55,271 bases of DNA from Clostridia bacterium. GTDB taxonomy: Bacteria > Bacillota > Clostridia > Oscillospirales > Acutalibacteraceae. The position numbers and the translations under genes are program-made. Numbering within the stretch: position 1 is the first letter of the stretch; every line of letters begins with the position of its first letter. The notes below the pieces were generated by a model that saw nothing but the letters and a program-made list of their open reading frames with translations, was not told where the DNA came from and ran no database searches. This document shows positions 1-55,271 of the stretch, one piece after another. Location of the stretch: contig JAFQFZ010000012.1 in the NCBI GenBank assembly GCA_017398425.1, positions 1 to 55,271 of the forward strand, in the 5' to 3' direction.

Positions 1-240
1 ACCACAACCACCACGACAACCACCACGACGATGATTCCGGAGGGTGGACTTGTGACCACGACCAAACCGGTCGCGACTCCGACCGAAACGACCGCCACGC
101 TCCCCGTCACCACTACGACGGGTGTCAAATCGCCGCAAACCGGTGAAGAGACGATGATGGCGGTGCCGGCGGCGCTGGTGGTCGCGGCGGGCGCGATGAC
201 GATCGCTCTGATCCTCAAGCGCCGCGAACGCGAAAACTGA
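1..240 (+). CDS. C-terminus of a Thr-rich cell-wall-anchored surface protein (5' truncated)
   Basis: The window opens inside a reading frame that starts with ten Thr codons, continues through a Thr/Pro/Val-rich stretch and ends with a sorting-signal layout: SPQTGEE, a hydrophobic segment of about 20 residues, then a basic tail KRRERE before the stop at 238-240. That order (LPXTG-like pentapeptide, membrane span, positive tail) is typical of sortase substrates, so the protein is probably attached to peptidoglycan. The Thr-rich linker resembles those of the cohesin protein at the other end of the window, so this may be another scaffoldin or a dockerin-bearing surface protein. No catalytic or binding domain is visible in the part present. 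The internal ATG at 31 is not a start. Confidence 0.8.
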   Translation, partial: TTTTTTTTTTMIPEGGLVTTTKPVATPTETTATLPVTTTTGVKSPQTGEETMMAVPAALVVAAGAMTIALILKRREREN

Positions 241-248
241 TCTAATGT

Positions 249-285
249 AAAAAGAGCTGTCACCGTGAGGTGACAGCTCTTTTTC
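249..285 (+). terminator. Rho-independent terminator after the surface protein gene
   Basis: A perfect hairpin (aaagagctgtcacc / ggtgacagctcttt, loop gtga) followed by a T run lies ten bases after the stop codon. It closes the surface-protein transcript. Confidence 0.9.
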
Positions 286-605
286 TGTGTGTTCGGAATC
301 AAAGGTGGGGTATGACGACGAAGGGGATTCTTCTCGCCGTTTCGCACAAACCAAATGGATTTACGGTCTCGACCAAATTCGAAGGTTGACGTAGGGGCGC
401 ACCTGAAGTGTGCGCCCGCTTGATTGGCCATACGGGAGGACATGGAAGCCCTCCCCTACGCAATGGCATTGCTTGGCGTAGAACGGCGCCTTGGTGCCGC
501 CGCGTTTTCCGTAAGGGTGGTATGGATATCACGGGACGATGCGCTTCGGGAAGGTTTTCTTGCCACATTCCGCGAAATCCTCCCCGAGGGCACGGCGCTT
601 TGGCG
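286..605. other. Non-coding intergenic stretch
   Basis: No convincing gene is visible between the two terminators flanking this stretch. Open frames on either strand have no ribosome binding site and no recognisable family. It contains the palindromic repeat-like element at 390-460 and several short GC-rich inverted repeats (for example around 485-515), and may be a degraded mobile or repeat element. Confidence 0.6.
390..460. repeat. Palindromic intergenic repeat-like element (GTAGGGGCG type)
   Basis: The element begins cgtaggggcgcac, folds immediately against gtgcgcccg, and ends with cctcccctacg, the inverted counterpart of its start. This matches short palindromic elements beginning GTAGGGGCG that are scattered in intergenic regions of gut Clostridia. 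That comparison is from memory. No second copy was noticed in this window. Confidence 0.5.
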
Positions 606-641
606 ACAAAAAAGCCGCTGTCCCGTTTCGGAACAGCGGCG
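606..641 (-). terminator. Terminator of the coaX-ECF transcript
   Basis: Read on the minus strand, gccgctgt and acagcggc form a stem followed by TTTTTT, just downstream of the ECF gene stop. It ends the minus-strand pantothenate unit. Confidence 0.85.
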
Positions 642-656
642 CAGGTTTTCGTTATG

Positions 657-1229
657 TTAGCTTTTCTTGGTCGCTTTGGTGACGGCATTATACAACAGCG
701 GCACCAGTACGATCGCGGCAACCAACTCGATGGTGCCGTTGACGGCGATCAGCGTGCTGAAGATGCTGCCCAGCAGATCAAACACGCCCTGCGTGATGCC
801 ACCGCCGAAGAAGTTGTACATCGTGAGCACCAACACGGTGTTCGTGACGGTGCCGGCGGCGGCGACGATGCCGACCGAAACGAACATCGGCAAGCGCGTT
901 TTCTTGAGTGCCATAAAGAGCAATCCTGCCACCAGACCGACGGCGATGCGCGGAAGCAGGGAGATCATCGGATTCATAAAGTCCGCCCACAGCGGATTGG
1001 TAGCCGCGCGGAGAATACACGCGAGTCCCCATACACCGCCGAGCACCGCACCGTACTTCCAGCCGAGGAGCGAAGCGCCGAGAATGGTGACGATGTGCAG
1101 GGTGGTGATCTCGATGCCGGCGGGGGCGTACATGATGTATCCCGTGTAGGGGATAAAGGTCATCGCCAGGATCAGCGCGGCAAACACCGATGCGAGCACC
1201 AGATTTTGGATCTTTGTTTTGCTGTTCAT
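657..1229 (-). CDS. panT: ECF transporter substrate-binding (S) component, probably pantothenate-specific
   Basis: A 190-residue, very hydrophobic protein with about six predicted membrane helices, a short basic N-terminus and a basic C-terminus (KATKKS). This is the size and layout of ECF S components, the membrane subunits that bind a vitamin and associate with a shared EcfA/EcfA'/EcfT module, which is not encoded here. A ribosome binding site (ggaggtaatgaattATG) fixes the start. It lies downstream of coaX on the same strand with a 64-base gap and shares its terminator. S components next to pantothenate kinase suggest pantothenate uptake (PanT). The family call is firm; the substrate is inferred from context. 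Confidence 0.75.
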   Translation of the reverse strand: MNSKTKIQNLVLASVFAALILAMTFIPYTGYIMYAPAGIEITTLHIVTILGASLLGWKYGAVLGGVWGLACILRAATNPLWADFMNPMISLLPRIAVGLVAGLLFMALKKTRLPMFVSVGIVAAAGTVTNTVLVLTMYNFFGGGITQGVFDLLGSIFSTLIAVNGTIELVAAIVLVPLLYNAVTKATKKS

Positions 1230-1293
1230 AATTCATTACCTCCGATACTGCCTCGTTTTGAGTGCAGTTCTTAAAATTTCAAGGGACAAAGAG

Positions 1294-2058
1294 TCAGGCG
1301 TTTTTCTCGTAGATGCGGCGCAACCCGTCGAGAAGCAGGTTTTCGTCATAGAGGATCTCGCGGCGGCAGAGCCCCACGATCTCTCTCGACATTCCGCCCG
1401 TTGCCACCACGGTCGCACTCTCGCCGAGCTCTTCTTCCATCCGTTCGATCAAACCGTCCAGCATGGCGGCGGTACCGTAGACGATGCCCGATTGCATGCA
1501 GTCGACGGTGTTGGTGCCAATGACCTTTTTCGGTGCCGAAGGGTGAAGCGAGGGCAGAGCGGCGGTGCCGCTGGCAAGCGACTCGAGCGTCAGGCGCACA
1601 CCCGCCGCGATCGCACCTCCGAGGAAGTTGCCCTCGCGATCGAGAACCGTCACCGTGGTGGCGGTGCCCATATCGATGACGATGCAGGGGAGCGGATATT
1701 TCGCCAGTGCGCCCGCCGCACCGACGACCAGATCCGCTCCGAGTTGGGCGGGGTTGTCGATGCGGATGTTGATGCCGCTTTTGAGACCGGGACCGACCAC
1801 GAGCGGTTCTTGCCCGCAAAGCAGAGCAACCGCTTGCTTGACGGCGTTGCCGACGGCGGGAACCACGCACGAGAGAATACTGCCGTCGATGTGCGCCACA
1901 TTGGCACCGTGCAGATCGAGCACCTGTTTGATCGCAATGGCATATTGATCGGGGGTCAGGCGGTCGTCGGTCGCTAAACGCGCGGTGGTGGTCAAATGCT
2001 CTTGATCGTACAACCCCAACGTCACGTGGGTGTTGCCGATGTCGATAACGAGCAGCAT
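1294..2058 (-). CDS. coaX: Type III pantothenate kinase
   Basis: The 254-residue product phosphorylates pantothenate using ATP, the first committed step of CoA synthesis, in the cytoplasm. Diagnostic segments of the ASKHA-fold type III enzyme are present: DIGNTHVTLGLYD at the N-terminus, a GADLVVG segment near residue 100, VIDMGTATTVTV with GGAIAAGV in the middle, and VVATGG near the C-terminus. Length matches the family (about 255). A ribosome binding site (aaggagctgagagactATG) supports the start. It is first in a two-gene minus-strand unit with the ECF S component, so the pair imports and phosphorylates pantothenate. Insensitivity to CoA feedback is a family trait, not something seen here. 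Confidence 0.95.
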   Translation of the reverse strand: MLLVIDIGNTHVTLGLYDQEHLTTTARLATDDRLTPDQYAIAIKQVLDLHGANVAHIDGSILSCVVPAVGNAVKQAVALLCGQEPLVVGPGLKSGINIRIDNPAQLGADLVVGAAGALAKYPLPCIVIDMGTATTVTVLDREGNFLGGAIAAGVRLTLESLASGTAALPSLHPSAPKKVIGTNTVDCMQSGIVYGTAAMLDGLIERMEEELGESATVVATGGMSREIVGLCRREILYDENLLLDGLRRIYEKNA

Positions 2059-2089
2059 AGTCTCTCAGCTCCTTGTTCTTGATAGGCTT

Positions 2090-2117
2090 ATTATACACCG
2101 TTTTTTGAAAAAAGCAA
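2090..2117 (-). promoter_or_regulatory. Sigma-A-type promoter of coaX
   Basis: On the minus strand, TTGCTT (2112-2117) and TATAAT (2090-2095) are separated by 16 bases, about 30 bases upstream of the coaX start. Confidence 0.8.
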
Positions 2118-2176
2118 GCGAGCGCCGATAAGGAAAACCTTACTAAAAAAGAAATAAAAAAATTCTGAAAAAAGTC

Positions 2177-2205
2177 TTGACAATCGGGAACACTTAGTGT
2201 ATTAT
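2177..2205 (+). promoter_or_regulatory. Promoter of the tRNA cluster
   Basis: TTGACA (2177-2182) and TATTAT (2200-2205) with 17-base spacing lie about 28 bases upstream of the first tRNA. Confidence 0.85.
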
Positions 2206-2233
2206 AGTCAAGCAGTCGAAACGACCGATATAT

Positions 2234-2309
2234 GCACCATTAGCTCAGTTGGTAGAGCACCTGACTCTTAATCAGGGTGTCCACGGTTCGAGCCCGTGAT
2301 GGTGTACCA
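2234..2309 (+). tRNA. tRNA-Lys (CTT)
   Basis: A full cloverleaf is visible: acceptor GCACCAT/ATGGTGT, D-arm with AGCTCAGTTGGTAGAGC, anticodon loop with CTT, T-arm with GGTTCGAGCC, discriminator A and encoded CCA. First of three tRNAs in one transcript. Confidence 0.95.
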
Positions 2310-2315
2310 CTCGGA

Positions 2316-2391
2316 GGCCCGTTGGTCAAGTGGTCTAAGACTCCGGCCTCTCACGCCGGCAACACGAGTTCGAATCTCGTACGGGTCACCA
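2316..2391 (+). tRNA. tRNA-Glu (CTC)
   Basis: Acceptor GGCCCGT/ACGGGTC, anticodon stem CCGGC/GCCGG with CTC in the loop, T-loop TTCGAAT and encoded CCA. It resembles the Bacillus tRNA-Glu in acceptor and discriminator A. Six bases follow tRNA-Lys. Confidence 0.95.
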
Positions 2392-2396
2392 CACAT

Positions 2397-2472
2397 TGCT
2401 CCTTAGCTCAGTCGGTAGAGCGCATGACTGTTAATCATGATGTCGTCAGTTCGAGCCTGACAGGAGCAGCCA
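2397..2472 (+). tRNA. tRNA-Asn (GTT)
   Basis: Acceptor TGCTCCT/AGGAGCA, anticodon stem ATGA(C)/TCAT with loop containing GTT, T-loop TTCGAGC, discriminator G and encoded CCA. Its G73 complements the variable C of the T-box at 3330-3344. It is a likely substrate of the aspS-gatCAB route encoded just downstream, in which Asp-tRNA(Asn) is made first and then amidated. Confidence 0.95.
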
Positions 2473-2510
2473 AAGAAAAAACCCACCTCGAAGAGGTGGG
2501 TTTTTTCTTT
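2473..2510 (+). terminator. Terminator of the tRNA cluster
   Basis: Hairpin aaaaaacccacctc-gaa-gaggtgggtttttt directly follows the tRNA-Asn CCA end. Confidence 0.95.
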
Positions 2511-2614
2511 GGCTTTTTCTCTTTCCTGCTTCAACCCGACGGTACCGTGGTTGTCGGTCATGCTGTCACCGACTGAGCGTGGCGAAGTCGGTGGGAACGA
2601 GCGCGAGTGTGCGA
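2511..2614. other. Non-coding spacer between tRNA cluster and XRE gene terminator
   Basis: No gene or promoter was seen. The only structure is an 8-base inverted repeat (caccgact ... agtcggtg). Confidence 0.5.
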
Positions 2615-2650
2615 TAAAACAAAACACCACCTCAACGAGGTGGCGTTTTA
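2615..2650 (-). terminator. Terminator of the XRE regulator gene
   Basis: On the minus strand, gccacctc-gtt-gaggtggt is followed by gttttgtttt, overlapping the gene's stop codon. Confidence 0.8.
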
Positions 2651-2896
2651 CAATTCTTCTCGACCGAACAGCGCGTCCAGAGATACACCGAGAACGCGAG
2701 AGATGGCATCGATCTCGATGTCCGTTACGGCGCGGTGTCCGTTTTCGATGCGCGAAATGGAGCCGCGACAGGTATAGACGGCGAACAATTCCAACTTGGC
2801 GGACAATTGCTGTTGACTCATTCCGATCTTGCAACGTGCTTGTCGGATGCGGGCGCCGATAATATTTTGACGGCTTGAATCCAAAATACGCTTCAT
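2648..2896 (-). CDS. Small XRE-family helix-turn-helix regulator
   Basis: An 82-residue protein that is almost entirely an HTH_3/XRE domain: a first helix (GARIRQARCKIGMSQQQLSAKL), a recognition region with ISRIENG, and a closing helix with IDAISRVLGVSLDALFG. Such proteins bind short palindromes as dimers. The segment between the helices (ELFAVYTCRGS) is a few residues longer than in most XRE domains. A ribosome binding site (gaggattgttATG) supports the start. It is transcribed divergently from a SLOG remnant, and the intergenic region holds repeated GGACA motifs that may be its operator. No effector domain is present. Targets beyond this locus are unknown. Confidence 0.85.
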   Translation of the reverse strand: MKRILDSSRQNIIGARIRQARCKIGMSQQQLSAKLELFAVYTCRGSISRIENGHRAVTDIEIDAISRVLGVSLDALFGREEL

Positions 2897-2913
2897 AACA
2901 ATCCTCTTTTGTC

Positions 2914-2962
2914 TTGAATTAGGACAAAAATAGTGTATACTATTCTTCGGGACAATATGTCC
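2914..2962 (+). promoter_or_regulatory. Promoter with GGACA palindrome, candidate XRE operator
   Basis: TTGAAT (2914-2919) and TATACT (2936-2941) with 16-base spacing form a rightward promoter. Just downstream, GGACA-ATA-TGTCC (2950-2962) is a perfect inverted repeat, and further GGACAA copies occur at 2922 and 2971. Repeated half-sites around a promoter next to a divergent XRE gene suggest repression by that regulator; this is inference. Confidence 0.55.
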
Positions 2963-2986
2963 TACTGGTGGGACAAGGGGGATTTT

Positions 2987-3163
2987 ATGAAAGTTGCAAT
3001 TATCGGTTCCAGAACATTAACCGTTAAAGACTTATCGTTGTATATACCCGACGACACAGGGGGCAAATCGTATACACTCTATATCTACAACGGAAACACG
3101 GGTGCATTTGAGAAGCAACCATCGCATACTATTCCCAAAATTTCCGTATTGACAAATGCTTAG
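2987..3163 (+). pseudogene. Truncated SLOG-family (DUF2493-like) gene remnant
   Basis: The frame starts MKVAIIGSRTLTVKDLSLYIP, which matches the N-terminal strand and loop of SLOG/DUF2493 nucleotide-binding proteins common in Clostridia. After about 24 residues it diverges into GGKSYTLYIYNGN and stops at 58 residues, so the rest of the Rossmann-like fold is missing. Base composition is lower in GC than neighbouring genes. An internal deletion fusing two coding remnants is the simplest explanation. A real small protein under control of the adjacent XRE regulator cannot be excluded. The intact family has no firmly assigned function. Confidence 0.55.
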
Positions 3164-3176
3164 TATTTGTTATAAT
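3149..3176 (+). promoter_or_regulatory. Promoter of the aspS/gatC-gatA-gatB unit
   Basis: A consensus TTGACA (3149-3154) and TATAAT (3171-3176) with 16-base spacing. Transcription should start near 3183, giving a leader of about 250 bases before aspS. Confidence 0.9.
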
Positions 3177-3182
3177 ACCTTT

Positions 3183-3401
3183 TGGAGACTCGGCTTTTGT
3201 GGAAAGTCTGTCAGGGAGAACGCGTCACCGACTGAAAGCGCGTTTGAGATGAGTAGTAAGCACGGGAACGCTCCGATCGACCGACAACTGCATACAGAAA
3301 AAGAGAGGACGCGTTCGTCGCGTCAAAGCGGGTGGCACCGCGGGTAATTCTTGTTTACTCGTCCCGGGAATATTATGTATATTCCCGGGGCATATTTTTT
3401 T
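3183..3401 (+). promoter_or_regulatory. T-box riboswitch leader of aspS::gatC
   Basis: The leader contains the conserved T-box GGGTGGCACCGCGGG (3330-3344) followed by a perfect 11-base-pair terminator stem (3363-3373 with 3379-3389) and a T run ending at 3401. In T-boxes uncharged tRNA pairs its NCCA end with TGGN and stabilises an antiterminator. Here the variable base is C, which pairs with discriminator G73 as carried by the tRNA-Asn at 2397-2472 (tRNA-Asp usually has G too). The specifier codon could not be placed with confidence. Expression should rise when the cognate tRNA is uncharged. Confidence 0.9.
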
Positions 3402-3434
3402 ATCGGGAATTGAGAGTAGGAGGCGTGAAACTCT

Positions 3435-5510
3435 ATGTACAGAACTCTTTATTGCAACGACATTCGTGATGAGCACATCGGCAAGACGATCGAGCTCGCC
3501 GGTTGGGTGGACGTGGTGCGCGACCACGGCGGCGTTATCTTCGTGGACATTCGCGACTATACCGGCGTGACGCAGGTCGTTATCCACGACGAAGCGTTGC
3601 TCAAAAACGTCAACCGCGAGACGGTCATCACCGTCAGCGGCAAGGTGGAAAAGCGCGATCCCGACACCGTTAACGAAAAGATCGCCACGGGCGAAGTGGA
3701 GCTGGTGGCGGACAGCCTGAAGATCCTCGGCAAGAGCCACAACATGTTGCCGTTCGAGGTGAAGGCGTCGCGTCAAAGCAAGGACGAGATCCGCTTGAAA
3801 TATCGCTATCTCGACCTGCGCAACCCCAAAAACCACGACAATCTCGTCAAGCGCTCGCAGATCATCAGTCATCTGCGCAACAAGATGGAAGACAAGGGCT
3901 TCCTCGATATGCAGACCCCCATCCTGACGGCATCGTCGCCCGAAGGCGCGCGTGACTTCCTTGTCCCGAGCCGTAAGCACCCGGGCAAGTTTTATGCGCT
4001 CCCGCAAGCGCCTCAGCAGTTCAAACAATTGCTGATGGTGTCGGGCTTTGACCGCTATTTCCAGGTCGCGCCCTGCTTCCGCGATGAGGACGCGCGTGCC
4101 GACCGCAGCCCCGGCGAGTTCTATCAGCTCGACTTCGAGATGGCGTTTGCGACGCAGGAAGAAGTGCTCGACGTGTGTGAAGACGTGATCTACGACACGT
4201 TCAGATCCTTCTCCGACAAGAAGGTCACCGAAAAGCCGTTCCGCCGCATCACCTATGCCGATGCGATGATGACCTACGGCTCGGACAAACCCGACCTGCG
4301 CAATCCGCTCGTGATCGTCGATCTGACGGCGTTCTTCGGCGGCGTGGATTTCCCCGCGTTCAAGGGTCGCCCCGTGCGCGGTATCGTGGCGGACTGCCGC
4401 GGCAAATCGAAAAAATTCTTTGAAGAATCCCTCAAGTACGCCACTTCCACCGAAGTGGGGCTCGGCGGCCTTGGATATATCACCCTGAAAGACGGCGTGT
4501 TTGCCGGTCCGATCGCGAAGTTTCTCAGCGATGCGCAAAAGGACGAGATCGTAGCGCTCACCGGTGTCAAAGAGGGCGAGACGCTCTTCTTTATCTGCGA
4601 TGACAAGAAGAACGACACCGAAAAGAAAGCGGGTCTCATCCGCACATGGCTTGCGAAGAAAGAACAGCTCGACCTCATCCGTGACGATGCGTTTGAATTC
4701 TGCTTCGTTGTGGACTTTCCGATGTACGAAAACGACGAAGAAACGGGCGAGACCATCTTCACCCACAACCCCTTCTCCATGCCGCAGGGCGGCATGGAAG
4801 CGCTCCTTACCAAGGATCCGACCGAGGTGCTTGCCTACCAATACGACTTGGTGTGCAACGGCATCGAGCTCGCGTCGGGTGCGGTGCGTAACCACGACAT
4901 CGACATCATGAAAAAGGCGTTTGAGATCGCCGGATACACCGAAGACGAACTCAAGAGCCGCTTCAACGCGCTCTACACCGCCTTCCAATACGGCGCACCG
5001 CCTCACGCGGGCATGGCGCCCGGCATCGACCGCATGGTCATGCTGCTCACCGACGAGGAAAAGATCCTCGACGTCATCGCCTTCCCGCTCAACGGCAACG
5101 CGCAGGATCTCCTGCTCGGCGCTCCGAGTGAAGTCACGAACCAACAGCTCGAGGACGTGCATCTGCTCGGCAACGGCAGTGCGCTCGCCAAGCGTGCCGC
5201 CGGTACCTCGTCCGCCAAAGCCGCGGGCGGCAAGCGCTCCACCTTCGCCAACGCGCAACAGCTCAATCAGCTGTCGCTGAGCGAAGACGAGGAAACGGTC
5301 ATGCAGGGCATTTTCGAAGAGATGAAGTCGTATGAAGCGGCGCTCGCGTCCGTGGATACGACCGAGGTCGAAGAGATGGTGCACGTCAATCCGATGCAAA
5401 ATGTTCTTCGTGAGGACGTTCGCCGTCAACCGTTTACGCGTGACAGCCTGCTCGAGGGCGCTCCGGCGCGCAGTGACGACAGCTGGCAAGTGCCGCGACT
5501 TGTGAAGTGA
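3435..5510 (+). CDS. aspS: Aspartyl-tRNA synthetase fused to GatC
   Basis: 691 residues, about 100 longer than a usual bacterial AspRS. Residues 1-105 form the OB-fold anticodon domain; motif 2 (FRDEDARADR) lies near 215-224 and motif 3 (GMAPGIDRM) near 526, with a GAD-type insertion between them. After about residue 575 comes an Ala/Gly/Lys/Ser linker, and from about 604 a GatC domain (QLSLSEDE, a DTTEVEEM segment, VLRED, APARSDDSWQVPRLV). GatC wraps GatA and GatB in the amidotransferase. His31 in RDHGG is the residue found in non-discriminating AspRS; in the Pseudomonas enzyme its change to Leu raises specificity. This fits charging of both tRNA-Asp and tRNA-Asn. The ATG after taggagg is chosen, and gatA follows after 11 bases. 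Confidence 0.93.
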   Translation: MYRTLYCNDIRDEHIGKTIELAGWVDVVRDHGGVIFVDIRDYTGVTQVVIHDEALLKNVNRETVITVSGKVEKRDPDTVNEKIATGEVELVADSLKILGKSHNMLPFEVKASRQSKDEIRLKYRYLDLRNPKNHDNLVKRSQIISHLRNKMEDKGFLDMQTPILTASSPEGARDFLVPSRKHPGKFYALPQAPQQFKQLLMVSGFDRYFQVAPCFRDEDARADRSPGEFYQLDFEMAFATQEEVLDVCEDVIYDTFRSFSDKKVTEKPFRRITYADAMMTYGSDKPDLRNPLVIVDLTAFFGGVDFPAFKGRPVRGIVADCRGKSKKFFEESLKYATSTEVGLGGLGYITLKDGVFAGPIAKFLSDAQKDEIVALTGVKEGETLFFICDDKKNDTEKKAGLIRTWLAKKEQLDLIRDDAFEFCFVVDFPMYENDEETGETIFTHNPFSMPQGGMEALLTKDPTEVLAYQYDLVCNGIELASGAVRNHDIDIMKKAFEIAGYTEDELKSRFNALYTAFQYGAPPHAGMAPGIDRMVMLLTDEEKILDVIAFPLNGNAQDLLLGAPSEVTNQQLEDVHLLGNGSALAKRAAGTSSAKAAGGKRSTFANAQQLNQLSLSEDEETVMQGIFEEMKSYEAALASVDTTEVEEMVHVNPMQNVLREDVRRQPFTRDSLLEGAPARSDDSWQVPRLVK

Positions 5511-5521
5511 GGTGTGTGAAC

Positions 5522-6706
5522 ATGAGTAAATATACCACCATCGTGTGTGAAAACGGAACCGTAGCCGTGGACGATACGCTCCTCGTCAAGGGCGTGTGTG
5601 CGACGGCAGGTTCGCGTATGCTGGAGGGATTCAAGCCCCTCTTTTCCGCCGAGGCGGTCACCCGTCTCGAACAAGCGGGTTACACCGTCAAGGGCAAAAC
5701 GGCGGTCGGTGAATTCGGTCTCGATCTCGTGGGCGAATTCTCGTATGAAGCGCCGCAAGAGGGCACGCTTCACGGTGCCGCCGCCGCGGCGGTCGCCGAG
5801 GGTGACGTCCGCTTGGCGCTCGGCGTCGACATGAACGGCGCACCGCGCCGCGCCGCCGCGCTGGAAGGCATCGACTTCCTCAAACCGACCTACGGCACCG
5901 TGTCGCGCTACGGTGTGATCTCCTGCGCCGCGTCGGGCGAGCAGGTCGGCGTGTACGCGAAGGATGCGCAGGGGGTTGCCGAGGCGATGGCGATTATCGC
6001 CGGTCACGACGACAAGGACGGCACGTCCCTGCCCGAAGCGAGCTATACCTACGACGTCGATCGTCCCGTGGCGGGCATGAAAGTCGCCGTTGTGAAGAAC
6101 CTGCTTGACGCGGCGGACGACGCGGCGAAAGCCAAGACGGAAGCCTATGTGCAGGCGCTTCGCGCCGCCGGCGTGACCGTCGAGGAGATCACCGTCGATG
6201 CGTTCGCGGTTGCCAACACCGCCTGGCAGATTTTGATGACGGCGGAAACCTGCAACAACGTCTCGCGTTACGACGGCGTGAAGTTCGGTCACCGCGCCGC
6301 GAATTACAAAAACATCGACGAGTTGTATGTCAACTCCCGCACCGAGGGCTTCAATTTCCTCACCAAAGCCGTCATCCTCTACGGCTCGGATGTGTTGTCC
6401 AAGAACCGCTACAAGGATTGCTACGACAAATCCTTGCGCGTGCGTCGCGTCATTTCCGAGACGATGGCGAAGCTCTTTGAAACCTATGACGCGCTCGTGA
6501 TGCCCGCTTGCTCGAAGATGAGCTATGAAAGCTACGACATTCACGACGCCTTCAAAACCGTGTTTGACGAAAGCGTGTTCACCGCTGTCCCGAATCTCAT
6601 CGGTACGCCCGCGCTCGTCAGCGGCGGCGTGCAACTGACCGCGAAGATGTATGCGGAAAGCACGTTGCTCAGCTTGGCTCATGCCGTGGAAAAGGAGGGC
6701 AAATAA
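5522..6706 (+). CDS. gatA: GatA-like amidotransferase subunit lacking both catalytic serines
   Basis: 394 residues against about 485 in usual GatA; roughly 50 residues are missing before the catalytic-lysine strand. Family landmarks are clear: MLEGF with GKT and EFG (33-65), KPTYGTVSRYG (121-131), SRYDGVKFG and SRTEGF in the C-terminal half, and a closing VPNLIGTP segment. The amidase Ser-cisSer-Lys triad is broken. Lys23 (LLVKG) remains, but the SSGGS motif reads LHGAA (cis-Ser to Ala87) and DTGGS reads DMNGA (nucleophile to Ala107). Flanking residues align without gaps, so this is not a frameshift. Glutaminase activity should be absent, while a structural role with GatB and GatC remains possible. 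The ATG after gtgaggtgtgtgaac is preferred over an upstream GTG-region start. A functional gatA may exist elsewhere. Confidence 0.9.
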   Translation: MSKYTTIVCENGTVAVDDTLLVKGVCATAGSRMLEGFKPLFSAEAVTRLEQAGYTVKGKTAVGEFGLDLVGEFSYEAPQEGTLHGAAAAAVAEGDVRLALGVDMNGAPRRAAALEGIDFLKPTYGTVSRYGVISCAASGEQVGVYAKDAQGVAEAMAIIAGHDDKDGTSLPEASYTYDVDRPVAGMKVAVVKNLLDAADDAAKAKTEAYVQALRAAGVTVEEITVDAFAVANTAWQILMTAETCNNVSRYDGVKFGHRAANYKNIDELYVNSRTEGFNFLTKAVILYGSDVLSKNRYKDCYDKSLRVRRVISETMAKLFETYDALVMPACSKMSYESYDIHDAFKTVFDESVFTAVPNLIGTPALVSGGVQLTAKMYAESTLLSLAHAVEKEGK

Positions 6707-6707
6707 C

Positions 6708-8132
6708 ATGAAATACGAACTCGTTATCGGCCTCGAGACCCACGTGGAGCTCAGCACCGAATCGAAAATCTTCTGCTCGTGCGGCGGTCACGCGGCGGCG
6801 GACGAACCCAACGATTGCGTCTGCCCGGCGTGCTGCGGTATGCCCGGTATGCTCCCCGTGATGAACAAGCGCGTGGTGGAACTCGCCGTGACGGCGGGCT
6901 TGATGCTCAACTGCCACATCAACCGTTACACCACCTTCGATAAGAAGAACTATTACTATCCCGATCTGCCCTGCGCCTATCAGATCACTCAGCTCAACCA
7001 TCCGATCTGCACCGACGGCTTGGTGCCGGTGAAAACGTCGGAAGGTACGCGTGAGATCCGCATCAAGCAGATCCACATGGAAGAGGATGCCGGCAAGCTC
7101 GTGCACGAGGGCAATCATTCCTACGTCGACTTCAACCGTACCAGCGTGCCGCTCATCGAGATCGTCACCCAGCCCGACTTCCGCAGTGCGGAAGAGGTCG
7201 TGACGTATCTGGCGAAGCTCCGTTCGATGTTCCGTTCGGGCGGTATTTCCGAGTGCCAGGAAGGCGCGATGCGCTGTGACGTCAACATTTCCGTGCGCCC
7301 CGAGGGCAGTGAGGAATTCGGCGTCCGCACCGAGATCAAGAACATGAGCTCGTTCGACGCGATCGAGCGCGCCATTCGCTACGAAGCGCAACGCCACATG
7401 GATGCCTTGGAGTTTGAACTCGAGGAACTCGTGCAGGAGACGCGCCGCTTTGATGAAGTCAGCGGCAAGACGTTTGCCATGCGCAACAAGGAAACCGAAG
7501 CGGACTATCGCTATTTCCCCGATGCGAACCTGATGCCCATCATCATCGACGACGAATGGCTTGAGCAGATCAAAGCGAACAAGCCCGTTGCCGTCGACGA
7601 GAAGGCGGAGGATTACCGCGCGGCAGGCATCGCCGAAAAGGACATCGCGACCCTGCTGTCGAACCACAAGATCGCAAAACTCCTCGACGACACCGTGGCG
7701 CTCGGCTGTGACGAAAAGACCGCCGCTTCGTGGATATTGACCGACTGCGCGGGCATCCTGCGCAAGGACGGCAAGACGTTCGACGATCTGGCGATCACGC
7801 CTGAGAAACTCGCGACCGTCATCAAGTTGGTCGAAGAGGGCAAGATCAACCGCGGCGCGGGCAAAAAGGTGCTCATCGCGGTGGTGGAAAACGACGTCGA
7901 TCCGATCGCCTTCTGCAAGGAACAAGGCCTCGACCGTCAGGTGGATGCCTCGGCGATCGAAGCGGTCATCGACCGTGTGATCGCGGAAAATCCGCGCGCC
8001 ATCGAAGACTTCAAGAACGGCAAAGTCAAAGCCGCTCAGGCGCTGTTCGGCGCTTGCATGCGTGAGCTGAAGGGTGCCGGTGACCCCGCGGTCATCAAGT
8101 CCCTGCTCGACGCGAAGTTGGCTGAGCAATAA
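6708..8132 (+). CDS. gatB: Aspartyl/glutamyl-tRNA amidotransferase subunit B
   Basis: 474 residues, the normal length. GatB binds the mischarged tRNA, phosphorylates the Asp or Glu side chain with ATP and receives ammonia. Visible landmarks are GLETHVELST at the N-terminus, paired cysteines FCSCGG and CVCPACCGMPG for the structural zinc, DKKNYYYPDLP, HMEEDAGKL, NRTSVPLIEIV and RCDVNIS, followed by a helical YqeY-like tail from about residue 330. Nothing in the kinase/transamidase core looks damaged, unlike in GatA. The start is the ATG one base after the gatA stop, with aaaggaggg as ribosome binding site. It is third in the T-box operon. Confidence 0.96.
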   Translation: MKYELVIGLETHVELSTESKIFCSCGGHAAADEPNDCVCPACCGMPGMLPVMNKRVVELAVTAGLMLNCHINRYTTFDKKNYYYPDLPCAYQITQLNHPICTDGLVPVKTSEGTREIRIKQIHMEEDAGKLVHEGNHSYVDFNRTSVPLIEIVTQPDFRSAEEVVTYLAKLRSMFRSGGISECQEGAMRCDVNISVRPEGSEEFGVRTEIKNMSSFDAIERAIRYEAQRHMDALEFELEELVQETRRFDEVSGKTFAMRNKETEADYRYFPDANLMPIIIDDEWLEQIKANKPVAVDEKAEDYRAAGIAEKDIATLLSNHKIAKLLDDTVALGCDEKTAASWILTDCAGILRKDGKTFDDLAITPEKLATVIKLVEEGKINRGAGKKVLIAVVENDVDPIAFCKEQGLDRQVDASAIEAVIDRVIAENPRAIEDFKNGKVKAAQALFGACMRELKGAGDPAVIKSLLDAKLAEQ

Positions 8133-8140
8133 ACCCAAAC

Positions 8141-8181
8141 CACAGCGGAAGTGATCCCGATCGCTTCCGCTGTGCTTTTCC
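8141..8181 (+). terminator. Intercistronic hairpin between gatB and the asparaginase-like gene
   Basis: cacagcggaag (8141-8151) and cttccgctgtg (8164-8174) form a perfect 11-base-pair stem with a 12-base loop, followed only by cttttcc. The short T run suggests partial termination or an mRNA-stabilising hairpin. There is no room for a separate promoter between it and the next start, so the downstream gene is probably reached by readthrough. Confidence 0.7.
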
Positions 8182-8199
8182 GAAAAGAGGAAAATCGAT

Positions 8200-9192
8200 A
8201 TGAAAACGATCCTGCTCATTCCCGTCGGCGGCACGATCTGCACCGCCGCCGAAGCGGACGGCACGCGCGCGCTGGTTGACGGTGCGGACATCAAGCTTTG
8301 CGATACGTTTTTGCATTCCGATTCGCCGATGGCATCGTCGGTGCGGTTCAAAACGGCACCCTCGCTTCGGTTGCTCAGCGAAAATATGACGATCGACGGA
8401 TGGAACGCGATGCTCGACACGTTTCGCGCCTACGCGGACGATCCTGCGCTCGACGGTGTGATCGTCGCCCACGGCACGGATACCCTCGCTTTTTCGGCGG
8501 CGATGTTCGCGATGATCCTTAGCGGCTACGACCGCCCCGTGTGTTTTGTCGCGGCGAATGCGCCGCCGGATGATCCGCGCTCCAACGGTCATGACAACTT
8601 CAAAGCGGCGGTGGAAGCGATTTGCGACGGTTTGGCACCGCAGGTGTACGTGCCGTACCGCAACGTGTCCGACGGCGCGATGCATTGGCATCTCGGTGCG
8701 CGTTTGCGGCAATGCCCCGTCTATTCGGAGGATTTTGAAAGCCTCGGAGAGGACATCTTGCCGACGGAGAGGAAACCCCTTTGCGATTGGCGTGGAACCT
8801 GGCATCTGTCCGATCGTGTAAAGCTCATGCACCCCTACGTCGGGCAACGCTACGACGATGTGTCGCTCGACGGATATGCGTCGGTGCTTCACACCACCTA
8901 TCATTCCGGTACGGTCGCGTCCGAAGGCGGCGTGTATGCGCTGACGACCCTGCTTGCGCGCTGTGAAGCGCAGGGCATCGACGTGTGGCTTGCTCCCGCC
9001 AAAGCGACGGGCGACGTGTATGAAACGGTGCGCTCGCTTGTGCAGGGCGCGCATCCCTTGCGTTTTCTCTACGGTTGCACCGTCGAAGCGGCGTATGCGA
9101 AGCTCACTTTGTGCCGTTCGCTCGGGTTCTCGGATGAGGAAACAACGGCATGGATGCAGGCGGACGTCGCCGCGGAATTTGTCGTGTCGTGA
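8200..9192 (+). CDS. Type I asparaginase-like amidohydrolase, possible amide-nitrogen partner of GatCAB
   Basis: 330 residues, the length of cytoplasmic type I asparaginases, which hydrolyse Asn to Asp and ammonia; archaeal GatD uses the same fold to supply ammonia to GatE. Seen here are PVGGTI with Thr12, LSENMT with Ser60 and HGTDT with Thr93/Asp94, matching the two catalytic threonines and the aspartate. The lysine that normally follows in an RGNRTTK-type segment appears as Gln171 (GARLRQ), and the TGSQ segment reads VAAN, so the active site is divergent. The C-terminal half is weakly conserved, with TYHSGT near residue 233. It follows gatB by 67 bases that contain a hairpin. Supplying GatCAB is inference; ordinary asparagine catabolism is the alternative. 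Confidence 0.75.
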   Translation: MKTILLIPVGGTICTAAEADGTRALVDGADIKLCDTFLHSDSPMASSVRFKTAPSLRLLSENMTIDGWNAMLDTFRAYADDPALDGVIVAHGTDTLAFSAAMFAMILSGYDRPVCFVAANAPPDDPRSNGHDNFKAAVEAICDGLAPQVYVPYRNVSDGAMHWHLGARLRQCPVYSEDFESLGEDILPTERKPLCDWRGTWHLSDRVKLMHPYVGQRYDDVSLDGYASVLHTTYHSGTVASEGGVYALTTLLARCEAQGIDVWLAPAKATGDVYETVRSLVQGAHPLRFLYGCTVEAAYAKLTLCRSLGFSDEETTAWMQADVAAEFVVS

Positions 9193-9204
9193 GCGCAAAA
9201 GCAG

Positions 9205-9233
9205 TTGCAACCGCAGGGCGAGAGTGTTATACT
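9205..9233 (+). promoter_or_regulatory. Promoter of the M28 peptidase-coaD unit
   Basis: TTGCAA (9205-9210) and TATACT (9228-9233) with 17-base spacing lie just after the asparaginase-like gene stop. Confidence 0.8.
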
Positions 9234-9263
9234 GAAAAGAGATGGTTCAAAGAGGTGGTTATC

Positions 9264-10205
9264 ATGACAACGACGACCCGCACCGTTTTTGAACAGTATC
9301 AGGTGCGAAAAACCAAGCGCCAAAAAACGGCGTTTATCGATTATGTTACACGGGTAGCAACCGAACAAGGCTATTCCGTACAGGTGGAAAAGAGTGCGCT
9401 CGGCGCACGCAACATCGTGGTGGGCGACCTTGAGAAAGCGAAGGTGGTCTACACGGCGCATTACGACACTTGCGCGGCACTGCCGTTTCCCAACCTCATC
9501 ACCCCGAAGAATTTTCCCTTGTACCTTTTATATCAGCTGGTGATCACCGCGGTGATCTTGGCGGTGATGTTCGGGCTCATATGGTTGGTGCAGACGGCGC
9601 TTGCGCCACTGAATCTGTTGCCGCGCACGCTGTATTTCGTGCGCCTGGCGGTGATGTTGATCGTGTTGCTGGCGTTGTTCAACGGTCCTGCCAACAAGCA
9701 CACCGCCAACGACAACACATCGGGGGTAACGGTGCTGTTGGATGTGATGGCGGCGCTCAGCGCCGAACAGCGCGAGCAGGCGGCGTTTGTGTTTTTTGAT
9801 CTGGAGGAATCGGGGACACTCGGCTCGATGTCTTTCAAGCGTAAGCACAAGCAGACGATGTGCGAAAAATTGCTTATCAATTTCGATTGTGTGTCCGACG
9901 GTGACACGATGCTGATGGTGTTGAAAAAGAAAGCGGTGCCGTTTCGTGCGGTGTTGGAAGCGGCGTTTCCGACCACCGACGCGGTGAAGGCCGAGATCGT
10001 CGATCACGGTGTGTTTTACCCGTCCGACCAAGCGTGGTTTCCGTGCGGTGTGGGTGTTGCGGCACTCAAACGCACCAAGAAGCGTGGCATTTTGTACATG
10101 GATCGTATCCACACGAATCGGGATACGGTATATCGAGAGGAAAACATTGCCTATTTAACACAAGGCGCAGTGGCGCTGGTGTCGCAGTTGCAAGAGGAGG
10201 CGTGA
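9264..10205 (+). CDS. Membrane-embedded M28-family metallopeptidase-like protein
   Basis: 313 residues. M28 zinc-ligand segments are present in order: TAHYDT (His66), NDNTSG (Asp150), FFDLEESG (Glu181/182), INFDCVSDGD, and DRIHTNRDT near the C-terminus. Between the first two ligands lie two hydrophobic segments (about 86-112 and 122-141), so the catalytic domain is interrupted by a membrane hairpin. No signal peptide is seen, so the active site most likely faces the cytoplasm; this is inference. The ATG at 9264 with agaggtgg upstream is chosen over an upstream in-frame start that would overlap the previous gene. CoaD-like and DUF4886 genes follow closely in the same unit. Substrate unknown. 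Confidence 0.75.
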   Translation: MTTTTRTVFEQYQVRKTKRQKTAFIDYVTRVATEQGYSVQVEKSALGARNIVVGDLEKAKVVYTAHYDTCAALPFPNLITPKNFPLYLLYQLVITAVILAVMFGLIWLVQTALAPLNLLPRTLYFVRLAVMLIVLLALFNGPANKHTANDNTSGVTVLLDVMAALSAEQREQAAFVFFDLEESGTLGSMSFKRKHKQTMCEKLLINFDCVSDGDTMLMVLKKKAVPFRAVLEAAFPTTDAVKAEIVDHGVFYPSDQAWFPCGVGVAALKRTKKRGILYMDRIHTNRDTVYREENIAYLTQGAVALVSQLQEEA

Positions 10206-10209
10206 AGCT

Positions 10210-10689
10210 GTGAACAAACGAGCGATCTATCCGGGATCCTTCGATCCCTTTACCAACGGACATCTGGACATCGTGCGCAAAGCGTCGGCGCTGTTTGATG
10301 AGGTGTATGTCGTCATCGGTGTCAACGGCAACAAGCGTCGCACCTTCGAGGCAGAGGGAATCAAGACGGCGATGGAAGAAGCCATCCGCGAAGCGGGTAT
10401 CCACAACGTCACGGTGTTCGTGCACAACGGTCTCACCGCCGAATTTGCACAGTCGCACGGCATTCGCTATATGATCCGCGGTCTGCGCAACAACATGGAC
10501 TACAACTACGAAGAAAACATCGCCGAGGTCAACAAGCTGATCTACCCCGGCATCGAATACATTTACTTCCGCGCGGACAACGTGGCGGTGTCGTCGTCGA
10601 TGGTGAAGGATCTGCACTCTTTTCGTCGCGACATTTCGCGCTATGTGCCGGCGGCGGTGTATCGCTACATCGAAGCACAGGAGGAATGA
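10210..10689 (+). CDS. coaD: Phosphopantetheine adenylyltransferase (divergent CoaD)
   Basis: 159 residues, the usual CoaD length. This nucleotidyltransferase transfers AMP from ATP to 4'-phosphopantetheine, the penultimate CoA step. The N-terminal IYPGSFDPFTNGHLDIV with the TxGH motif, MIRGLRNNMDYNYEENIAE in the middle and SSSMVKDL near the C-terminus match CoaD. The segment after the first strand (NGNKRRTFEAEG) lacks the usual SKKPLFSLEER pattern, and the residues before SSSMVK (RADNVAV) are atypical, so substrate preference may be shifted. It starts with GTG four bases after the peptidase stop, with aggagg upstream. With coaX in the same window it would support CoA synthesis from pantothenate. 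Confidence 0.8.
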   Translation: MNKRAIYPGSFDPFTNGHLDIVRKASALFDEVYVVIGVNGNKRRTFEAEGIKTAMEEAIREAGIHNVTVFVHNGLTAEFAQSHGIRYMIRGLRNNMDYNYEENIAEVNKLIYPGIEYIYFRADNVAVSSSMVKDLHSFRRDISRYVPAAVYRYIEAQEE

Positions 10690-10693
10690 GCCG

Positions 10694-11467
10694 ATGAGCG
10701 GGAGCTTTCGTGTGCTGTCGGTCGGCAACAGCTTTTCGACCGACACGATGGAATATCTGGCGTCGATCGCCAAGGCGTGCGGCAAACGGGACGTTGTGAT
10801 CGGCAATCTCTACGTCGGCGGTTGCTCGATCCGCAAGCACTTTGCGCACTTGGAGGAAAACGCGGCGGTGTACGAATATTATGTCGACCGCGGCGAAGGG
10901 TTTTCCTGCACCCCGCAGACGCGCATCGCCGATGCGGTACAAGCTGAAGACTGGGACGTTATCTCCATTCAGCACGGCAGTGCCGACGGCAGCCTCTACG
11001 GCGATCCGTCGTATTATGAAAAACTGCCGCTCTTGGTGCAGGGACTGAAAGCCTTAGCGCCGCACGCGAAGATCGCATTCAACATGACGTGGACGGGCGA
11101 GCCGTACCTGACGTGGTCGGAGATCGCGCGGTACAAGGGCGATCAGCAAGCACTCTATCGCGACATCACGGCCGTCACGCGGGATACCGTGCAAACCACG
11201 GCGGGCATCGACGTCATCTCCCCGACGGGGACGGCGGTGCAAAATGCGCGTACCGCGCTCGCGTTTGAGCTGACGCGCGACGGCTATCACCTGAGTTTCG
11301 ATGTCGGTCGCTACTTAGCGGGACTCACCTTTTTCAAGGCGCTGTCGGGTTGCGCGATCGACGCGATCGTCTGGGCACCCGAGGGTGTGAGTGAGGACGT
11401 CAAACACACGCTGATCCGCGCGGCAAACGCCGCCGTACAAACCCCGTTTGAGGTAACGAGTCTGTAA
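10694..11467 (+). CDS. DUF4886-type SGNH hydrolase-like protein
   Basis: 257 residues with an SGNH-like opening (VLSVGNSFSTDTMEYL) in which SVGNSFS replaces the GDS block, a GGCS block near residue 40, and a final DGYHLS segment that carries the putative Asp/His pair. This matches DUF4886, a family related to GDSL/SGNH esterases that often sits with carbohydrate-processing genes. No signal peptide is seen, so it is likely cytoplasmic. It starts five bases after coaD and ends at a strong terminator, so it is the last gene of the unit that begins with the M28 peptidase. A deacylase role on sugars or glycopeptides is only suggested by family. Confidence 0.75.
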   Translation: MSGSFRVLSVGNSFSTDTMEYLASIAKACGKRDVVIGNLYVGGCSIRKHFAHLEENAAVYEYYVDRGEGFSCTPQTRIADAVQAEDWDVISIQHGSADGSLYGDPSYYEKLPLLVQGLKALAPHAKIAFNMTWTGEPYLTWSEIARYKGDQQALYRDITAVTRDTVQTTAGIDVISPTGTAVQNARTALAFELTRDGYHLSFDVGRYLAGLTFFKALSGCAIDAIVWAPEGVSEDVKHTLIRAANAAVQTPFEVTSL

Positions 11468-11503
11468 AATCACGCTCCACCGTCGTGGAGCGTGATTTTT
11501 TCT
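11466..11503 (+). terminator. Terminator after the DUF4886 gene
   Basis: aaaatcacgctccac-cgtc-gtggagcgtgatttttt forms a perfect stem with a T run, starting at the stop codon. Confidence 0.95.
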
Positions 11504-11531
11504 TGCAACACGGACGCTCATCTGCTATAAT
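11503..11531 (+). promoter_or_regulatory. Promoter of the glycerate kinase unit
   Basis: TTGCAA (11503-11508) and TATAAT (11526-11531) with 17-base spacing lie 41 bases before the glycerate kinase start. Confidence 0.85.
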
Positions 11532-11572
11532 CGACACAATGTGAGTGTTTTGAAAAGAAGGGGGACGCGGGC

Positions 11573-12721
11573 ATGAAAGTCGTCGTCGCGATCGATTCGT
11601 TCAAAGGAAGCATGACCTCGCTCGAAGCAGGTCACGCGGCAAAGGAAGGCGTGTTGCGCGCCTGCCCCGACGCGACGGTGCAGGTCATGCCCATCGCCGA
11701 CGGCGGCGAGGGTACCGTGGAAGTGCTGACCGAAGGACTCGGCGGCACCTATCGCACGTTGACGGTGACAGGCCCTCTCGGCATACCGATCCGCGTGCGC
11801 TACGGCGTGCTTGCAAACGGCAAGACGGCGGTGATGGACATGGCGGCGGCGGCGCTCACGGCGGTGCCCGCCGATAAGCGCAACCCCCTCAATACCACGA
11901 CCTACGGTGTCGGCGAGATGATGGTCGATGCGCTTGATCGCGGCTGTGAGCATATCGTGCTCGGCATCGGCGGCAGTGCCACCAACGACGGCGGCACGGG
12001 TATGTTGCAAGCGCTCGGCTTCGATCTGACCGACAAGCAGGGCGAGCCGATCCCCTTCGGTGCGAAAGCGCTCTTGAAGCTCTGCACCATCGACGACCGC
12101 CGTGTGCATCCGCGGTTGAACGACTGCCGCATTTCGGTAGCGTGCGACGTGCAAAATCCGCTGTGCGGTGAAACGGGATGCAGCGCGGTGTTCGCACCGC
12201 AAAAGGGAGCCTCCCCCGATATGGTGTGGGAGATGGATCGTTGGCTTCGCCACTATGCGGCGCTGGTGAAAACGGTGCGCCCCGATGCCGACCCCGACCT
12301 GCACGGTGCGGGTGCGGCGGGCGGCATGGGTTTTGCGCTCGCGACGTTTTTGAACGCGACGCTCCAAAACGGCATTGCGCTCATTCTCGAACAAATCGGG
12401 CTGGAAGAGGCGATTCGTCAAGCGGATGTGGTGCTGACGGGCGAGGGACGCCTCGACGCGCAAACCGCCATGGGCAAAGCGCCCGTCGGCGTCGCGACAC
12501 TTGCGAAGAAGCATCAAAAGCCCGTCTTGGCGTTCGGAGGCGGTGTCACGGCGGAAGCGGTCGCTTGCCGTGAGCGCGGCATCGACGCATTCTTTTCCAT
12601 CGTGCGCGGTGCCTGCACCCTGCAAGAGGCAATGGAACCCCACACCGCCCGCGCCAATATGACGGCGACGGTGGAAGAAGTGTTCCGCACGGTGACGGCG
12701 ATGGGAGGCAACACGAAATGA
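11573..12721 (+). CDS. glxK: Glycerate kinase (GlxK/GarK family)
   Basis: 382 residues, the full family length. The protein phosphorylates glycerate with ATP; members usually make 2-phosphoglycerate. Diagnostic segments are AIDSFKGSMTS at the N-terminus, MPIADGGEGT, the GIGGSATNDGGTGML loop near residue 130, GAGAAGGMGF in the middle and a C-terminal LTGEGRLD segment. It is translationally coupled to the following SLC13-type permease by an ATGA overlap, so an organic-acid uptake and phosphorylation module is plausible: the permease could import glycerate or a related acid. That pairing is inferred from the overlap alone. A ribosome binding site (gaaggggga) supports the start. Confidence 0.93.
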   Translation: MKVVVAIDSFKGSMTSLEAGHAAKEGVLRACPDATVQVMPIADGGEGTVEVLTEGLGGTYRTLTVTGPLGIPIRVRYGVLANGKTAVMDMAAAALTAVPADKRNPLNTTTYGVGEMMVDALDRGCEHIVLGIGGSATNDGGTGMLQALGFDLTDKQGEPIPFGAKALLKLCTIDDRRVHPRLNDCRISVACDVQNPLCGETGCSAVFAPQKGASPDMVWEMDRWLRHYAALVKTVRPDADPDLHGAGAAGGMGFALATFLNATLQNGIALILEQIGLEEAIRQADVVLTGEGRLDAQTAMGKAPVGVATLAKKHQKPVLAFGGGVTAEAVACRERGIDAFFSIVRGACTLQEAMEPHTARANMTATVEEVFRTVTAMGGNTK

Positions 12722-13845
12722 GGCGGCGTTTTCTCGGAGCGTTCGTCCGCAAAAACGCGGTGCTGTGCATCGCGTTTACGGCGGCGCTGATCACCTGCTT
12801 TCTCGTACCGCCCGATGCGGCGTACGCGGACTATTTCGATTTTCGCACGCTGACGTGCTTGTTCTGTGTGCTCGCCGTGGTGTGCGCCCTCAAAAACATC
12901 CGCTTTTTCTATATGTTGGCGCGCAAGGTGGTGCAGTGTTGCAAAACCGCGCGCATGAGCGTGCTGGCGCTGGTATACATCACCTTTATCGGTTCGATGC
13001 TCATCGCCAACGACATGGCGCTGTTGACGTTTTTGCCGCTTGGCTTTTTGGTGCTGTCCTCGACGGGGATGCACAAGTACATGGCGTTCACCTTTATCAT
13101 GCAAAACATCGCCGCCAACCTCGGCGGTATGCTCACGCCGTTCGGCAATCCGCAGAATTTGTATCTCTATTCCGCGTATGAGATCCCCGACGGGGAATTT
13201 CTTGCCATCATGGCACCGCCCTTTGTGTTTTCGGTGGCGCTCATCACGGTGTGTTGTTTGCTGTTTGTGCGGTCGGAGCGACTGGAGCTGCCCGATGTGC
13301 TGATGGTGCTCGATCGCAAGCGCACCGCCTTGTACCTGGTGTTGTTTGCGCTGTCGATCGTCATCGTGTTCCGCGCGATCCCCTATTGGATCGGGCTGGC
13401 GGTGATCCCGACGGTGCTGATGCTTCTCGATCGCAAAGCACTCAAGGACGTAGACTACGGTTTATTATTCACCTTTGTGTTTTTCTTTGTGTTCGCGGGC
13501 AACATGGCGCGCATCGACGCGGTGCGCGACTTTTTTTCCTCGCTTCTTTCCCACAACACGATGGTGTTCAGCGCCTTGTCGTGTCAAGTCATCAGCAACG
13601 TGCCGTCCGCCATCCTGCTGTCGCAGTTCACGGAGAATTACCGTGAGTTGCTTCTCGGTGTCAACATCGGCGGTGTCGGCACGCTCATCGCGTCGCTGGC
13701 AAGCCTCATCACCTTTCGGGAATATGCCAAGCACAATCCCGGCAAAACCGCGCGCTACGTAGTGCAGTTTTCGCTGTTCAATTTCGCCTTTTTGCTGTTG
13801 CTCCTCGGATTTATGAGCCTGTGGATGCAATGGACAGCGGGATAA
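12718..13845 (+). CDS. SLC13/ArsB-type anion permease
   Basis: 375 residues with about ten hydrophobic segments. It belongs to the ion-transporter superfamily of SLC13/ArsB/NhaD proteins: one loop carries ANDMALLTFLPLG followed by NLGGMLTPFGNPQN, and the matching second-repeat loop reads SNVPSAILLSQF. These paired re-entrant motifs bind the anion and coupling ions. At 375 residues it is somewhat shorter than typical members (over 400). The start overlaps the glycerate kinase stop by ATGA, suggesting co-translation and a shared substrate such as glycerate. Substrate cannot be read from the sequence. No terminator follows, so transcription probably continues into the SGNH gene. Confidence 0.8.
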   Translation: MRRRFLGAFVRKNAVLCIAFTAALITCFLVPPDAAYADYFDFRTLTCLFCVLAVVCALKNIRFFYMLARKVVQCCKTARMSVLALVYITFIGSMLIANDMALLTFLPLGFLVLSSTGMHKYMAFTFIMQNIAANLGGMLTPFGNPQNLYLYSAYEIPDGEFLAIMAPPFVFSVALITVCCLLFVRSERLELPDVLMVLDRKRTALYLVLFALSIVIVFRAIPYWIGLAVIPTVLMLLDRKALKDVDYGLLFTFVFFFVFAGNMARIDAVRDFFSSLLSHNTMVFSALSCQVISNVPSAILLSQFTENYRELLLGVNIGGVGTLIASLASLITFREYAKHNPGKTARYVVQFSLFNFAFLLLLLGFMSLWMQWTAG

Positions 13846-13870
13846 TACGATCAAAGGAGGTATACGCGCC

Positions 13871-14938
13871 ATGCATACGGTATATGTATCCGACACGACG
13901 GCAGGATCGGCAAACCAAACGTGGTTTGTAAACGACCGTGAAGAACAGCTTTCGCGCGTGTACTATCGCCTGACAAACGGCGGTACGTCGTATATCTTGA
14001 CCTATTCGGATGTGATCGACGGCACGTTTGCCGACGGGTCGAAAAGTGTGTGCAACGACCGTTGCGGCGGGTTTGAGATCGTGTCGCTCCGCGTCGGCGT
14101 GTGTTCCCACAGCGATATGGTGCAAGCAGTCGAACCGCGCTGTTGGCAAACGGTCACCTTCGGCGGTACTCGGTCGCGCGTCGTCGCTTCGGGCGAGACG
14201 GTGCAAACCGACCCGATCGCCGTCACCGTGCGCGGAGGGGAAACGCTGTGCGTCGAGCTGTGTGCCAAAGGGTGCCGACTTCCCTGTCACGAAGAACTGC
14301 AGATCGCCGCGTTTGTGAAAGACGGCGACGAGTGGCGTCCGTCGACGCATCTGCCCGTACCGCTGACGGTGGCGGTCGCGGGAGATCCGCTCCCCGTCGT
14401 CGGCTTCTTCGGCGATTCCATCACCCAAGGCATCGGTGCCACGCCCAATGCCTACCGCCACGTCGCGGCACGTCTCGGCGAACGGCTCAAAGGAAAGGCG
14501 GCGTGCCACAACCTCGGGATCGGATTCGGTCGCGCAAGCGATGCGGCATCGGGCGGGGCGTGGTTTGCGCGCGCGGCGAAGACCGACGTGGTGGTGCTGT
14601 GCTTCGGAGTCAACGACCTGATCCGCGGCAGAGCAGCCGAAGAGATCGCCGCCGATCTCGGGACGGTGATCGCGCGGTTGCAACAAGGCGGCACCAAGGT
14701 GGTGCTGCAAGCGGTACCGCCGTTTGAATTTGCTCCGCCTGCGAAAGCGGAGTGGGAGCGTTTGAACGCCCTCATTCGTAAAACGCTGTCGAGATGCGCG
14801 GATGCCTTTCTTGACACGGTATTTTTGTGCGACGCGTGCGGTGATCCGCGCTACGGCGGTCACCCGAACGATGCGGGCTGTGCCGTGTGGGCGGAAAAGC
14901 TGCTTTTGCCTTTGGAAGCGTTGCTGACCCGCATCTGA
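13871..14938 (+). CDS. Two-domain SGNH/GDSL hydrolase
   Basis: 355 residues. The N-terminal half (to about 170) is a beta-rich accessory domain. The C-terminal half carries SGNH blocks: GFFGDSITQG with the nucleophile Ser (block I), NLGIG (block II), FGVND (block III) and GGHPNDAG with the Asp-His pair (block V). Such enzymes usually remove acetyl or other acyl groups from carbohydrates. No signal peptide is visible, which suggests cytoplasmic action on imported oligosaccharides. The start ATG has aaaggagg nine bases upstream. It is 25 bases after the permease gene and ends at a strong terminator. Confidence 0.85.
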   Translation: MHTVYVSDTTAGSANQTWFVNDREEQLSRVYYRLTNGGTSYILTYSDVIDGTFADGSKSVCNDRCGGFEIVSLRVGVCSHSDMVQAVEPRCWQTVTFGGTRSRVVASGETVQTDPIAVTVRGGETLCVELCAKGCRLPCHEELQIAAFVKDGDEWRPSTHLPVPLTVAVAGDPLPVVGFFGDSITQGIGATPNAYRHVAARLGERLKGKAACHNLGIGFGRASDAASGGAWFARAAKTDVVVLCFGVNDLIRGRAAEEIAADLGTVIARLQQGGTKVVLQAVPPFEFAPPAKAEWERLNALIRKTLSRCADAFLDTVFLCDACGDPRYGGHPNDAGCAVWAEKLLLPLEALLTRI

Positions 14939-14947
14939 TCAAACGAC

Positions 14948-14987
14948 AAAAAAGATCGCCGATCGTCGTATCGGCGATCTTTTTTTG
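14948..14987 (+). terminator. Terminator after the SGNH hydrolase
   Basis: aaaaaagatcgccgat-cgtcgt-atcggcgatctttttt forms a near-perfect stem with a T run. Confidence 0.95.
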
Positions 14988-15017
14988 TTGACAGCGGCGC
15001 GTGATTTGCCGTATAAT
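14988..15017 (+). promoter_or_regulatory. Promoter of the zinc-ribbon/SGNH unit
   Basis: TTGACA (14988-14993) and TATAAT (15012-15017) with 18-base spacing follow directly on the previous terminator. Confidence 0.85.
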
Positions 15018-15054
15018 GCGAGTAGAGAACATATCGGATGTGGAGGGGAGAGGT

Positions 15055-15564
15055 ATGGCGCGTTACGTCAACACGCTCATGTTCGTCGGGTCAAAAGAAC
15101 GGCTGTGGAGACAGATCTATCAATATTTGACCACCGAAGGATTCAAGTATGAAAACTTCGAAGGCGAATGGGTTTTTAAACGCGGAGACGGTTGGCTGAC
15201 GGGTCCCAACTTCTTCAAGGTGGAATTCACACAGTACGAAGCGATCGTGCAAGCGTGGATCAAGATGGCGGTGGTGCCCAAGGTGGGCTTGGTCGGCGAA
15301 TTCGGGCTCGAGGGAACCTTCGGCTTTGCCGCCAAAGGACCGATCAAACGCGCGGTTGCTACGCTGGAGCCGCTGATCACCACCGGCGTTCTTCAGCCGG
15401 GCATCTTGGCAGATCCGCCTCCGACGCCGATTCCGCCTCCCGAGTTTCGCAATCCGACTGCCGCGGCGTATGCGCCGCCGTCGCAGGCGAATTTTTGCCA
15501 AGCGTGCGGTGCGCCGCTGAACGGCGGATTGTATTGTGCTCGTTGCGGTCGCAAAAGCGGATGA
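15055..15564 (+). CDS. Protein with C-terminal zinc ribbon, function unknown
   Basis: 169 residues. Residues 1-110 are a mixed alpha/beta region that I do not recognise. A Pro-rich linker (about 118-145) leads to a C-terminal zinc ribbon with FCQACG (Cys148, Cys151) and YCARCG (Cys161, Cys164). Short ribbons of this type occur on many small Clostridia proteins and are probably structural or interaction modules. The ATG at 15055 with ggaggggag upstream is chosen; in-frame starts further upstream lie within the promoter. It is first in a unit with an SGNH hydrolase and a second zinc-ribbon protein. Confidence 0.75.
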   Translation: MARYVNTLMFVGSKERLWRQIYQYLTTEGFKYENFEGEWVFKRGDGWLTGPNFFKVEFTQYEAIVQAWIKMAVVPKVGLVGEFGLEGTFGFAAKGPIKRAVATLEPLITTGVLQPGILADPPPTPIPPPEFRNPTAAAYAPPSQANFCQACGAPLNGGLYCARCGRKSG

Positions 15565-15582
15565 TACGGGAGGGAACCCTAT

Positions 15583-16635
15583 ATGGCAGATGTAACGACC
15601 TTTGATTCGCGCCTTCGTGTGGAGCGGGTGGTGCGCGACGGTTTGCAATGGCGCTCGGTGCACGAAGCACCGTTCGCCGTCTACGGCTTGATTTGGGAGG
15701 ACGATCGTTTTCGTCGCATCCCCAAGGCGGTATCGTCCGCCGTCAGCGAGGGCGTGGATTACCTCAACGACAACACAGCGGGCGGTCGCGTGCGTTTTGC
15801 GACCGACAGCGATACGATCGCTGTCGACGTGACGCTCGTCGCCGTCGGCAAAATGCCGCACTTTGCGCTGACGGGCAGTGTCGGCTTCGATGTTTATACC
15901 GACGAGGGGGACGGCTATCGCTACGCCGGTACGCTCATCCCGCCGTTCGACGTGACCGAGCATTTTGAAGCGAAGGTGCATCTCGGGACGCGTCGCCGCC
16001 GCGAGGTGATGTTGCACTTTCCGCTGTACAGCGGCATTAAAGAATTGCTCATCGGTGTGAACGAGGACGCGACGCTCGAAGCGGGTGCTTCGTATGCCGA
16101 TGCACGTCCCATCGCGTTTTACGGCTCGTCCATCACGCAAGGCGGCTGTGCTTCGCGCCCCGGCAACAGCTATCAGGCGATCGCCTCGCGCGAAATGAAT
16201 TTTGATTTTGTCAACCTTGGATTTTCGGGTTGCGGTTGCGGTGAACCGTTGATGGCAGAGCATATTGCCTCCTTGCCGCTTCGCGCGTTTGTGCTCGACT
16301 ACGACCACAACGCCCCGACCCCCGAACATTTGCAAGCGACGCATTTCGCGTTTTACGAGACGGTACGCCGCGCACATCCCACCATTCCCATCGTGATGAT
16401 GACGCGCCCGACCTTCCGCTTGAACGGCGAAGAGCTTGCGCGTTTGGCGATCGTCAGGGAGACCTGCGAAAAAGCGCGGGCCGCAGGCGATACCGCGGTG
16501 TACGTGATCGACGGGCGCGAGCTCGTCGGCGAGGAACTCGCCGAGGTGTCGACGGTGGACGGCGCGCACCCGAACGACGCGGGATTTTATGCGATGGCCA
16601 AGCGTCTGATGAGAACATTAACGGAATGCTTATAA
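15583..16635 (+). CDS. SGNH/GDSL hydrolase with N-terminal accessory domain
   Basis: 350 residues. The N-terminal 170 are a beta-sandwich-like domain, as in SGNH esterases acting on carbohydrates. The catalytic half shows FYGSSITQGG (block I, nucleophile Ser), NLGFSGCG (block II), a DYDHNAPTPEH segment in place of a plain GxND block, and DGAHPNDAG (block V, Asp-His). The combination resembles acyl-esterase families found beside polysaccharide utilisation genes. No signal peptide is visible. A ribosome binding site (gggagggaa) supports the start, 18 bases after the zinc-ribbon gene. It is the third SGNH-type gene within 6 kb. Confidence 0.82.
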   Translation: MADVTTFDSRLRVERVVRDGLQWRSVHEAPFAVYGLIWEDDRFRRIPKAVSSAVSEGVDYLNDNTAGGRVRFATDSDTIAVDVTLVAVGKMPHFALTGSVGFDVYTDEGDGYRYAGTLIPPFDVTEHFEAKVHLGTRRRREVMLHFPLYSGIKELLIGVNEDATLEAGASYADARPIAFYGSSITQGGCASRPGNSYQAIASREMNFDFVNLGFSGCGCGEPLMAEHIASLPLRAFVLDYDHNAPTPEHLQATHFAFYETVRRAHPTIPIVMMTRPTFRLNGEELARLAIVRETCEKARAAGDTAVYVIDGRELVGEELAEVSTVDGAHPNDAGFYAMAKRLMRTLTECL

Positions 16636-16650
16636 TAAGGAGAGAAGACT

Positions 16651-17643
16651 ATGAGATTTTGTGAGCGTTGCGGAAATCGACAACAAGAAGAGTGGGTGAC
16701 CTGCCCGTATTGCGGTATGGTCAACGAAGCACCGTCTCAGCCGAGCGAACCGTTTGTGCCGCACACGCAGGTGGTGACGGTCGCACCGACGGAGGAGACG
16801 ACCGAGACGGTCGCGCCGACGGTCGCGTCCCCTGTCCCCCCTCAGCCGACAAAGCGGTCGAACGAGAAAAAGCGGTTTGCCTGGTGGAAGCTGTTGATCG
16901 TGCTGGAACTTGCGGTGGCGGTGGGACTGTCGGCGTATGCGGCGGTTCTCGGCATCATGCACGCAAGCTCCTCTTCGTCGGGGAATGCGTCGTCGAACAA
17001 ACCCACGACCGCCACGACCGCTCCAACCTCGTCGGACGAGAACTACGGGTTTGATTTTGATTTCGGGGACGAATACGACGTCGATTCCGATTTGGATTTG
17101 GATTTCGATTTCGACGAGCCGATCGTGCTGGATGTTTCGCTTGCGGATATCGGCTATTTCGATGAAGACGGCTACGTAAACCCGGCGCTCGGTCTGCGCT
17201 TTGAAACGCTGGACAACTTCCCCGTCGATTATGCGTTGATGGAAGACCTGGGAAGCGAGGACATCGAAGCGCTCTACGCCGGCGTGCAGGAAGGCCGCGG
17301 AAACGTGCTGGTGCTGTTCGCGGAAGAGACGACCCTGACGGCCGAGGAGTATGCCGAGCAGTACGTGAACGCCACTGCCGAGCAGTTCGGGGATGCCTCG
17401 ATCGTGATCTCCGATGCGACGGTCAAAGCACTCGGCGGCGAAAAATTTTTGACGTACACGATGTACATCGACGGTCGTGTGGACTTTGTCGGCGTGATGA
17501 AGTACGGCGACAAAGCGGTCGTGCTCGATATCTACATCACCAACGAAACACAGCTGCAATCGGTGCTCAACGATATCCATCCGATGTTGGAGGCCCCGGC
17601 CTTCGACTATGATTTCGATTTGGACGGAGACACCTTCGCTTAA
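16651..17643 (+). CDS. Zinc-ribbon membrane protein with acidic extracellular domain
   Basis: 330 residues. The N-terminal zinc ribbon has CERCG (Cys4, Cys7) and CPYCG (Cys18, Cys21). A Thr/Pro/Val linker and a basic patch (KRSNEKKR) precede one transmembrane segment (about 75-103). Outside lies a Ser/Thr linker, a strongly acidic repeat of alternating Asp and Phe/Leu (FDFDFGD, then LDLDFDFDEP), and a folded region from about 170 to the end. The topology is N-terminus inside, C-terminus outside by the positive-inside rule. The acidic repeat might bind calcium, which is speculation. It ends at a strong terminator. Function unknown. Confidence 0.75.
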   Translation: MRFCERCGNRQQEEWVTCPYCGMVNEAPSQPSEPFVPHTQVVTVAPTEETTETVAPTVASPVPPQPTKRSNEKKRFAWWKLLIVLELAVAVGLSAYAAVLGIMHASSSSSGNASSNKPTTATTAPTSSDENYGFDFDFGDEYDVDSDLDLDFDFDEPIVLDVSLADIGYFDEDGYVNPALGLRFETLDNFPVDYALMEDLGSEDIEALYAGVQEGRGNVLVLFAEETTLTAEEYAEQYVNATAEQFGDASIVISDATVKALGGEKFLTYTMYIDGRVDFVGVMKYGDKAVVLDIYITNETQLQSVLNDIHPMLEAPAFDYDFDLDGDTFA

Positions 17644-17647
17644 TGTA

Positions 17648-17691
17648 TCAAAAGATCGCGTTTCACTTTGAGAAACGCGATCTTTTTTTTG
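17648..17691 (+). terminator. Terminator after the zinc-ribbon membrane protein gene
   Basis: aaaagatcgcgtttc-actttga-gaaacgcgatcttttttt is a perfect 15-base stem followed by a T run. Confidence 0.95.
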
Positions 17692-17775
17692 TTCGATTTT
17701 GGCAAACGGTTTTGGTGATATTTTGCGGTGCGTTTTCCATACTAACGACAGATTAAACAGCGGGATGGTGCGCAC

Positions 17776-18735
17776 ATGAAACAACGAAAACAACATCGGC
17801 GGCTGACGGCGCTGCTGTTGCTGACGGCGACGGCGATCGGCGGCATCGGCGGATATAAATGGCAAACCGAGTATGCCGTACCGCTTGTCAAAACGGCAAC
17901 GGTCACGCGCGAAGCGGTGGAGGAAACGGCGATCTGCACCGGCAGTGTGCAGGCCGCCGAAAGCACGGTGGTGTATGTGTCGACTCCGTGCGTCGTCGGC
18001 AAGGTGGCGGTGCAAGAGGGCGATCGCGTCGAAGCGGGGGACGTGCTGTTTGCGGTGGATCGTCGTGCGACGCTCGCCATGGCGGTCAGCGCGGGAATGT
18101 CGGAAGATACGGCAACGCTCGCCTCAACGGCGGTGCCCGAAACGGTCACCGCTCCGCACAGCGGCGTGGTACGCGCGGTGAGCGCGACCGAGGGACAAAC
18201 GGTACAAGCATCGACCCCGTGTGTCACCTTGTCCGAAAACGGCGACGTGGAGATCGCCGTGAGCATCCGTGAACGCTGGCTGCCGAAGATTGCCGTCGGA
18301 CAAGAGGTGACGGTGAGCGGCGTGGCGTTTGCCAAACCGTACTACCGCGGAACGGTCAGCAAGATCGCCTCCTCGGCGCGCAGTCGCCTGATCGGTACGG
18401 CGAGTGAAACGGTCGTGGACGCGGTCATCACGCTGGTTCCCGAGGATATCGACGAGTCGCTCCTTGTGGGACTGACGGCCAAGGCGGCGGTGACGGTGGA
18501 TCGATGGGAGGATGTGTTGCTCGTGCCGCACGATTGTGTGGTGCAACACGGCGACGGTACGGGTACGGTATACGTGGCGGAAAACGACACGGCGGTGCGA
18601 ACGACCGTCACGCTCGGCAAAGAGTTTGCAAGCGGTGTGCAGGTGATCGCCGGCTTGCAGGAGGGACAAACGGTCGTCTGCGCTCCGGAAACGTTGTCGG
18701 GAGACGCGGTGCGTGTGAAAACGGAGGCGGCGTGA
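17776..18735 (+). CDS. HlyD/MacA-like membrane-fusion adaptor protein
   Basis: 319 residues. One N-terminal membrane segment (about 9-28) follows a basic start (MKQRKQHRR). The rest fits a short adaptor: a split lipoyl-like domain (VYVSTPCVVGKVAVQEGDRVEAGDVL, then APHSGVVRAVSATEGQTVQASTP) and a beta-barrel/membrane-proximal part with VTVSGVAFAKPYYRGTVSKI. The alpha-helical hairpin normally inserted in the lipoyl domain is very short here, as often in Gram-positive adaptors that need no outer-membrane partner. It overlaps the following FtsX-type permease gene by TGATG, so the two work together. Cargo unknown. Confidence 0.85.
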   Translation: MKQRKQHRRLTALLLLTATAIGGIGGYKWQTEYAVPLVKTATVTREAVEETAICTGSVQAAESTVVYVSTPCVVGKVAVQEGDRVEAGDVLFAVDRRATLAMAVSAGMSEDTATLASTAVPETVTAPHSGVVRAVSATEGQTVQASTPCVTLSENGDVEIAVSIRERWLPKIAVGQEVTVSGVAFAKPYYRGTVSKIASSARSRLIGTASETVVDAVITLVPEDIDESLLVGLTAKAAVTVDRWEDVLLVPHDCVVQHGDGTGTVYVAENDTAVRTTVTLGKEFASGVQVIAGLQEGQTVVCAPETLSGDAVRVKTEAA

Positions 18736-19901
18736 TGGAGCTTTTGAGAGGAGCGGCGCGCCGTTTGTGGCGGCGTCGGTTGCGCAGTCTGCTCACGATG
18801 GGCGGTATCGTTATCGGCGTGGCGCTGGTGTCGGTGGTGACGGTCATCGGGGATGCGGGGCGCTTGACGGTGAACGGTGAATTGGAGAACATGGGGCTCG
18901 GCGGTCTTTCGGTCACCGCCTCGGGGCAAGCGGTCCTCGAAGAAGGCGGACTGCGTACTCTACGCGCGATGGAGGATGTGGATTCGGCGGTGCCGCTGAT
19001 GTTGCAAAGTACGTCCGCGATCGGGCATGACGGCGGCACGCAATCGCTGATGATGTGCGGCATCGACAGCGGTGAAGTGCAGGCGATCGGCTTGGAGATT
19101 CGGTGGGGACGGTTGCTGTCGGCGGCGGATGTGGCGGGCGCGACCAACGTGTGCGTGGTGGATGCCGCGGCGGCACAGGCGCTCTTCGGGAGAGAAAACG
19201 TTCTCGGCAAGACGGTGCTGATGCCGATCGGCGGCGCGGAGGAAAGTTTCACCGTTGTCGGTGTCACGCAGGCGGGGAGCTTGCTGTTTCAAAACGTGGC
19301 GCAGATGATCCCCGGTATGGTTTACGTCCCCTATACCACGTTGCAACAGTTGACGGGGCGCGAGGACTTTGATCAAGTGGCGGTGCGCTTGAAGGATCCG
19401 TCTACCGCCGCGTCGGCGTCGGCACACATCGAACAGATGTTGTCGGCGACGGGCGGCAGCGGTTACCGTGCGGAAAATCTGTCCGCACAAAAGGATAAGC
19501 TGTCGGGTGTGATGGATATCGTGACGGCGGTGCTCATGGGCATCAGCGCGGTATCGCTCTTGGTGTCGGGACTGAGCATCATGACGATCATGATGGTGTC
19601 CGTCGGTGAACGCACACGGGAGATCGGGGTCAAGAAAGCGCTCGGCGCTACCGACGCGCGCATTCTGCGCGAGTTTATGACCGAAGCGCTGTTGCTGTCG
19701 ATGGGCGGCGGCGTTCTCGGTGTGGCGCTCGGCACGGGCATTGCCTGCCTGGGACTCACGCTGTTCGGTGTGTCGCTTCCCTCGATCGTACCGTCCGTGT
19801 GGCTCGTCGTATTCGCGGCGGCGGTCGGCGTGGTGTTCGGGGTGTATCCCGCGCGCAAAGCATCGCGCCTCGATCCCGTTGAAGCGCTCCGTTGCGAATA
19901 A
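18735..19901 (+). CDS. MacB-like ABC transporter permease (FtsX family)
   Basis: 388 residues: an N-terminal membrane helix after a basic stretch (LLTMGGIVIGVALVSVV), a large extracytoplasmic MacB-type domain (about 45-260), then three helices with the FtsX-family cytoplasmic loop (VGERTREIGVKKALGA) and a closing VYPARKASRLDPVEALR. There is no nucleotide-binding domain in the protein, and no ATPase gene next to the adaptor/permease pair. The only ATPase gene nearby (20527-21447) is of the drug-exporter type and paired with another permease. The ATPase must be encoded elsewhere or shared. Likely a MacAB-type exporter or mechanotransmission complex; substrate unknown. Confidence 0.88.
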   Translation: MELLRGAARRLWRRRLRSLLTMGGIVIGVALVSVVTVIGDAGRLTVNGELENMGLGGLSVTASGQAVLEEGGLRTLRAMEDVDSAVPLMLQSTSAIGHDGGTQSLMMCGIDSGEVQAIGLEIRWGRLLSAADVAGATNVCVVDAAAAQALFGRENVLGKTVLMPIGGAEESFTVVGVTQAGSLLFQNVAQMIPGMVYVPYTTLQQLTGREDFDQVAVRLKDPSTAASASAHIEQMLSATGGSGYRAENLSAQKDKLSGVMDIVTAVLMGISAVSLLVSGLSIMTIMMVSVGERTREIGVKKALGATDARILREFMTEALLLSMGGGVLGVALGTGIACLGLTLFGVSLPSIVPSVWLVVFAAAVGVVFGVYPARKASRLDPVEALRCE

Positions 19902-19908
19902 TTCCCCC

Positions 19909-19964
19909 TTGACATTGCCTCGAAGTCGTGGTATTATAACAGCAGTAATATAACAGTTGTTATA
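19909..19964 (+). promoter_or_regulatory. Promoter with TetR operator palindrome
   Basis: TTGACA (19909-19914) and TATTAT (19932-19937) with 17-base spacing. Directly after the expected transcription start lies the perfect inverted repeat TATAACA-GT-TGTTATA (19949-19964), with a partial copy (TTATAACAGCAG) overlapping the -10 region. This placement fits repression of the tetR-ABC unit by its own first gene product. Confidence 0.75.
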
Positions 19965-19981
19965 AAAAAGGGGGCGGTTCT

Positions 19982-20530
19982 GTGCCACCGAAAATCAAGG
20001 TGCAAGCTTCCGACATTGTGGAGGCCGCGCTTGCGCTGGTGCGCGAGCAGGGCGCAGAGGCACTCAGCGCCCGCGCGGTCGCGGCGCGCCTTTCGTGTTC
20101 CACGCAGCCGGTGTTTTCCAATTTTCCGAACATGGACGCGCTCAAAGAAGCGGTGGTTTCGGCGGTGTACGCGCGGTTTCAAGAGGCGGTACAAGCGGAG
20201 CTGTCCCGCAAAGCCATGCCGTCGTACAAGGCGTACGGCATGGCGTACATCGAATTTGCAAAGGAAGAGCCGCACTGGTTTCGATTTTTGTTTGCGAGCG
20301 CGCGCTCGTCGCAGGAGTCCGACGTGAACCATTGGTCGCAGATGTTGCTCATGACTCCCGTGAACGGGGAGCGCGCCGAGCAATTTCACGCGGCCATGTG
20401 GATCTTTGTGCACGGATTGGCGGATCTGGTCTTGTCCGGTCGGCTGGAGCTGACCCGTGAGGAGATCTCCGCGCTCATTACCGACCAATATACACATTGG
20501 TATTACACCGAAAAGGAGGATGCTACATGA
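19982..20530 (+). CDS. TetR/AcrR-family transcriptional regulator
   Basis: 182 residues. The N-terminal HTH domain (about 8-55) has IVEAALALVREQGAEALSARAVAARL followed by a recognition region with STQPVFSNFPNMDALKEAV. The rest is the variable ligand-binding helical bundle, with no cofactor motif visible. It starts with GTG (aaagggggcggttctGTG) and its stop overlaps the ABC ATPase start by ATGA. Its probable operator is the palindrome at 19949-19964, so it should repress itself and the downstream exporter until a ligand, perhaps the exported compound, releases it. Confidence 0.9.
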   Translation: MPPKIKVQASDIVEAALALVREQGAEALSARAVAARLSCSTQPVFSNFPNMDALKEAVVSAVYARFQEAVQAELSRKAMPSYKAYGMAYIEFAKEEPHWFRFLFASARSSQESDVNHWSQMLLMTPVNGERAEQFHAAMWIFVHGLADLVLSGRLELTREEISALITDQYTHWYYTEKEDAT

Positions 20531-21447
20531 CATCGGACATCATTCAAATTGAACGGTTGCACAAATCGTTCGGGCGCGTCAAGGCGGTGCAGGATGTCAG
20601 TTTTCGCGTTAAAGAGGGCGAGCTGTTTGCGTTTCTCGGCGTCAACGGCGCGGGCAAATCGACCACCATTTCGATCCTGTGCGGGCGTTTGAAAAAGGAC
20701 GAAGGCACGGTGCGTGTGAACGGCTTCGATCTCGATCGCGACGGTTTTGTGTTCCAACGCGACCTCGGTGTCGTGTTTCAAAACTCAGTACTCGACAAAC
20801 CGTTGTCGGTGCGGGCGAATCTCGAGAGCCGTGCCGCACTTTACGGCATCGTCGGTAAGGAATGCAAAGAACGCATTGCGGAGCTGGCGTCTCTGCTCGA
20901 GTTTGAAGATCTGCTCGCGCGTCCCGTCGGCAAGCTGTCGGGCGGTCAGCGTCGCCGCATCGACGTGGCGAGAGCGCTCATCCATCGCCCGAAGATCCTC
21001 ATTTTGGACGAACCGACCACGGGCCTCGATCCGCAAACGCGCCGTCGCTTGTGGGACGTGGTGGAGGAATATCGCAAAGAGCAAGGCATGACGGTCTTTT
21101 TGACCACGCACTACATGGAAGAAGCGGCGGACGCGGACTACGTCGTCATCCTCGACAGCGGCAAGATCGCCGCCGAGGGCACACCGCTCGCGTTGAAAAA
21201 CACCTACACGGGCGATTTTGTCACGTTGTACGGCGTGAGCGAGGACGACGTCAAAACGCTCGGTTATCCATATGAATCGCTCCGCGATGCCTTTCGTCTG
21301 TCGCTCCCCGATACGGCGGCGGCAACGAAGCTGATCGTCGAGCATCCGTCGTTGTTCACGGATTATGAGATCACCAAGGGAAAGATGGACGACGTCTTTT
21401 TGTCGGTGACGGGCAAGCGCCTGACGGGAGAGGAGGGAAAGGAATGA
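20527..21447 (+). CDS. ABC transporter ATP-binding protein (DrrA/NatA type)
   Basis: 306 residues. Walker A is GVNGAGKST, the Q-loop region reads VFQNSVLD, the signature is LSGGQRRRID, Walker B with the catalytic Glu is ILILDEPTTGLD, and the H-loop is TTHYMEEA. The C-terminal extension of about 80 residues after the core is usual in the drug/antibiotic exporter subgroup. It powers the ABC-2 permease encoded next, with which it overlaps by ATGA. ATG at 20527 is the right start, as the upstream in-frame start lies inside tetR. The unit resembles inducible exporters for antimicrobials or bile-like compounds; the substrate is unknown. Confidence 0.93.
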   Translation: MTSDIIQIERLHKSFGRVKAVQDVSFRVKEGELFAFLGVNGAGKSTTISILCGRLKKDEGTVRVNGFDLDRDGFVFQRDLGVVFQNSVLDKPLSVRANLESRAALYGIVGKECKERIAELASLLEFEDLLARPVGKLSGGQRRRIDVARALIHRPKILILDEPTTGLDPQTRRRLWDVVEEYRKEQGMTVFLTTHYMEEAADADYVVILDSGKIAAEGTPLALKNTYTGDFVTLYGVSEDDVKTLGYPYESLRDAFRLSLPDTAAATKLIVEHPSLFTDYEITKGKMDDVFLSVTGKRLTGEEGKE

Positions 21448-22328
21448 CCGCGATGTTTATCAAGCGCAACATCCGCATGTTCTTTAAGGACAAAGGACTG
21501 TTCTTCACGGCGCTCATCACGCCGCTCATCCTTCTCGTGCTGTATATGACGTTCCTTTCCAACGTATATAAGGACAGCTTCCTGATGAGCATTCCGCAGG
21601 GGTTCGCGATCGAAGATACGCTCGTCAACGCGATGGCGGGCGGACAACTCGTGTCGTCGCTTCTCGCCGTGTGCGGTGTGACGGTGGCGTTCTGCTCCAA
21701 TATGCTTATGGTGCAGGACAAGGTGACGGGTGCCGCGTGGGACTTCGGCATCACGCCGCTGCCTCCGTCCAAAAAGGCGCTCGGCTACTATGCGGCGAGC
21801 TTTGTGTCGACGCTTTTGATCTGCCTGATCGCGGCAGTGGCGGGCTTTGTCTATCTCGGCGCAGTGGGATGGTACTTATCCGTCGGTGACGTATGCCTCG
21901 TGCTGTTTGACGTATTGCTTGTCACGCTGTTCGGCACGGCGTTGTCGTCGCTGATCAATATGTTCCTCTCGTCGCAGGGACAGATCTCGGCGGTGGGAAG
22001 CATCGTCAGCTCCTGCTACGGTTTCATCTGCGGTGCGTATATGCCCATTTCGCAGTTTTCCGAAGGATTGCAAACGGTTCTCTCGCTGTTGCCCGGCACC
22101 TATATGACCTCCTTGCTTCGCAACCATTGCCTACAGGGCGTGTGCGCGGAAATGGAGGCGCAGGGCTTGCCCACCGAGGTGATCGACAGCCTGCGTGACG
22201 CGGTCGATTGCAACGTCTATGCGTTCGGCAACGCCGTGCCGGTCGAAACGATGTACGCCATCGTCGGCGGTACCGTGGCGGCACTGATCGTTTTGTACGT
22301 GGTGTTGCACAAGGTGCGCAAAAAATAA
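21444..22328 (+). CDS. ABC-2 type transporter permease
   Basis: 294 residues with six hydrophobic segments in the ABC-2 pattern: an N-terminal helix after FFKDKG, a long first extracytoplasmic loop, and a cluster of helices in the second half containing GAYMPISQFSEGLQ, a segment typical of ABC-2 exporters. It lacks an ATPase domain and must pair with the preceding ATP-binding protein, probably as a homodimer. Stop and start overlap by four bases with the ATPase gene. It ends the TetR-controlled exporter unit; no clear terminator follows before the infC promoter. Confidence 0.9.
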   Translation: MTAMFIKRNIRMFFKDKGLFFTALITPLILLVLYMTFLSNVYKDSFLMSIPQGFAIEDTLVNAMAGGQLVSSLLAVCGVTVAFCSNMLMVQDKVTGAAWDFGITPLPPSKKALGYYAASFVSTLLICLIAAVAGFVYLGAVGWYLSVGDVCLVLFDVLLVTLFGTALSSLINMFLSSQGQISAVGSIVSSCYGFICGAYMPISQFSEGLQTVLSLLPGTYMTSLLRNHCLQGVCAEMEAQGLPTEVIDSLRDAVDCNVYAFGNAVPVETMYAIVGGTVAALIVLYVVLHKVRKK

Positions 22329-22346
22329 ACGAAATAAAAAAGGGGG

Positions 22347-22375
22347 TTGACATTCCCCTTGCATAGTGGTATACT
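22347..22375 (+). promoter_or_regulatory. Promoter of the infC-rpmI-rplT operon
   Basis: TTGACA (22347-22352) and TATACT (22370-22375) with 17-base spacing. Confidence 0.9.
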
Positions 22376-22381
22376 CATTGG

Positions 22382-22505
22382 GCAAACCAAGAAAAGCGTC
22401 GCCCGCTTTCACCTGCGGATTTCGTTCCCAGCAGGTTGATATTGTTGAGTTTCCACACGGAACAAGTGTCGAATCGCGGGCTGATGGTTTTCAGCCCGCG
22501 TTTTT
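22382..22505 (+). promoter_or_regulatory. Ribosomal leader with attenuator upstream of infC (L20-leader type)
   Basis: About 150 untranslated bases separate the promoter from infC. They end in a strong attenuator: cgcgggctga (22475-22484) pairs with tcagcccgcg (22491-22500), followed by TTTTT. Upstream sequence contains segments able to pair alternatively. In Firmicutes the same position holds the L20 leader, where excess L20 protein binds the leader and promotes termination. The L20 assignment rests on position and layout; I did not check the consensus structure. Confidence 0.75.
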
Positions 22506-22533
22506 GTTTATGAGTTGACGGAGGTGTGTTCAC

Positions 22534-23052
22534 ATCGCTACGAAAGAAACGCAAATCAATGAGCAGATCCGCGACGCGGAAGTCCGCGTGATCGGAGAAG
22601 ACGGCGAACAGCTCGGCGTGATGTCCTCGCGCGAGGCACAAAAGATCGCCGATGAGCGCGAACTGGATCTGGTCAAGATCGCCCCGAATGCGGTGCCGCC
22701 CGTGTGCCGCATCATGGACTACGGCAAGTATCGCTTCGAGCAAGCCAAGCGCGAAAAGGAAGCTCGCAAGAATCAGCGCGTGGTCGAAGTCAAGGAAGTG
22801 CGCCTCGGTCTCAACATCGACGTGGCGGATTTCCAAACCAAAGCCCGTCACGCCATCCGCTTTGTGGAAGGCGGCGACAAAGTCAAGGTGTCGATCCGTT
22901 TCCGCGGTCGCGAGATGGGTCACCCCGAGATCGGTCAGGAGATCATGCAGCGCTTTGCCGAAGAGGTCAAAGAGTATGCGGTGGTCGAGAAGGCCGCCAA
23001 GATGGAAGGACGTCACATGCTGATGTTCCTCGCCCCCAAGCCCGCCAAATAA
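22534..23052 (+). CDS. infC: Translation initiation factor IF-3 (AUC start codon)
   Basis: 172 residues. IF-3 binds the 30S subunit, checks start codon and initiator tRNA, and keeps subunits apart. Reading from 22534 gives TKETQINEQIRDAEVRVIGEDGEQLGVM, the complete conserved N-domain, then KYRFEQAKREKEARK and the C-domain with HPEIGQEIM. The only start that keeps this N-terminus is ATC, nine bases after ggagg; an in-frame stop lies at 22516 and no ATG, GTG or TTG occurs between. The first ordinary start (GTG at 22588) would delete conserved residues. Non-canonical start codons in infC are known to allow IF-3 autoregulation. Confidence 0.95.
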   Translation: MATKETQINEQIRDAEVRVIGEDGEQLGVMSSREAQKIADERELDLVKIAPNAVPPVCRIMDYGKYRFEQAKREKEARKNQRVVEVKEVRLGLNIDVADFQTKARHAIRFVEGGDKVKVSIRFRGREMGHPEIGQEIMQRFAEEVKEYAVVEKAAKMEGRHMLMFLAPKPAK

Positions 23053-23110
23053 CCGACATTTCGTCGTTTAGATTTTGGATTTGTTGAAAAATTAAAGGAG
23101 GATTCCCATT

Positions 23111-23308
23111 ATGCCGAAGATCAAAACGCACAGCGGCGCGAAGAAACGCTTCAAGCTCAGCAAGAGCGGCAAAGTCGTTCGCGGCCACGCGTACAAATCG
23201 CACATCCTGAACAAGAAGACCACCAAGCGCAAGAGAAATCTGCGTAAGACGACCACGGCCGACAAGACCAATGTCGCTCAGGTCAAGCGCTTGATCCCCT
23301 ACAAATAA
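23111..23308 (+). CDS. rpmI: 50S ribosomal protein L35
   Basis: 65 residues, highly basic, beginning [15 protein letters not shown] as in bacterial L35, with KLSKSGKV and [17 protein letters not shown] small protein of the large ribosomal subunit. A strong ribosome binding site (aaaggagg) precedes the ATG. Second gene of the infC-rpmI-rplT operon. Confidence 0.98.
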
Positions 23309-23333
23309 TCGCAGGAAACGGAGGTAATTCAAC

Positions 23334-23687
23334 ATGGCTCGTATTAAAGGCGCTCTCGCTACGCGCAAAAGAAGAAAGAAAGTTCTCAAGCTCGCTAAGG
23401 GCTACTATGGTGCAAAGTCCAAGCTCTTCAAGACTGCTAAAGAAGCGGTCATGAAGTCCGGCCAATATGCTTACATCGGCCGCCGCCTGAAGAAGCGCGA
23501 CTTCCGTCGCCTGTGGATCACCCGCATCTCCGCTGCGGCGAAGATGAACGGCATGAACTACTCCACCTTCATGAACGGTCTGAAGAAAGCCGGCATCATG
23601 CTCAACCGCAAGATGCTCGCGGAGATCGCTGTCTCCGATCCGGCGGCGTTTACCGCGCTCGTCGAGAAGGCGAAGGCCGCATTATAA
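23334..23687 (+). CDS. rplT: 50S ribosomal protein L20
   Basis: 117 residues, the standard L20 length, with [29 protein letters not shown]-type N-terminal extension that reaches into 23S rRNA and a globular domain with LWITRISAA and [11 protein letters not shown]20 is needed early in 50S assembly and in Firmicutes represses its own operon through the leader. An rplT-proximal terminator follows. Confidence 0.98.
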
Positions 23688-23700
23688 TAAGCGACAACTG

Positions 23701-23730
23701 CGTCCGCCGATTTTCGGCGGGCGCTTGTTT
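23701..23730 (+). terminator. Terminator after rplT
   Basis: gtccgccga-ttt-tcggcgggc followed by gcttgttt forms a GC-rich hairpin with a modest T run. Confidence 0.75.
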
Positions 23731-23795
23731 GCTATTTTAGGAGCGCCGTTTTTCCCCCGAAAAGCGGCGAAAAATGAAACCCGAGGGGTGTTTTT

Positions 23796-24587
23796 GTGCA
23801 ACTGACCAGCCGCGACAATCCGCGCATCAAAGAACTTCATAAATTGCTCAGCGATGCGCGCGCACGCAAGAAAAGCGGCTGTTTTGTCATCGAAGGTGCC
23901 CGCTTGTGTGAGGATGCGGTGCGCTCCGGCATCGAGGTCGTGTCTGCCTATGTGACGGAGTCGGCGGCTTCGCGCTATGCAACGGCGTGGAGTGCCGTTT
24001 CGCAAGCCGCGGCGCACAGCTTCACCGTGTCGGAGGAGCTCGGCTCCTCGCTGTCCGACACCGACACCCCGCAGGGGCTTTCTTGTGTGTGCCGCATGCC
24101 GAGTCCGTCGATCGCGACGGAAGAAAGCGGTGTGTGGCTGGCACTCGAGGACGTGCAAGACCCCGGCAACCTCGGCACCATCTTCCGCACGGCGGAGGCG
24201 CTCGGCGTGACCGGCGTGCTGTTGTCGAAGGGGTGCTGTGACCTCTACAACCCGAAGGTGCTCCGCGCGAGCATGGGCGGCGTGTTCCGCCTGCCGTGGC
24301 TCGTGCGTGAGGACTTTTCCGGGACGCTTCGTGCGTGGGGCGCGTCTCGCCCCGTGCTGGCGGCGGTGGTGGATGCGTCGGCACTCCCCATCATGCAAGC
24401 CCCCAAATCGGGGGCGGTCATCGTCATCGGCAACGAGGGCAACGGCCTCTCGGAGGAAGCGGTAGCGGCATCGACCCATCGCGTGACCATCCCGATGGCG
24501 GGTCGCGCCGAATCGCTCAACGCGTCGATGGCAGCGGGCATCCTGCTGTGGGAGCTGTGCCGCGAAGGGGGTCGCTCCGATGCGTGA
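23796..24587 (+). CDS. SpoU/TrmH-family RNA 2'-O-methyltransferase
   Basis: 263 residues. The N-terminal part (about 1-95) is an L30e-like substrate-binding domain opening LTSRDNPRIKELHKL. The C-terminal SPOUT domain has motif 1 VQDPGNLGTIFRTAEA, motif 2 VIVIGNEGNGLS and motif 3 IPMAGRAESLNASMAAGILLWE, forming the knotted S-adenosylmethionine site. Such enzymes methylate riboses in 23S rRNA or tRNA; RlmB- or TsnR-like substrates cannot be told apart here. It starts with GTG (gaggggtgtttttGTG) and overlaps dprA by eight bases. The position after rplT is common in Firmicutes. Confidence 0.9.
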   Translation: MQLTSRDNPRIKELHKLLSDARARKKSGCFVIEGARLCEDAVRSGIEVVSAYVTESAASRYATAWSAVSQAAAHSFTVSEELGSSLSDTDTPQGLSCVCRMPSPSIATEESGVWLALEDVQDPGNLGTIFRTAEALGVTGVLLSKGCCDLYNPKVLRASMGGVFRLPWLVREDFSGTLRAWGASRPVLAAVVDASALPIMQAPKSGAVIVIGNEGNGLSEEAVAASTHRVTIPMAGRAESLNASMAAGILLWELCREGGRSDA

Positions 24588-25794
24588 GACCGCATACTGG
24601 GTCTGGCTTCAGCAGGCGCTCGGTGCGGGCGCACCGCAAGGTGCCGCGTTGCTGAAGGCGTTCGACAGCATCGAAGAGGTGTACGCCGCATCGGCGTATC
24701 CGTCGACGGTCGAATTGAGCCCCAAGCAACGCCGTGCGTTGCAAAACAAATCGTTGGATACAGCCGAGCGAGAACTTGAGATCCTGCAGTCGCTCGACGG
24801 ATTTCTCATCATCCCCGGTGACGAAGAGTACGAAACCCTCTTCGAGGGGATGTATGCACCGCCCGTCATGCTCTACGGACGCGGTACGCGGTTCGACCCG
24901 TGTGATGTGCCGCGTGTGGCGGTGGTCGGTACGCGTCATCACGACGACAGCGGCGTGCTGGTGACCCGTCGCCTGAGCGCGGGTCTGGCGGCCGGTGGTG
25001 CTGTGGTGGTGAGCGGCGGCGCGGAAGGTCTCGACTGCGAGGCGTTATGCGCCGCGATGGATGCGGGCGGACGTTGCCTCTCGTTTCAGGCGTGCGGCAT
25101 CGACGTGGAGTATCCCCGTGCCACGCAGTTCATGCGCGAACGCTTGCTTGCAAGCGGCGGTATGTTGCTTTCGGAATTCCCGATGGGATCGAAAGCGTAC
25201 GGCTATCATTTTCCCATTCGCAATCGGTTGATCGCGGGGTGCACACTCGGCACGCTCGTGACCGAAGCGCCCTTGAAAAGCGGCGCATTGATGACGGCGA
25301 AATGGGCGAGAGAACAAGGGCGCGACGTGTTTGTCGCGCCGGGACCTGTGGGCGTCGAAAGCGCCGCAGGCAGTAACGAATTGCTCAAGGACGGCGCGAC
25401 GCCCGTGACGGCAGCCGCCGATATCCTGATGACTTATGCACTGCGGTATCCGTTCGCGATCGATATCGAAGCGGCAGTGGAGGCGGAAGAACACGCCGCC
25501 GCACTTCTGCATGACGAACGAAACGACCGCGCACCGCTCTCTCCGTTGCCTGCGCGCACGGTACTCTCCGTGGCGCAACCGCCGGAGGAGACGGTTCCCG
25601 TGCCGTGTCCCGAAACCGCTTCGGACGAAGCCAAGGCGGTGTATGCCGCTCTCCTTTCGGGCGGACAAACGGCGGCAGAGCTGTCGCGCTCGACCGCACT
25701 TCCGCTTTCCCGCGTGTTGACCGCGCTGACGATGTTGGAGCTTGGCGGTACGGTGCGTTGCACCGCCGGACAGCGGTATGAGCTGTTGTCGTAA
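24580..25794 (+). CDS. dprA: DNA-processing protein DprA
   Basis: 404 residues. DprA loads RecA on incoming single-stranded DNA during transformation. An N-terminal helical region (1-80) is followed by the Rossmann-like DprA core: VAVVGTRHHDDSG, VVSGGAEGLDCEAL, AGGRCLSFQACGIDVEYP, and the SEFPMGSKAYGYHFPIRNRLIAG segment. TEAPLKSGALMTAKWA follows near 235. A C-terminal winged helix (about 340-404) matches the DprA_WH domain. The core is somewhat divergent: the usual GSR and ISGLARGID motifs read GTR and VSGGAEGLD. It lies between the methyltransferase and topA, the usual clostridial neighbourhood. Confidence 0.92.
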   Translation: MRETAYWVWLQQALGAGAPQGAALLKAFDSIEEVYAASAYPSTVELSPKQRRALQNKSLDTAERELEILQSLDGFLIIPGDEEYETLFEGMYAPPVMLYGRGTRFDPCDVPRVAVVGTRHHDDSGVLVTRRLSAGLAAGGAVVVSGGAEGLDCEALCAAMDAGGRCLSFQACGIDVEYPRATQFMRERLLASGGMLLSEFPMGSKAYGYHFPIRNRLIAGCTLGTLVTEAPLKSGALMTAKWAREQGRDVFVAPGPVGVESAAGSNELLKDGATPVTAAADILMTYALRYPFAIDIEAAVEAEEHAAALLHDERNDRAPLSPLPARTVLSVAQPPEETVPVPCPETASDEAKAVYAALLSGGQTAAELSRSTALPLSRVLTALTMLELGGTVRCTAGQRYELLS

Positions 25795-25834
25795 AAACGG
25801 CAACGATTTTTCACAAAACAGTGAGGAAATTCCT

Positions 25835-27913
25835 ATGACGACATTGATTATTGTGGAGTCACCCAGCAAGGTGAAAACCGTTCAAAAATATTCGGGGGAG
25901 AACTACCGTGTGATGGCCTCGGCGGGTCACATCCGCGACCTCCCCAAAACACTGCTCGGTGTGGACATCGAGCATGGTTTTAAACCGCGTTACGTGGACA
26001 TCCCCGGCAAATCCGCCCTGATCCGTCAACTCAAAGCGGCGGCGGCGGATTGCGACCGCGTGCTTCTCGCGACCGACCCCGACCGCGAGGGTGAGGCGAT
26101 CGCGTGGCACTTGGCGCAGATCCTCGACGTGGACGGCGAACAACCCTGCCGCATCGCGATCACCGAGATCACCAAGACGGGCGTGACGCAGGGCTTGTCC
26201 AATCCCCATCCGCTCGATATGAATCTGGTCAACGCCCAGCAGGCGCGCCGTATTCTCGACCGCATCGTCGGCTACAAGATCAGCCCGTTCCTGTGGAAAA
26301 AGATCCGCAAGGGTCTTTCGGCAGGACGCGTGCAATCGGCGGCGGTGCGCATCGTGGTGGATCGCGAGGAAGAGATCCGTGCGTTCGTCAGCGAGGAATA
26401 CTGGACGATCGACGCGGCGCTGTCCGTCACCGCGAAGGGTAAGCGCTTCCCCGCAAAGCTCCATGGGGATGCAAGCGGCAAGCTGTCCGTGACAAACGCC
26501 GATCAATCGGATGAGATCCTGACCCGTTTGCAAAACGCGACCTACACGGTGCAGTCGGTCAAGCGCGGCACCCGTCGCTTGCAACCCGCACCGCCCTTCA
26601 TCACCTCGACGCTCCAGCAGGAAGCGAACCGTCGCCTCGGCTTTGCGGCGCGTCGCACGATGCAGGCGGCGCAGGAACTGTATGAAGGCGTGGAGGTCGA
26701 AGGCATCGGCGCGACCGGTTTGATCACCTACATGCGTACCGACAGTCTGCGCATTTCCGAAGAGGCGCGTGCCGCCGGCAACACCTACATCAAGGAGACG
26801 TACGGCGACAGCTACCTTCCCGAAAAACCGCGCTATTTCAAAACCAAGGCGAGTGCACAGGATGCGCACGAAGCGATCCGCCCGTCCATGCCGTCGCTCA
26901 CCCCCGATCGTGTGAAATCGTCGCTCACCCCCGATCAGTACAAGCTCTACAAGCTGATCTGGGAGCGTTTTATTGCCAGCCTCATGGCCAACTGTGTGCA
27001 GGACACCTGCCAGGTGGAGATCGAGGCGGCGGGCTATATTTTCAAATCCTCCGGTTACACGGTGCGCTTTGACGGCTTTACGACGCTGTATTCGGAAGCC
27101 AAGGACGAGCAGGACGAGGACGGCAGTGCTTTGCCGCCCCTCGAAGAGGGTCAGACGCTGGTGCTTCGCGATCTGGCAGGCAACCAGCACTTCACCCAGC
27201 CGCCCGCGCGCTACACCGAAGCGACGCTCGTCAAAGCGTTTGAAGAAAAGGGCATCGGTCGTCCGTCGACCTACGCCCCCACCATTTCCACCATCCTCTC
27301 GCGTGAATACATCGAGCGCGAGGGCAAATCGCTCAAGCCGACGGCACTCGGAGAGATCACGACGCAGTTGATGAAGGAGCAATTCCCGAACATCGTCGAC
27401 GTGCAGTTCACCGCCCAGATGGAAGAGGGTCTCGACAACGTCGAAAACGGCGAGATCGACTGGGTCGCGGAGCTTGAGAAGTTCTACGGCGATTTCAAAG
27501 AGACTCTGCGAACAGCGGAAGCGTCGCTGACGGGCGAACGCATTAAGATCCCCGAGGTGGAAAGCGACGTCATCTGCGAAAACTGCGGTCGCAAGATGGT
27601 CATCAAATCGGGACGCTTCGGCAAGTTCCTTGCTTGCCCCGGCTATCCTGACTGCAAAAACACCAAACAGCTTGTGGAAGTGACCAAGGGACTTTGCCCG
27701 AAGTGCGGCGGCACGATCGTGGCGAAGAAGAGCAAGAGCAACCGCAAATTCTTCGGTTGTTCGAACTACCCGAAGTGTGACTTCGTGACGTGGAACGAGC
27801 CGGTGTCGGATGTGTGTCCGACCTGCGGCAAGACGATGTTCCGCAAGAAGGGCAAGAACGGCGGCGTGTTCTGCGCGACCGAGGGATGCACGCAGAAGGG
27901 AGAATCCCAATGA
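25835..27913 (+). CDS. topA: DNA topoisomerase I (type IA)
   Basis: 692 residues. The enzyme relaxes negative supercoils by cutting one strand through a tyrosine-DNA link. The Toprim domain opens TTLIIVESPSKVKTVQKY and carries ATDPDREGEAIAWHL; the catalytic Tyr299 sits in GLITYMRTDSLR; GIGRPSTYAPTI lies near 475. Three C-terminal four-Cys zinc ribbons follow (CENCG with CPGYPDC, CPKCG with CSNYPKC, CPTCG with CATEGC). The start is ATG after gaggaaattcct; an upstream in-frame extension overlaps dprA and is not conserved. Its stop overlaps the trmFO start by ATGA. Confidence 0.97.
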   Translation: MTTLIIVESPSKVKTVQKYSGENYRVMASAGHIRDLPKTLLGVDIEHGFKPRYVDIPGKSALIRQLKAAAADCDRVLLATDPDREGEAIAWHLAQILDVDGEQPCRIAITEITKTGVTQGLSNPHPLDMNLVNAQQARRILDRIVGYKISPFLWKKIRKGLSAGRVQSAAVRIVVDREEEIRAFVSEEYWTIDAALSVTAKGKRFPAKLHGDASGKLSVTNADQSDEILTRLQNATYTVQSVKRGTRRLQPAPPFITSTLQQEANRRLGFAARRTMQAAQELYEGVEVEGIGATGLITYMRTDSLRISEEARAAGNTYIKETYGDSYLPEKPRYFKTKASAQDAHEAIRPSMPSLTPDRVKSSLTPDQYKLYKLIWERFIASLMANCVQDTCQVEIEAAGYIFKSSGYTVRFDGFTTLYSEAKDEQDEDGSALPPLEEGQTLVLRDLAGNQHFTQPPARYTEATLVKAFEEKGIGRPSTYAPTISTILSREYIEREGKSLKPTALGEITTQLMKEQFPNIVDVQFTAQMEEGLDNVENGEIDWVAELEKFYGDFKETLRTAEASLTGERIKIPEVESDVICENCGRKMVIKSGRFGKFLACPGYPDCKNTKQLVEVTKGLCPKCGGTIVAKKSKSNRKFFGCSNYPKCDFVTWNEPVSDVCPTCGKTMFRKKGKNGGVFCATEGCTQKGESQ

Positions 27914-29265
27914 GAGCCATCGTGATCGGCGGCGGTCTTGCCGGTTGTGAGGCGGCGTGGACGATGGCGAATCGCGGTGTCGACGTGACCTTGTACGAGA
28001 TGAAGCCGCAGCGGTTTTCGCCGGCGCACAAGTCGCAGGGACTCGCGGAGCTTGTGTGCTCCAATTCGCTTAAGGCGGCGCGTCTGGGCAGTGCCGCGGG
28101 ACTTCTCAAGGAAGAGATGCGGCGGCTCGGCTCGCTGTGCATGCAGGTGGCAGATACCTGTGCCGTGCCGGCGGGCGGTGCCTTGGCGGTGGATCGCGAT
28201 GCATTTTCTGCGGGCGTGACGGCGGCGATCGAAGCGCACGAGCGCATCGCCGTGGTGCGCGAGGAACTCACCGCTCTTCCCGAAGACGGCGTTGTCGTCG
28301 TGGCATCGGGTCCGCTGACGTCGGATGCCCTTGCCGAAAAGCTGACCGCCCTGTGCGGTGAGGGATTGCATTTTTACGATGCCGCCGCTCCCATCGTGAC
28401 GGCGGAGAGCGTCGATATGTCGTCGGCGTTTTGCCAATCGCGGTACGACCGCGAAGAGGGCGACTGCCGCGACACCACGGGCGATTACATCAATTGCCCC
28501 ATGAACAAAGACGAGTACGAAGCGTTTTGGGAAGCGCTTGTCACCGCCGAGCGCGCGCCGCTGCATGAATTTGACGACGCCGCTCAACCGACGGTGTACG
28601 AAGGATGTATGCCCATCGAGGTGCTCGCCTCGCGCGGTAAGGACGCGATCCGCTTCGGGCCGATGAAACCCGTCGGCTTGCGCGACCCGCGCACGGGACA
28701 TCGCCCGTGGGCGGTGTTGCAGCTTCGCGCGGAGAACCGCGAAGGCACGCTTCGCAACCTCGTCGGGTTTCAAACCAACCTGAAATTCCCCGAGCAAAAA
28801 CGGGTATTCGGCATGATCCCGGCACTCAAAAACGCCGAATTCATGCGCTACGGTGTGATGCACCGCAACACCTTTCTCGACTCGCCTCGGTTGCTGACGG
28901 CAGGCTTCTGCCTGAAACAAGAACCGCGTCTCTACTTTGCAGGACAGATGACGGGTGTCGAAGGGTATATGGAGTCGGCGTCATCCGGGATCCTTGCCGG
29001 ACTGAATGCCGTCGCCGCGATGAGCGGGATGCCGCATTTCGTGTTGCCGCGCGACACGATGATGGGTGCGCTGTCGCATTACATCAGCGAATACGAAGGA
29101 AACGATTTTCAACCGATGGGTGCGAACTTCGGCGTATTGCCGCCGATCGAGCCGCACATCCGCGACAAGAAGCAACGCTACGAGGCGCTCAGCGCCCGTG
29201 CGCTCGACTCGCTTCACAAGGCGATGTCCGCCCATCCGTTGTTTGACCGAAATCAAGAAAAGTGA
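27910..29265 (+). CDS. trmFO: Methylenetetrahydrofolate-tRNA-(uracil-5-)-methyltransferase
   Basis: 451 residues. TrmFO makes 5-methyluridine at tRNA position 54 using folate and FAD. The N-terminal FAD-binding motif is VIGGGLAGCEAAW; the family marker CSNSLKAARL follows; a second flavin segment reads YFAGQMTGVEGYMESASSGILAG near residue 350. The gene order topA-trmFO is typical for Firmicutes, and the two overlap by four bases. Length matches the family (about 440). Confidence 0.97.
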   Translation: MRAIVIGGGLAGCEAAWTMANRGVDVTLYEMKPQRFSPAHKSQGLAELVCSNSLKAARLGSAAGLLKEEMRRLGSLCMQVADTCAVPAGGALAVDRDAFSAGVTAAIEAHERIAVVREELTALPEDGVVVVASGPLTSDALAEKLTALCGEGLHFYDAAAPIVTAESVDMSSAFCQSRYDREEGDCRDTTGDYINCPMNKDEYEAFWEALVTAERAPLHEFDDAAQPTVYEGCMPIEVLASRGKDAIRFGPMKPVGLRDPRTGHRPWAVLQLRAENREGTLRNLVGFQTNLKFPEQKRVFGMIPALKNAEFMRYGVMHRNTFLDSPRLLTAGFCLKQEPRLYFAGQMTGVEGYMESASSGILAGLNAVAAMSGMPHFVLPRDTMMGALSHYISEYEGNDFQPMGANFGVLPPIEPHIRDKKQRYEALSARALDSLHKAMSAHPLFDRNQEK

Positions 29266-29276
29266 GGGACAAGACT

Positions 29277-30296
29277 ATGCGTATTATTGTAGATGCCTTC
29301 GGCGGTGACAACGCACCGCTCGAAATTATCAAGGGTGCCGCGATGGCGGTCAAGGAATACGGTCATACCGTGATCCTGACCGGCAACGAGGCGGTCATCC
29401 GCAAGACGGCAGAGGATAACGGCATTGCACTCGACGGCATGGAGTTCATCGATTGTGACGACGTGATCACGATGCACGATGCGCCGCGCTCCATCCTGCG
29501 CGAGCATAAGAGCTGCTCGATGGCGGTCGGCATGAAAGCGCTTGCCGACGGCACGGGCGATGCCTTTGTGTCTGCGGGCAACACCGGCGCTCTGCTGGTG
29601 GGCGGTACGTTCCTTGTCAAACGCATCAAGGGTGTGTCCCGTGCGGCACTCGCCGCCATCATGCCCACCAACGACGGTCCCGTCATGATGGTCGATGCGG
29701 GTGCGAACGTGGAATGCCGTCCGGAGATGTTGCGCCGCTTCGCGCAGATGGGCAGCATCTATATGACCGATGTCATGGGCAACGGCAAGCAAGCGCGCGT
29801 CGGTCTGCTCAACGTCGGCACCGAAGATGAAAAGGGCGGCGAACTGCAACAAAAGACGTTCGCTCTGCTCAAAGAGACCGACCTGAACTTCATCGGCAAC
29901 GTCGAGGCGCGTCAGGTGCCGTTCGGCGAGGCGGATGTCGTGGTGGCGGACGGCTTTGCGGGCAACACGCTCCTCAAGACGATGGAAGGCACCGCCGATC
30001 TCATCGTGCAAAAGATCAAGGGTGTGTTCAACAGCAACCCGATGACGAAGATCGCCTATCTGCTCGTCCAGTCGAAAATGAAGGCGTTTAAGAAACTGCT
30101 CTCCACCGACGAATACGGCGGAGCACCGTTGCTCGGCTTGAAGAAGCCCGTCATCAAGACGCACGGCAACTCCAAGGCGAACGCCGTCAAGAACGCGATC
30201 CGCGTGGCGGCGGAATTTGCCGCAGCGGACGTCATCGGCAAGATCGAAGCGGTGGTCGCCGCGGACGCAGACGAAGGGGCGGACGACGGCGAATGA
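29277..30296 (+). CDS. plsX: Phosphate acyltransferase PlsX
   Basis: 339 residues. PlsX converts acyl-ACP to acyl-phosphate for phosphatidic acid synthesis by PlsY, at the membrane surface. Seen are IIVDAFGGDNAPLEIIKGA at the N-terminus, VSAGNTGALLVGG, MMVDAGANVE, LNVGTEDEKGG and VADGFAGNTLLKTMEG. ATG at 29277 (after gagggacaagact) is preferred to one five codons upstream. It overlaps the acp-like gene by ATGA, giving the common plsX-acp-rnc order. Confidence 0.96.
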   Translation: MRIIVDAFGGDNAPLEIIKGAAMAVKEYGHTVILTGNEAVIRKTAEDNGIALDGMEFIDCDDVITMHDAPRSILREHKSCSMAVGMKALADGTGDAFVSAGNTGALLVGGTFLVKRIKGVSRAALAAIMPTNDGPVMMVDAGANVECRPEMLRRFAQMGSIYMTDVMGNGKQARVGLLNVGTEDEKGGELQQKTFALLKETDLNFIGNVEARQVPFGEADVVVADGFAGNTLLKTMEGTADLIVQKIKGVFNSNPMTKIAYLLVQSKMKAFKKLLSTDEYGGAPLLGLKKPVIKTHGNSKANAVKNAIRVAAEFAAADVIGKIEAVVAADADEGADDGE

Positions 30297-30520
30297 CGGT
30301 ATTCGAGGCAACCAAGGACTTTTTGTGCGAGCGTTGTGGCTGTCATCCCGATGACGTGGAGCTGGCGGCAACGTTTGACGCATTGAACGTGGCGGATTTC
30401 GAACGCGAAAGCTTGGCGCTTCTGCTGAGCGAAGCGTTCGAGATCGAGGTCCCCTCCGACGAGCTGTTTGCGTTTGAGACGCTCGAAGATCTGGTGGGGT
30501 ATATTGAGGATCGGTTTTAA
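30293..30520 (+). CDS. Acyl-carrier-protein-like protein lacking the phosphopantetheine serine
   Basis: 75 residues, acidic, with ACP length and helix pattern. The C-terminal half LLLSEAFEIEVPSDELFAFETLEDLVGYIED matches helices 2-4 of ACP, for example the usual EEEFGIEIPDED segment. Aligned without gaps, the universal DSL motif at the start of helix 2 reads Ala34-Asp35-Phe36, so the serine that carries 4'-phosphopantetheine is an Asp. It also has two cysteines (Cys12, Cys15) near the N-terminus, unusual for ACP. Its place between plsX and rnc is that of acpP. It cannot be a conventional acyl carrier, unless the alignment is shifted, which no nearby Ser in DSL context supports. A regulatory or scaffold role is possible. 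Confidence 0.8.
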   Translation: MTVFEATKDFLCERCGCHPDDVELAATFDALNVADFERESLALLLSEAFEIEVPSDELFAFETLEDLVGYIEDRF

Positions 30521-30538
30521 CGTAAGGAACGGTGAAAC

Positions 30539-31222
30539 ATGGAACAGCAAGCATGGATGGATCGCTTAGGGTATACGTTTCAAGATCCGACGTTGCTCAC
30601 AAAAGCGCTCACCCACTCGTCTTATGCCAACGAGGGCAAGCGCGATCTGCAAAGCAACGAGCGGTTGGAATTTTTGGGCGATTCGGTGCTCGGCATGATC
30701 GCGGCGACGTATTTGTTTGAGAACGACGCGAGCAGTGAAGGCGAGCTGACCAAGCTCCGAGCCTCCATCGTCTGCGAACAGGCGCTCAGCTCCTATTCGC
30801 GTGAACTCGGCATCGGGGAGCAGTTGCTCCTCGGTAAAGGCGAGCGGATGAACGGCGGCCGTGAGCGCGCGTCGATTCTGGCGGACGCATTTGAAGCGGT
30901 GCTGGCGGCGATCTATCTGGACGGCGGCATGGAGGCGGCAAGAACCTTTGTGCTCCCCTTTTTGATCAAGGAGATCGCCGCGCAACGCCGTCGCCATTTC
31001 AAAGACTACAAAACGCAACTGCAGGAGATCGTGCAACAAACGCCCGAAGAAAAGTTGCACTATGTGCTTGTGGGCGAAAGCGGCCCCGACCACAGCAAGC
31101 GCTTTGCCGTGGAGGTGCATCTCAACAGCAACGTCATCGGCAAAGGTCACGGCAAGAGCAAAAAGGAAGCCGAACAATTGGCGGCACGCGAAGCGCTGAA
31201 GTTGATGGGTTATGACGACTGA
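30539..31222 (+). CDS. rnc: Ribonuclease III
   Basis: 227 residues, full length. It cuts double-stranded RNA, including rRNA precursors. The signature NERLEFLGDSVLG (about 39-51) carries catalytic Glu and Asp, and ADAFEAVLAAIYLDGG provides the second acidic pair. The C-terminal double-stranded-RNA-binding domain (about 157-225) has YKTQLQEIVQ, GKGHGKSKKEAEQLAAREAL. Ten bases overlap with the radical SAM gene downstream. Confidence 0.97.
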   Translation: MEQQAWMDRLGYTFQDPTLLTKALTHSSYANEGKRDLQSNERLEFLGDSVLGMIAATYLFENDASSEGELTKLRASIVCEQALSSYSRELGIGEQLLLGKGERMNGGRERASILADAFEAVLAAIYLDGGMEAARTFVLPFLIKEIAAQRRRHFKDYKTQLQEIVQQTPEEKLHYVLVGESGPDHSKRFAVEVHLNSNVIGKGHGKSKKEAEQLAAREALKLMGYDD

Positions 31223-32237
31223 AGCGCGGCACGCGAACATCGCGCTCTTTGTGCCACACGCGGGCTGCCCGCACGATTGCGCGTTTTGCAATCAGCGCAC
31301 CATCGCGGGAGTCAGCCGTCCGCTGACCCCGTCGGAGGTGACGGCGGCGTGTGAGCGCGCGCTCGACACCCTCGGCGACCGCACGGCGCAGATCGCGTTT
31401 TTCGGCGGGAGCTTCACGGCGATCGACCGCGAGTATATGGTGTCGCTTCTGGAAGCGGCACAGCCGTTTTTGAAGGAGCGCCGCATCGAAGGCATCCGCA
31501 TTTCGACCCGTCCCGATGCCATCGACCGCGAGGTGCTTGAGGTGCTCCGGAGGTACGGTGTGACGGCGATCGAACTCGGTGCGCAAAGCATGGATGACAC
31601 GGTACTGTCCCGTTGCGGGCGCGGTCACACGGCGAAAGCGGTGGAAGACGCGGCACATCTCATTCGGGAATACGGCTTTTCGCTCGGTCTGCAGATGATG
31701 ACGGGGCTTCCCGGCGATACCGCCGCCGGTGCGATGGAAACGGCCAAAAAACTCGCGTTATTGCATCCCGACACGATGCGGATCTATCCGACGGTGGTGC
31801 TCAATGGCACGGCACTCGCCGATAGGATGCGTCGCGGCGAATATGTACCGCCGACATTGGATGAGTCAGTGGAACTGTGTGCACAACTGCTTCACTATTT
31901 TGAGCGCGTATGCGGCATTCGCGTCATTCGTCTCGGACTGCACGACGGTACTTCCTTACGAGAGCAAGCGATCGCGGGGGCGTATCATCCGGCGTTTCGC
32001 GAGCTTTGCGAGGGACAACTGTATGTGAACACCGCCATGGCGGTGCTGACACGCATGGGTCCCTGCGACACGTCTCGCACGGTGCGCGTGAACCCGAAAG
32101 CGGTTTCCAAACTGATCGGACAGCGAAAATGTCATCTCGCGCGGTTTCGTGAGCGCGGTTTTTGTATAGAGGTTAAGGGCGACCCCGCCGTCCCGTTGTG
32201 GGAGGTGGCGGTCGATGAGAAAGGAACATCGGTATGA
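31212..32237 (+). CDS. Radical SAM protein (Elp3-like family)
   Basis: 341 residues. The iron-sulfur motif CPHDCAFC (Cys19, Cys23, Cys26) is CX3CX2C; FFGGSFTAIDREY and GIRISTRPDAID follow in Elp3-like fashion, then IELGAQSMDD and MMTGLPGDT. The protein lacks the acetyltransferase domain of true Elp3. Genes of this kind commonly lie between rnc and smc in Clostridia. The reaction is not known to me; tRNA modification is suggested by family only. ATGA overlap with smc. Confidence 0.88.
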   Translation: MTTEARHANIALFVPHAGCPHDCAFCNQRTIAGVSRPLTPSEVTAACERALDTLGDRTAQIAFFGGSFTAIDREYMVSLLEAAQPFLKERRIEGIRISTRPDAIDREVLEVLRRYGVTAIELGAQSMDDTVLSRCGRGHTAKAVEDAAHLIREYGFSLGLQMMTGLPGDTAAGAMETAKKLALLHPDTMRIYPTVVLNGTALADRMRRGEYVPPTLDESVELCAQLLHYFERVCGIRVIRLGLHDGTSLREQAIAGAYHPAFRELCEGQLYVNTAMAVLTRMGPCDTSRTVRVNPKAVSKLIGQRKCHLARFRERGFCIEVKGDPAVPLWEVAVDEKGTSV

Positions 32238-35200
32238 TTTTAAAAGCATTGGAGATCCACGGCTTCAAATCGTTCCCCGACAAAACGGTGCTGACCTTCG
32301 GTCAGGGTATCACCGCCGTTGTCGGACCGAACGGAAGCGGTAAATCCAATATCAGCGACGCCATCCGTTGGGTGCTCGGTGAGCAATCCGCCAAGAACCT
32401 GCGCGGCGCCAAAATGGAGAGCGTGGTGTTTGACGGCACCGCTGCGCGTCGCGGCATGGGCTTCGCGGAGGTGACCTTGGTCATCGACAACACCGCTCGT
32501 ACGCTCGATCTGGACGAGGACGAAGTGCGCGTCACCCGTCGGTACTACCGCTCGGGCGACAGCGATTATATGCTCAACAACGCGACGGTGCGTTTGAAGG
32601 ACATCCAGATGCTCTTCATGGACACCGGTCTCGGTCGTGACGGCTATTCCATCATCGGGCAGGGACGCATCGGCGACATCGTCGCCTCGAAGTCCGAAGA
32701 GCGTCGCGAAATTTTCGAGGAAGCGGCGGGCATTGCGAAATATCGCTACCGCAAGAATGAGGCAGAGCGCCGCCTGCGTGCGGCGGAGGACAACCTGCTT
32801 CGCCTGCGCGACATTGTGCAGGAGCTCGAAGAGCGCGTCGGACCGCTCGGACAGCAAGCCGAAAAAGCGAAGAAATTCCTTGTGTTTGCGCAGGAAAAGA
32901 AGGATCTGGAGATCGGTCTGTGGTTGCACACCATCGACCATTCCCGCACGATCCTGCGCGAGCTGTCGGATAAGCTCGAACTCGCGCGCACGCAATACGA
33001 TGCTGCCGGCGATGAGATCGAGCGCATCGAGGCGGAAAGCGAAGCGTCGTCGCAGGAGATCGAGCGTTTGCTTGTGCAGATGGACGAGATCCGTCGCGGC
33101 GGTCAACTGCTCGAAGAGCAGGCGGCACTGCTCGACAGTCAGGCGGCGGTGCGCCGCAACGACCAGCTCCACAACGCCGAAAACGCGGCGCGCATGGAGC
33201 AGGAGATCGCGCAGTCGCATCAAGGCGCGCAAGCGCTCGATGCCGAGGAGCAAGAGAAAAACGACCAGATCCGTCAACGCCGCGAGGCGGTGGCTCACGA
33301 GACCGAACAGCAATGTGCGCTGAATGAGCAACTGCAGGAATTGATCCGCAACGCCGATTCGGTGTCGGGGCAGATGGAAGACCTGAACAAACAAGCCGCC
33401 GCTCTGGCGGATGAACTGTCCGATTGCCGCGTGGCAACGGTCACGAACGAAAGCACGCTGTCCGAGATCACGACGCGTCTGTCGACGATTTTGGCGGATG
33501 TGACCGAGTTCAATGTCCGTCGCGACACCGCCAAGGCGGCGTGTGCGGAGTGCCAAACGGCGCTCGATTCCTGCCGTGAGACGGTGCAGTCGCTCCAAAA
33601 CGCGGCAAGCGGTTGCGAGATGCGCGCCGTCAGCCGTGAGGAAAAGGCGCAAAAAGCCCTGACCGAAGCGCAACAGCTCGGTCTGGACGCCGAAGAAACG
33701 GTGCGCCGTATCCGCATTTTGGAAGAGATGGAACGCAGTATGAGCGGTTTTGCCGACAGCGTCAAGACCGTGATGAAGCAGAGCGCGCGCGGCGTGCTTC
33801 GCGGTATCCACGGTCCCGTGTCGCAACTGTTTAACACCGAAGCGGAATACGCCCTCGCCATCGAAACGGCGCTCGGCAACACCGCGCAGAACATCATTTG
33901 TGACACCGAAAACGATTCCAAGCGCGGCATCGCGCATTTGAAAGAAACCAAAGGCGGACGCGCCACCTTTATGCCTCTCGAGACCATCAAGGGTCGCGAG
34001 TTGGAAGAAAAGGGACTGGAGGACGCGTTCGGTTTTGTCGGCATTGCCTCCTCTTTGGTGCAGTGCGACAAGAAATACGAAGACATTGCGCGTCAGCTCC
34101 TCGGACGCACCGTCGTGGCGGAAGACCTCGACTGTGCGGCGAGCATCGCCCGTAAATATCAGCACCGTTTCCGCGTGGTGACGCTGGACGGTCAGGTGGT
34201 CAATGCGGGCGGTTCGATGACGGGCGGTTCGAGCGTCAAGAGCGCGGGTCTTATGTCCCGTCGCGCCGAGATCGAGCGCCTGCAGGAGAAGAGCGCGCAG
34301 TTGAACAAAAAGCTCGAAGAAGCGAAGGCGCGTCAGCGTACCGCCGAGCAGGAAGCCGCCGAAGCCAAAGCGCAATGGAACGGCACGCTCGCCGAGCTGT
34401 CCACCGCGCAGGAAGATCTCATCCGCTTTGAAGCGGAGTTGCGTCGCCTGACCGAGCAGAGCGATCTGCTCGAAACGGCGGCCGCCGATCGCGACAAGGA
34501 AACGGCATCGTTGCAAGAGCGCGCCGCTGTCTGCCGCGAGGCGATCGCCTCCGCCGCCAAGCGCCAAGAGCAGGTCTCCGAAAAGCAACAACAGCTCAAC
34601 GCTCAGATCGAAGAACTCGCGGGCGGTCGCCGTGAACTGCAAGAACAGCGCGAAGCGTTCGGCGAGCAGATCGCCGATTGCAAGCTTCGCGCGGCGACGC
34701 TCACCGCGGAGATCGAAGCCATCGAGCTGTCGTTGAAGGAGCTCGACGTGCGCCGCAACGATGCGGAAGGTTACCGCGCGGGACTTCGCCGTCAAATCGA
34801 AGAACTCGCCGAAGCGTCCGCCCGCATCGACAGCGAAGTGGCGGTGCTCGAAGCGAACGCCGCCGATCTGCGCAGTCAGGTCAAGCAGGGCGAGGAACGC
34901 GTGTCGGCGCTCAGCACCCGCCGTACCGAGATCGAAGCGCGTCAAACCTCCTATCGCCAGTATTCGCGCGAGAAAGCCGAAGAGCGCGAGCTCGCGGGTC
35001 GTGAAGTGGCGCGTTTGGAGGAAAAGCAAGAAACCGCACAGCGGCAGGCGACCGAAGTGGAAACCAAGCTGCTTGAGGAATACGAATTGACCCGTGCAGC
35101 GGCGGCGGAGCTCGTGCCGCCCATCGAGGATGTGACCGCGTCGTCGCGCCGTTTGCAGGAGCTGAAGAACAAGATCCGCGCCCTCGGAAGCGTCAACGTC

Positions 35201-35809
35201 GAGGCCATCGAAGAATTCAAAGAAGTCAGCGAACGCTATGCGTTCCTCTCCGCGCAGGTCAACGACGTGGAGGTCTCCAAGAAGGAGCTTCTCTCGCTCA
35301 TCAACGACCTGACCGGACAGATGCAGACGATGTTCGTCGAACGCTTCAATCAGATCAATCAGCAGTTCGGGCAGGTGTTCAGCGAGCTGTTTGAGGGCGG
35401 TAAAGCGATGCTGTCGCTGACCGACCCCGAGGATGTGCTCAACACCGGTATCGAAATGCACGTGCAACCGCCCGGCAAGAAGATCCTGCATCTTGAAGCG
35501 CTCTCCGGCGGTGAAAAGGCGCTGGTCGCCATCGCGCTGTTGTTTGCGATCCTGCGCGTGACGCCGTCGCCGTTCTGTGTGCTCGACGAGATCGAAGCGG
35601 CGCTCGACGATGTCAACGTCGATCGCTACGCGCAGTATCTGCGCCGTATGTGCGATCGCACGCAGTTCATCGTCATCACGCACCGTCGCGGTTCGATGGA
35701 AGAAGCGGACGTGCTCTACGGTGTCACCATGCAGGAAAAGGGTGTTTCGAAGCTGCTCGAACTGCGTGTGGGCGAGCTGGAAGAGAAGCTCGGCATCGAA
35801 GTGCACTAA
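32234..35809 (+). CDS. smc: Chromosome segregation protein SMC
   Basis: 1191 residues, normal size. SMC dimers with ScpA and ScpB form the bacterial condensin that organises the origin region and individualises chromosomes. Walker A is GPNGSGKSN near residue 32; two long coiled coils (about 170-500 and 665-1020) flank the hinge (about 523-660, ending GGSMTGGSS); the ABC signature is LSGGEKALVAIALLF near 1090, and Walker B is FCVLDEIEAALDD. ScpA/B are not encoded in the window. Gene order rnc-smc-ftsY is usual for Firmicutes. Confidence 0.97.
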   Translation: MILKALEIHGFKSFPDKTVLTFGQGITAVVGPNGSGKSNISDAIRWVLGEQSAKNLRGAKMESVVFDGTAARRGMGFAEVTLVIDNTARTLDLDEDEVRVTRRYYRSGDSDYMLNNATVRLKDIQMLFMDTGLGRDGYSIIGQGRIGDIVASKSEERREIFEEAAGIAKYRYRKNEAERRLRAAEDNLLRLRDIVQELEERVGPLGQQAEKAKKFLVFAQEKKDLEIGLWLHTIDHSRTILRELSDKLELARTQYDAAGDEIERIEAESEASSQEIERLLVQMDEIRRGGQLLEEQAALLDSQAAVRRNDQLHNAENAARMEQEIAQSHQGAQALDAEEQEKNDQIRQRREAVAHETEQQCALNEQLQELIRNADSVSGQMEDLNKQAAALADELSDCRVATVTNESTLSEITTRLSTILADVTEFNVRRDTAKAACAECQTALDSCRETVQSLQNAASGCEMRAVSREEKAQKALTEAQQLGLDAEETVRRIRILEEMERSMSGFADSVKTVMKQSARGVLRGIHGPVSQLFNTEAEYALAIETALGNTAQNIICDTENDSKRGIAHLKETKGGRATFMPLETIKGRELEEKGLEDAFGFVGIASSLVQCDKKYEDIARQLLGRTVVAEDLDCAASIARKYQHRFRVVTLDGQVVNAGGSMTGGSSVKSAGLMSRRAEIERLQEKSAQLNKKLEEAKARQRTAEQEAAEAKAQWNGTLAELSTAQEDLIRFEAELRRLTEQSDLLETAAADRDKETASLQERAAVCREAIASAAKRQEQVSEKQQQLNAQIEELAGGRRELQEQREAFGEQIADCKLRAATLTAEIEAIELSLKELDVRRNDAEGYRAGLRRQIEELAEASARIDSEVAVLEANAADLRSQVKQGEERVSALSTRRTEIEARQTSYRQYSREKAEERELAGREVARLEEKQETAQRQATEVETKLLEEYELTRAAAAELVPPIEDVTASSRRLQELKNKIRALGSVNVEAIEEFKEVSERYAFLSAQVNDVEVSKKELLSLINDLTGQMQTMFVERFNQINQQFGQVFSELFEGGKAMLSLTDPEDVLNTGIEMHVQPPGKKILHLEALSGGEKALVAIALLFAILRVTPSPFCVLDEIEAALDDVNVDRYAQYLRRMCDRTQFIVITHRRGSMEEADVLYGVTMQEKGVSKLLELRVGELEEKLGIEVH

Positions 35810-35830
35810 CGATAAAAGGGGGATCCCGTC

Positions 35831-36739
35831 ATGGGTTTTTTCAGTAAAATTGCCTCCGGTCTGAAAAAGACCAGAGATTCGATCATGGGTTCCGTCAACT
35901 CCATGCTCAAATCGTTCACCAAGATCGACGAAGAGCTGTTTGAGGAGCTGGAGGAGATCCTGATCATGGGTGACGTGGGCGCTGCGACCTCCGCGCGCAT
36001 CTGCGAACAGCTTCGCCGTCGTGTGAAGGAAGAGGGCGTGACCGATCCCGATGAGGTCAAACGCCTGCTCAAGGAGATCGCCGCCGAAATGCTCAGAGGC
36101 GGTCAGGAACTGCACGTGACCACCAAGCCGTCGATCATCCTGGTGATCGGTGTCAACGGTGTCGGCAAGACGACCACCATCGGCAAGATGGCGGCTAAGT
36201 TCGTCGGCGAGGGTAAAAAAGTCGTGCTCGGCGCGGCGGATACGTTCCGCGCCGCCGCCATCGAACAGCTTGACATCTGGGCCAAGCGTTCGGGTGCCGA
36301 CATCGTCAAGCACGCGCAGGATGCCGATCCGGCGGCGGTGGTATTTGACGCTATCGCCGCGGCGAAGGCGCGTCAGGCGGACGTGGTCATCTGCGATACC
36401 GCCGGTCGTCTTCACAACAAATCCAATCTCATGAACGAGCTTGCCAAGATCAGCCGTGTGATCGAGCGCGAACTGCCCGATGCCGATCGCGAGGTGCTGT
36501 TGGTGCTCGACGCGACCACCGGTCAAAACGCCGTCAACCAGGCGCGTGAATTCAAGAATGCCGCCGGCATCACCGGCATCGTGCTCACCAAGCTCGACGG
36601 CACGGCGCGCGGCGGTGTGGTGCTGGCGATCCGCGAGGATCTGCAGGTACCCGTCAAGTTCGTCGGTGTCGGCGAAGGCGTTGACGATCTGCAACCGTTT
36701 GATCCCGATGAGTTCGTGGAGGGTCTGTTCGGCGAGTGA
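35831..36739 (+). CDS. ftsY: Signal recognition particle receptor FtsY
   Basis: 302 residues: the NG GTPase domain without an acidic A domain, as in many Gram-positives. G1 is VIGVNGVGKTTTIGKMA, followed by GAADTFRAAAIEQL, the DTAGRL motif G3 and TKLDGTARGG (G4). FtsY pairs with Ffh to bring ribosomes making membrane proteins to the translocon. The N-terminal helix (MGFFSKIASGLKKTRDSIMG) fits the membrane-binding amphipathic sequence. A ribosome binding site (aaaggggga) supports the start. Confidence 0.97.
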   Translation: MGFFSKIASGLKKTRDSIMGSVNSMLKSFTKIDEELFEELEEILIMGDVGAATSARICEQLRRRVKEEGVTDPDEVKRLLKEIAAEMLRGGQELHVTTKPSIILVIGVNGVGKTTTIGKMAAKFVGEGKKVVLGAADTFRAAAIEQLDIWAKRSGADIVKHAQDADPAAVVFDAIAAAKARQADVVICDTAGRLHNKSNLMNELAKISRVIERELPDADREVLLVLDATTGQNAVNQAREFKNAAGITGIVLTKLDGTARGGVVLAIREDLQVPVKFVGVGEGVDDLQPFDPDEFVEGLFGE

Positions 36740-36765
36740 TCGCTTACCCTAAGGAGACGAAACGT

Positions 36766-37365
36766 ATGCGCTATATTGTGGCAACACATAATAACAAGAA
36801 ATTGAACGAGCTTTCGCGTATCCTGGTGCCGCTCGGCATCGAGGCGGTCACCGACCGCGATTTGGGACTGTCGCTTCCCGAGGTGGAAGAGAACGGCGCG
36901 ACCTTCGAGGAGAACGCGTTTTTGAAAGCGGATTCCGCGTGCCGCGCGACCGGTTTGCCCGCCATTGCGGACGATTCGGGTCTGTGCGTGGACGCGCTCG
37001 ACGGCGCTCCCGGACTCTATTCGGCGCGTTTTGCGGGCGAGGGTGCCACCGACGCGGAAAAGATCGAAAAACTGCTCACAGCACTTGAGGACGTGCCCGA
37101 AGAGAAGCGCACCGCGCGCTTCGTGTCGGCGATTTGTTGCGTGTTTCCCGATGGAAAGACGCTGTATGCACGCGGCGAATGTGAGGGTGCGATCGCGTTT
37201 GCTCCGTCGGGCGAGGGCGGCTTCGGCTACGATCCCGTTTTTGTGACCGACGGCAACAGCTTTGCACAAATGACCGCCGAGGAAAAAGATGCGGTGTCCC
37301 ACCGCGGACGCTCGCTCCGCGCCTTTTCCAAGGTGCTTGAAACCTACTTACAGCAAGGAGAATAA
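36766..37365 (+). CDS. rdgB: XTP/dITP pyrophosphatase (RdgB/HAM1 family)
   Basis: 199 residues. The enzyme hydrolyses non-canonical purine triphosphates so that they are not built into DNA or RNA. Markers are VATHNNKKLNEL at the N-terminus, ENGATFEENAFLKA, IADDSGLCVDALDGAPGLYSARFAG-type core, GGFGYDPVF and SHRGRSLRAF. The ATG after aaggagacgaaacgt is used; the upstream extension is not conserved. yhbY follows three bases downstream. Confidence 0.96.
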   Translation: MRYIVATHNNKKLNELSRILVPLGIEAVTDRDLGLSLPEVEENGATFEENAFLKADSACRATGLPAIADDSGLCVDALDGAPGLYSARFAGEGATDAEKIEKLLTALEDVPEEKRTARFVSAICCVFPDGKTLYARGECEGAIAFAPSGEGGFGYDPVFVTDGNSFAQMTAEEKDAVSHRGRSLRAFSKVLETYLQQGE

Positions 37366-37368
37366 GGT

Positions 37369-37662
37369 ATGACCAGTAAACAACGCGCCTATCTGCGCGG
37401 TTTGGCAAATTCGCTCGATCCCATCGTGCACGTCGGCAAGGGCGGCGTGTCCGATGCGATGAAGAAGCAAGCGGACGATGCGCTCACGGCGCGCGAGCTG
37501 ATCAAGGGTCGCGTGCTCGAGACGGCACCGCAGACGGTCAAAGACGTGGCGGCGGAGATCGCCTCGGCGGTGGGAGCCGATGTGGTGCACGTCATCGGAC
37601 GCACCTTCGTGCTCTATCGTCGCAACGAAAAAGAACCGACGATCGTGCTTCCGAAGGCGTGA
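37369..37662 (+). CDS. yhbY: YhbY-family (CRM domain) RNA-binding protein
   Basis: 97 residues covering one CRM domain: SKQRAYLRGLANSLDPIVHVGKGG at the start with the conserved GKGG loop, then ELIKGRVLE and GRTFVLYRRNEKEP. These small proteins associate with pre-50S ribosomes and take part in assembly. Located between rdgB and nadD, as in many Firmicutes. Confidence 0.95.
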   Translation: MTSKQRAYLRGLANSLDPIVHVGKGGVSDAMKKQADDALTARELIKGRVLETAPQTVKDVAAEIASAVGADVVHVIGRTFVLYRRNEKEPTIVLPKA

Positions 37663-37696
37663 TCGTTTTATAAGACAAGGCAAGGAGGGGAGCGGC

Positions 37697-38878
37697 TTGA
37701 AGATCGGCATATTCGGTGGGAGCTTTGATCCTATCCACAACGGTCATACGGCGCTGGTACACGCGATGGCAGAGGCACTGGCGCTCGACCGCGTCGTTCT
37801 CATGCCTACGGGGATCGCTCCGCATAAGGTCAAGAAAACGGCGACCTCCGACGAGGATCGCCTGACGATGTGCCGTCTGGCAACAGCCGGCGATCCGCTT
37901 CTTGAAGTTTCGGACTTCGAGATCCGTAAAGGCGGCGCGAGCTTCACCGTCGACACGCTCGAAGCCATGCATGAACAGTACCCCGACGACACGCTCTATC
38001 TGCTGATGGGCGCGGATATGTTCTTGACGCTGACCACGTGGAAGCGGTTTGAAGACATCGTGAAGCTTGCCGTGCTCTGCACCGTCCCGCGTGACGAGGC
38101 AAATGCCGAGGAACTCCGCACATACGCCGAGATGCTGTGCACATTCGGAGCACGGTGCGAGGTGGTCGATGCACCGCTTTATGCGGTGTCCTCTACCGAG
38201 GTGCGCGCCTCGGTGGAAAACGGAGCATCGACGGAGAAATGGCTTTCGAAAGCGGTGTCCGATTACATCCGCAAACGCGGTCTGTATCGCGGGGAGGCGA
38301 CCGTCGACCCCGACAAACAGTATCTGGAAATCTTGCGTGCACGCCTGCGACCCGACCGCTTTGAACATTCGCTTTGCGTGGCGGCGGAAGCCTATCGCCT
38401 GGCACAGCGTTGCGGGGCCGATCCCGATAAGGCGTATACGGCCGGTTTGTTGCACGATATTATGAAAAATACAAAACCGCAACTACAGTTGCAAATTCTG
38501 AAAGATTTTGATATACTGTTAGATGCTGTGGAGCAAGGTTCCCCAAAATTGTGGCACGCACGAAGCGGTGCGGTGTATGTGCAAAAGGTGCTCGGCGTGG
38601 AGGATGAAGAGATCCTCACGGCGATCCGTTACCACACCACGGGACGTGCCGGCATGGGCTTGCTCGAGAAAGTGCTGTTTTTGGCGGATTTCACTTCGGC
38701 GGATCGCGTGTATGACGATGTCGATGTGATGCGCCGCCTGGTGGATGAGGATATGGAACAAGCCATGCGGTATGCACTCGGTTACACCGTTCGCGATCTG
38801 GCGAAAAAGGGTGCCCCCATCCATCCCGACACCGTGGAATTGTATAACGAATTGGCTCTCAAAAGGAGTGTGAATTGA
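37697..38878 (+). CDS. nadD: Fused NadD (nicotinate-mononucleotide adenylyltransferase) - YqeK (HD phosphohydrolase)
   Basis: 393 residues in two domains. Residues 1-195 are NadD, which adenylates NaMN in NAD synthesis: IGIFGGSFDPIHNGHTALV with the HxGH-type motif, MPTGIAPHKVKK and a late VSSTEVRASV segment carrying the second ATP-binding motif. Residues 205-393 are YqeK, an HD-domain diadenosine tetraphosphate hydrolase: RFEHSLCVA, GLLHDIMK and YHTTGRAGMGLLEKVLFLADF. In many Firmicutes the two are adjacent separate genes. The only start with a fitting ribosome binding site is TTG at 37697 (aaggaggggagcggc). Close to the LCP and rsfS genes. Confidence 0.93.
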   Translation: MKIGIFGGSFDPIHNGHTALVHAMAEALALDRVVLMPTGIAPHKVKKTATSDEDRLTMCRLATAGDPLLEVSDFEIRKGGASFTVDTLEAMHEQYPDDTLYLLMGADMFLTLTTWKRFEDIVKLAVLCTVPRDEANAEELRTYAEMLCTFGARCEVVDAPLYAVSSTEVRASVENGASTEKWLSKAVSDYIRKRGLYRGEATVDPDKQYLEILRARLRPDRFEHSLCVAAEAYRLAQRCGADPDKAYTAGLLHDIMKNTKPQLQLQILKDFDILLDAVEQGSPKLWHARSGAVYVQKVLGVEDEEILTAIRYHTTGRAGMGLLEKVLFLADFTSADRVYDDVDVMRRLVDEDMEQAMRYALGYTVRDLAKKGAPIHPDTVELYNELALKRSVN

Positions 38879-38880
38879 TC

Positions 38881-40197
38881 ATGGCAAAGGACAGACGCAA
38901 CAAAGCGCCTTCGCGTTTGGATCTGGAAAACGAGGTTCGCGCCGACAAGGAGCGCCGCGCCTCGCGTGCGACACCGCCCCCCAAGGTGACGCGCCCGTCA
39001 CCGTCCAAAGCGCCCCAACCGCGCAAAAAGAAAAAGAAGAAGCTGTCGCGTGCGGCGATCATCATCTATTCGGTGCTTGCGGCGTTGATCGTGTTGCTGA
39101 TCGTGACGCTGATCGTCGGCGGCATTTATTTCGTGCAACAGTTTGACACGCAGGCGCCCACCCGCGATCCGGTTTCGCCGATCGATCGGGACACGACGCC
39201 CATCGCCCGTCGGGAAAAAGTCGGTTACTATCTGTTCGGCATCCTCGGAGAGGGCCACACCGACAGCACGACGATGCTGTCCGTGGTGTGCCACGATAAG
39301 GTCAACAAGACGGTGAACGTGCTTGAGCTTCCCGCCTCGACCTATCTGGAGACAGGCGACAATTGGAAGGTGGATACGCTCGGTAAGGTCTACGCCAACC
39401 CGAAAGCACTCGATTGGTGCGACACCTGCAAGAAGCGTCTGTATGCACCGGAGATCACCGAAGGCGAAGAATCCGCGACCCACACCGAATGCGGCACGAT
39501 CGTCACCTCCAAAAAGGGTTCTGCGATCGGCGGCATCGTGGACTTTATCAACGATCAGCTCGGTTTGCCCATCGATGAATATTGCATCCTTGAGCCCGAA
39601 AGCCTCGAGATCCTTGTCGACAGCGTCGGCGGCGTGGACGTGGAGCTCAGCTCTGCGCGTATGCTCGGAGATATCAACTACGAGCCCGGCGTGCAAACGC
39701 TGACCGGCCCGGCGGCAGTGGACTTTATCCTCGAATCCGAGGGCGCTCAGCGCACCGCCAATCAGCGCGAGGTGCTCGGTGCGTTGCTGGTGCGTTTGCA
39801 ACGTATGTCCGACGAAGACATCAACGCCAAGGTGGCAGAGGATCTGATGGATTCCGAACACCCGATGCGCACCGATCTGGCATTTTCCGAAACGCTGAAA
39901 AACGATGAGATCACGGCGCTCATTTCCTCGTTCAAGGACGTGGCGCTCGACAAGATAACGGTTCGTATGTTGCCCGGCGAGTCGACCTACGACAGCGAGG
40001 GTGATCACGTGTTCTCGGCACACAAGCAGGAATTGCTCGATCTGCTCAACGCATCCTACAATCCGCACGGCGAACCGATCGTGATGACGGATCTTCTGAT
40101 CCCCGAACTTTCGAACACTGTGTCGGCGGACCTGCGTCAAGGCACGCTCAACCAATACGTTTCCGATCAGGTCGGCACGATCCTCGATACGGAATAA
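38881..40197 (+). CDS. LytR-CpsA-Psr-like membrane protein with altered active-site motifs
   Basis: 438 residues: a basic N-terminal region rich in Pro and Lys, one membrane helix (about 58-84), then an extracellular LCP-like domain. LCP enzymes attach glycopolymers to peptidoglycan. The core starts DSTTMLSVVCHDKVNKTVNVLEL, but the PRDT motif reads PAST (151-154), and the later VRxRHxDxDxxRxxRQ motif reads ILESEGAQRTANQREV. The arginines that bind the lipid pyrophosphate are mostly lost. An insertion with Cys180, Cys183 and Cys204 (DWCDTCKKR and HTECGT) is unusual for the family. The position between nadD/yqeK and rsfS is the usual one for an lcp gene. Transferase activity is doubtful. Confidence 0.78.
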   Translation: MAKDRRNKAPSRLDLENEVRADKERRASRATPPPKVTRPSPSKAPQPRKKKKKKLSRAAIIIYSVLAALIVLLIVTLIVGGIYFVQQFDTQAPTRDPVSPIDRDTTPIARREKVGYYLFGILGEGHTDSTTMLSVVCHDKVNKTVNVLELPASTYLETGDNWKVDTLGKVYANPKALDWCDTCKKRLYAPEITEGEESATHTECGTIVTSKKGSAIGGIVDFINDQLGLPIDEYCILEPESLEILVDSVGGVDVELSSARMLGDINYEPGVQTLTGPAAVDFILESEGAQRTANQREVLGALLVRLQRMSDEDINAKVAEDLMDSEHPMRTDLAFSETLKNDEITALISSFKDVALDKITVRMLPGESTYDSEGDHVFSAHKQELLDLLNASYNPHGEPIVMTDLLIPELSNTVSADLRQGTLNQYVSDQVGTILDTE

Positions 40198-40223
40198 TCC
40201 CCGAACAAACAGGAGGCGGACGT

Positions 40224-40601
40224 ATGACCGCAAATGCAAAAAACATCGCCGCATTGGTGGTGAGATCGCTCGACAAGCACAAGGCGCGTGACATCCGCGT
40301 GATCGACGTGGAGGACGTGACGTCCATTTGCGATTGCTTCGTGATCGCGCACGGCAACAGCTCCACGCAGGTGCGTGCCCTGAGCGATTATGTGGAGAAG
40401 GAACTGAAGGAACAACACGGCATCGATCCGTTGCGCACCGAGGGGTATCAATCCTCGAGTTGGGTACTCGTCGATTACGGCGAGGTGATCGTGCACGTCT
40501 TCAATGAAGAGACGCGCGGATTCTACGATCTGGAGCGCCTTTGGAAGGACGGCACGGATGTGGATATTGCCGAATTTATTGATAACGAGGAGACGACCTG
40601 A
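40224..40601 (+). CDS. rsfS: Ribosomal silencing factor RsfS
   Basis: 125 residues. RsfS binds L14 on the 50S subunit and blocks subunit joining in starvation. Markers are DIRVIDVEDVTSICDCFVIAHGNS, EGYQSSSWVLVDYGEVIVHVF and FYDLERLW. The stop codon touches the leuS start (TGAATG), so the two are co-translated. A ribosome binding site (aggaggcgg) supports the ATG. Confidence 0.96.
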   Translation: MTANAKNIAALVVRSLDKHKARDIRVIDVEDVTSICDCFVIAHGNSSTQVRALSDYVEKELKEQHGIDPLRTEGYQSSSWVLVDYGEVIVHVFNEETRGFYDLERLWKDGTDVDIAEFIDNEETT

Positions 40602-43013
40602 ATGAAGCGCTACGAACCTGCACAAATTGAGAAAAAATGGCAGGACATCTGGGACAAGACCGATGCCTTTGCCGCCACCGAAGATTACAGCAAGCCGAAG
40701 TTTTATGCGCTTGTCGAGTTCCCGTACCCGTCGGGTGCCGGTATGCACGTCGGTCACATCAAGGCCTATTCCGGTTTGGAAGTCGTCAGCCGCAAACGCC
40801 GCAAGCAGGGCTACAACGTCCTGTTTCCGATCGGCTTTGATGCCTACGGCCTGCCGACCGAAAACTACGCCATTAAGACGGGCATCCATCCCCGTCAGGT
40901 CACCGACCAAAACATTGCGCGCTTCACCGAACAGCTCAAGCGCGTCGGTTTCTCGTTCGATTGGTCGCGCGTGATCGACACCACCGAAGAAGAATACTAC
41001 AAGTGGACGCAGTGGATCTTCCTCAAAATGTTTGAGAACGGTCTGGCGTTCCGCGACAAGACGCTTGTGAACTATTGCCCGAGCTGTAAGGTCGTCCTCT
41101 CGAACGAGGATTCCCAGGGCGGCAAGTGTGACATCTGCCACAGCGACGTGGTGCAACGCTCCAAGGACGTGTGGTATCTGCGCATCACCGAGTACGCCGA
41201 CAAGCTGCTCGAAGAGCTCGACGAGCTCGATTATCTCCCCAACGTCAAACTGCAACAGCGCAACTGGATCGGCAAGTCGACGGGCGCGTTTGTCAATTTT
41301 GAACTGCCCGAGATCGGCGAGTCGCTTCGCATCTACACGACGCGCCCCGACACGATGTTCGGCGTGACCTTCATGGTCATGGCACCCGAGCATCCGCTCC
41401 TTGAGCAATACCGCGACCGCATCGCCAACGCCGACGAGCTCGACGCCTACCGTGCGGAGTGCAGCAAGAAGACCGAGTTTGAGAGAACGCAGCTTGTCAA
41501 AGACAAGACGGGCGTCAAGATCGACGGCTTGACCGCGATCAACCCGCTCACCGGAAAAAACGTGCCGATCTTCATCTCCGACTACGTCATGATGGGTTAC
41601 GGCACCGGTGCGATCATGGCGGTGCCCGCGCACGACGACCGTGACTACGATTTCGCCAAGAAGTTCGGCGTGGACATCGTTCCCGTCATCGAAGGCGGCA
41701 ACGTCGAAGAAGCGGCGTACACCGGCGACGGTGTGATGATCAACTCCGACTTCCTCAACGGCATCGCGACCAAAGCCGAAGCGATCGAAAAAGCGATCGA
41801 GAAGCTCGTCGGAATGGGTGTCGGTGAAGCCGGCGTGCAATATAAGATGAAAGACTGGGCGTTCAACCGCCAGCGTTATTGGGGCGAGCCGATCCCGATC
41901 GTGCACTGCGAGCATTGCGGCATGGTGCCGGTGCCTTATGAAGAGCTGCCGCTCCGTCTGCCCAAGGCGGACAGCTTCGCGCCCGGTTCGGACGGCGAAA
42001 GCCCGCTTGCCAAGATCGACGACTTTGTGAACTGCACCTGCCCGAAGTGCGGCGCTCCCGCCAAGCGTGAGACCGACACGATGCCGCAGTGGGCGGGCTC
42101 GTCGTGGTACTTCCTGCGCTACATCGATCCGAAGAACCGTGAGGCGCTCGCGTCTCCCGAAGCACTGAAATACTGGATGCCTGTCGACTGGTACAACGGC
42201 GGCATGGAGCATGTGACGCGTCACATGATCTATTCGCGCTTCTGGCATCACTTCCTGTACGATATCGGCGCTGTGCCGACGACCGAGCCGTATGCCAAGC
42301 GCACCGCGCAGGGTCTGATCCTCGGTCCCGACGGCGATAAGATGAGCAAATCCAAGGGCAATGTGGTCGATCCGCTCGAAGTGGTCGAGACCTACGGCGC
42401 GGACGTGCTTCGCGTGTACATCCTCTTCATGGGCGACTATGAAAAGGCGACTCCGTGGTCGGAAAACGGTGTCAAGGGTTGCAAGCGCTTCCTCGACCGT
42501 GTGTGGGCGTTGCAGGAGTGCATCACCGACAGCGACGAGCTGTCCGAGGATCTCCAGGGCGCGTTCCACCGCACCTTGAAGAAGGTGACCGAGGATATCG
42601 AAGCGATGAAGTTCAACACCGCCATTGCGGCGATGATGACCCTCTTGAACCAGATCGGTGAGAAGGGAAGCGTGACCCGCGGCGAGTGGAAGATGTTCCT
42701 CTCAATGCTCAATCCGTTTGCTCCCCACATCACCGAAGAAATGTGGGAAGAGGCGGGCTTTGAAGGCTCGCTCGTCACGGCGGAATGGCCCGCCTACGAC
42801 GAGGCGAAGTGTGTCGAGCAAACCGTCGAGATCGTCGTGCAGATCAACGGCAAGATCAAGACCCGTCTGAACATCCCGCACGATGCCACGCAAGAGGCGG
42901 TGCTGGCGATGGCCAAGGCGGACGAGAAGGTCGCCGAACTGCTTGACGGCATGCAGATCGTGAAGGAGCTGTACGTCCCCGGCAAGCTGTGCAACATCGT
43001 GGTTCGTCCCTGA
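40602..43013 (+). CDS. leuS: Leucyl-tRNA synthetase
   Basis: 803 residues, normal length. The class I signature HVGH is at 49-52 (PSGAGMHVGH) and KMSKSKGN near 580. The CP1 editing domain lies between, with MGYGTGAIMAVPAHDDRDYDF marking its core. Paired cysteines CPSCK with CDICH and later CEHCG with CPKCG form zinc-binding insertions. It follows rsfS without a gap. No T-box leader is present because it lies inside the operon. Confidence 0.98.
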   Translation: MKRYEPAQIEKKWQDIWDKTDAFAATEDYSKPKFYALVEFPYPSGAGMHVGHIKAYSGLEVVSRKRRKQGYNVLFPIGFDAYGLPTENYAIKTGIHPRQVTDQNIARFTEQLKRVGFSFDWSRVIDTTEEEYYKWTQWIFLKMFENGLAFRDKTLVNYCPSCKVVLSNEDSQGGKCDICHSDVVQRSKDVWYLRITEYADKLLEELDELDYLPNVKLQQRNWIGKSTGAFVNFELPEIGESLRIYTTRPDTMFGVTFMVMAPEHPLLEQYRDRIANADELDAYRAECSKKTEFERTQLVKDKTGVKIDGLTAINPLTGKNVPIFISDYVMMGYGTGAIMAVPAHDDRDYDFAKKFGVDIVPVIEGGNVEEAAYTGDGVMINSDFLNGIATKAEAIEKAIEKLVGMGVGEAGVQYKMKDWAFNRQRYWGEPIPIVHCEHCGMVPVPYEELPLRLPKADSFAPGSDGESPLAKIDDFVNCTCPKCGAPAKRETDTMPQWAGSSWYFLRYIDPKNREALASPEALKYWMPVDWYNGGMEHVTRHMIYSRFWHHFLYDIGAVPTTEPYAKRTAQGLILGPDGDKMSKSKGNVVDPLEVVETYGADVLRVYILFMGDYEKATPWSENGVKGCKRFLDRVWALQECITDSDELSEDLQGAFHRTLKKVTEDIEAMKFNTAIAAMMTLLNQIGEKGSVTRGEWKMFLSMLNPFAPHITEEMWEEAGFEGSLVTAEWPAYDEAKCVEQTVEIVVQINGKIKTRLNIPHDATQEAVLAMAKADEKVAELLDGMQIVKELYVPGKLCNIVVRP

Positions 43014-43048
43014 GAATGGGAAAAACGGAAATGTTTTGAAAAAAACTC

Positions 43049-43077
43049 TTGACGAACGGCAAAGAATACGATATAAT
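43049..43077 (+). promoter_or_regulatory. Promoter of rpsU
   Basis: TTGACG (43049-43054) and TATAAT (43072-43077) with 17-base spacing, after leuS. Confidence 0.85.
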
Positions 43078-43148
43078 CCTATTATGCGAAGTTTTTCGCT
43101 TATTCAAAAATTTGCCCCTGCTGTATGGCGGAGGGAGGGAAATAGTCA

Positions 43149-43325
43149 ATGTCGGAAATTCGAGTAAAAGAGAACGAGTCCTTGGATAGCGCGCTGCGCC
43201 GCTGGAAGAAGTCCTGCGCCCGCTCCGGTGTCCTTGCGGAAGTTCGCAAAAGAGAGCATTACGAGAAGCCTTCGGTGAAACGTAAGAAGAAGTCGGAAGC
43301 TGCCCGTAAAAGAAAGTTCAAATAA
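43149..43325 (+). CDS. rpsU: 30S ribosomal protein S21
   Basis: 58 residues, very basic: [21 protein letters not shown] at the start, [18 protein letters not shown] in the middle and a Lys/Arg-rich tail ([15 protein letters not shown]). This is the standard S21 sequence; it binds near the anti-Shine-Dalgarno end of 16S rRNA. A ribosome binding site (ggagggagggaaatagtcA) precedes the ATG. Single gene with its own promoter and terminator. Confidence 0.97.
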
Positions 43326-43333
43326 GAGCGCTC

Positions 43334-43366
43334 AAAAAAAGCAGGCAGCGATGCCTGCTTTTTTGC
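43334..43366 (+). terminator. Terminator of rpsU
   Basis: aaaaaagcaggca-gcga-tgcctgctttttt is a perfect stem with a T run. Confidence 0.95.
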
Positions 43367-43396
43367 ATATGCGCCGATTGTAAAGGAGGGGACGGT

Positions 43397-43909
43397 GTGT
43401 CGCTGTTTCACCCGACCATTCTCAAAAACCGCATCACCGACCTGTCGACCGAGGAGCTGCAGGCGATGGGGGTCAAGGCGGTGTTGCTCGACGTGGACAA
43501 CACGCTCACGCGCCACCACAGTCAGGAGCTTCCCGAAGCGGTGGACGCGTGGCTCAGAGCCGTGCAGGAGAGCGGCATCCGTTGTATGCTGGTTTCCAAT
43601 TCCAAACGACCGCGGATCGACCCGTTTGCCGCGCGCATCGGTTTGCCGTACATTCACACCGCCGTGAAGCCGCTTCCGTTCGGATTTCGTCGCGCGGTCA
43701 AGACGCTCGGTGTAACGAAAGGCGAATGCCTTGCGATCGGGGATCAAACCTTCACCGATGTGCTTGGCGCGCGCCTGTGCGGCATCCGCGTGACTCAGCT
43801 CATCCCCATCGAGGAAGAGACAGGATGGAGCTTTCGGGTGCGCCGTCGGCTGGAGAAGGGCGTGCTCGCCCGTTATCGTAAAAAACAAGAAAGAAGGGAT
43901 CGCCGATGA
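43397..43909 (+). CDS. yqeG: YqeG-family HAD phosphatase
   Basis: 170 residues. HAD superfamily motif I is LLDVDNTLT with the Asp nucleophile and the Asp acid, motif II is LVSNSKRPR, and motif III is AIGDQTFTDVLGA. It opens FHPTILKNRITDLSTEEL as in YqeG (subclass IIIA). Substrate not settled in general. It starts with GTG (ggaggggacgGTG) and overlaps the next gene by ATGA. Genes downstream follow the usual clostridial order. Confidence 0.92.
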   Translation: MSLFHPTILKNRITDLSTEELQAMGVKAVLLDVDNTLTRHHSQELPEAVDAWLRAVQESGIRCMLVSNSKRPRIDPFAARIGLPYIHTAVKPLPFGFRRAVKTLGVTKGECLAIGDQTFTDVLGARLCGIRVTQLIPIEEETGWSFRVRRRLEKGVLARYRKKQERRDRR

Positions 43910-44763
43910 CGGCGAGATTCGGGCCTGCCGGCAACGCGGACGCGTTCTACGAAGCCGGTTTCAAATCCACATTCCAAGCCCCTGCGTGGCTTCGTTCTTT
44001 GGGTCTCTCGGCGTATGAATACCAGTGCGGTCGCGGTGTGCGCCTGTCGGACACGACGGCGGTGCAGATCGCCAAAGAGGCCGCCGCAAACGATATTGCC
44101 GTGTCGCTTCACGCGCCGTATTTCATCTCACTTGCCTCCAAAGAACCCGAAAAACGCGACAATTCGGTGCGCTACATTCTCGATTCCGCCGACGCGGTGG
44201 TGCGCCTCGGGGGCGACCGCATCGTGGTGCATCCGGGCGGACTGGGCGGTCTGTCGCGTGAGGATGCGACGGCGCTTGCGTGCGAAACGCTCGCCAAGGC
44301 GCAACGTGCGCTGGATGAGGCGGGTCTGTCGCAGGTGCACATCTGCCCCGAAACGATGGGCAAGATCAACCAGCTCGGCACGTTTGAGGAAGTGTTGACC
44401 ATGTGTGGGGTGGACGAGCGGTTTTTGCCGTGCGTCGACTTCGGTCATCTCAACAGCCGCACCCACGGCGAGGTCAACTCGGAAGCCGCCTTCGCGGCGC
44501 TTCTCGACCGCATGGAGGAAGCGCTCGGCGCAGAGCGTGCGCGTGTGTTCCACACGCATTTTTCCAAGATCGAATACACGGCAGGCGGCGAAAAACGCCA
44601 CCTGACCTTTGAAGATGCCGTCTACGGACCCGAACCGCAACCGCTCATGCGGTTGCTGGCGACGCGCGGCTTTTGCCCGGTCGTGATCTGCGAATCCGAC
44701 GGCACACAGGCGGCGGATGCCGCCGCGATGAGCGCGCTGTACGAGCAGGCGCGGAAAGGATGA
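43906..44763 (+). CDS. Endonuclease IV-like (AP endonuclease 2 family) TIM-barrel protein
   Basis: 285 residues. Metal-ligand segments of endonuclease IV occur in order: [33 protein letters not shown] and [10 protein letters not shown], with a final ICES(D) near the end. The length fits bacterial Nfo. Nfo cuts abasic sites in DNA; related TIM barrels are sugar isomerases. The zinc-site pattern and HTHFSK favour an Nfo-like hydrolase. It overlaps yqeG by four bases and precedes aroQ. Confidence 0.85.
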
Positions 44764-44768
44764 ATTCC

Positions 44769-45209
44769 ATGGGAAAACGCATTTTGGTGATGAACGGGCC
44801 GAACCTCAATCTGCTCGGCATCCGTGAGCCGGGCATCTACGGTCACGACACGCTCGAAACGCTGTGCAACACGGTGCGCGATGCGGCTGTGAACTACGGC
44901 GCAACGGTGGATTTCTTCCAATCGAACCACGAGGGGGCGCTCATTGATACGCTCCATGCCGCGATGGGGGTCTACGACGGCGTGATTCTCAACGCCGGCG
45001 CTTACACACATTACAGCTATGCATTGCGCGATGCGATCGCCGCGGTTCGTCTGCCCGTGGTGGAGGTGCATTTGAGCGACATCCACGCGCGCGAGGAATT
45101 TCGTCACGTTTCGGTCATCGAACCCGTTTGCGTGGCGCAGATCAGCGGTCTCGGCGTAGGAAGCTACCTCAAGGGACTCGAATTGCTGTGTAAGGAGGAG
45201 ACGACGTGA
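44769..45209 (+). CDS. aroQ: Type II 3-dehydroquinate dehydratase
   Basis: 146 residues, exactly the usual size. It dehydrates 3-dehydroquinate in the shikimate pathway. Markers are [47 protein letters not shown] and [18 protein letters not shown]. The ATG at 44769 with aaagga eight bases upstream is preferred to an ATG three codons earlier that overlaps the previous stop. GTGA overlap with pepP. Confidence 0.97.
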
Positions 45210-46273
45210 ACGCGCGTTTGCAAAAGTTGGCGACCTTCCTGAAGGAGGGGGAAGCGGCGGTCGTGCTGTCCGAGTCGAACCGCCTGTATTATACCGACTT
45301 TGACGCCGATTCGGGATTGTTGTGGCTGACCGCGACGTCGTGCGGATTCGTGACCGATTTTCGTTATACGGAAGCGGCGCGCCGCGTGATCACCGATATG
45401 GAGGTCACGGAGGGGAAGCGCTTTTTCTCCGAAACGATCGCCGTGCTGAAAGCGCAGGGCGTGACGCGCTTGTATCTCGAAGATGAGACCCTCACCGTCG
45501 TACAGCGCCGTCATTTTCTACGTAATGCCGACGGAGTGGAGTTGGTGTGCGACGGCACGCTGTGCCGCGAGATCGGTCATCAACGCCGCGTGAAGGATGC
45601 GGGGGAGCTTCGTCGTATTCGCCGCGCCCAAGCGGTGACCGAGGAAGGCTTTTCCTATATTTTGTCCCGTTTGCAGGTCGGGCGCACCGAAAAGGACGTG
45701 GCGCTGGATCTTGAGATGTATATGCGCCGCAACGGTGCCGATCGTGTCGCGTTTGACTTCATCGCCGCCTCGGGTGAAAACGGCGCGTTGCCCCATGCCG
45801 TGCCGAGCGATCGGCGGTTGCAAACAGGCGATTTCCTGACACTCGATTTCGGAGCGACCGTCGACGGTTACCGCTCGGATATGACGCGCACCGTGGCGAT
45901 CGGATCGGTGAGCGACGAAATGAAAGCGGTGTATGACATCGTGCTGGCGGCTCAGCGCGCGTGCCTGGATGGGTTGCGGGCGGGGCTCAGCGGTGCCGAA
46001 GGTGACCGCTTGGCGCGCGAAGTGATCGAACGCGCCGGCTACGGTGCGGCGTTCGGTCACAGCACGGGACACGGTGTCGGCATCGACATTCATGAGCTTC
46101 CGCGCCTTTCGTCGGGTAACGACGAACGCCTCATGATCGGCGAGATCGTGACGGTGGAGCCGGGCATCTATCTGGAGGGACGCTTCGGCGTGCGCATCGA
46201 AGATATGGTGTGCATCACCGCCGACGGATGTGAAAACTTGACGTCTGCACCGAAAGATTTGCTGATCTTGTAA
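45206..46273 (+). CDS. pepP: Xaa-Pro aminopeptidase-like M24 peptidase
   Basis: 355 residues: a creatinase-type N-terminal domain (1-125) and a pita-bread M24 domain with five metal ligands in [19 protein letters not shown] (two Asp), [16 protein letters not shown] (His), [11 protein letters not shown] (Glu) and GVRIEDMV (Glu). It removes the first residue of peptides with proline in second place. Starts with GTG overlapping aroQ; ribosome binding site aaggagga. Order aroQ-pepP-efp is common in Firmicutes. Confidence 0.95.
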
Positions 46274-46290
46274 AAACTTTGAAAAGAGAC

Positions 46291-46319
46291 TTGCAAATTT
46301 TTCGCAGATAGGGTAAAAT
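46291..46319 (+). promoter_or_regulatory. Promoter of efp
   Basis: TTGCAA (46291-46296) and TAAAAT (46314-46319) with 17-base spacing. Confidence 0.75.
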
Positions 46320-46373
46320 AAAGTATAACTCAGTTATGGGTGCTTAAAATTTGATTTTTCGGAGGAATGTCCC

Positions 46374-46931
46374 ATGGTTACAGCTGGCGATTTTCGTAAC
46401 GGCATGACGTTCGAGATGGACGGCAACGTTTTTCAGATTGTGGAGTTTCAGCATGTCAAGCCCGGCAAAGGCGCCGCGTTTGTCCGTACCAAGATCCGCA
46501 ACGTGATCCAAGGTACCATCATTGAAAAGACCTTCAACCCGTCGGATAAGTTCCCGACGGCGTACGTCGAGAGAAAGGACATGGAGTATTCCTACACGGA
46601 CGGCGATCTGTACTACTTCATGGATCCCGAGACGTTCGAGCTTGTTCCGATCGGTGAGGATGTCCTCTCCGACAGCTTCAAGTTCGTGAAAGAGAACTTT
46701 GTGTGCAAAGTCGCTTCCTACAAGGGCAAGGTGTTCTCGGTCGACGCGCCGAACTTTGTCGAGCTGCAGGTCACCAAGACCGATCCCGGCTTCAAGGGCG
46801 ACACCGCCACCAACGCCACCAAACCCGCCACGCTGGAGACCGGCGTGGAGATCCGCGTGCCGTTGTTCATCGACGAGGGCGAAATGATCCGCGTCGACAC
46901 CCGCACCGGCGAGTACATGGAGCGCGCGTAA
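46374..46931 (+). CDS. efp: Elongation factor P
   Basis: 185 residues. EF-P relieves ribosome stalling on polyproline. It begins [38 protein letters not shown], with the modified-loop position reading PGKGAAF (Lys of the loop), and ends with [11 protein letters not shown] as is usual. Genes for loop-modifying enzymes were not seen here. A ribosome binding site (ggaggaatgtccc) precedes ATG. Confidence 0.98.
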
Positions 46932-46968
46932 CAGCGTCTCTGCAACAACAGATAAGGAGGCAACTGTA

Positions 46969-47424
46969 ATGGATTTGACCGAAAAGATTGCGTATCTCAA
47001 AGGCATGCTCGAGGGCATGGAGATCGATAAGGACAGCAAAGAGGGCAAGATCTACACCGCGATCATGGACGTGCTGACCGATATGGCGCTGACCATCGAA
47101 GACATGGTGGACTATGTGGACGAGCTCTCCGAGCAGGTCGACGAGATCGACGAGGATCTCGCCAACGTGGAAGAGTTCCTCGAAGAGGAATTCGACGACG
47201 ATTGCGACTGCGATTGCGATTGCGACTGCTGCGACGACGAGGACGAGTGGGACGACGAATTCTATGAGATCACCTGCCCCGCCTGCAGTGCGACGTTCGA
47301 AGTGGACGAAGAGACGTTGCTCGACGGCGGCATCGCTTGCCCCGAGTGCGACGAGCCGCTCGAATTCGACATCGAGTGCGAGGACGACTGCGATTGCGGT
47401 TGCTGCGGCGAGGACGAAGAATAA
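46969..47424 (+). CDS. CD1247-like protein with Asp-Cys repeats and zinc ribbon
   Basis: 151 residues, very acidic. Residues 1-70 are a helical domain opening LTEKIAYLKGMLEGMEID, matching the CD1247 N-terminal family of Clostridia, which has no known function. Then comes an alternating CDCDCDCDCC tract (about 78-88), a zinc ribbon with CPAC and CPEC, and an acidic end with a CDCGCC motif. The Asp-Cys repeats have 13 or more cysteines in all, an extreme composition for an intracellular protein, suggestive of metal binding. Downstream of efp with aaggagg as ribosome binding site; terminator follows. Confidence 0.85.
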   Translation: MDLTEKIAYLKGMLEGMEIDKDSKEGKIYTAIMDVLTDMALTIEDMVDYVDELSEQVDEIDEDLANVEEFLEEEFDDDCDCDCDCDCCDDEDEWDDEFYEITCPACSATFEVDEETLLDGGIACPECDEPLEFDIECEDDCDCGCCGEDEE

Positions 47425-47438
47425 TTCGAAATTTGTCA

Positions 47439-47478
47439 AAAACGAGGGATCCCGATCGGATTCCTCGTTTTTTTGCGA
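47439..47478 (+). terminator. Terminator after the CD1247-like gene
   Basis: aaaaacgagggatcc-cgatc-ggattcctcgttttttt forms a stem with one mismatch and a T run. Confidence 0.85.
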
Positions 47479-47498
47479 GTCGGAAGGAGATGGAAACG

Positions 47499-48428
47499 AT
47501 GATCTATCGTTCGGTGGAGGAATTGATCGGTCACACACCGCTGTTTCAGGCGAATGCGCTTATGAAGGCAAAAGCGCTCAAGGGCAACCTGCTGTTGAAG
47601 CTCGAGAGCTTCAATCCCGCCGGTTCCGTCAAGGATCGCGTAGCGCTTCAAATGATCGTCGACGCGGAAGAGCGCGGCGTGTTGAAGCCGGGCGGTACGG
47701 TGATCGAGCCGACCTCGGGCAACACGGGCATCGGTTTGGCCGCCGTGTGTGCCGCAAAGGGCTATCGTCTGATCATCACCATGCCCGATACGATGTCGGT
47801 CGAACGGCGCAAGCTGATCGCATCCTACGGCGCGGAGCTGGTGCTCACCGACGGTAAGTACGGCATGAGCGGTGCAATCGAAAAAGCGGAAGAACTGGCA
47901 AAATCGATCGACGGTGCGATCGTGGCGGGTCAATTTGTCAATCCCGCAAACCCCGAGGCGCACAGCCTGACGACCGGTCCCGAGATTTGGGACGATACCG
48001 ACGGCACGGTGGAACTGTTTGTTGCGGGTGTCGGAACGGGCGGCACCATTACGGGTGTCGGACGCTATTTGAAATCAAAAAAACCGTCGGTGACGGTGGT
48101 GGCGGTGGAACCGTCGGATTCGGCGGTGTTGTCGGGCGAGACGGCAGGACCACACAAGTTGCAGGGCATCGGCGCGGGGTTCGTGCCGCAGGTGCTCGAT
48201 ACCGACGTGTACGACTCGATCGTCCGCGTGACGACCGACGAGGCGTATGAAGCGGCGCGGTTGCTTGCTGTGACCGAAGGCTTGCTCGTCGGCATTTCGT
48301 CGGGGGCGGCGCTTCACGCGGCGATGACCTTGGCGTCTTTGCCCGAAAACGCGGACAAAACGATCGTCGTGTTGCTTCCCGACACGGGCGATCGCTATTT
48401 GTCGACGGATTTGTTCGATCGCGCATAA
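47499..48428 (+). CDS. cysK: Cysteine synthase A (O-acetylserine sulfhydrylase)
   Basis: 309 residues. The PLP enzyme makes cysteine from O-acetylserine and sulfide. Markers are IGHTPLF, FNPAGSVKDRVAL with the PLP lysine, PTSGNTGIGLA, GVGTGGTITGVGRYLK and GISSGAAL. ATG at 47499 lies eight bases after ggaaggaga and is preferred to an ATG three codons upstream that overlaps the ribosome binding site. Transcribed separately from its neighbours. It gives cysteine in a window rich in cysteine proteins, which may be coincidence. Confidence 0.96.
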   Translation: MIYRSVEELIGHTPLFQANALMKAKALKGNLLLKLESFNPAGSVKDRVALQMIVDAEERGVLKPGGTVIEPTSGNTGIGLAAVCAAKGYRLIITMPDTMSVERRKLIASYGAELVLTDGKYGMSGAIEKAEELAKSIDGAIVAGQFVNPANPEAHSLTTGPEIWDDTDGTVELFVAGVGTGGTITGVGRYLKSKKPSVTVVAVEPSDSAVLSGETAGPHKLQGIGAGFVPQVLDTDVYDSIVRVTTDEAYEAARLLAVTEGLLVGISSGAALHAAMTLASLPENADKTIVVLLPDTGDRYLSTDLFDRA

Positions 48429-48434
48429 AAGGAT

Positions 48435-48463
48435 TTGCGTAATTGCGAAACTTGTGATATACT
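48435..48463 (+). promoter_or_regulatory. Promoter of the deacetylase-prfC unit
   Basis: TTGCGT (48435-48440) and TATACT (48458-48463) with 17-base spacing. Confidence 0.7.
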
Positions 48464-48496
48464 GGTAAATCGGTTTGAAGAAAGGGGAGAGCGATC

Positions 48497-49180
48497 GTGT
48501 GGAACGGCAAGAACAAAGCCTTGACCTTCAGTTATGACGACGGTGTGCAGGAAGATAAGCGTCTTGTGGAACTGTTCAATCGATACGGCTTAAAAGGCAC
48601 GTTCAACCTCAATTCGGCGCTGTTGTCCGAGGAACTCGGTTGGAACGAGTGGAAGCGCGGATTGCGCGTGACGCACGTGAACGCCGCCGAGGTGCCGACG
48701 CTGTATCGCGGTCACGAGGTGGCGGTGCATACCGCGCATCACGAAGATTTGACGGCGCTCCCTCCCGATACGCTCCGCAAGGAATTGCAGGAGGATAAAG
48801 CGGCGCTCGAAGCGCTCATCGGCGGCGACGTGGTCGGCATGGCGTATCCCTACGGCACCCACAATGAGGGCGTCGTGGCGGCGGTCGCGGCGGCCGGACT
48901 TTGCTACGCACGCACCGTGGCGGACACGCACCGCTTTGATTTGCCGTTGACTCCGCTTACGTGGGGTCACACCTGCCATCACAACGACGACCGTCTGTCT
49001 GAACTGGCGGAGGCGTTTTTGGCGTTGGAGACAGACACCCCGCAACTGTTCACGGTGTGGGGGCACAGCTATGAATTTTCGGTGGATGAAAACTGGGAGC
49101 GGATCGAGCGATTCTGTGAACGAATGGCCGGACGCGACGACATCGCCTATGTTACCAACAGGGAGGCCTTGGGACTGTAA
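48497..49180 (+). CDS. Polysaccharide deacetylase (NodB-like)
   Basis: 227 residues. The NodB fold is shown by FSYDDG (first Asp and metal Asp), VAVHTAHHEDL (His ligands) and MAYPYGTHNEG. It has no signal peptide, so unlike cell-wall deacetylases it should act in the cytoplasm, perhaps on short acetylated sugars imported by the cell. Starts with GTG (aaaggggagagcgatcGTG). It overlaps prfC by TAATG. Confidence 0.88.
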   Translation: MWNGKNKALTFSYDDGVQEDKRLVELFNRYGLKGTFNLNSALLSEELGWNEWKRGLRVTHVNAAEVPTLYRGHEVAVHTAHHEDLTALPPDTLRKELQEDKAALEALIGGDVVGMAYPYGTHNEGVVAAVAAAGLCYARTVADTHRFDLPLTPLTWGHTCHHNDDRLSELAEAFLALETDTPQLFTVWGHSYEFSVDENWERIERFCERMAGRDDIAYVTNREALGL

Positions 49181-50760
49181 TGGAAAAACACATCAACAAG
49201 CGGCGCACGTTTGCGATCATCTCGCACCCCGACGCCGGTAAAACGACCTTGACCGAAAAATTGTTGCTCTACGGAGGTGCCATCCAAAGCGCCGGTATGG
49301 TCAAGGGTAAACGCTCGATGAAGCACGCGGTTTCCGACTGGATGGAGATCGAAAAGCAGCGCGGCATCTCGGTCACCTCGTCGGTGTTGCAGTTTGAATA
49401 CGGCGATTGTTGCATCAACATCCTCGACACCCCGGGACACGAAGACTTCTCCGAGGATACCTATCGCACGCTGATGGCGGCGGATTCCGCGGTGATGGTC
49501 ATCGACGCATCCAAAGGTGTTGAGCGACAGACCAAAAAGCTCTTCAAGGTGTGCGTGATGCGCAACATCCCGATCTTCACGTTTATCAACAAGATGGACC
49601 GCGAAGCGCGCGATCCGTTTGATCTTCTTGAAGAGATCGAGCAGGTGCTCGGCATCGAGACCTATCCCGTCAACTGGCCGATGGGCTCGGGACGCGATTT
49701 TCGCGGCGTGTACGACCGCGGTCGCGGCGAGCTTCTTGCCTTCACCGCACAGGGCAACGGCGCGCACGAAGTGGCGACCACCGCTCTGCAGCTCGACGAC
49801 GCGGCGCTTGACGCCATGGTCGGAGCGGATGCGGCGGGACAACTGCGCGACGACATCGAATTGCTCGACGGCGCGGGAAGCGAACTGGATATGGAACTGG
49901 TGCAACACGGCAAGCTCTCGCCGGTGTTCTTCGGCTCGGCGCTGACGAACTTCGGCGTGGAACCGTTCCTGCGCGAATTTCTGAAAATGACCACACCGCC
50001 CCTGCCGCGGATGGCGGATACGGGTCTTGTCGATCCCGTCAAAACGCCGTTCTCGGCGTTTGTGTTCAAGATTCAGGCGAACATGAACAAAGCCCACCGC
50101 GACCGCATCGCCTTTATGCGTATCTGCTCGGGTCGTTTTGAAAAAGGCATGGAGGTCGTGCACGTCCAAAGCGGCAAGAAGATCCGCCTGTCCCAACCGC
50201 AACAAATGATGGCGTCCGACCGCGAGATCATTGAAGAAGCCTACGCCGGCGATATCATGGGCGTGTTCGATCCCGGTATGTTCTCGATCGGTGACACGCT
50301 GTGTGCACCGGGTAATAAATTCGTGTTCGAAGGCATCCCGACGTTCGAGCCGGAAATCTTCCGTTTGGTGCGTCAGGTGGATACCATGAAGCGTAAGCAA
50401 TTCGTCAAAGGTATGACGCAGATCGCTCAGGAAGGTGCGATCCAGATCTTCCAAGAGCCGGGCTCCGGTATGGAAGAGGTCATTGTCGGCGTGGTCGGCA
50501 CCCTGCAATTCGAAGTGCTCGAGCATCGCCTCAACAACGAATACGGCGTGCAGGTGCGTATGGAACCGCTGTCCTATCAGCACGTGCGCTGGATCGAGAG
50601 CGAGGTCGGAGACCCGCGCTCGCTCGACTTGACATCGGATACCAAATACGCGCAGGATATGCGCGGACGTCCGCTCCTCCTGTTCTCGAGCGAATGGAAC
50701 ATTCGATGGGCGCAGGATCACAACAAAACGCTGGTGCTGGCCGATTTCGGTCGTACATAA
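49180..50760 (+). CDS. prfC: Peptide chain release factor 3
   Basis: 526 residues. RF3 is a GTPase that helps RF1 and RF2 leave the ribosome. G1 is SHPDAGKTTLTE, switch segments include KQRGISVTSSV, G3 is DTPGHEDFSEDTYR, and G4 is FINKMDREARDP. C-terminal domains include FQEPGSGMEE and GVVGTLQFEVLEHRLNNEYG. Ends at a strong terminator. Confidence 0.97.
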   Translation: MEKHINKRRTFAIISHPDAGKTTLTEKLLLYGGAIQSAGMVKGKRSMKHAVSDWMEIEKQRGISVTSSVLQFEYGDCCINILDTPGHEDFSEDTYRTLMAADSAVMVIDASKGVERQTKKLFKVCVMRNIPIFTFINKMDREARDPFDLLEEIEQVLGIETYPVNWPMGSGRDFRGVYDRGRGELLAFTAQGNGAHEVATTALQLDDAALDAMVGADAAGQLRDDIELLDGAGSELDMELVQHGKLSPVFFGSALTNFGVEPFLREFLKMTTPPLPRMADTGLVDPVKTPFSAFVFKIQANMNKAHRDRIAFMRICSGRFEKGMEVVHVQSGKKIRLSQPQQMMASDREIIEEAYAGDIMGVFDPGMFSIGDTLCAPGNKFVFEGIPTFEPEIFRLVRQVDTMKRKQFVKGMTQIAQEGAIQIFQEPGSGMEEVIVGVVGTLQFEVLEHRLNNEYGVQVRMEPLSYQHVRWIESEVGDPRSLDLTSDTKYAQDMRGRPLLLFSSEWNIRWAQDHNKTLVLADFGRT

Positions 50761-50767
50761 TTTCGGG

Positions 50768-50815
50768 AAAAAGCCGCATTTTCTCCTCATTTGGAGAGAA
50801 AATGCGGCTTTTTTG
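50768..50815 (+). terminator. Terminator after prfC
   Basis: aaaaagccgcattttctc and gagaaaatgcggcttttt form an 18-base stem followed by a T run. Confidence 0.95.
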
Positions 50816-50843
50816 TGCATACGAAACAAAAATAAAAAAGTCC

Positions 50844-50872
50844 TTGCTTTTTGCAAAGGATTTCGATATACT
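50844..50872 (+). promoter_or_regulatory. Promoter of the cohesin scaffoldin gene
   Basis: TTGCTT (50844-50849) and TATACT (50867-50872) with 17-base spacing, in an AT-rich stretch with an 85-base untranslated leader. Confidence 0.75.
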
Positions 50873-50957
50873 ATATATTAGGTATATTTGGGATAGTTCT
50901 GTCCTTTTTTCAAATGCATAAGAAGAAACTCTCGATTTCATAGGGAGGATGTCGTTT

Positions 50958-53900
50958 ATGAGACGTTCGATGTTCCAAAAATTCATTTCGGTAACGGCCG
51001 CGTTGCTGATACTGTTCACGACGGTGTTTTCGGCTCTGCCGATGACGGCGTTTGCCGTTGCGCCTTCGTCTGTCCGCTCGGATCAGATGTTGCCTGCGCT
51101 CTCGGCGTATCAGTTTACGCAGGGAAGCGGTTCGGTGGTGTACAACGGGCAATCCGTCAAGGTCACCACCAATGGTGCTGCGACGGTGGCGTTGCAGCCG
51201 ATCGGTGAATCGAACACGTTCGATCTCAATTCGCTCGATGCGCTGTTGATGTCCCTTTCGTCGAACAAGGCATTCCGCATGACGGTTACCTTGACGTCGG
51301 CGTCGGCGGCGGGGGCGTATGCGTCGTTCTCCTCGCAGGACGGCGACTTCGACAAGACCTTTACCGTCTCGACGGACGGTTACATCGCCGCGGGCAGCTA
51401 TACCGACAAGCTGGTCGAAGCGAAGACGGTGTTGTTGTCCGAGCTGCCCTTTGAAGCGCGCAAGAGCGTTTACATCGGCGGCATCACCCTGCAGGTGACG
51501 GAAGCCGCCACCATTCAACTGAACGATCTTCAAGCGACCGAAGCAGTGCAAACGGAGGGCATCTCGCTTCTGCCGTACGATTACAGCAATTGGGCCATCG
51601 GTCAGGGTGCCGTCGACCCGATCCATTCGACCGACGTGTTCGGCGGTCACGTGTTCACTCCGAGCGGCGCGAATTATTCCCGCTCGAACCATGTATTCAA
51701 CGAGTCGATCGCGGTGTCCCTCTTCACAGACCTGTATTACAACTTCACCGTGGACAACAGCGCCACGATCCAACTGGCGGTGCGCGATGCGAACAACGCG
51801 ATCCAGAGCTTCAAACTGAACTCCGCCATCACCGGCAACTCCACCAATCCCGACGCCGCCATCCCTGCGGGTCACTATGAAGGCACTCTCACGATGACGC
51901 AAGTCGTCGATTGCTACAAGTCCTACAAATCTTACATCGGCGTGACCGACACGAACAAACTGGATATTGTCAACAACGGTATCGTTACCTTCACGGAGCT
52001 TGACGTGTTCTCGGTCAATCAGCCCACCACGATCTACGACATGACTCTCTTGACCCCGAACGTGGAGGACGGCGTCAGCCTGATGCCCACGCCCGACCAA
52101 GCGGCGGCGGCGGGTCTCAGCTACGATGCGGACGGCAACCTGGTGCTTTCCGCCACCGCGCAAAAAGAGATCTACTATCCCGTCGGCAAGTATGTCAACA
52201 TCAGCACGTTCTCCTATCTCCGCACGCTCGTCAATTCGACGGCGGATTTCAACATCACCATCAAGGTGAAAGGTATCCATAACACCGATGACGTGATCAA
52301 GACCAAGAGCCCGAACCTCAACGGCGACTGGGCGTACCATCCCGGTGCGGTCACCAACATGGATCTGTCGCAAAAGCTGATCGGCTCTTTGACGTACGCG
52401 AACGTTCTTCCTGCGGACGGCGTGGTGTACGTTGAATCCGTCGGCGTGAAATTGAATGCCGCCGGCACGATGAAGGTGCGCGGCATGGTGATCGCCGAAC
52501 AGACGCACACCCTGACGGTCGATCCCGTCAGCCTGACGCTCGATGCGGTGGAGGGACAAGCGGGTGAGATCGTCCACGTTCCGCTCTATCTCCAAAGCAC
52601 GCAGGGCGTTGCGAACTACGATATGACCGTGCGTTTCAACCCCGACCACCTCGAACCGGTGATGCAAGCCGACGGCGACTACATCCTCTGGAACGAAGCG
52701 GCGTTCGGTGACAGCGCGATGGTCGGCTCGTCGGTGAGCGGCAACGAGCTCAAGCTGATCTACATCTCCGACAGCAACACCGCAATCAACGGCGGCAAGC
52801 TCCTTGACATCCCGTTCCGCGTGAAGGGCGACAGCACCGCCGTCACCACGGATCTGAACCTGATCATGGGCGACCTCCAGGTCTACAATACGATCAACCC
52901 CGACGAGTTCGGCGCTTCTTCTCCTGCGGTGTACACGCAGGACGGCGCGGTCTCGATCGTGCACAAAAAACCGGAGACCACCTCCTCGGCGGCGGCGGTC
53001 TCCACCACCAAGAAGACGCAGGCGACCCAGCCCACTACCGCGCCGTCCGGTCTCACCATTACGGTGGGTTCGGCGACCGGTGCGACGGGCGACATCGTGG
53101 CGGTTCCCGTCTCGATCGGCGCGAACCACTATCTGGTCAACGGTCGTATCGACGTGAAGTACGACACGACCTATCTGGAACCCGTTGCCGTGAACGCCGA
53201 CGACAGCAACCTCTACGCCGCCAATGTCAACGAAGCGATCTTCAACAACCGCTACATCTACATGACCTCGCTTCCCTCGGCCGGCACGGTGCGTTTCGGC
53301 TTTGCGTCGGGTCTGTCCACCGGCACGACGGCGGGCGGTGTGATGTTCACCTTGTATTTCCGCATTCTGCGTGATTATGAAGGCGCCAAGACGTTGACGA
53401 TCTCCGCGAAGGAGCTGACCTCGTCGGTCAGCGGCACCGTCAACGAAAACGTCGCGTCTGAGTTCACCTACCAGAGCGGCGCGGTCATCAACAACAAAGA
53501 AACGACCACCACGACGACCACCACGACCACTACGACCACCACGCGTCCGCCCGTCTCCAACTCGACGGTCACCTTCTCGATGGTCGCGCAGACCAACCCC
53601 GTGAAAACGGGTGATGTGGTCGGTATGGATCTTATCCTAGGCAGCGAAGCCGGTGTGGCCAACTTCGGTATGACCATCACCTACGACACCGCCAAGCTGA
53701 CTCCCGTTCAGCAGGCAGACGGCGGTTATGTTGTCTGGAACACCGACGTGGTCGGCAACCCCTCGCAGTATGTGATGTACACCTCCAACAGCGACAGCGA
53801 AGGCATTCAGCTGGCGTATGTGGCTTCGAAGCGCAACACCGAGCCGAGCGGCAAGATCGGTACGGTCTACTTCACCGTGAAGAATTGTATCAGCGGCGCG

Positions 53901-55271
53901 GGAAGCGTCACGGCGACGGTCTCGCCCTCGACGAACGACGCGACGATCTATTCTCCCCTGCACAGCCAGGCGGACAAGTACGGTTATGTAACGCCGAGCG
54001 CCATCGAGCTCAACAGCGGCAGCCTGACCATCAAGGATGCGGCGTACACCACCACGACCACTACTACCACTACTACAACGACCACGACCACCACGACCAC
54101 GACCACCACGACCACTACGACTACAACCACCACGACTACCACGCTTCCGACCGAGAAGATCACCTTCACCGTGTCGGATGTGACGGCAACGGAAGGCGAG
54201 ACCTTCGAAGTGGCGCTGTCGGTCGGTGACGAGCACTATCTCGTCAACGGTTCGTTTGACATCACCTACGATCCGACCGTGATGGAACCGGTGCTTGATG
54301 AAGACGGTGTTCCCACCATCTCCAACGTCAACAACGCGATCTTCAAGAACGGCTCCATCGTCATCACCAAGAAGATGGAAGACGGCAAGGTGCGTGTCGG
54401 CTTTGCGCTGGTGAGCGATCAAGGCGCGGCAACGGGCGGCGAGATGTTCCGCCTGACCTTCCGTGCGCTGGAGCCCACGAACGGTTCGACGGTGTCCGTC
54501 TCTCTGTCGGATACCTTCTCGAACAACGGTTCTCACGCGGCAGGCAACGACTACGTGACACCGTGGCAAGCGGATAACGGTACTGTCGTGATCAAGAAGG
54601 TCACCACCACGACTACGACCACGACGACGACCACGACCACCACGACCACGACGACCACTACTACGACTACGACCACCACGACCACCACGACGACTACTAC
54701 GACCACTACGACGACCACGACCACGACCACCACGACCACCACGACGACTACTACGACCACCACGGTGGATCCGTCGATCAATCCCTACACGGTGACCTTC
54801 ACCGTTGGTTCGGCGACGGCGACGGTCGGTGACATCGTGAAGATCCCCGTCATGGTTTCGGGCGATCACTATTTGGTCAACGGCTCGCTCGATATCACCT
54901 TCGATCCCTCGATCCTTGAGCTCCAAGTGGTCAACGCCGACGACGACACGAACTTCTACGCCGGCGACATCAACACCGACATCCTCGACGGCATCGTTCT
55001 GTCGAAGCTGATGGAAGACGGACGCGTTCGCGTCGGCTTCGCCTCGGCTCGCAGCCGCGGCAACAACAACACCGGTGCGATGTTCATGCTGACCTTCCGT
55101 GTGAAGGTCTATGCGTCAAGCTCGACGCTGACCGTGACGGTCAACGAAGCATGCGGTAACGACGGCAGCTTCAACGGCGGCAAGGACTACAACATCGCGG
55201 CGTACGTGAAGGGCGGCACCGTCACGCAAGCGACCACCACCTCGACCACCACGACCACCACCAAACCCACC
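50958..55271 (+). CDS. Secreted multi-cohesin scaffoldin-like protein (3' truncated)
   Basis: 1438 residues in the window, no stop. A signal peptide (basic start MRRSMFQK, hydrophobic core, cleavage likely after TAFA near residue 32) precedes about 480 residues of beta-rich sequence that I do not recognise. Five cohesin-like domains follow: residues about 517-670, 698-848, 867-1026, 1066-1214 and 1274-1424. They start with patterns like TVGSATATVGDIV and share HYLVNGSLDITFDPS and GRVRVGFAS blocks; domains 2, 4 and 5 are most alike, while 1 and 3 have ANYDMTVRFNP and ANFGMTITYD variants. Linkers between later domains are pure Thr. Cohesins bind dockerins on enzymes, so this is probably a scaffoldin of a cellulosome-like complex. 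No dockerin or anchor is seen before the end. Confidence 0.88.
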   Translation, partial: MRRSMFQKFISVTAALLILFTTVFSALPMTAFAVAPSSVRSDQMLPALSAYQFTQGSGSVVYNGQSVKVTTNGAATVALQPIGESNTFDLNSLDALLMSLSSNKAFRMTVTLTSASAAGAYASFSSQDGDFDKTFTVSTDGYIAAGSYTDKLVEAKTVLLSELPFEARKSVYIGGITLQVTEAATIQLNDLQATEAVQTEGISLLPYDYSNWAIGQGAVDPIHSTDVFGGHVFTPSGANYSRSNHVFNESIAVSLFTDLYYNFTVDNSATIQLAVRDANNAIQSFKLNSAITGNSTNPDAAIPAGHYEGTLTMTQVVDCYKSYKSYIGVTDTNKLDIVNNGIVTFTELDVFSVNQPTTIYDMTLLTPNVEDGVSLMPTPDQAAAAGLSYDADGNLVLSATAQKEIYYPVGKYVNISTFSYLRTLVNSTADFNITIKVKGIHNTDDVIKTKSPNLNGDWAYHPGAVTNMDLSQKLIGSLTYANVLPADGVVYVESVGVKLNAAGTMKVRGMVIAEQTHTLTVDPVSLTLDAVEGQAGEIVHVPLYLQSTQGVANYDMTVRFNPDHLEPVMQADGDYILWNEAAFGDSAMVGSSVSGNELKLIYISDSNTAINGGKLLDIPFRVKGDSTAVTTDLNLIMGDLQVYNTINPDEFGASSPAVYTQDGAVSIVHKKPETTSSAAAVSTTKKTQATQPTTAPSGLTITVGSATGATGDIVAVPVSIGANHYLVNGRIDVKYDTTYLEPVAVNADDSNLYAANVNEAIFNNRYIYMTSLPSAGTVRFGFASGLSTGTTAGGVMFTLYFRILRDYEGAKTLTISAKELTSSVSGTVNENVASEFTYQSGAVINNKETTTTTTTTTTTTTTRPPVSNSTVTFSMVAQTNPVKTGDVVGMDLILGSEAGVANFGMTITYDTAKLTPVQQADGGYVVWNTDVVGNPSQYVMYTSNSDSEGIQLAYVASKRNTEPSGKIGTVYFTVKNCISGAGSVTATVSPSTNDATIYSPLHSQADKYGYVTPSAIELNSGSLTIKDAAYTTTTTTTTTTTTTTTTTTTTTTTTTTTTTTTTLPTEKITFTVSDVTATEGETFEVALSVGDEHYLVNGSFDITYDPTVMEPVLDEDGVPTISNVNNAIFKNGSIVITKKMEDGKVRVGFALVSDQGAATGGEMFRLTFRALEPTNGSTVSVSLSDTFSNNGSHAAGNDYVTPWQADNGTVVIKKVTTTTTTTTTTTTTTTTTTTTTTTTTTTTTTTTTTTTTTTTTTTTTTTTTTTTTTVDPSINPYTVTFTVGSATATVGDIVKIPVMVSGDHYLVNGSLDITFDPSILELQVVNADDDTNFYAGDINTDILDGIVLSKLMEDGRVRVGFASARSRGNNNTGAMFMLTFRVKVYASSSTLTVTVNEACGNDGSFNGGKDYNIAAYVKGGTVTQATTTSTTTTTTKPT
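53502..53543 (+). repeat. Thr-codon (ACN) repeat, 14 codons
   Basis: Fourteen consecutive Thr codons link cohesin-like domains 2 and 3 of the scaffoldin. Confidence 0.95.
54048..54143 (+). repeat. Thr-codon (ACN) repeat, 32 codons
   Basis: Thirty-two consecutive Thr codons link cohesin-like domains 3 and 4; all four Thr codons are used. Confidence 0.95.
54603..54764 (+). repeat. Thr-codon (ACN) repeat, 54 codons
   Basis: Fifty-four consecutive Thr codons link cohesin-like domains 4 and 5. On the opposite strand this yields a spurious poly-Val frame. Confidence 0.93.

Follow-up and report, generated by a model that had tools for sequence, protein, structure and literature searches.

In bacteria, GatCAB is described as a glutamine-dependent amidotransferase with GatA as its source of ammonia, and GatA is likewise the glutaminase of the Asn transamidosome. 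In archaeal GatDE, an asparaginase-fold protein, GatD, which carries the full catalytic tetrad, supplies ammonia to a GatB-like subunit. Amidation from free ammonia without a glutaminase is known from the ammonia-dependent forms of NadE and AsnA. An extra AspRS and GatCAB under T-box control occur in Clostridium acetobutylicum (Saad 2012, as cited in the part of PMC4206432 consulted). Here we describe an operon in a 55,271-nucleotide stretch of DNA (the window) from a member of the Acutalibacteraceae (contig JAFQFZ010000012.1), in which a gatA homolog, hereafter pseudo-gatA, is retained although its active site is dead. A GatCAB with such a retained GatA is a real and widespread variant of tRNA-dependent amidation, unreported in the open-licence PMC literature searched, where titles and abstract openings revealed no GatA lacking its catalytic residues.

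The pseudo-gatA locus and its relatives

The following features of the window are considered:
2397–2472, + strand: tRNA-Asn, anticodon GTT, first pair U1-A72, G73 (ARAGORN; pairing read by eye)
3152–3369, + strand: T-box leader ahead of aspS::gatC (RF00230)
3435–5510, + strand: aspS::gatC fusion whose AspRS part has the His of RDHGG (NCBIfam/Pfam, motif)
5522–6706, + strand: pseudo-gatA, with a GatA fold but neither the catalytic nor the glutamine-binding residues (profile matches, alignment, fold)
6708–8132, + strand: gatB, with conserved transamidase site and four Cys (alignment)
8200–9192, + strand: asparaginase-like gene beside gatB (profile matches, motif alignment)

As a first-pass annotation of this DNA had claimed, the pseudo-gatA frame is intact, running over 394 codons from an ATG at 5522 to a TAA at 6704–6706 (a GTG at 5507 is a possible alternative start), and lies between aspS::gatC and gatB. 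Its product is matched by PF01425 (E 1e-53) and by TIGR00132 (254 bits, E 2e-75, with the curated equivalog cut-off of 481.1 not reached), and the amidase-signature fold of GatA is confidently present. The KPTYG, RYDG, and SRTEGF motifs are kept, and the N-terminus, which had been thought to be about 50 residues short, is indeed truncated, the model alignment beginning at residue 40 of S. aureus GatA. The frame's first Met is separated from the column of the catalytic Lys by a median of 16 residues in pseudo-GatAs versus 78 in canonical GatAs. No second PF01425 protein was found in the genome to which the window belongs (1.68 Mb, 79% complete).

We aligned 93 distinct pseudo-GatAs, among them that of the window, to 30 canonical GatAs that come from the same order, a set from which identical sequences and frames shorter than 380 aa (such as L040, L043, L068, and L120) were excluded. 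The replaced residues are encoded as follows:
5570–5572, + strand: Asp17, replacing the catalytic Lys (yeast K52; alignment)
5768–5770, + strand: Leu83, replacing the cis-Ser (yeast S130; alignment)
5840–5842, + strand: Ala107, replacing the nucleophile Ser (yeast S154; alignment)
6359–6361, + strand: Leu280, probably replacing the Gln-site Glu (yeast E330; alignment)
6371–6373, + strand: Val284, probably replacing the Arg that holds the Gln carboxylate (yeast R334; alignment)
6572–6574, + strand: Ser351, probably replacing the Asp that holds Gln (yeast D418; alignment)

All 30 canonical GatAs have Lys, Ser, and Ser, respectively, in the first three columns, which we take to correspond to K79, S154, and S178 of S. 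aureus GatA. Among the 93 pseudo-GatAs, the Lys column is occupied by Asp (89) or Glu (4), the cis-Ser column by Leu (85), Ile (6), or Ala (1) with one gap, and the nucleophile column by Ala (65), Ser (23), Thr (3), Phe (1), or Tyr (1). The triad has thus lost its Lys in 93/93, its cis-Ser in 92/92, and its Ser in 70/93 sequences, and the 23 proteins that keep the Ser have neither the Lys nor the cis-Ser alongside it. That the nucleophile Ser is replaced by Ala107 agrees with the first-pass annotation, as does the loss of both serines, although the cis-Ser had been misplaced at Ala87. That residue corresponds to the last Ser of SSGGS, a position that varies in canonical GatAs (S 16, A 7, V 6, C 1 of 30). 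The cis-Ser column is Leu83, because the alignment with the 30 canonical GatAs and the 24-residue spacing between cis-S130 and S154 of yeast GatA (in the part of PMC4027206 consulted) both place it there. Nor is the catalytic Lys retained as Lys23, as had been claimed, since its column is that of Asp17, and the column of Lys23 holds Lys in 17/30 canonical GatAs.

In yeast GatFAB glutamine is held by E330, R334, and D418 (in the same part of PMC4027206), and we tentatively matched the columns of Leu280 and Val284 to the first two by their four-residue spacing. Glu is present in 30/30 canonical GatAs and replaced by Leu (92) or Phe (1) in the pseudo-GatAs; Arg, also present in 30/30, is replaced by Val (69), Thr (16), Ala (7), or Met (1); and Asp, found in 28/30 canonical proteins, occurs in 0/93 pseudo-GatAs, which have Ser, Gly, Asn, Ala, or Leu instead. 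With these columns placed by spacing to the yeast residues, the glutamine-binding Glu, Arg, and Asp are kept in 0/93 pseudo-GatAs. As the losses of the Lys, the cis-Ser, and the glutamine site are shared by 93 distinct sequences, they are not due to chance and, as judged from the alignment, the conclusion of the first-pass annotation stands and is stronger after the corrections of individual residues.

The group is widespread. Titles of the best 80 of 150 matches in a genome scan for relatives refer to uncultured isolates, mostly of Clostridia, Lachnospiraceae, Oscillospiraceae, and other Bacillota, and at least 56 of these 80 titles name an animal gut site. One contig titled Methanosarcinaceae archaeon (L121) has a clostridial operon and is probably mis-binned. 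When 396 genomes of the order were drawn, with at least 95% completeness asked, 10 besides the window's own were found to encode a pseudo-GatA, with 45–62% identity. A tree built from 49 of these 93 pseudo-GatAs and the 30 canonical GatAs (rooted for drawing only) splits the two kinds across one branch with 100/100 support. At one locus (L122), a pseudo gatA-gatB pair is directly followed by a canonical gatA-gatB pair. NG86 estimates of dN/dS for 11 hand-picked pairs range from 0.03 to 0.19 for pseudo-gatA, speaking against the relaxed selection that had been considered, and from 0.013 to 0.08 for gatB. Constraint on pseudo-gatA is thus slightly weaker than on gatB.

Genome context was studied in 59 carriers, i.e., the genomes of 50 loci chosen by hand from the best 80 of the 150 matches and nine G genomes; the 30 other loci among these 80 were left out of the genome searches, with L049, L056, and L110 belonging to genomes already among the G genomes. 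The carriers are uncultured bins of partial or unstated completeness. Their canonical GatAs were recognized by eye from profile start and score (those of G046 and G075 are in pieces), with motifs read for G004, G017, and G108 only.

An asparagine pathway without glutamine?

AspRS-GatC, mostly as one chain, pseudo-GatA, and GatB are linked across the group, contig ends aside. In the window, the GatC part of the fusion (about 5241–5507) scores 49.7 bits, over the cut-off of 47.1. The His of the AspRS motif RDHGG is present in 87/93 pseudo-operon rows by pattern and in three more by eye, the other three rows being truncated (in this tally and in those of T-box cores and asparaginase neighbors a few loci are counted twice). 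It is also found in 8/8 AspRSs beside canonical gatA, and its place is taken by Leu (17) or Lys (1) in 18 second AspRSs that stand alone, of which 15 belong to carriers. We assume that His or Leu at this place marks non-discriminating or discriminating bacterial AspRSs, respectively. Since the His type also occurs in canonical operons, it marks the Asn pathway and not the dead GatA.

The leader ahead of aspS::gatC reaches 42.8 bits with RF00230 (E 4.5e-8), short of the gathering score of 93, and in the window as well as in its homologs it is unusually short with an atypical stem I. A T-box core was detected in 70/101 aspS upstream stretches, a sample that includes canonical operons, duplicates, and contig ends. 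In 62/63 distinct aligned leaders, the stem-I region contains [GCU]AAC[AG], which the alifold model places in an internal loop. The invariant AAC is likely the Asn specifier, a role that we can only infer because stem I is unusual. The tRNA-Asn of the window starts with U1-A72, the pair recognized by bacterial GatCAB (according to the part of PMC4206432 consulted).

The GatB residues E10, H12, E125, E151, N193, and S195, which were matched by spacing to the yeast transamidase site (as described in the part of PMC4027206 consulted) and presumably form the corresponding site, are conserved. A different picture emerges for the Lys of YPDLPK (GatB residue 89; by count, K88 of S. aureus), which is present in 27/28 canonical GatBs and replaced in 92/92 GatBs of pseudo-operons (Cys 80, Ala 10, Ser 2). 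This Lys, we presume, lies on the ammonia channel.

Taken together, these features make it fairly probable that AspRS::GatC, pseudo-GatA, and GatB constitute a tRNA amidotransferase dedicated to asparagine, with GatA as a structural subunit and not a glutaminase. We hold with greater confidence that the complex makes Asn-tRNA without ammonia derived from GatA. GatA as the ammonia supplier is not plausible and, as its active site is lost and its gene is under selection, the ammonia should come from elsewhere, perhaps from the surroundings. In the mechanism that we propose, the fused AspRS would charge tRNA(Asn), with its U1-A72 pair, with Asp, and GatB would phosphorylate the Asp on the tRNA and amidate it to yield Asn-tRNA(Asn). 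Pseudo-GatA would hold GatB and GatC together and shape the ammonia entry, with free ammonium entering the former glutaminase pocket, where the Lys is now Asp, and passing down the old tunnel. Ammonium is abundant in the gut. Yeast GatFAB with its glutaminase bypassed works with 20 mM NH4Cl, and in one mutant, whose GatF scaffold was truncated close to the GatA site, this NH4Cl-driven activity was higher (both from the part of PMC4027206 consulted). Free ammonium is the simplest answer and our first choice over the asparaginase-like protein discussed next, and we favor it slightly as the actual source.

The recurrence of an asparaginase-like neighbor suggests a possible source other than free ammonium. 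This protein might split free Asn into Asp and NH3, which are both substrates of AspRS::GatCAB. In this alternative, which we judge unlikely but the most serious one, the logic of archaeal GatDE would be realized on a GatCAB scaffold, and the protein and the complex together would replace AsnRS in the use of free Asn. The neighbor in the window keeps Thr12, Thr93, Asp94, and a GatD-like LSEN motif, and its best sequence match in the PDB is GatD (2d6f), although the match starts only at GatD residue 95 and the N-terminal part of GatD is absent. The tetrad of asparaginases and GatD needs its Lys. As this Lys is absent from the neighbor and not conserved across the divergent family, asparaginase activity is doubtful. 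LSEN proteins of the asparaginase fold without a conserved catalytic Lys are encoded in the window and at L047, L050, L058, L065, L089, L091, L098, L101, L123, and other loci. An asparaginase-like frame lies no more than 3 kb from the operon in 28/99 rows (the 28 include at least three duplicates and an 88-aa fragment, the 99 at least four duplicates) and near it in 20/70 rows having 1.5 kb on both sides. In most loci the gene is not adjacent. An apparent GatB-asparaginase fusion in L067 (836-aa frame) turned out to be an artifact of a run of N.

Across the carriers, divergent asparaginases (PF00710 below 150 bits) occur in 42/49 genomes without asnS and in 0/10 with it (p 3e-7, kinship ignored), and in 26/28 genomes that have neither asnS nor a GatA other than pseudo-GatA. 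However, in 37 control genomes without pseudo-GatA they also occur in 5/8 without and 0/29 with asnS, and therefore the tie is to the missing AsnRS and not to pseudo-GatA as such. The anticorrelation is thus weakened as proof of an ammonia source and may mean nothing more than that free Asn is perhaps useless without AsnRS. We see an even chance for the whole picture, in a large group of gut Clostridia, of an ammonium-fed scaffold, derived from the GatCAB glutaminase and joined by AspRS::GatC, an Asn-sensing T-box, and in part by an asparaginase-like partner, that acts as a glutamine-independent Asn-tRNA factory and as the sole source of Asn-tRNA in many cells.

Carrier genomes and other explanations

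If Asn-tRNA were made by another route, through an AsnRS that escaped detection or is missing from the bins or through a canonical GatCAB, the pseudo-GatA complex would have another role, which we consider improbable. The 59 carriers comprise 25 with a full-length GatA, 10 with asnS over cut-off, and 48 with glnS over cut-off, so not every carrier depends on the pseudo-GatA complex alone. On the other hand, 34 carriers lack a full-length GatA; in 28 of these no asnS exceeds the cut-off either, and glnS is present in 25 of that subset. The search for a second gatA proposed in the first-pass annotation found none in the window's own genome, in 33 others of the 59 carriers, and in nine of the ten carriers that are at least 95% complete; the accompanying search for asnS gave absence in many carriers as well, with the exceptions counted above. 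Nine of the ten near-complete carriers have no asnS over cut-off and eight have glnS, and seven (G196, G400, G180, G388, G156, G277, and G392) combine glnS with the absence of another GatA and of asnS over cut-off. The remaining ones are G420 with asnS, G046 with a canonical GatA in pieces, and G382. Weaker AsnRS-like proteins (205–255 bits, 436–463 aa) are encoded in G063, G098, G099, and G400, including one of the 25 pseudo-only genomes (G063) and one of the seven near-complete ones (G400), with 205–208 bits. Incompleteness of the bins could explain single genomes but hardly all absences, and the His-type AspRS, the AAC of the T-box, and the conserved GatB site point to Asn-tRNA. In the pseudo-only genomes lacking asnS over cut-off, these searches show no route to Asn-tRNA, an essential aminoacyl-tRNA, other than pseudo-GatCAB.

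Eleven carriers have no glnS over cut-off. Eight of them have a full-length GatA (G081 and G083 also glnS pieces), and the other three are G095 with two glnS pieces, G085 with no match at all, and G065. In G382 (98% complete) and L126, neither glnS, nor asnS over cut-off, nor a canonical GatA was found and only pseudo-GatCAB was seen, so that it may serve tRNA(Gln) too. At G000:C44 (L185), glnS lies near a second frame of the GluRS/GlnRS family, a pairing that recurs in other carriers. AsnB (TIGR01536), over cut-off in 21/40 carriers searched, was rejected as a marker owing to its mixed presence.

Ammonia might also be delivered by a glutaminase acting in trans, either a canonical GatA or another amidotransferase domain that docks to the complex. 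The carriers with a full-length GatA could accommodate this, but its apparent absence from the other 34 carriers and from nine of the ten near-complete ones makes it quite improbable. Still less credit is due to a new amide-hydrolyzing site built of other residues; the sharp, near-fixed switches of pseudo-GatA (K to D17, G to D68, Q to R110, D to E140, Y to W235, S to N245, and Y to C300) would fit such a site, but no Ser, Cys, or Thr is fixed at the old nucleophile place and the residues binding glutamine are gone. A decaying pseudogene, suggested by the lost catalytic residues and an in-frame stop in L068, or a sequencing error is almost certainly wrong in view of 93 distinct sequences conserved clade-wide, a confident GatA fold, low dN/dS, and nearly all other examined frames being open, contig-end cuts aside. 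Fold, residues, conservation, purifying selection, and genome context thus support the core claim of the first-pass annotation, namely a putatively structural-only GatA that has kept its fold, appears to have lost ammonia release, and is held in an intact operon.

Comparison with known amidotransferases

If our reading is true, a third kind of tRNA-dependent amidotransferase exists beside GatCAB and GatDE, and tRNA-dependent amidation can be uncoupled from glutamine, linking protein synthesis in the gut to either ambient ammonia or free asparagine. The complex would then also be a natural separation-of-function GatCAB for studying the ammonia tunnel, and GatA annotations in carrier genomes would overstate their chemistry.

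With bacterial GatCAB (S. aureus 2df4, A. aeolicus 3h0l), the system of the window shares the GatA fold, the operon with gatC and gatB, and the transamidase site of GatB, whereas its GatA lacks the triad and the glutamine-binding residues and is about 40 residues shorter at the N-terminus, its GatC is fused to AspRS, and the canonical Lys of GatB is replaced in the group by Cys, Ala, or Ser. It resembles the Asn transamidosome (P. aeruginosa 4wj3; 3kfu; known to us by PDB titles) in bringing AspRS and GatCAB together on tRNA(Asn), but here AspRS and GatC form one chain and the GatA site is missing. Similarly, the extra AspRS and GatCAB of C. acetobutylicum serve Asn and are under T-box control (via the part of PMC4206432 consulted). 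With archaeal GatDE the LSEN motif of the asparaginase-like protein is shared; in contrast, GatA and GatC remain here, and the asparaginase-like protein has neither the Lys nor the N-terminal part of GatD. The ammonia-dependent NadE and AsnA, finally, differ in that they are not tRNA-dependent and keep no dead glutaminase subunit.
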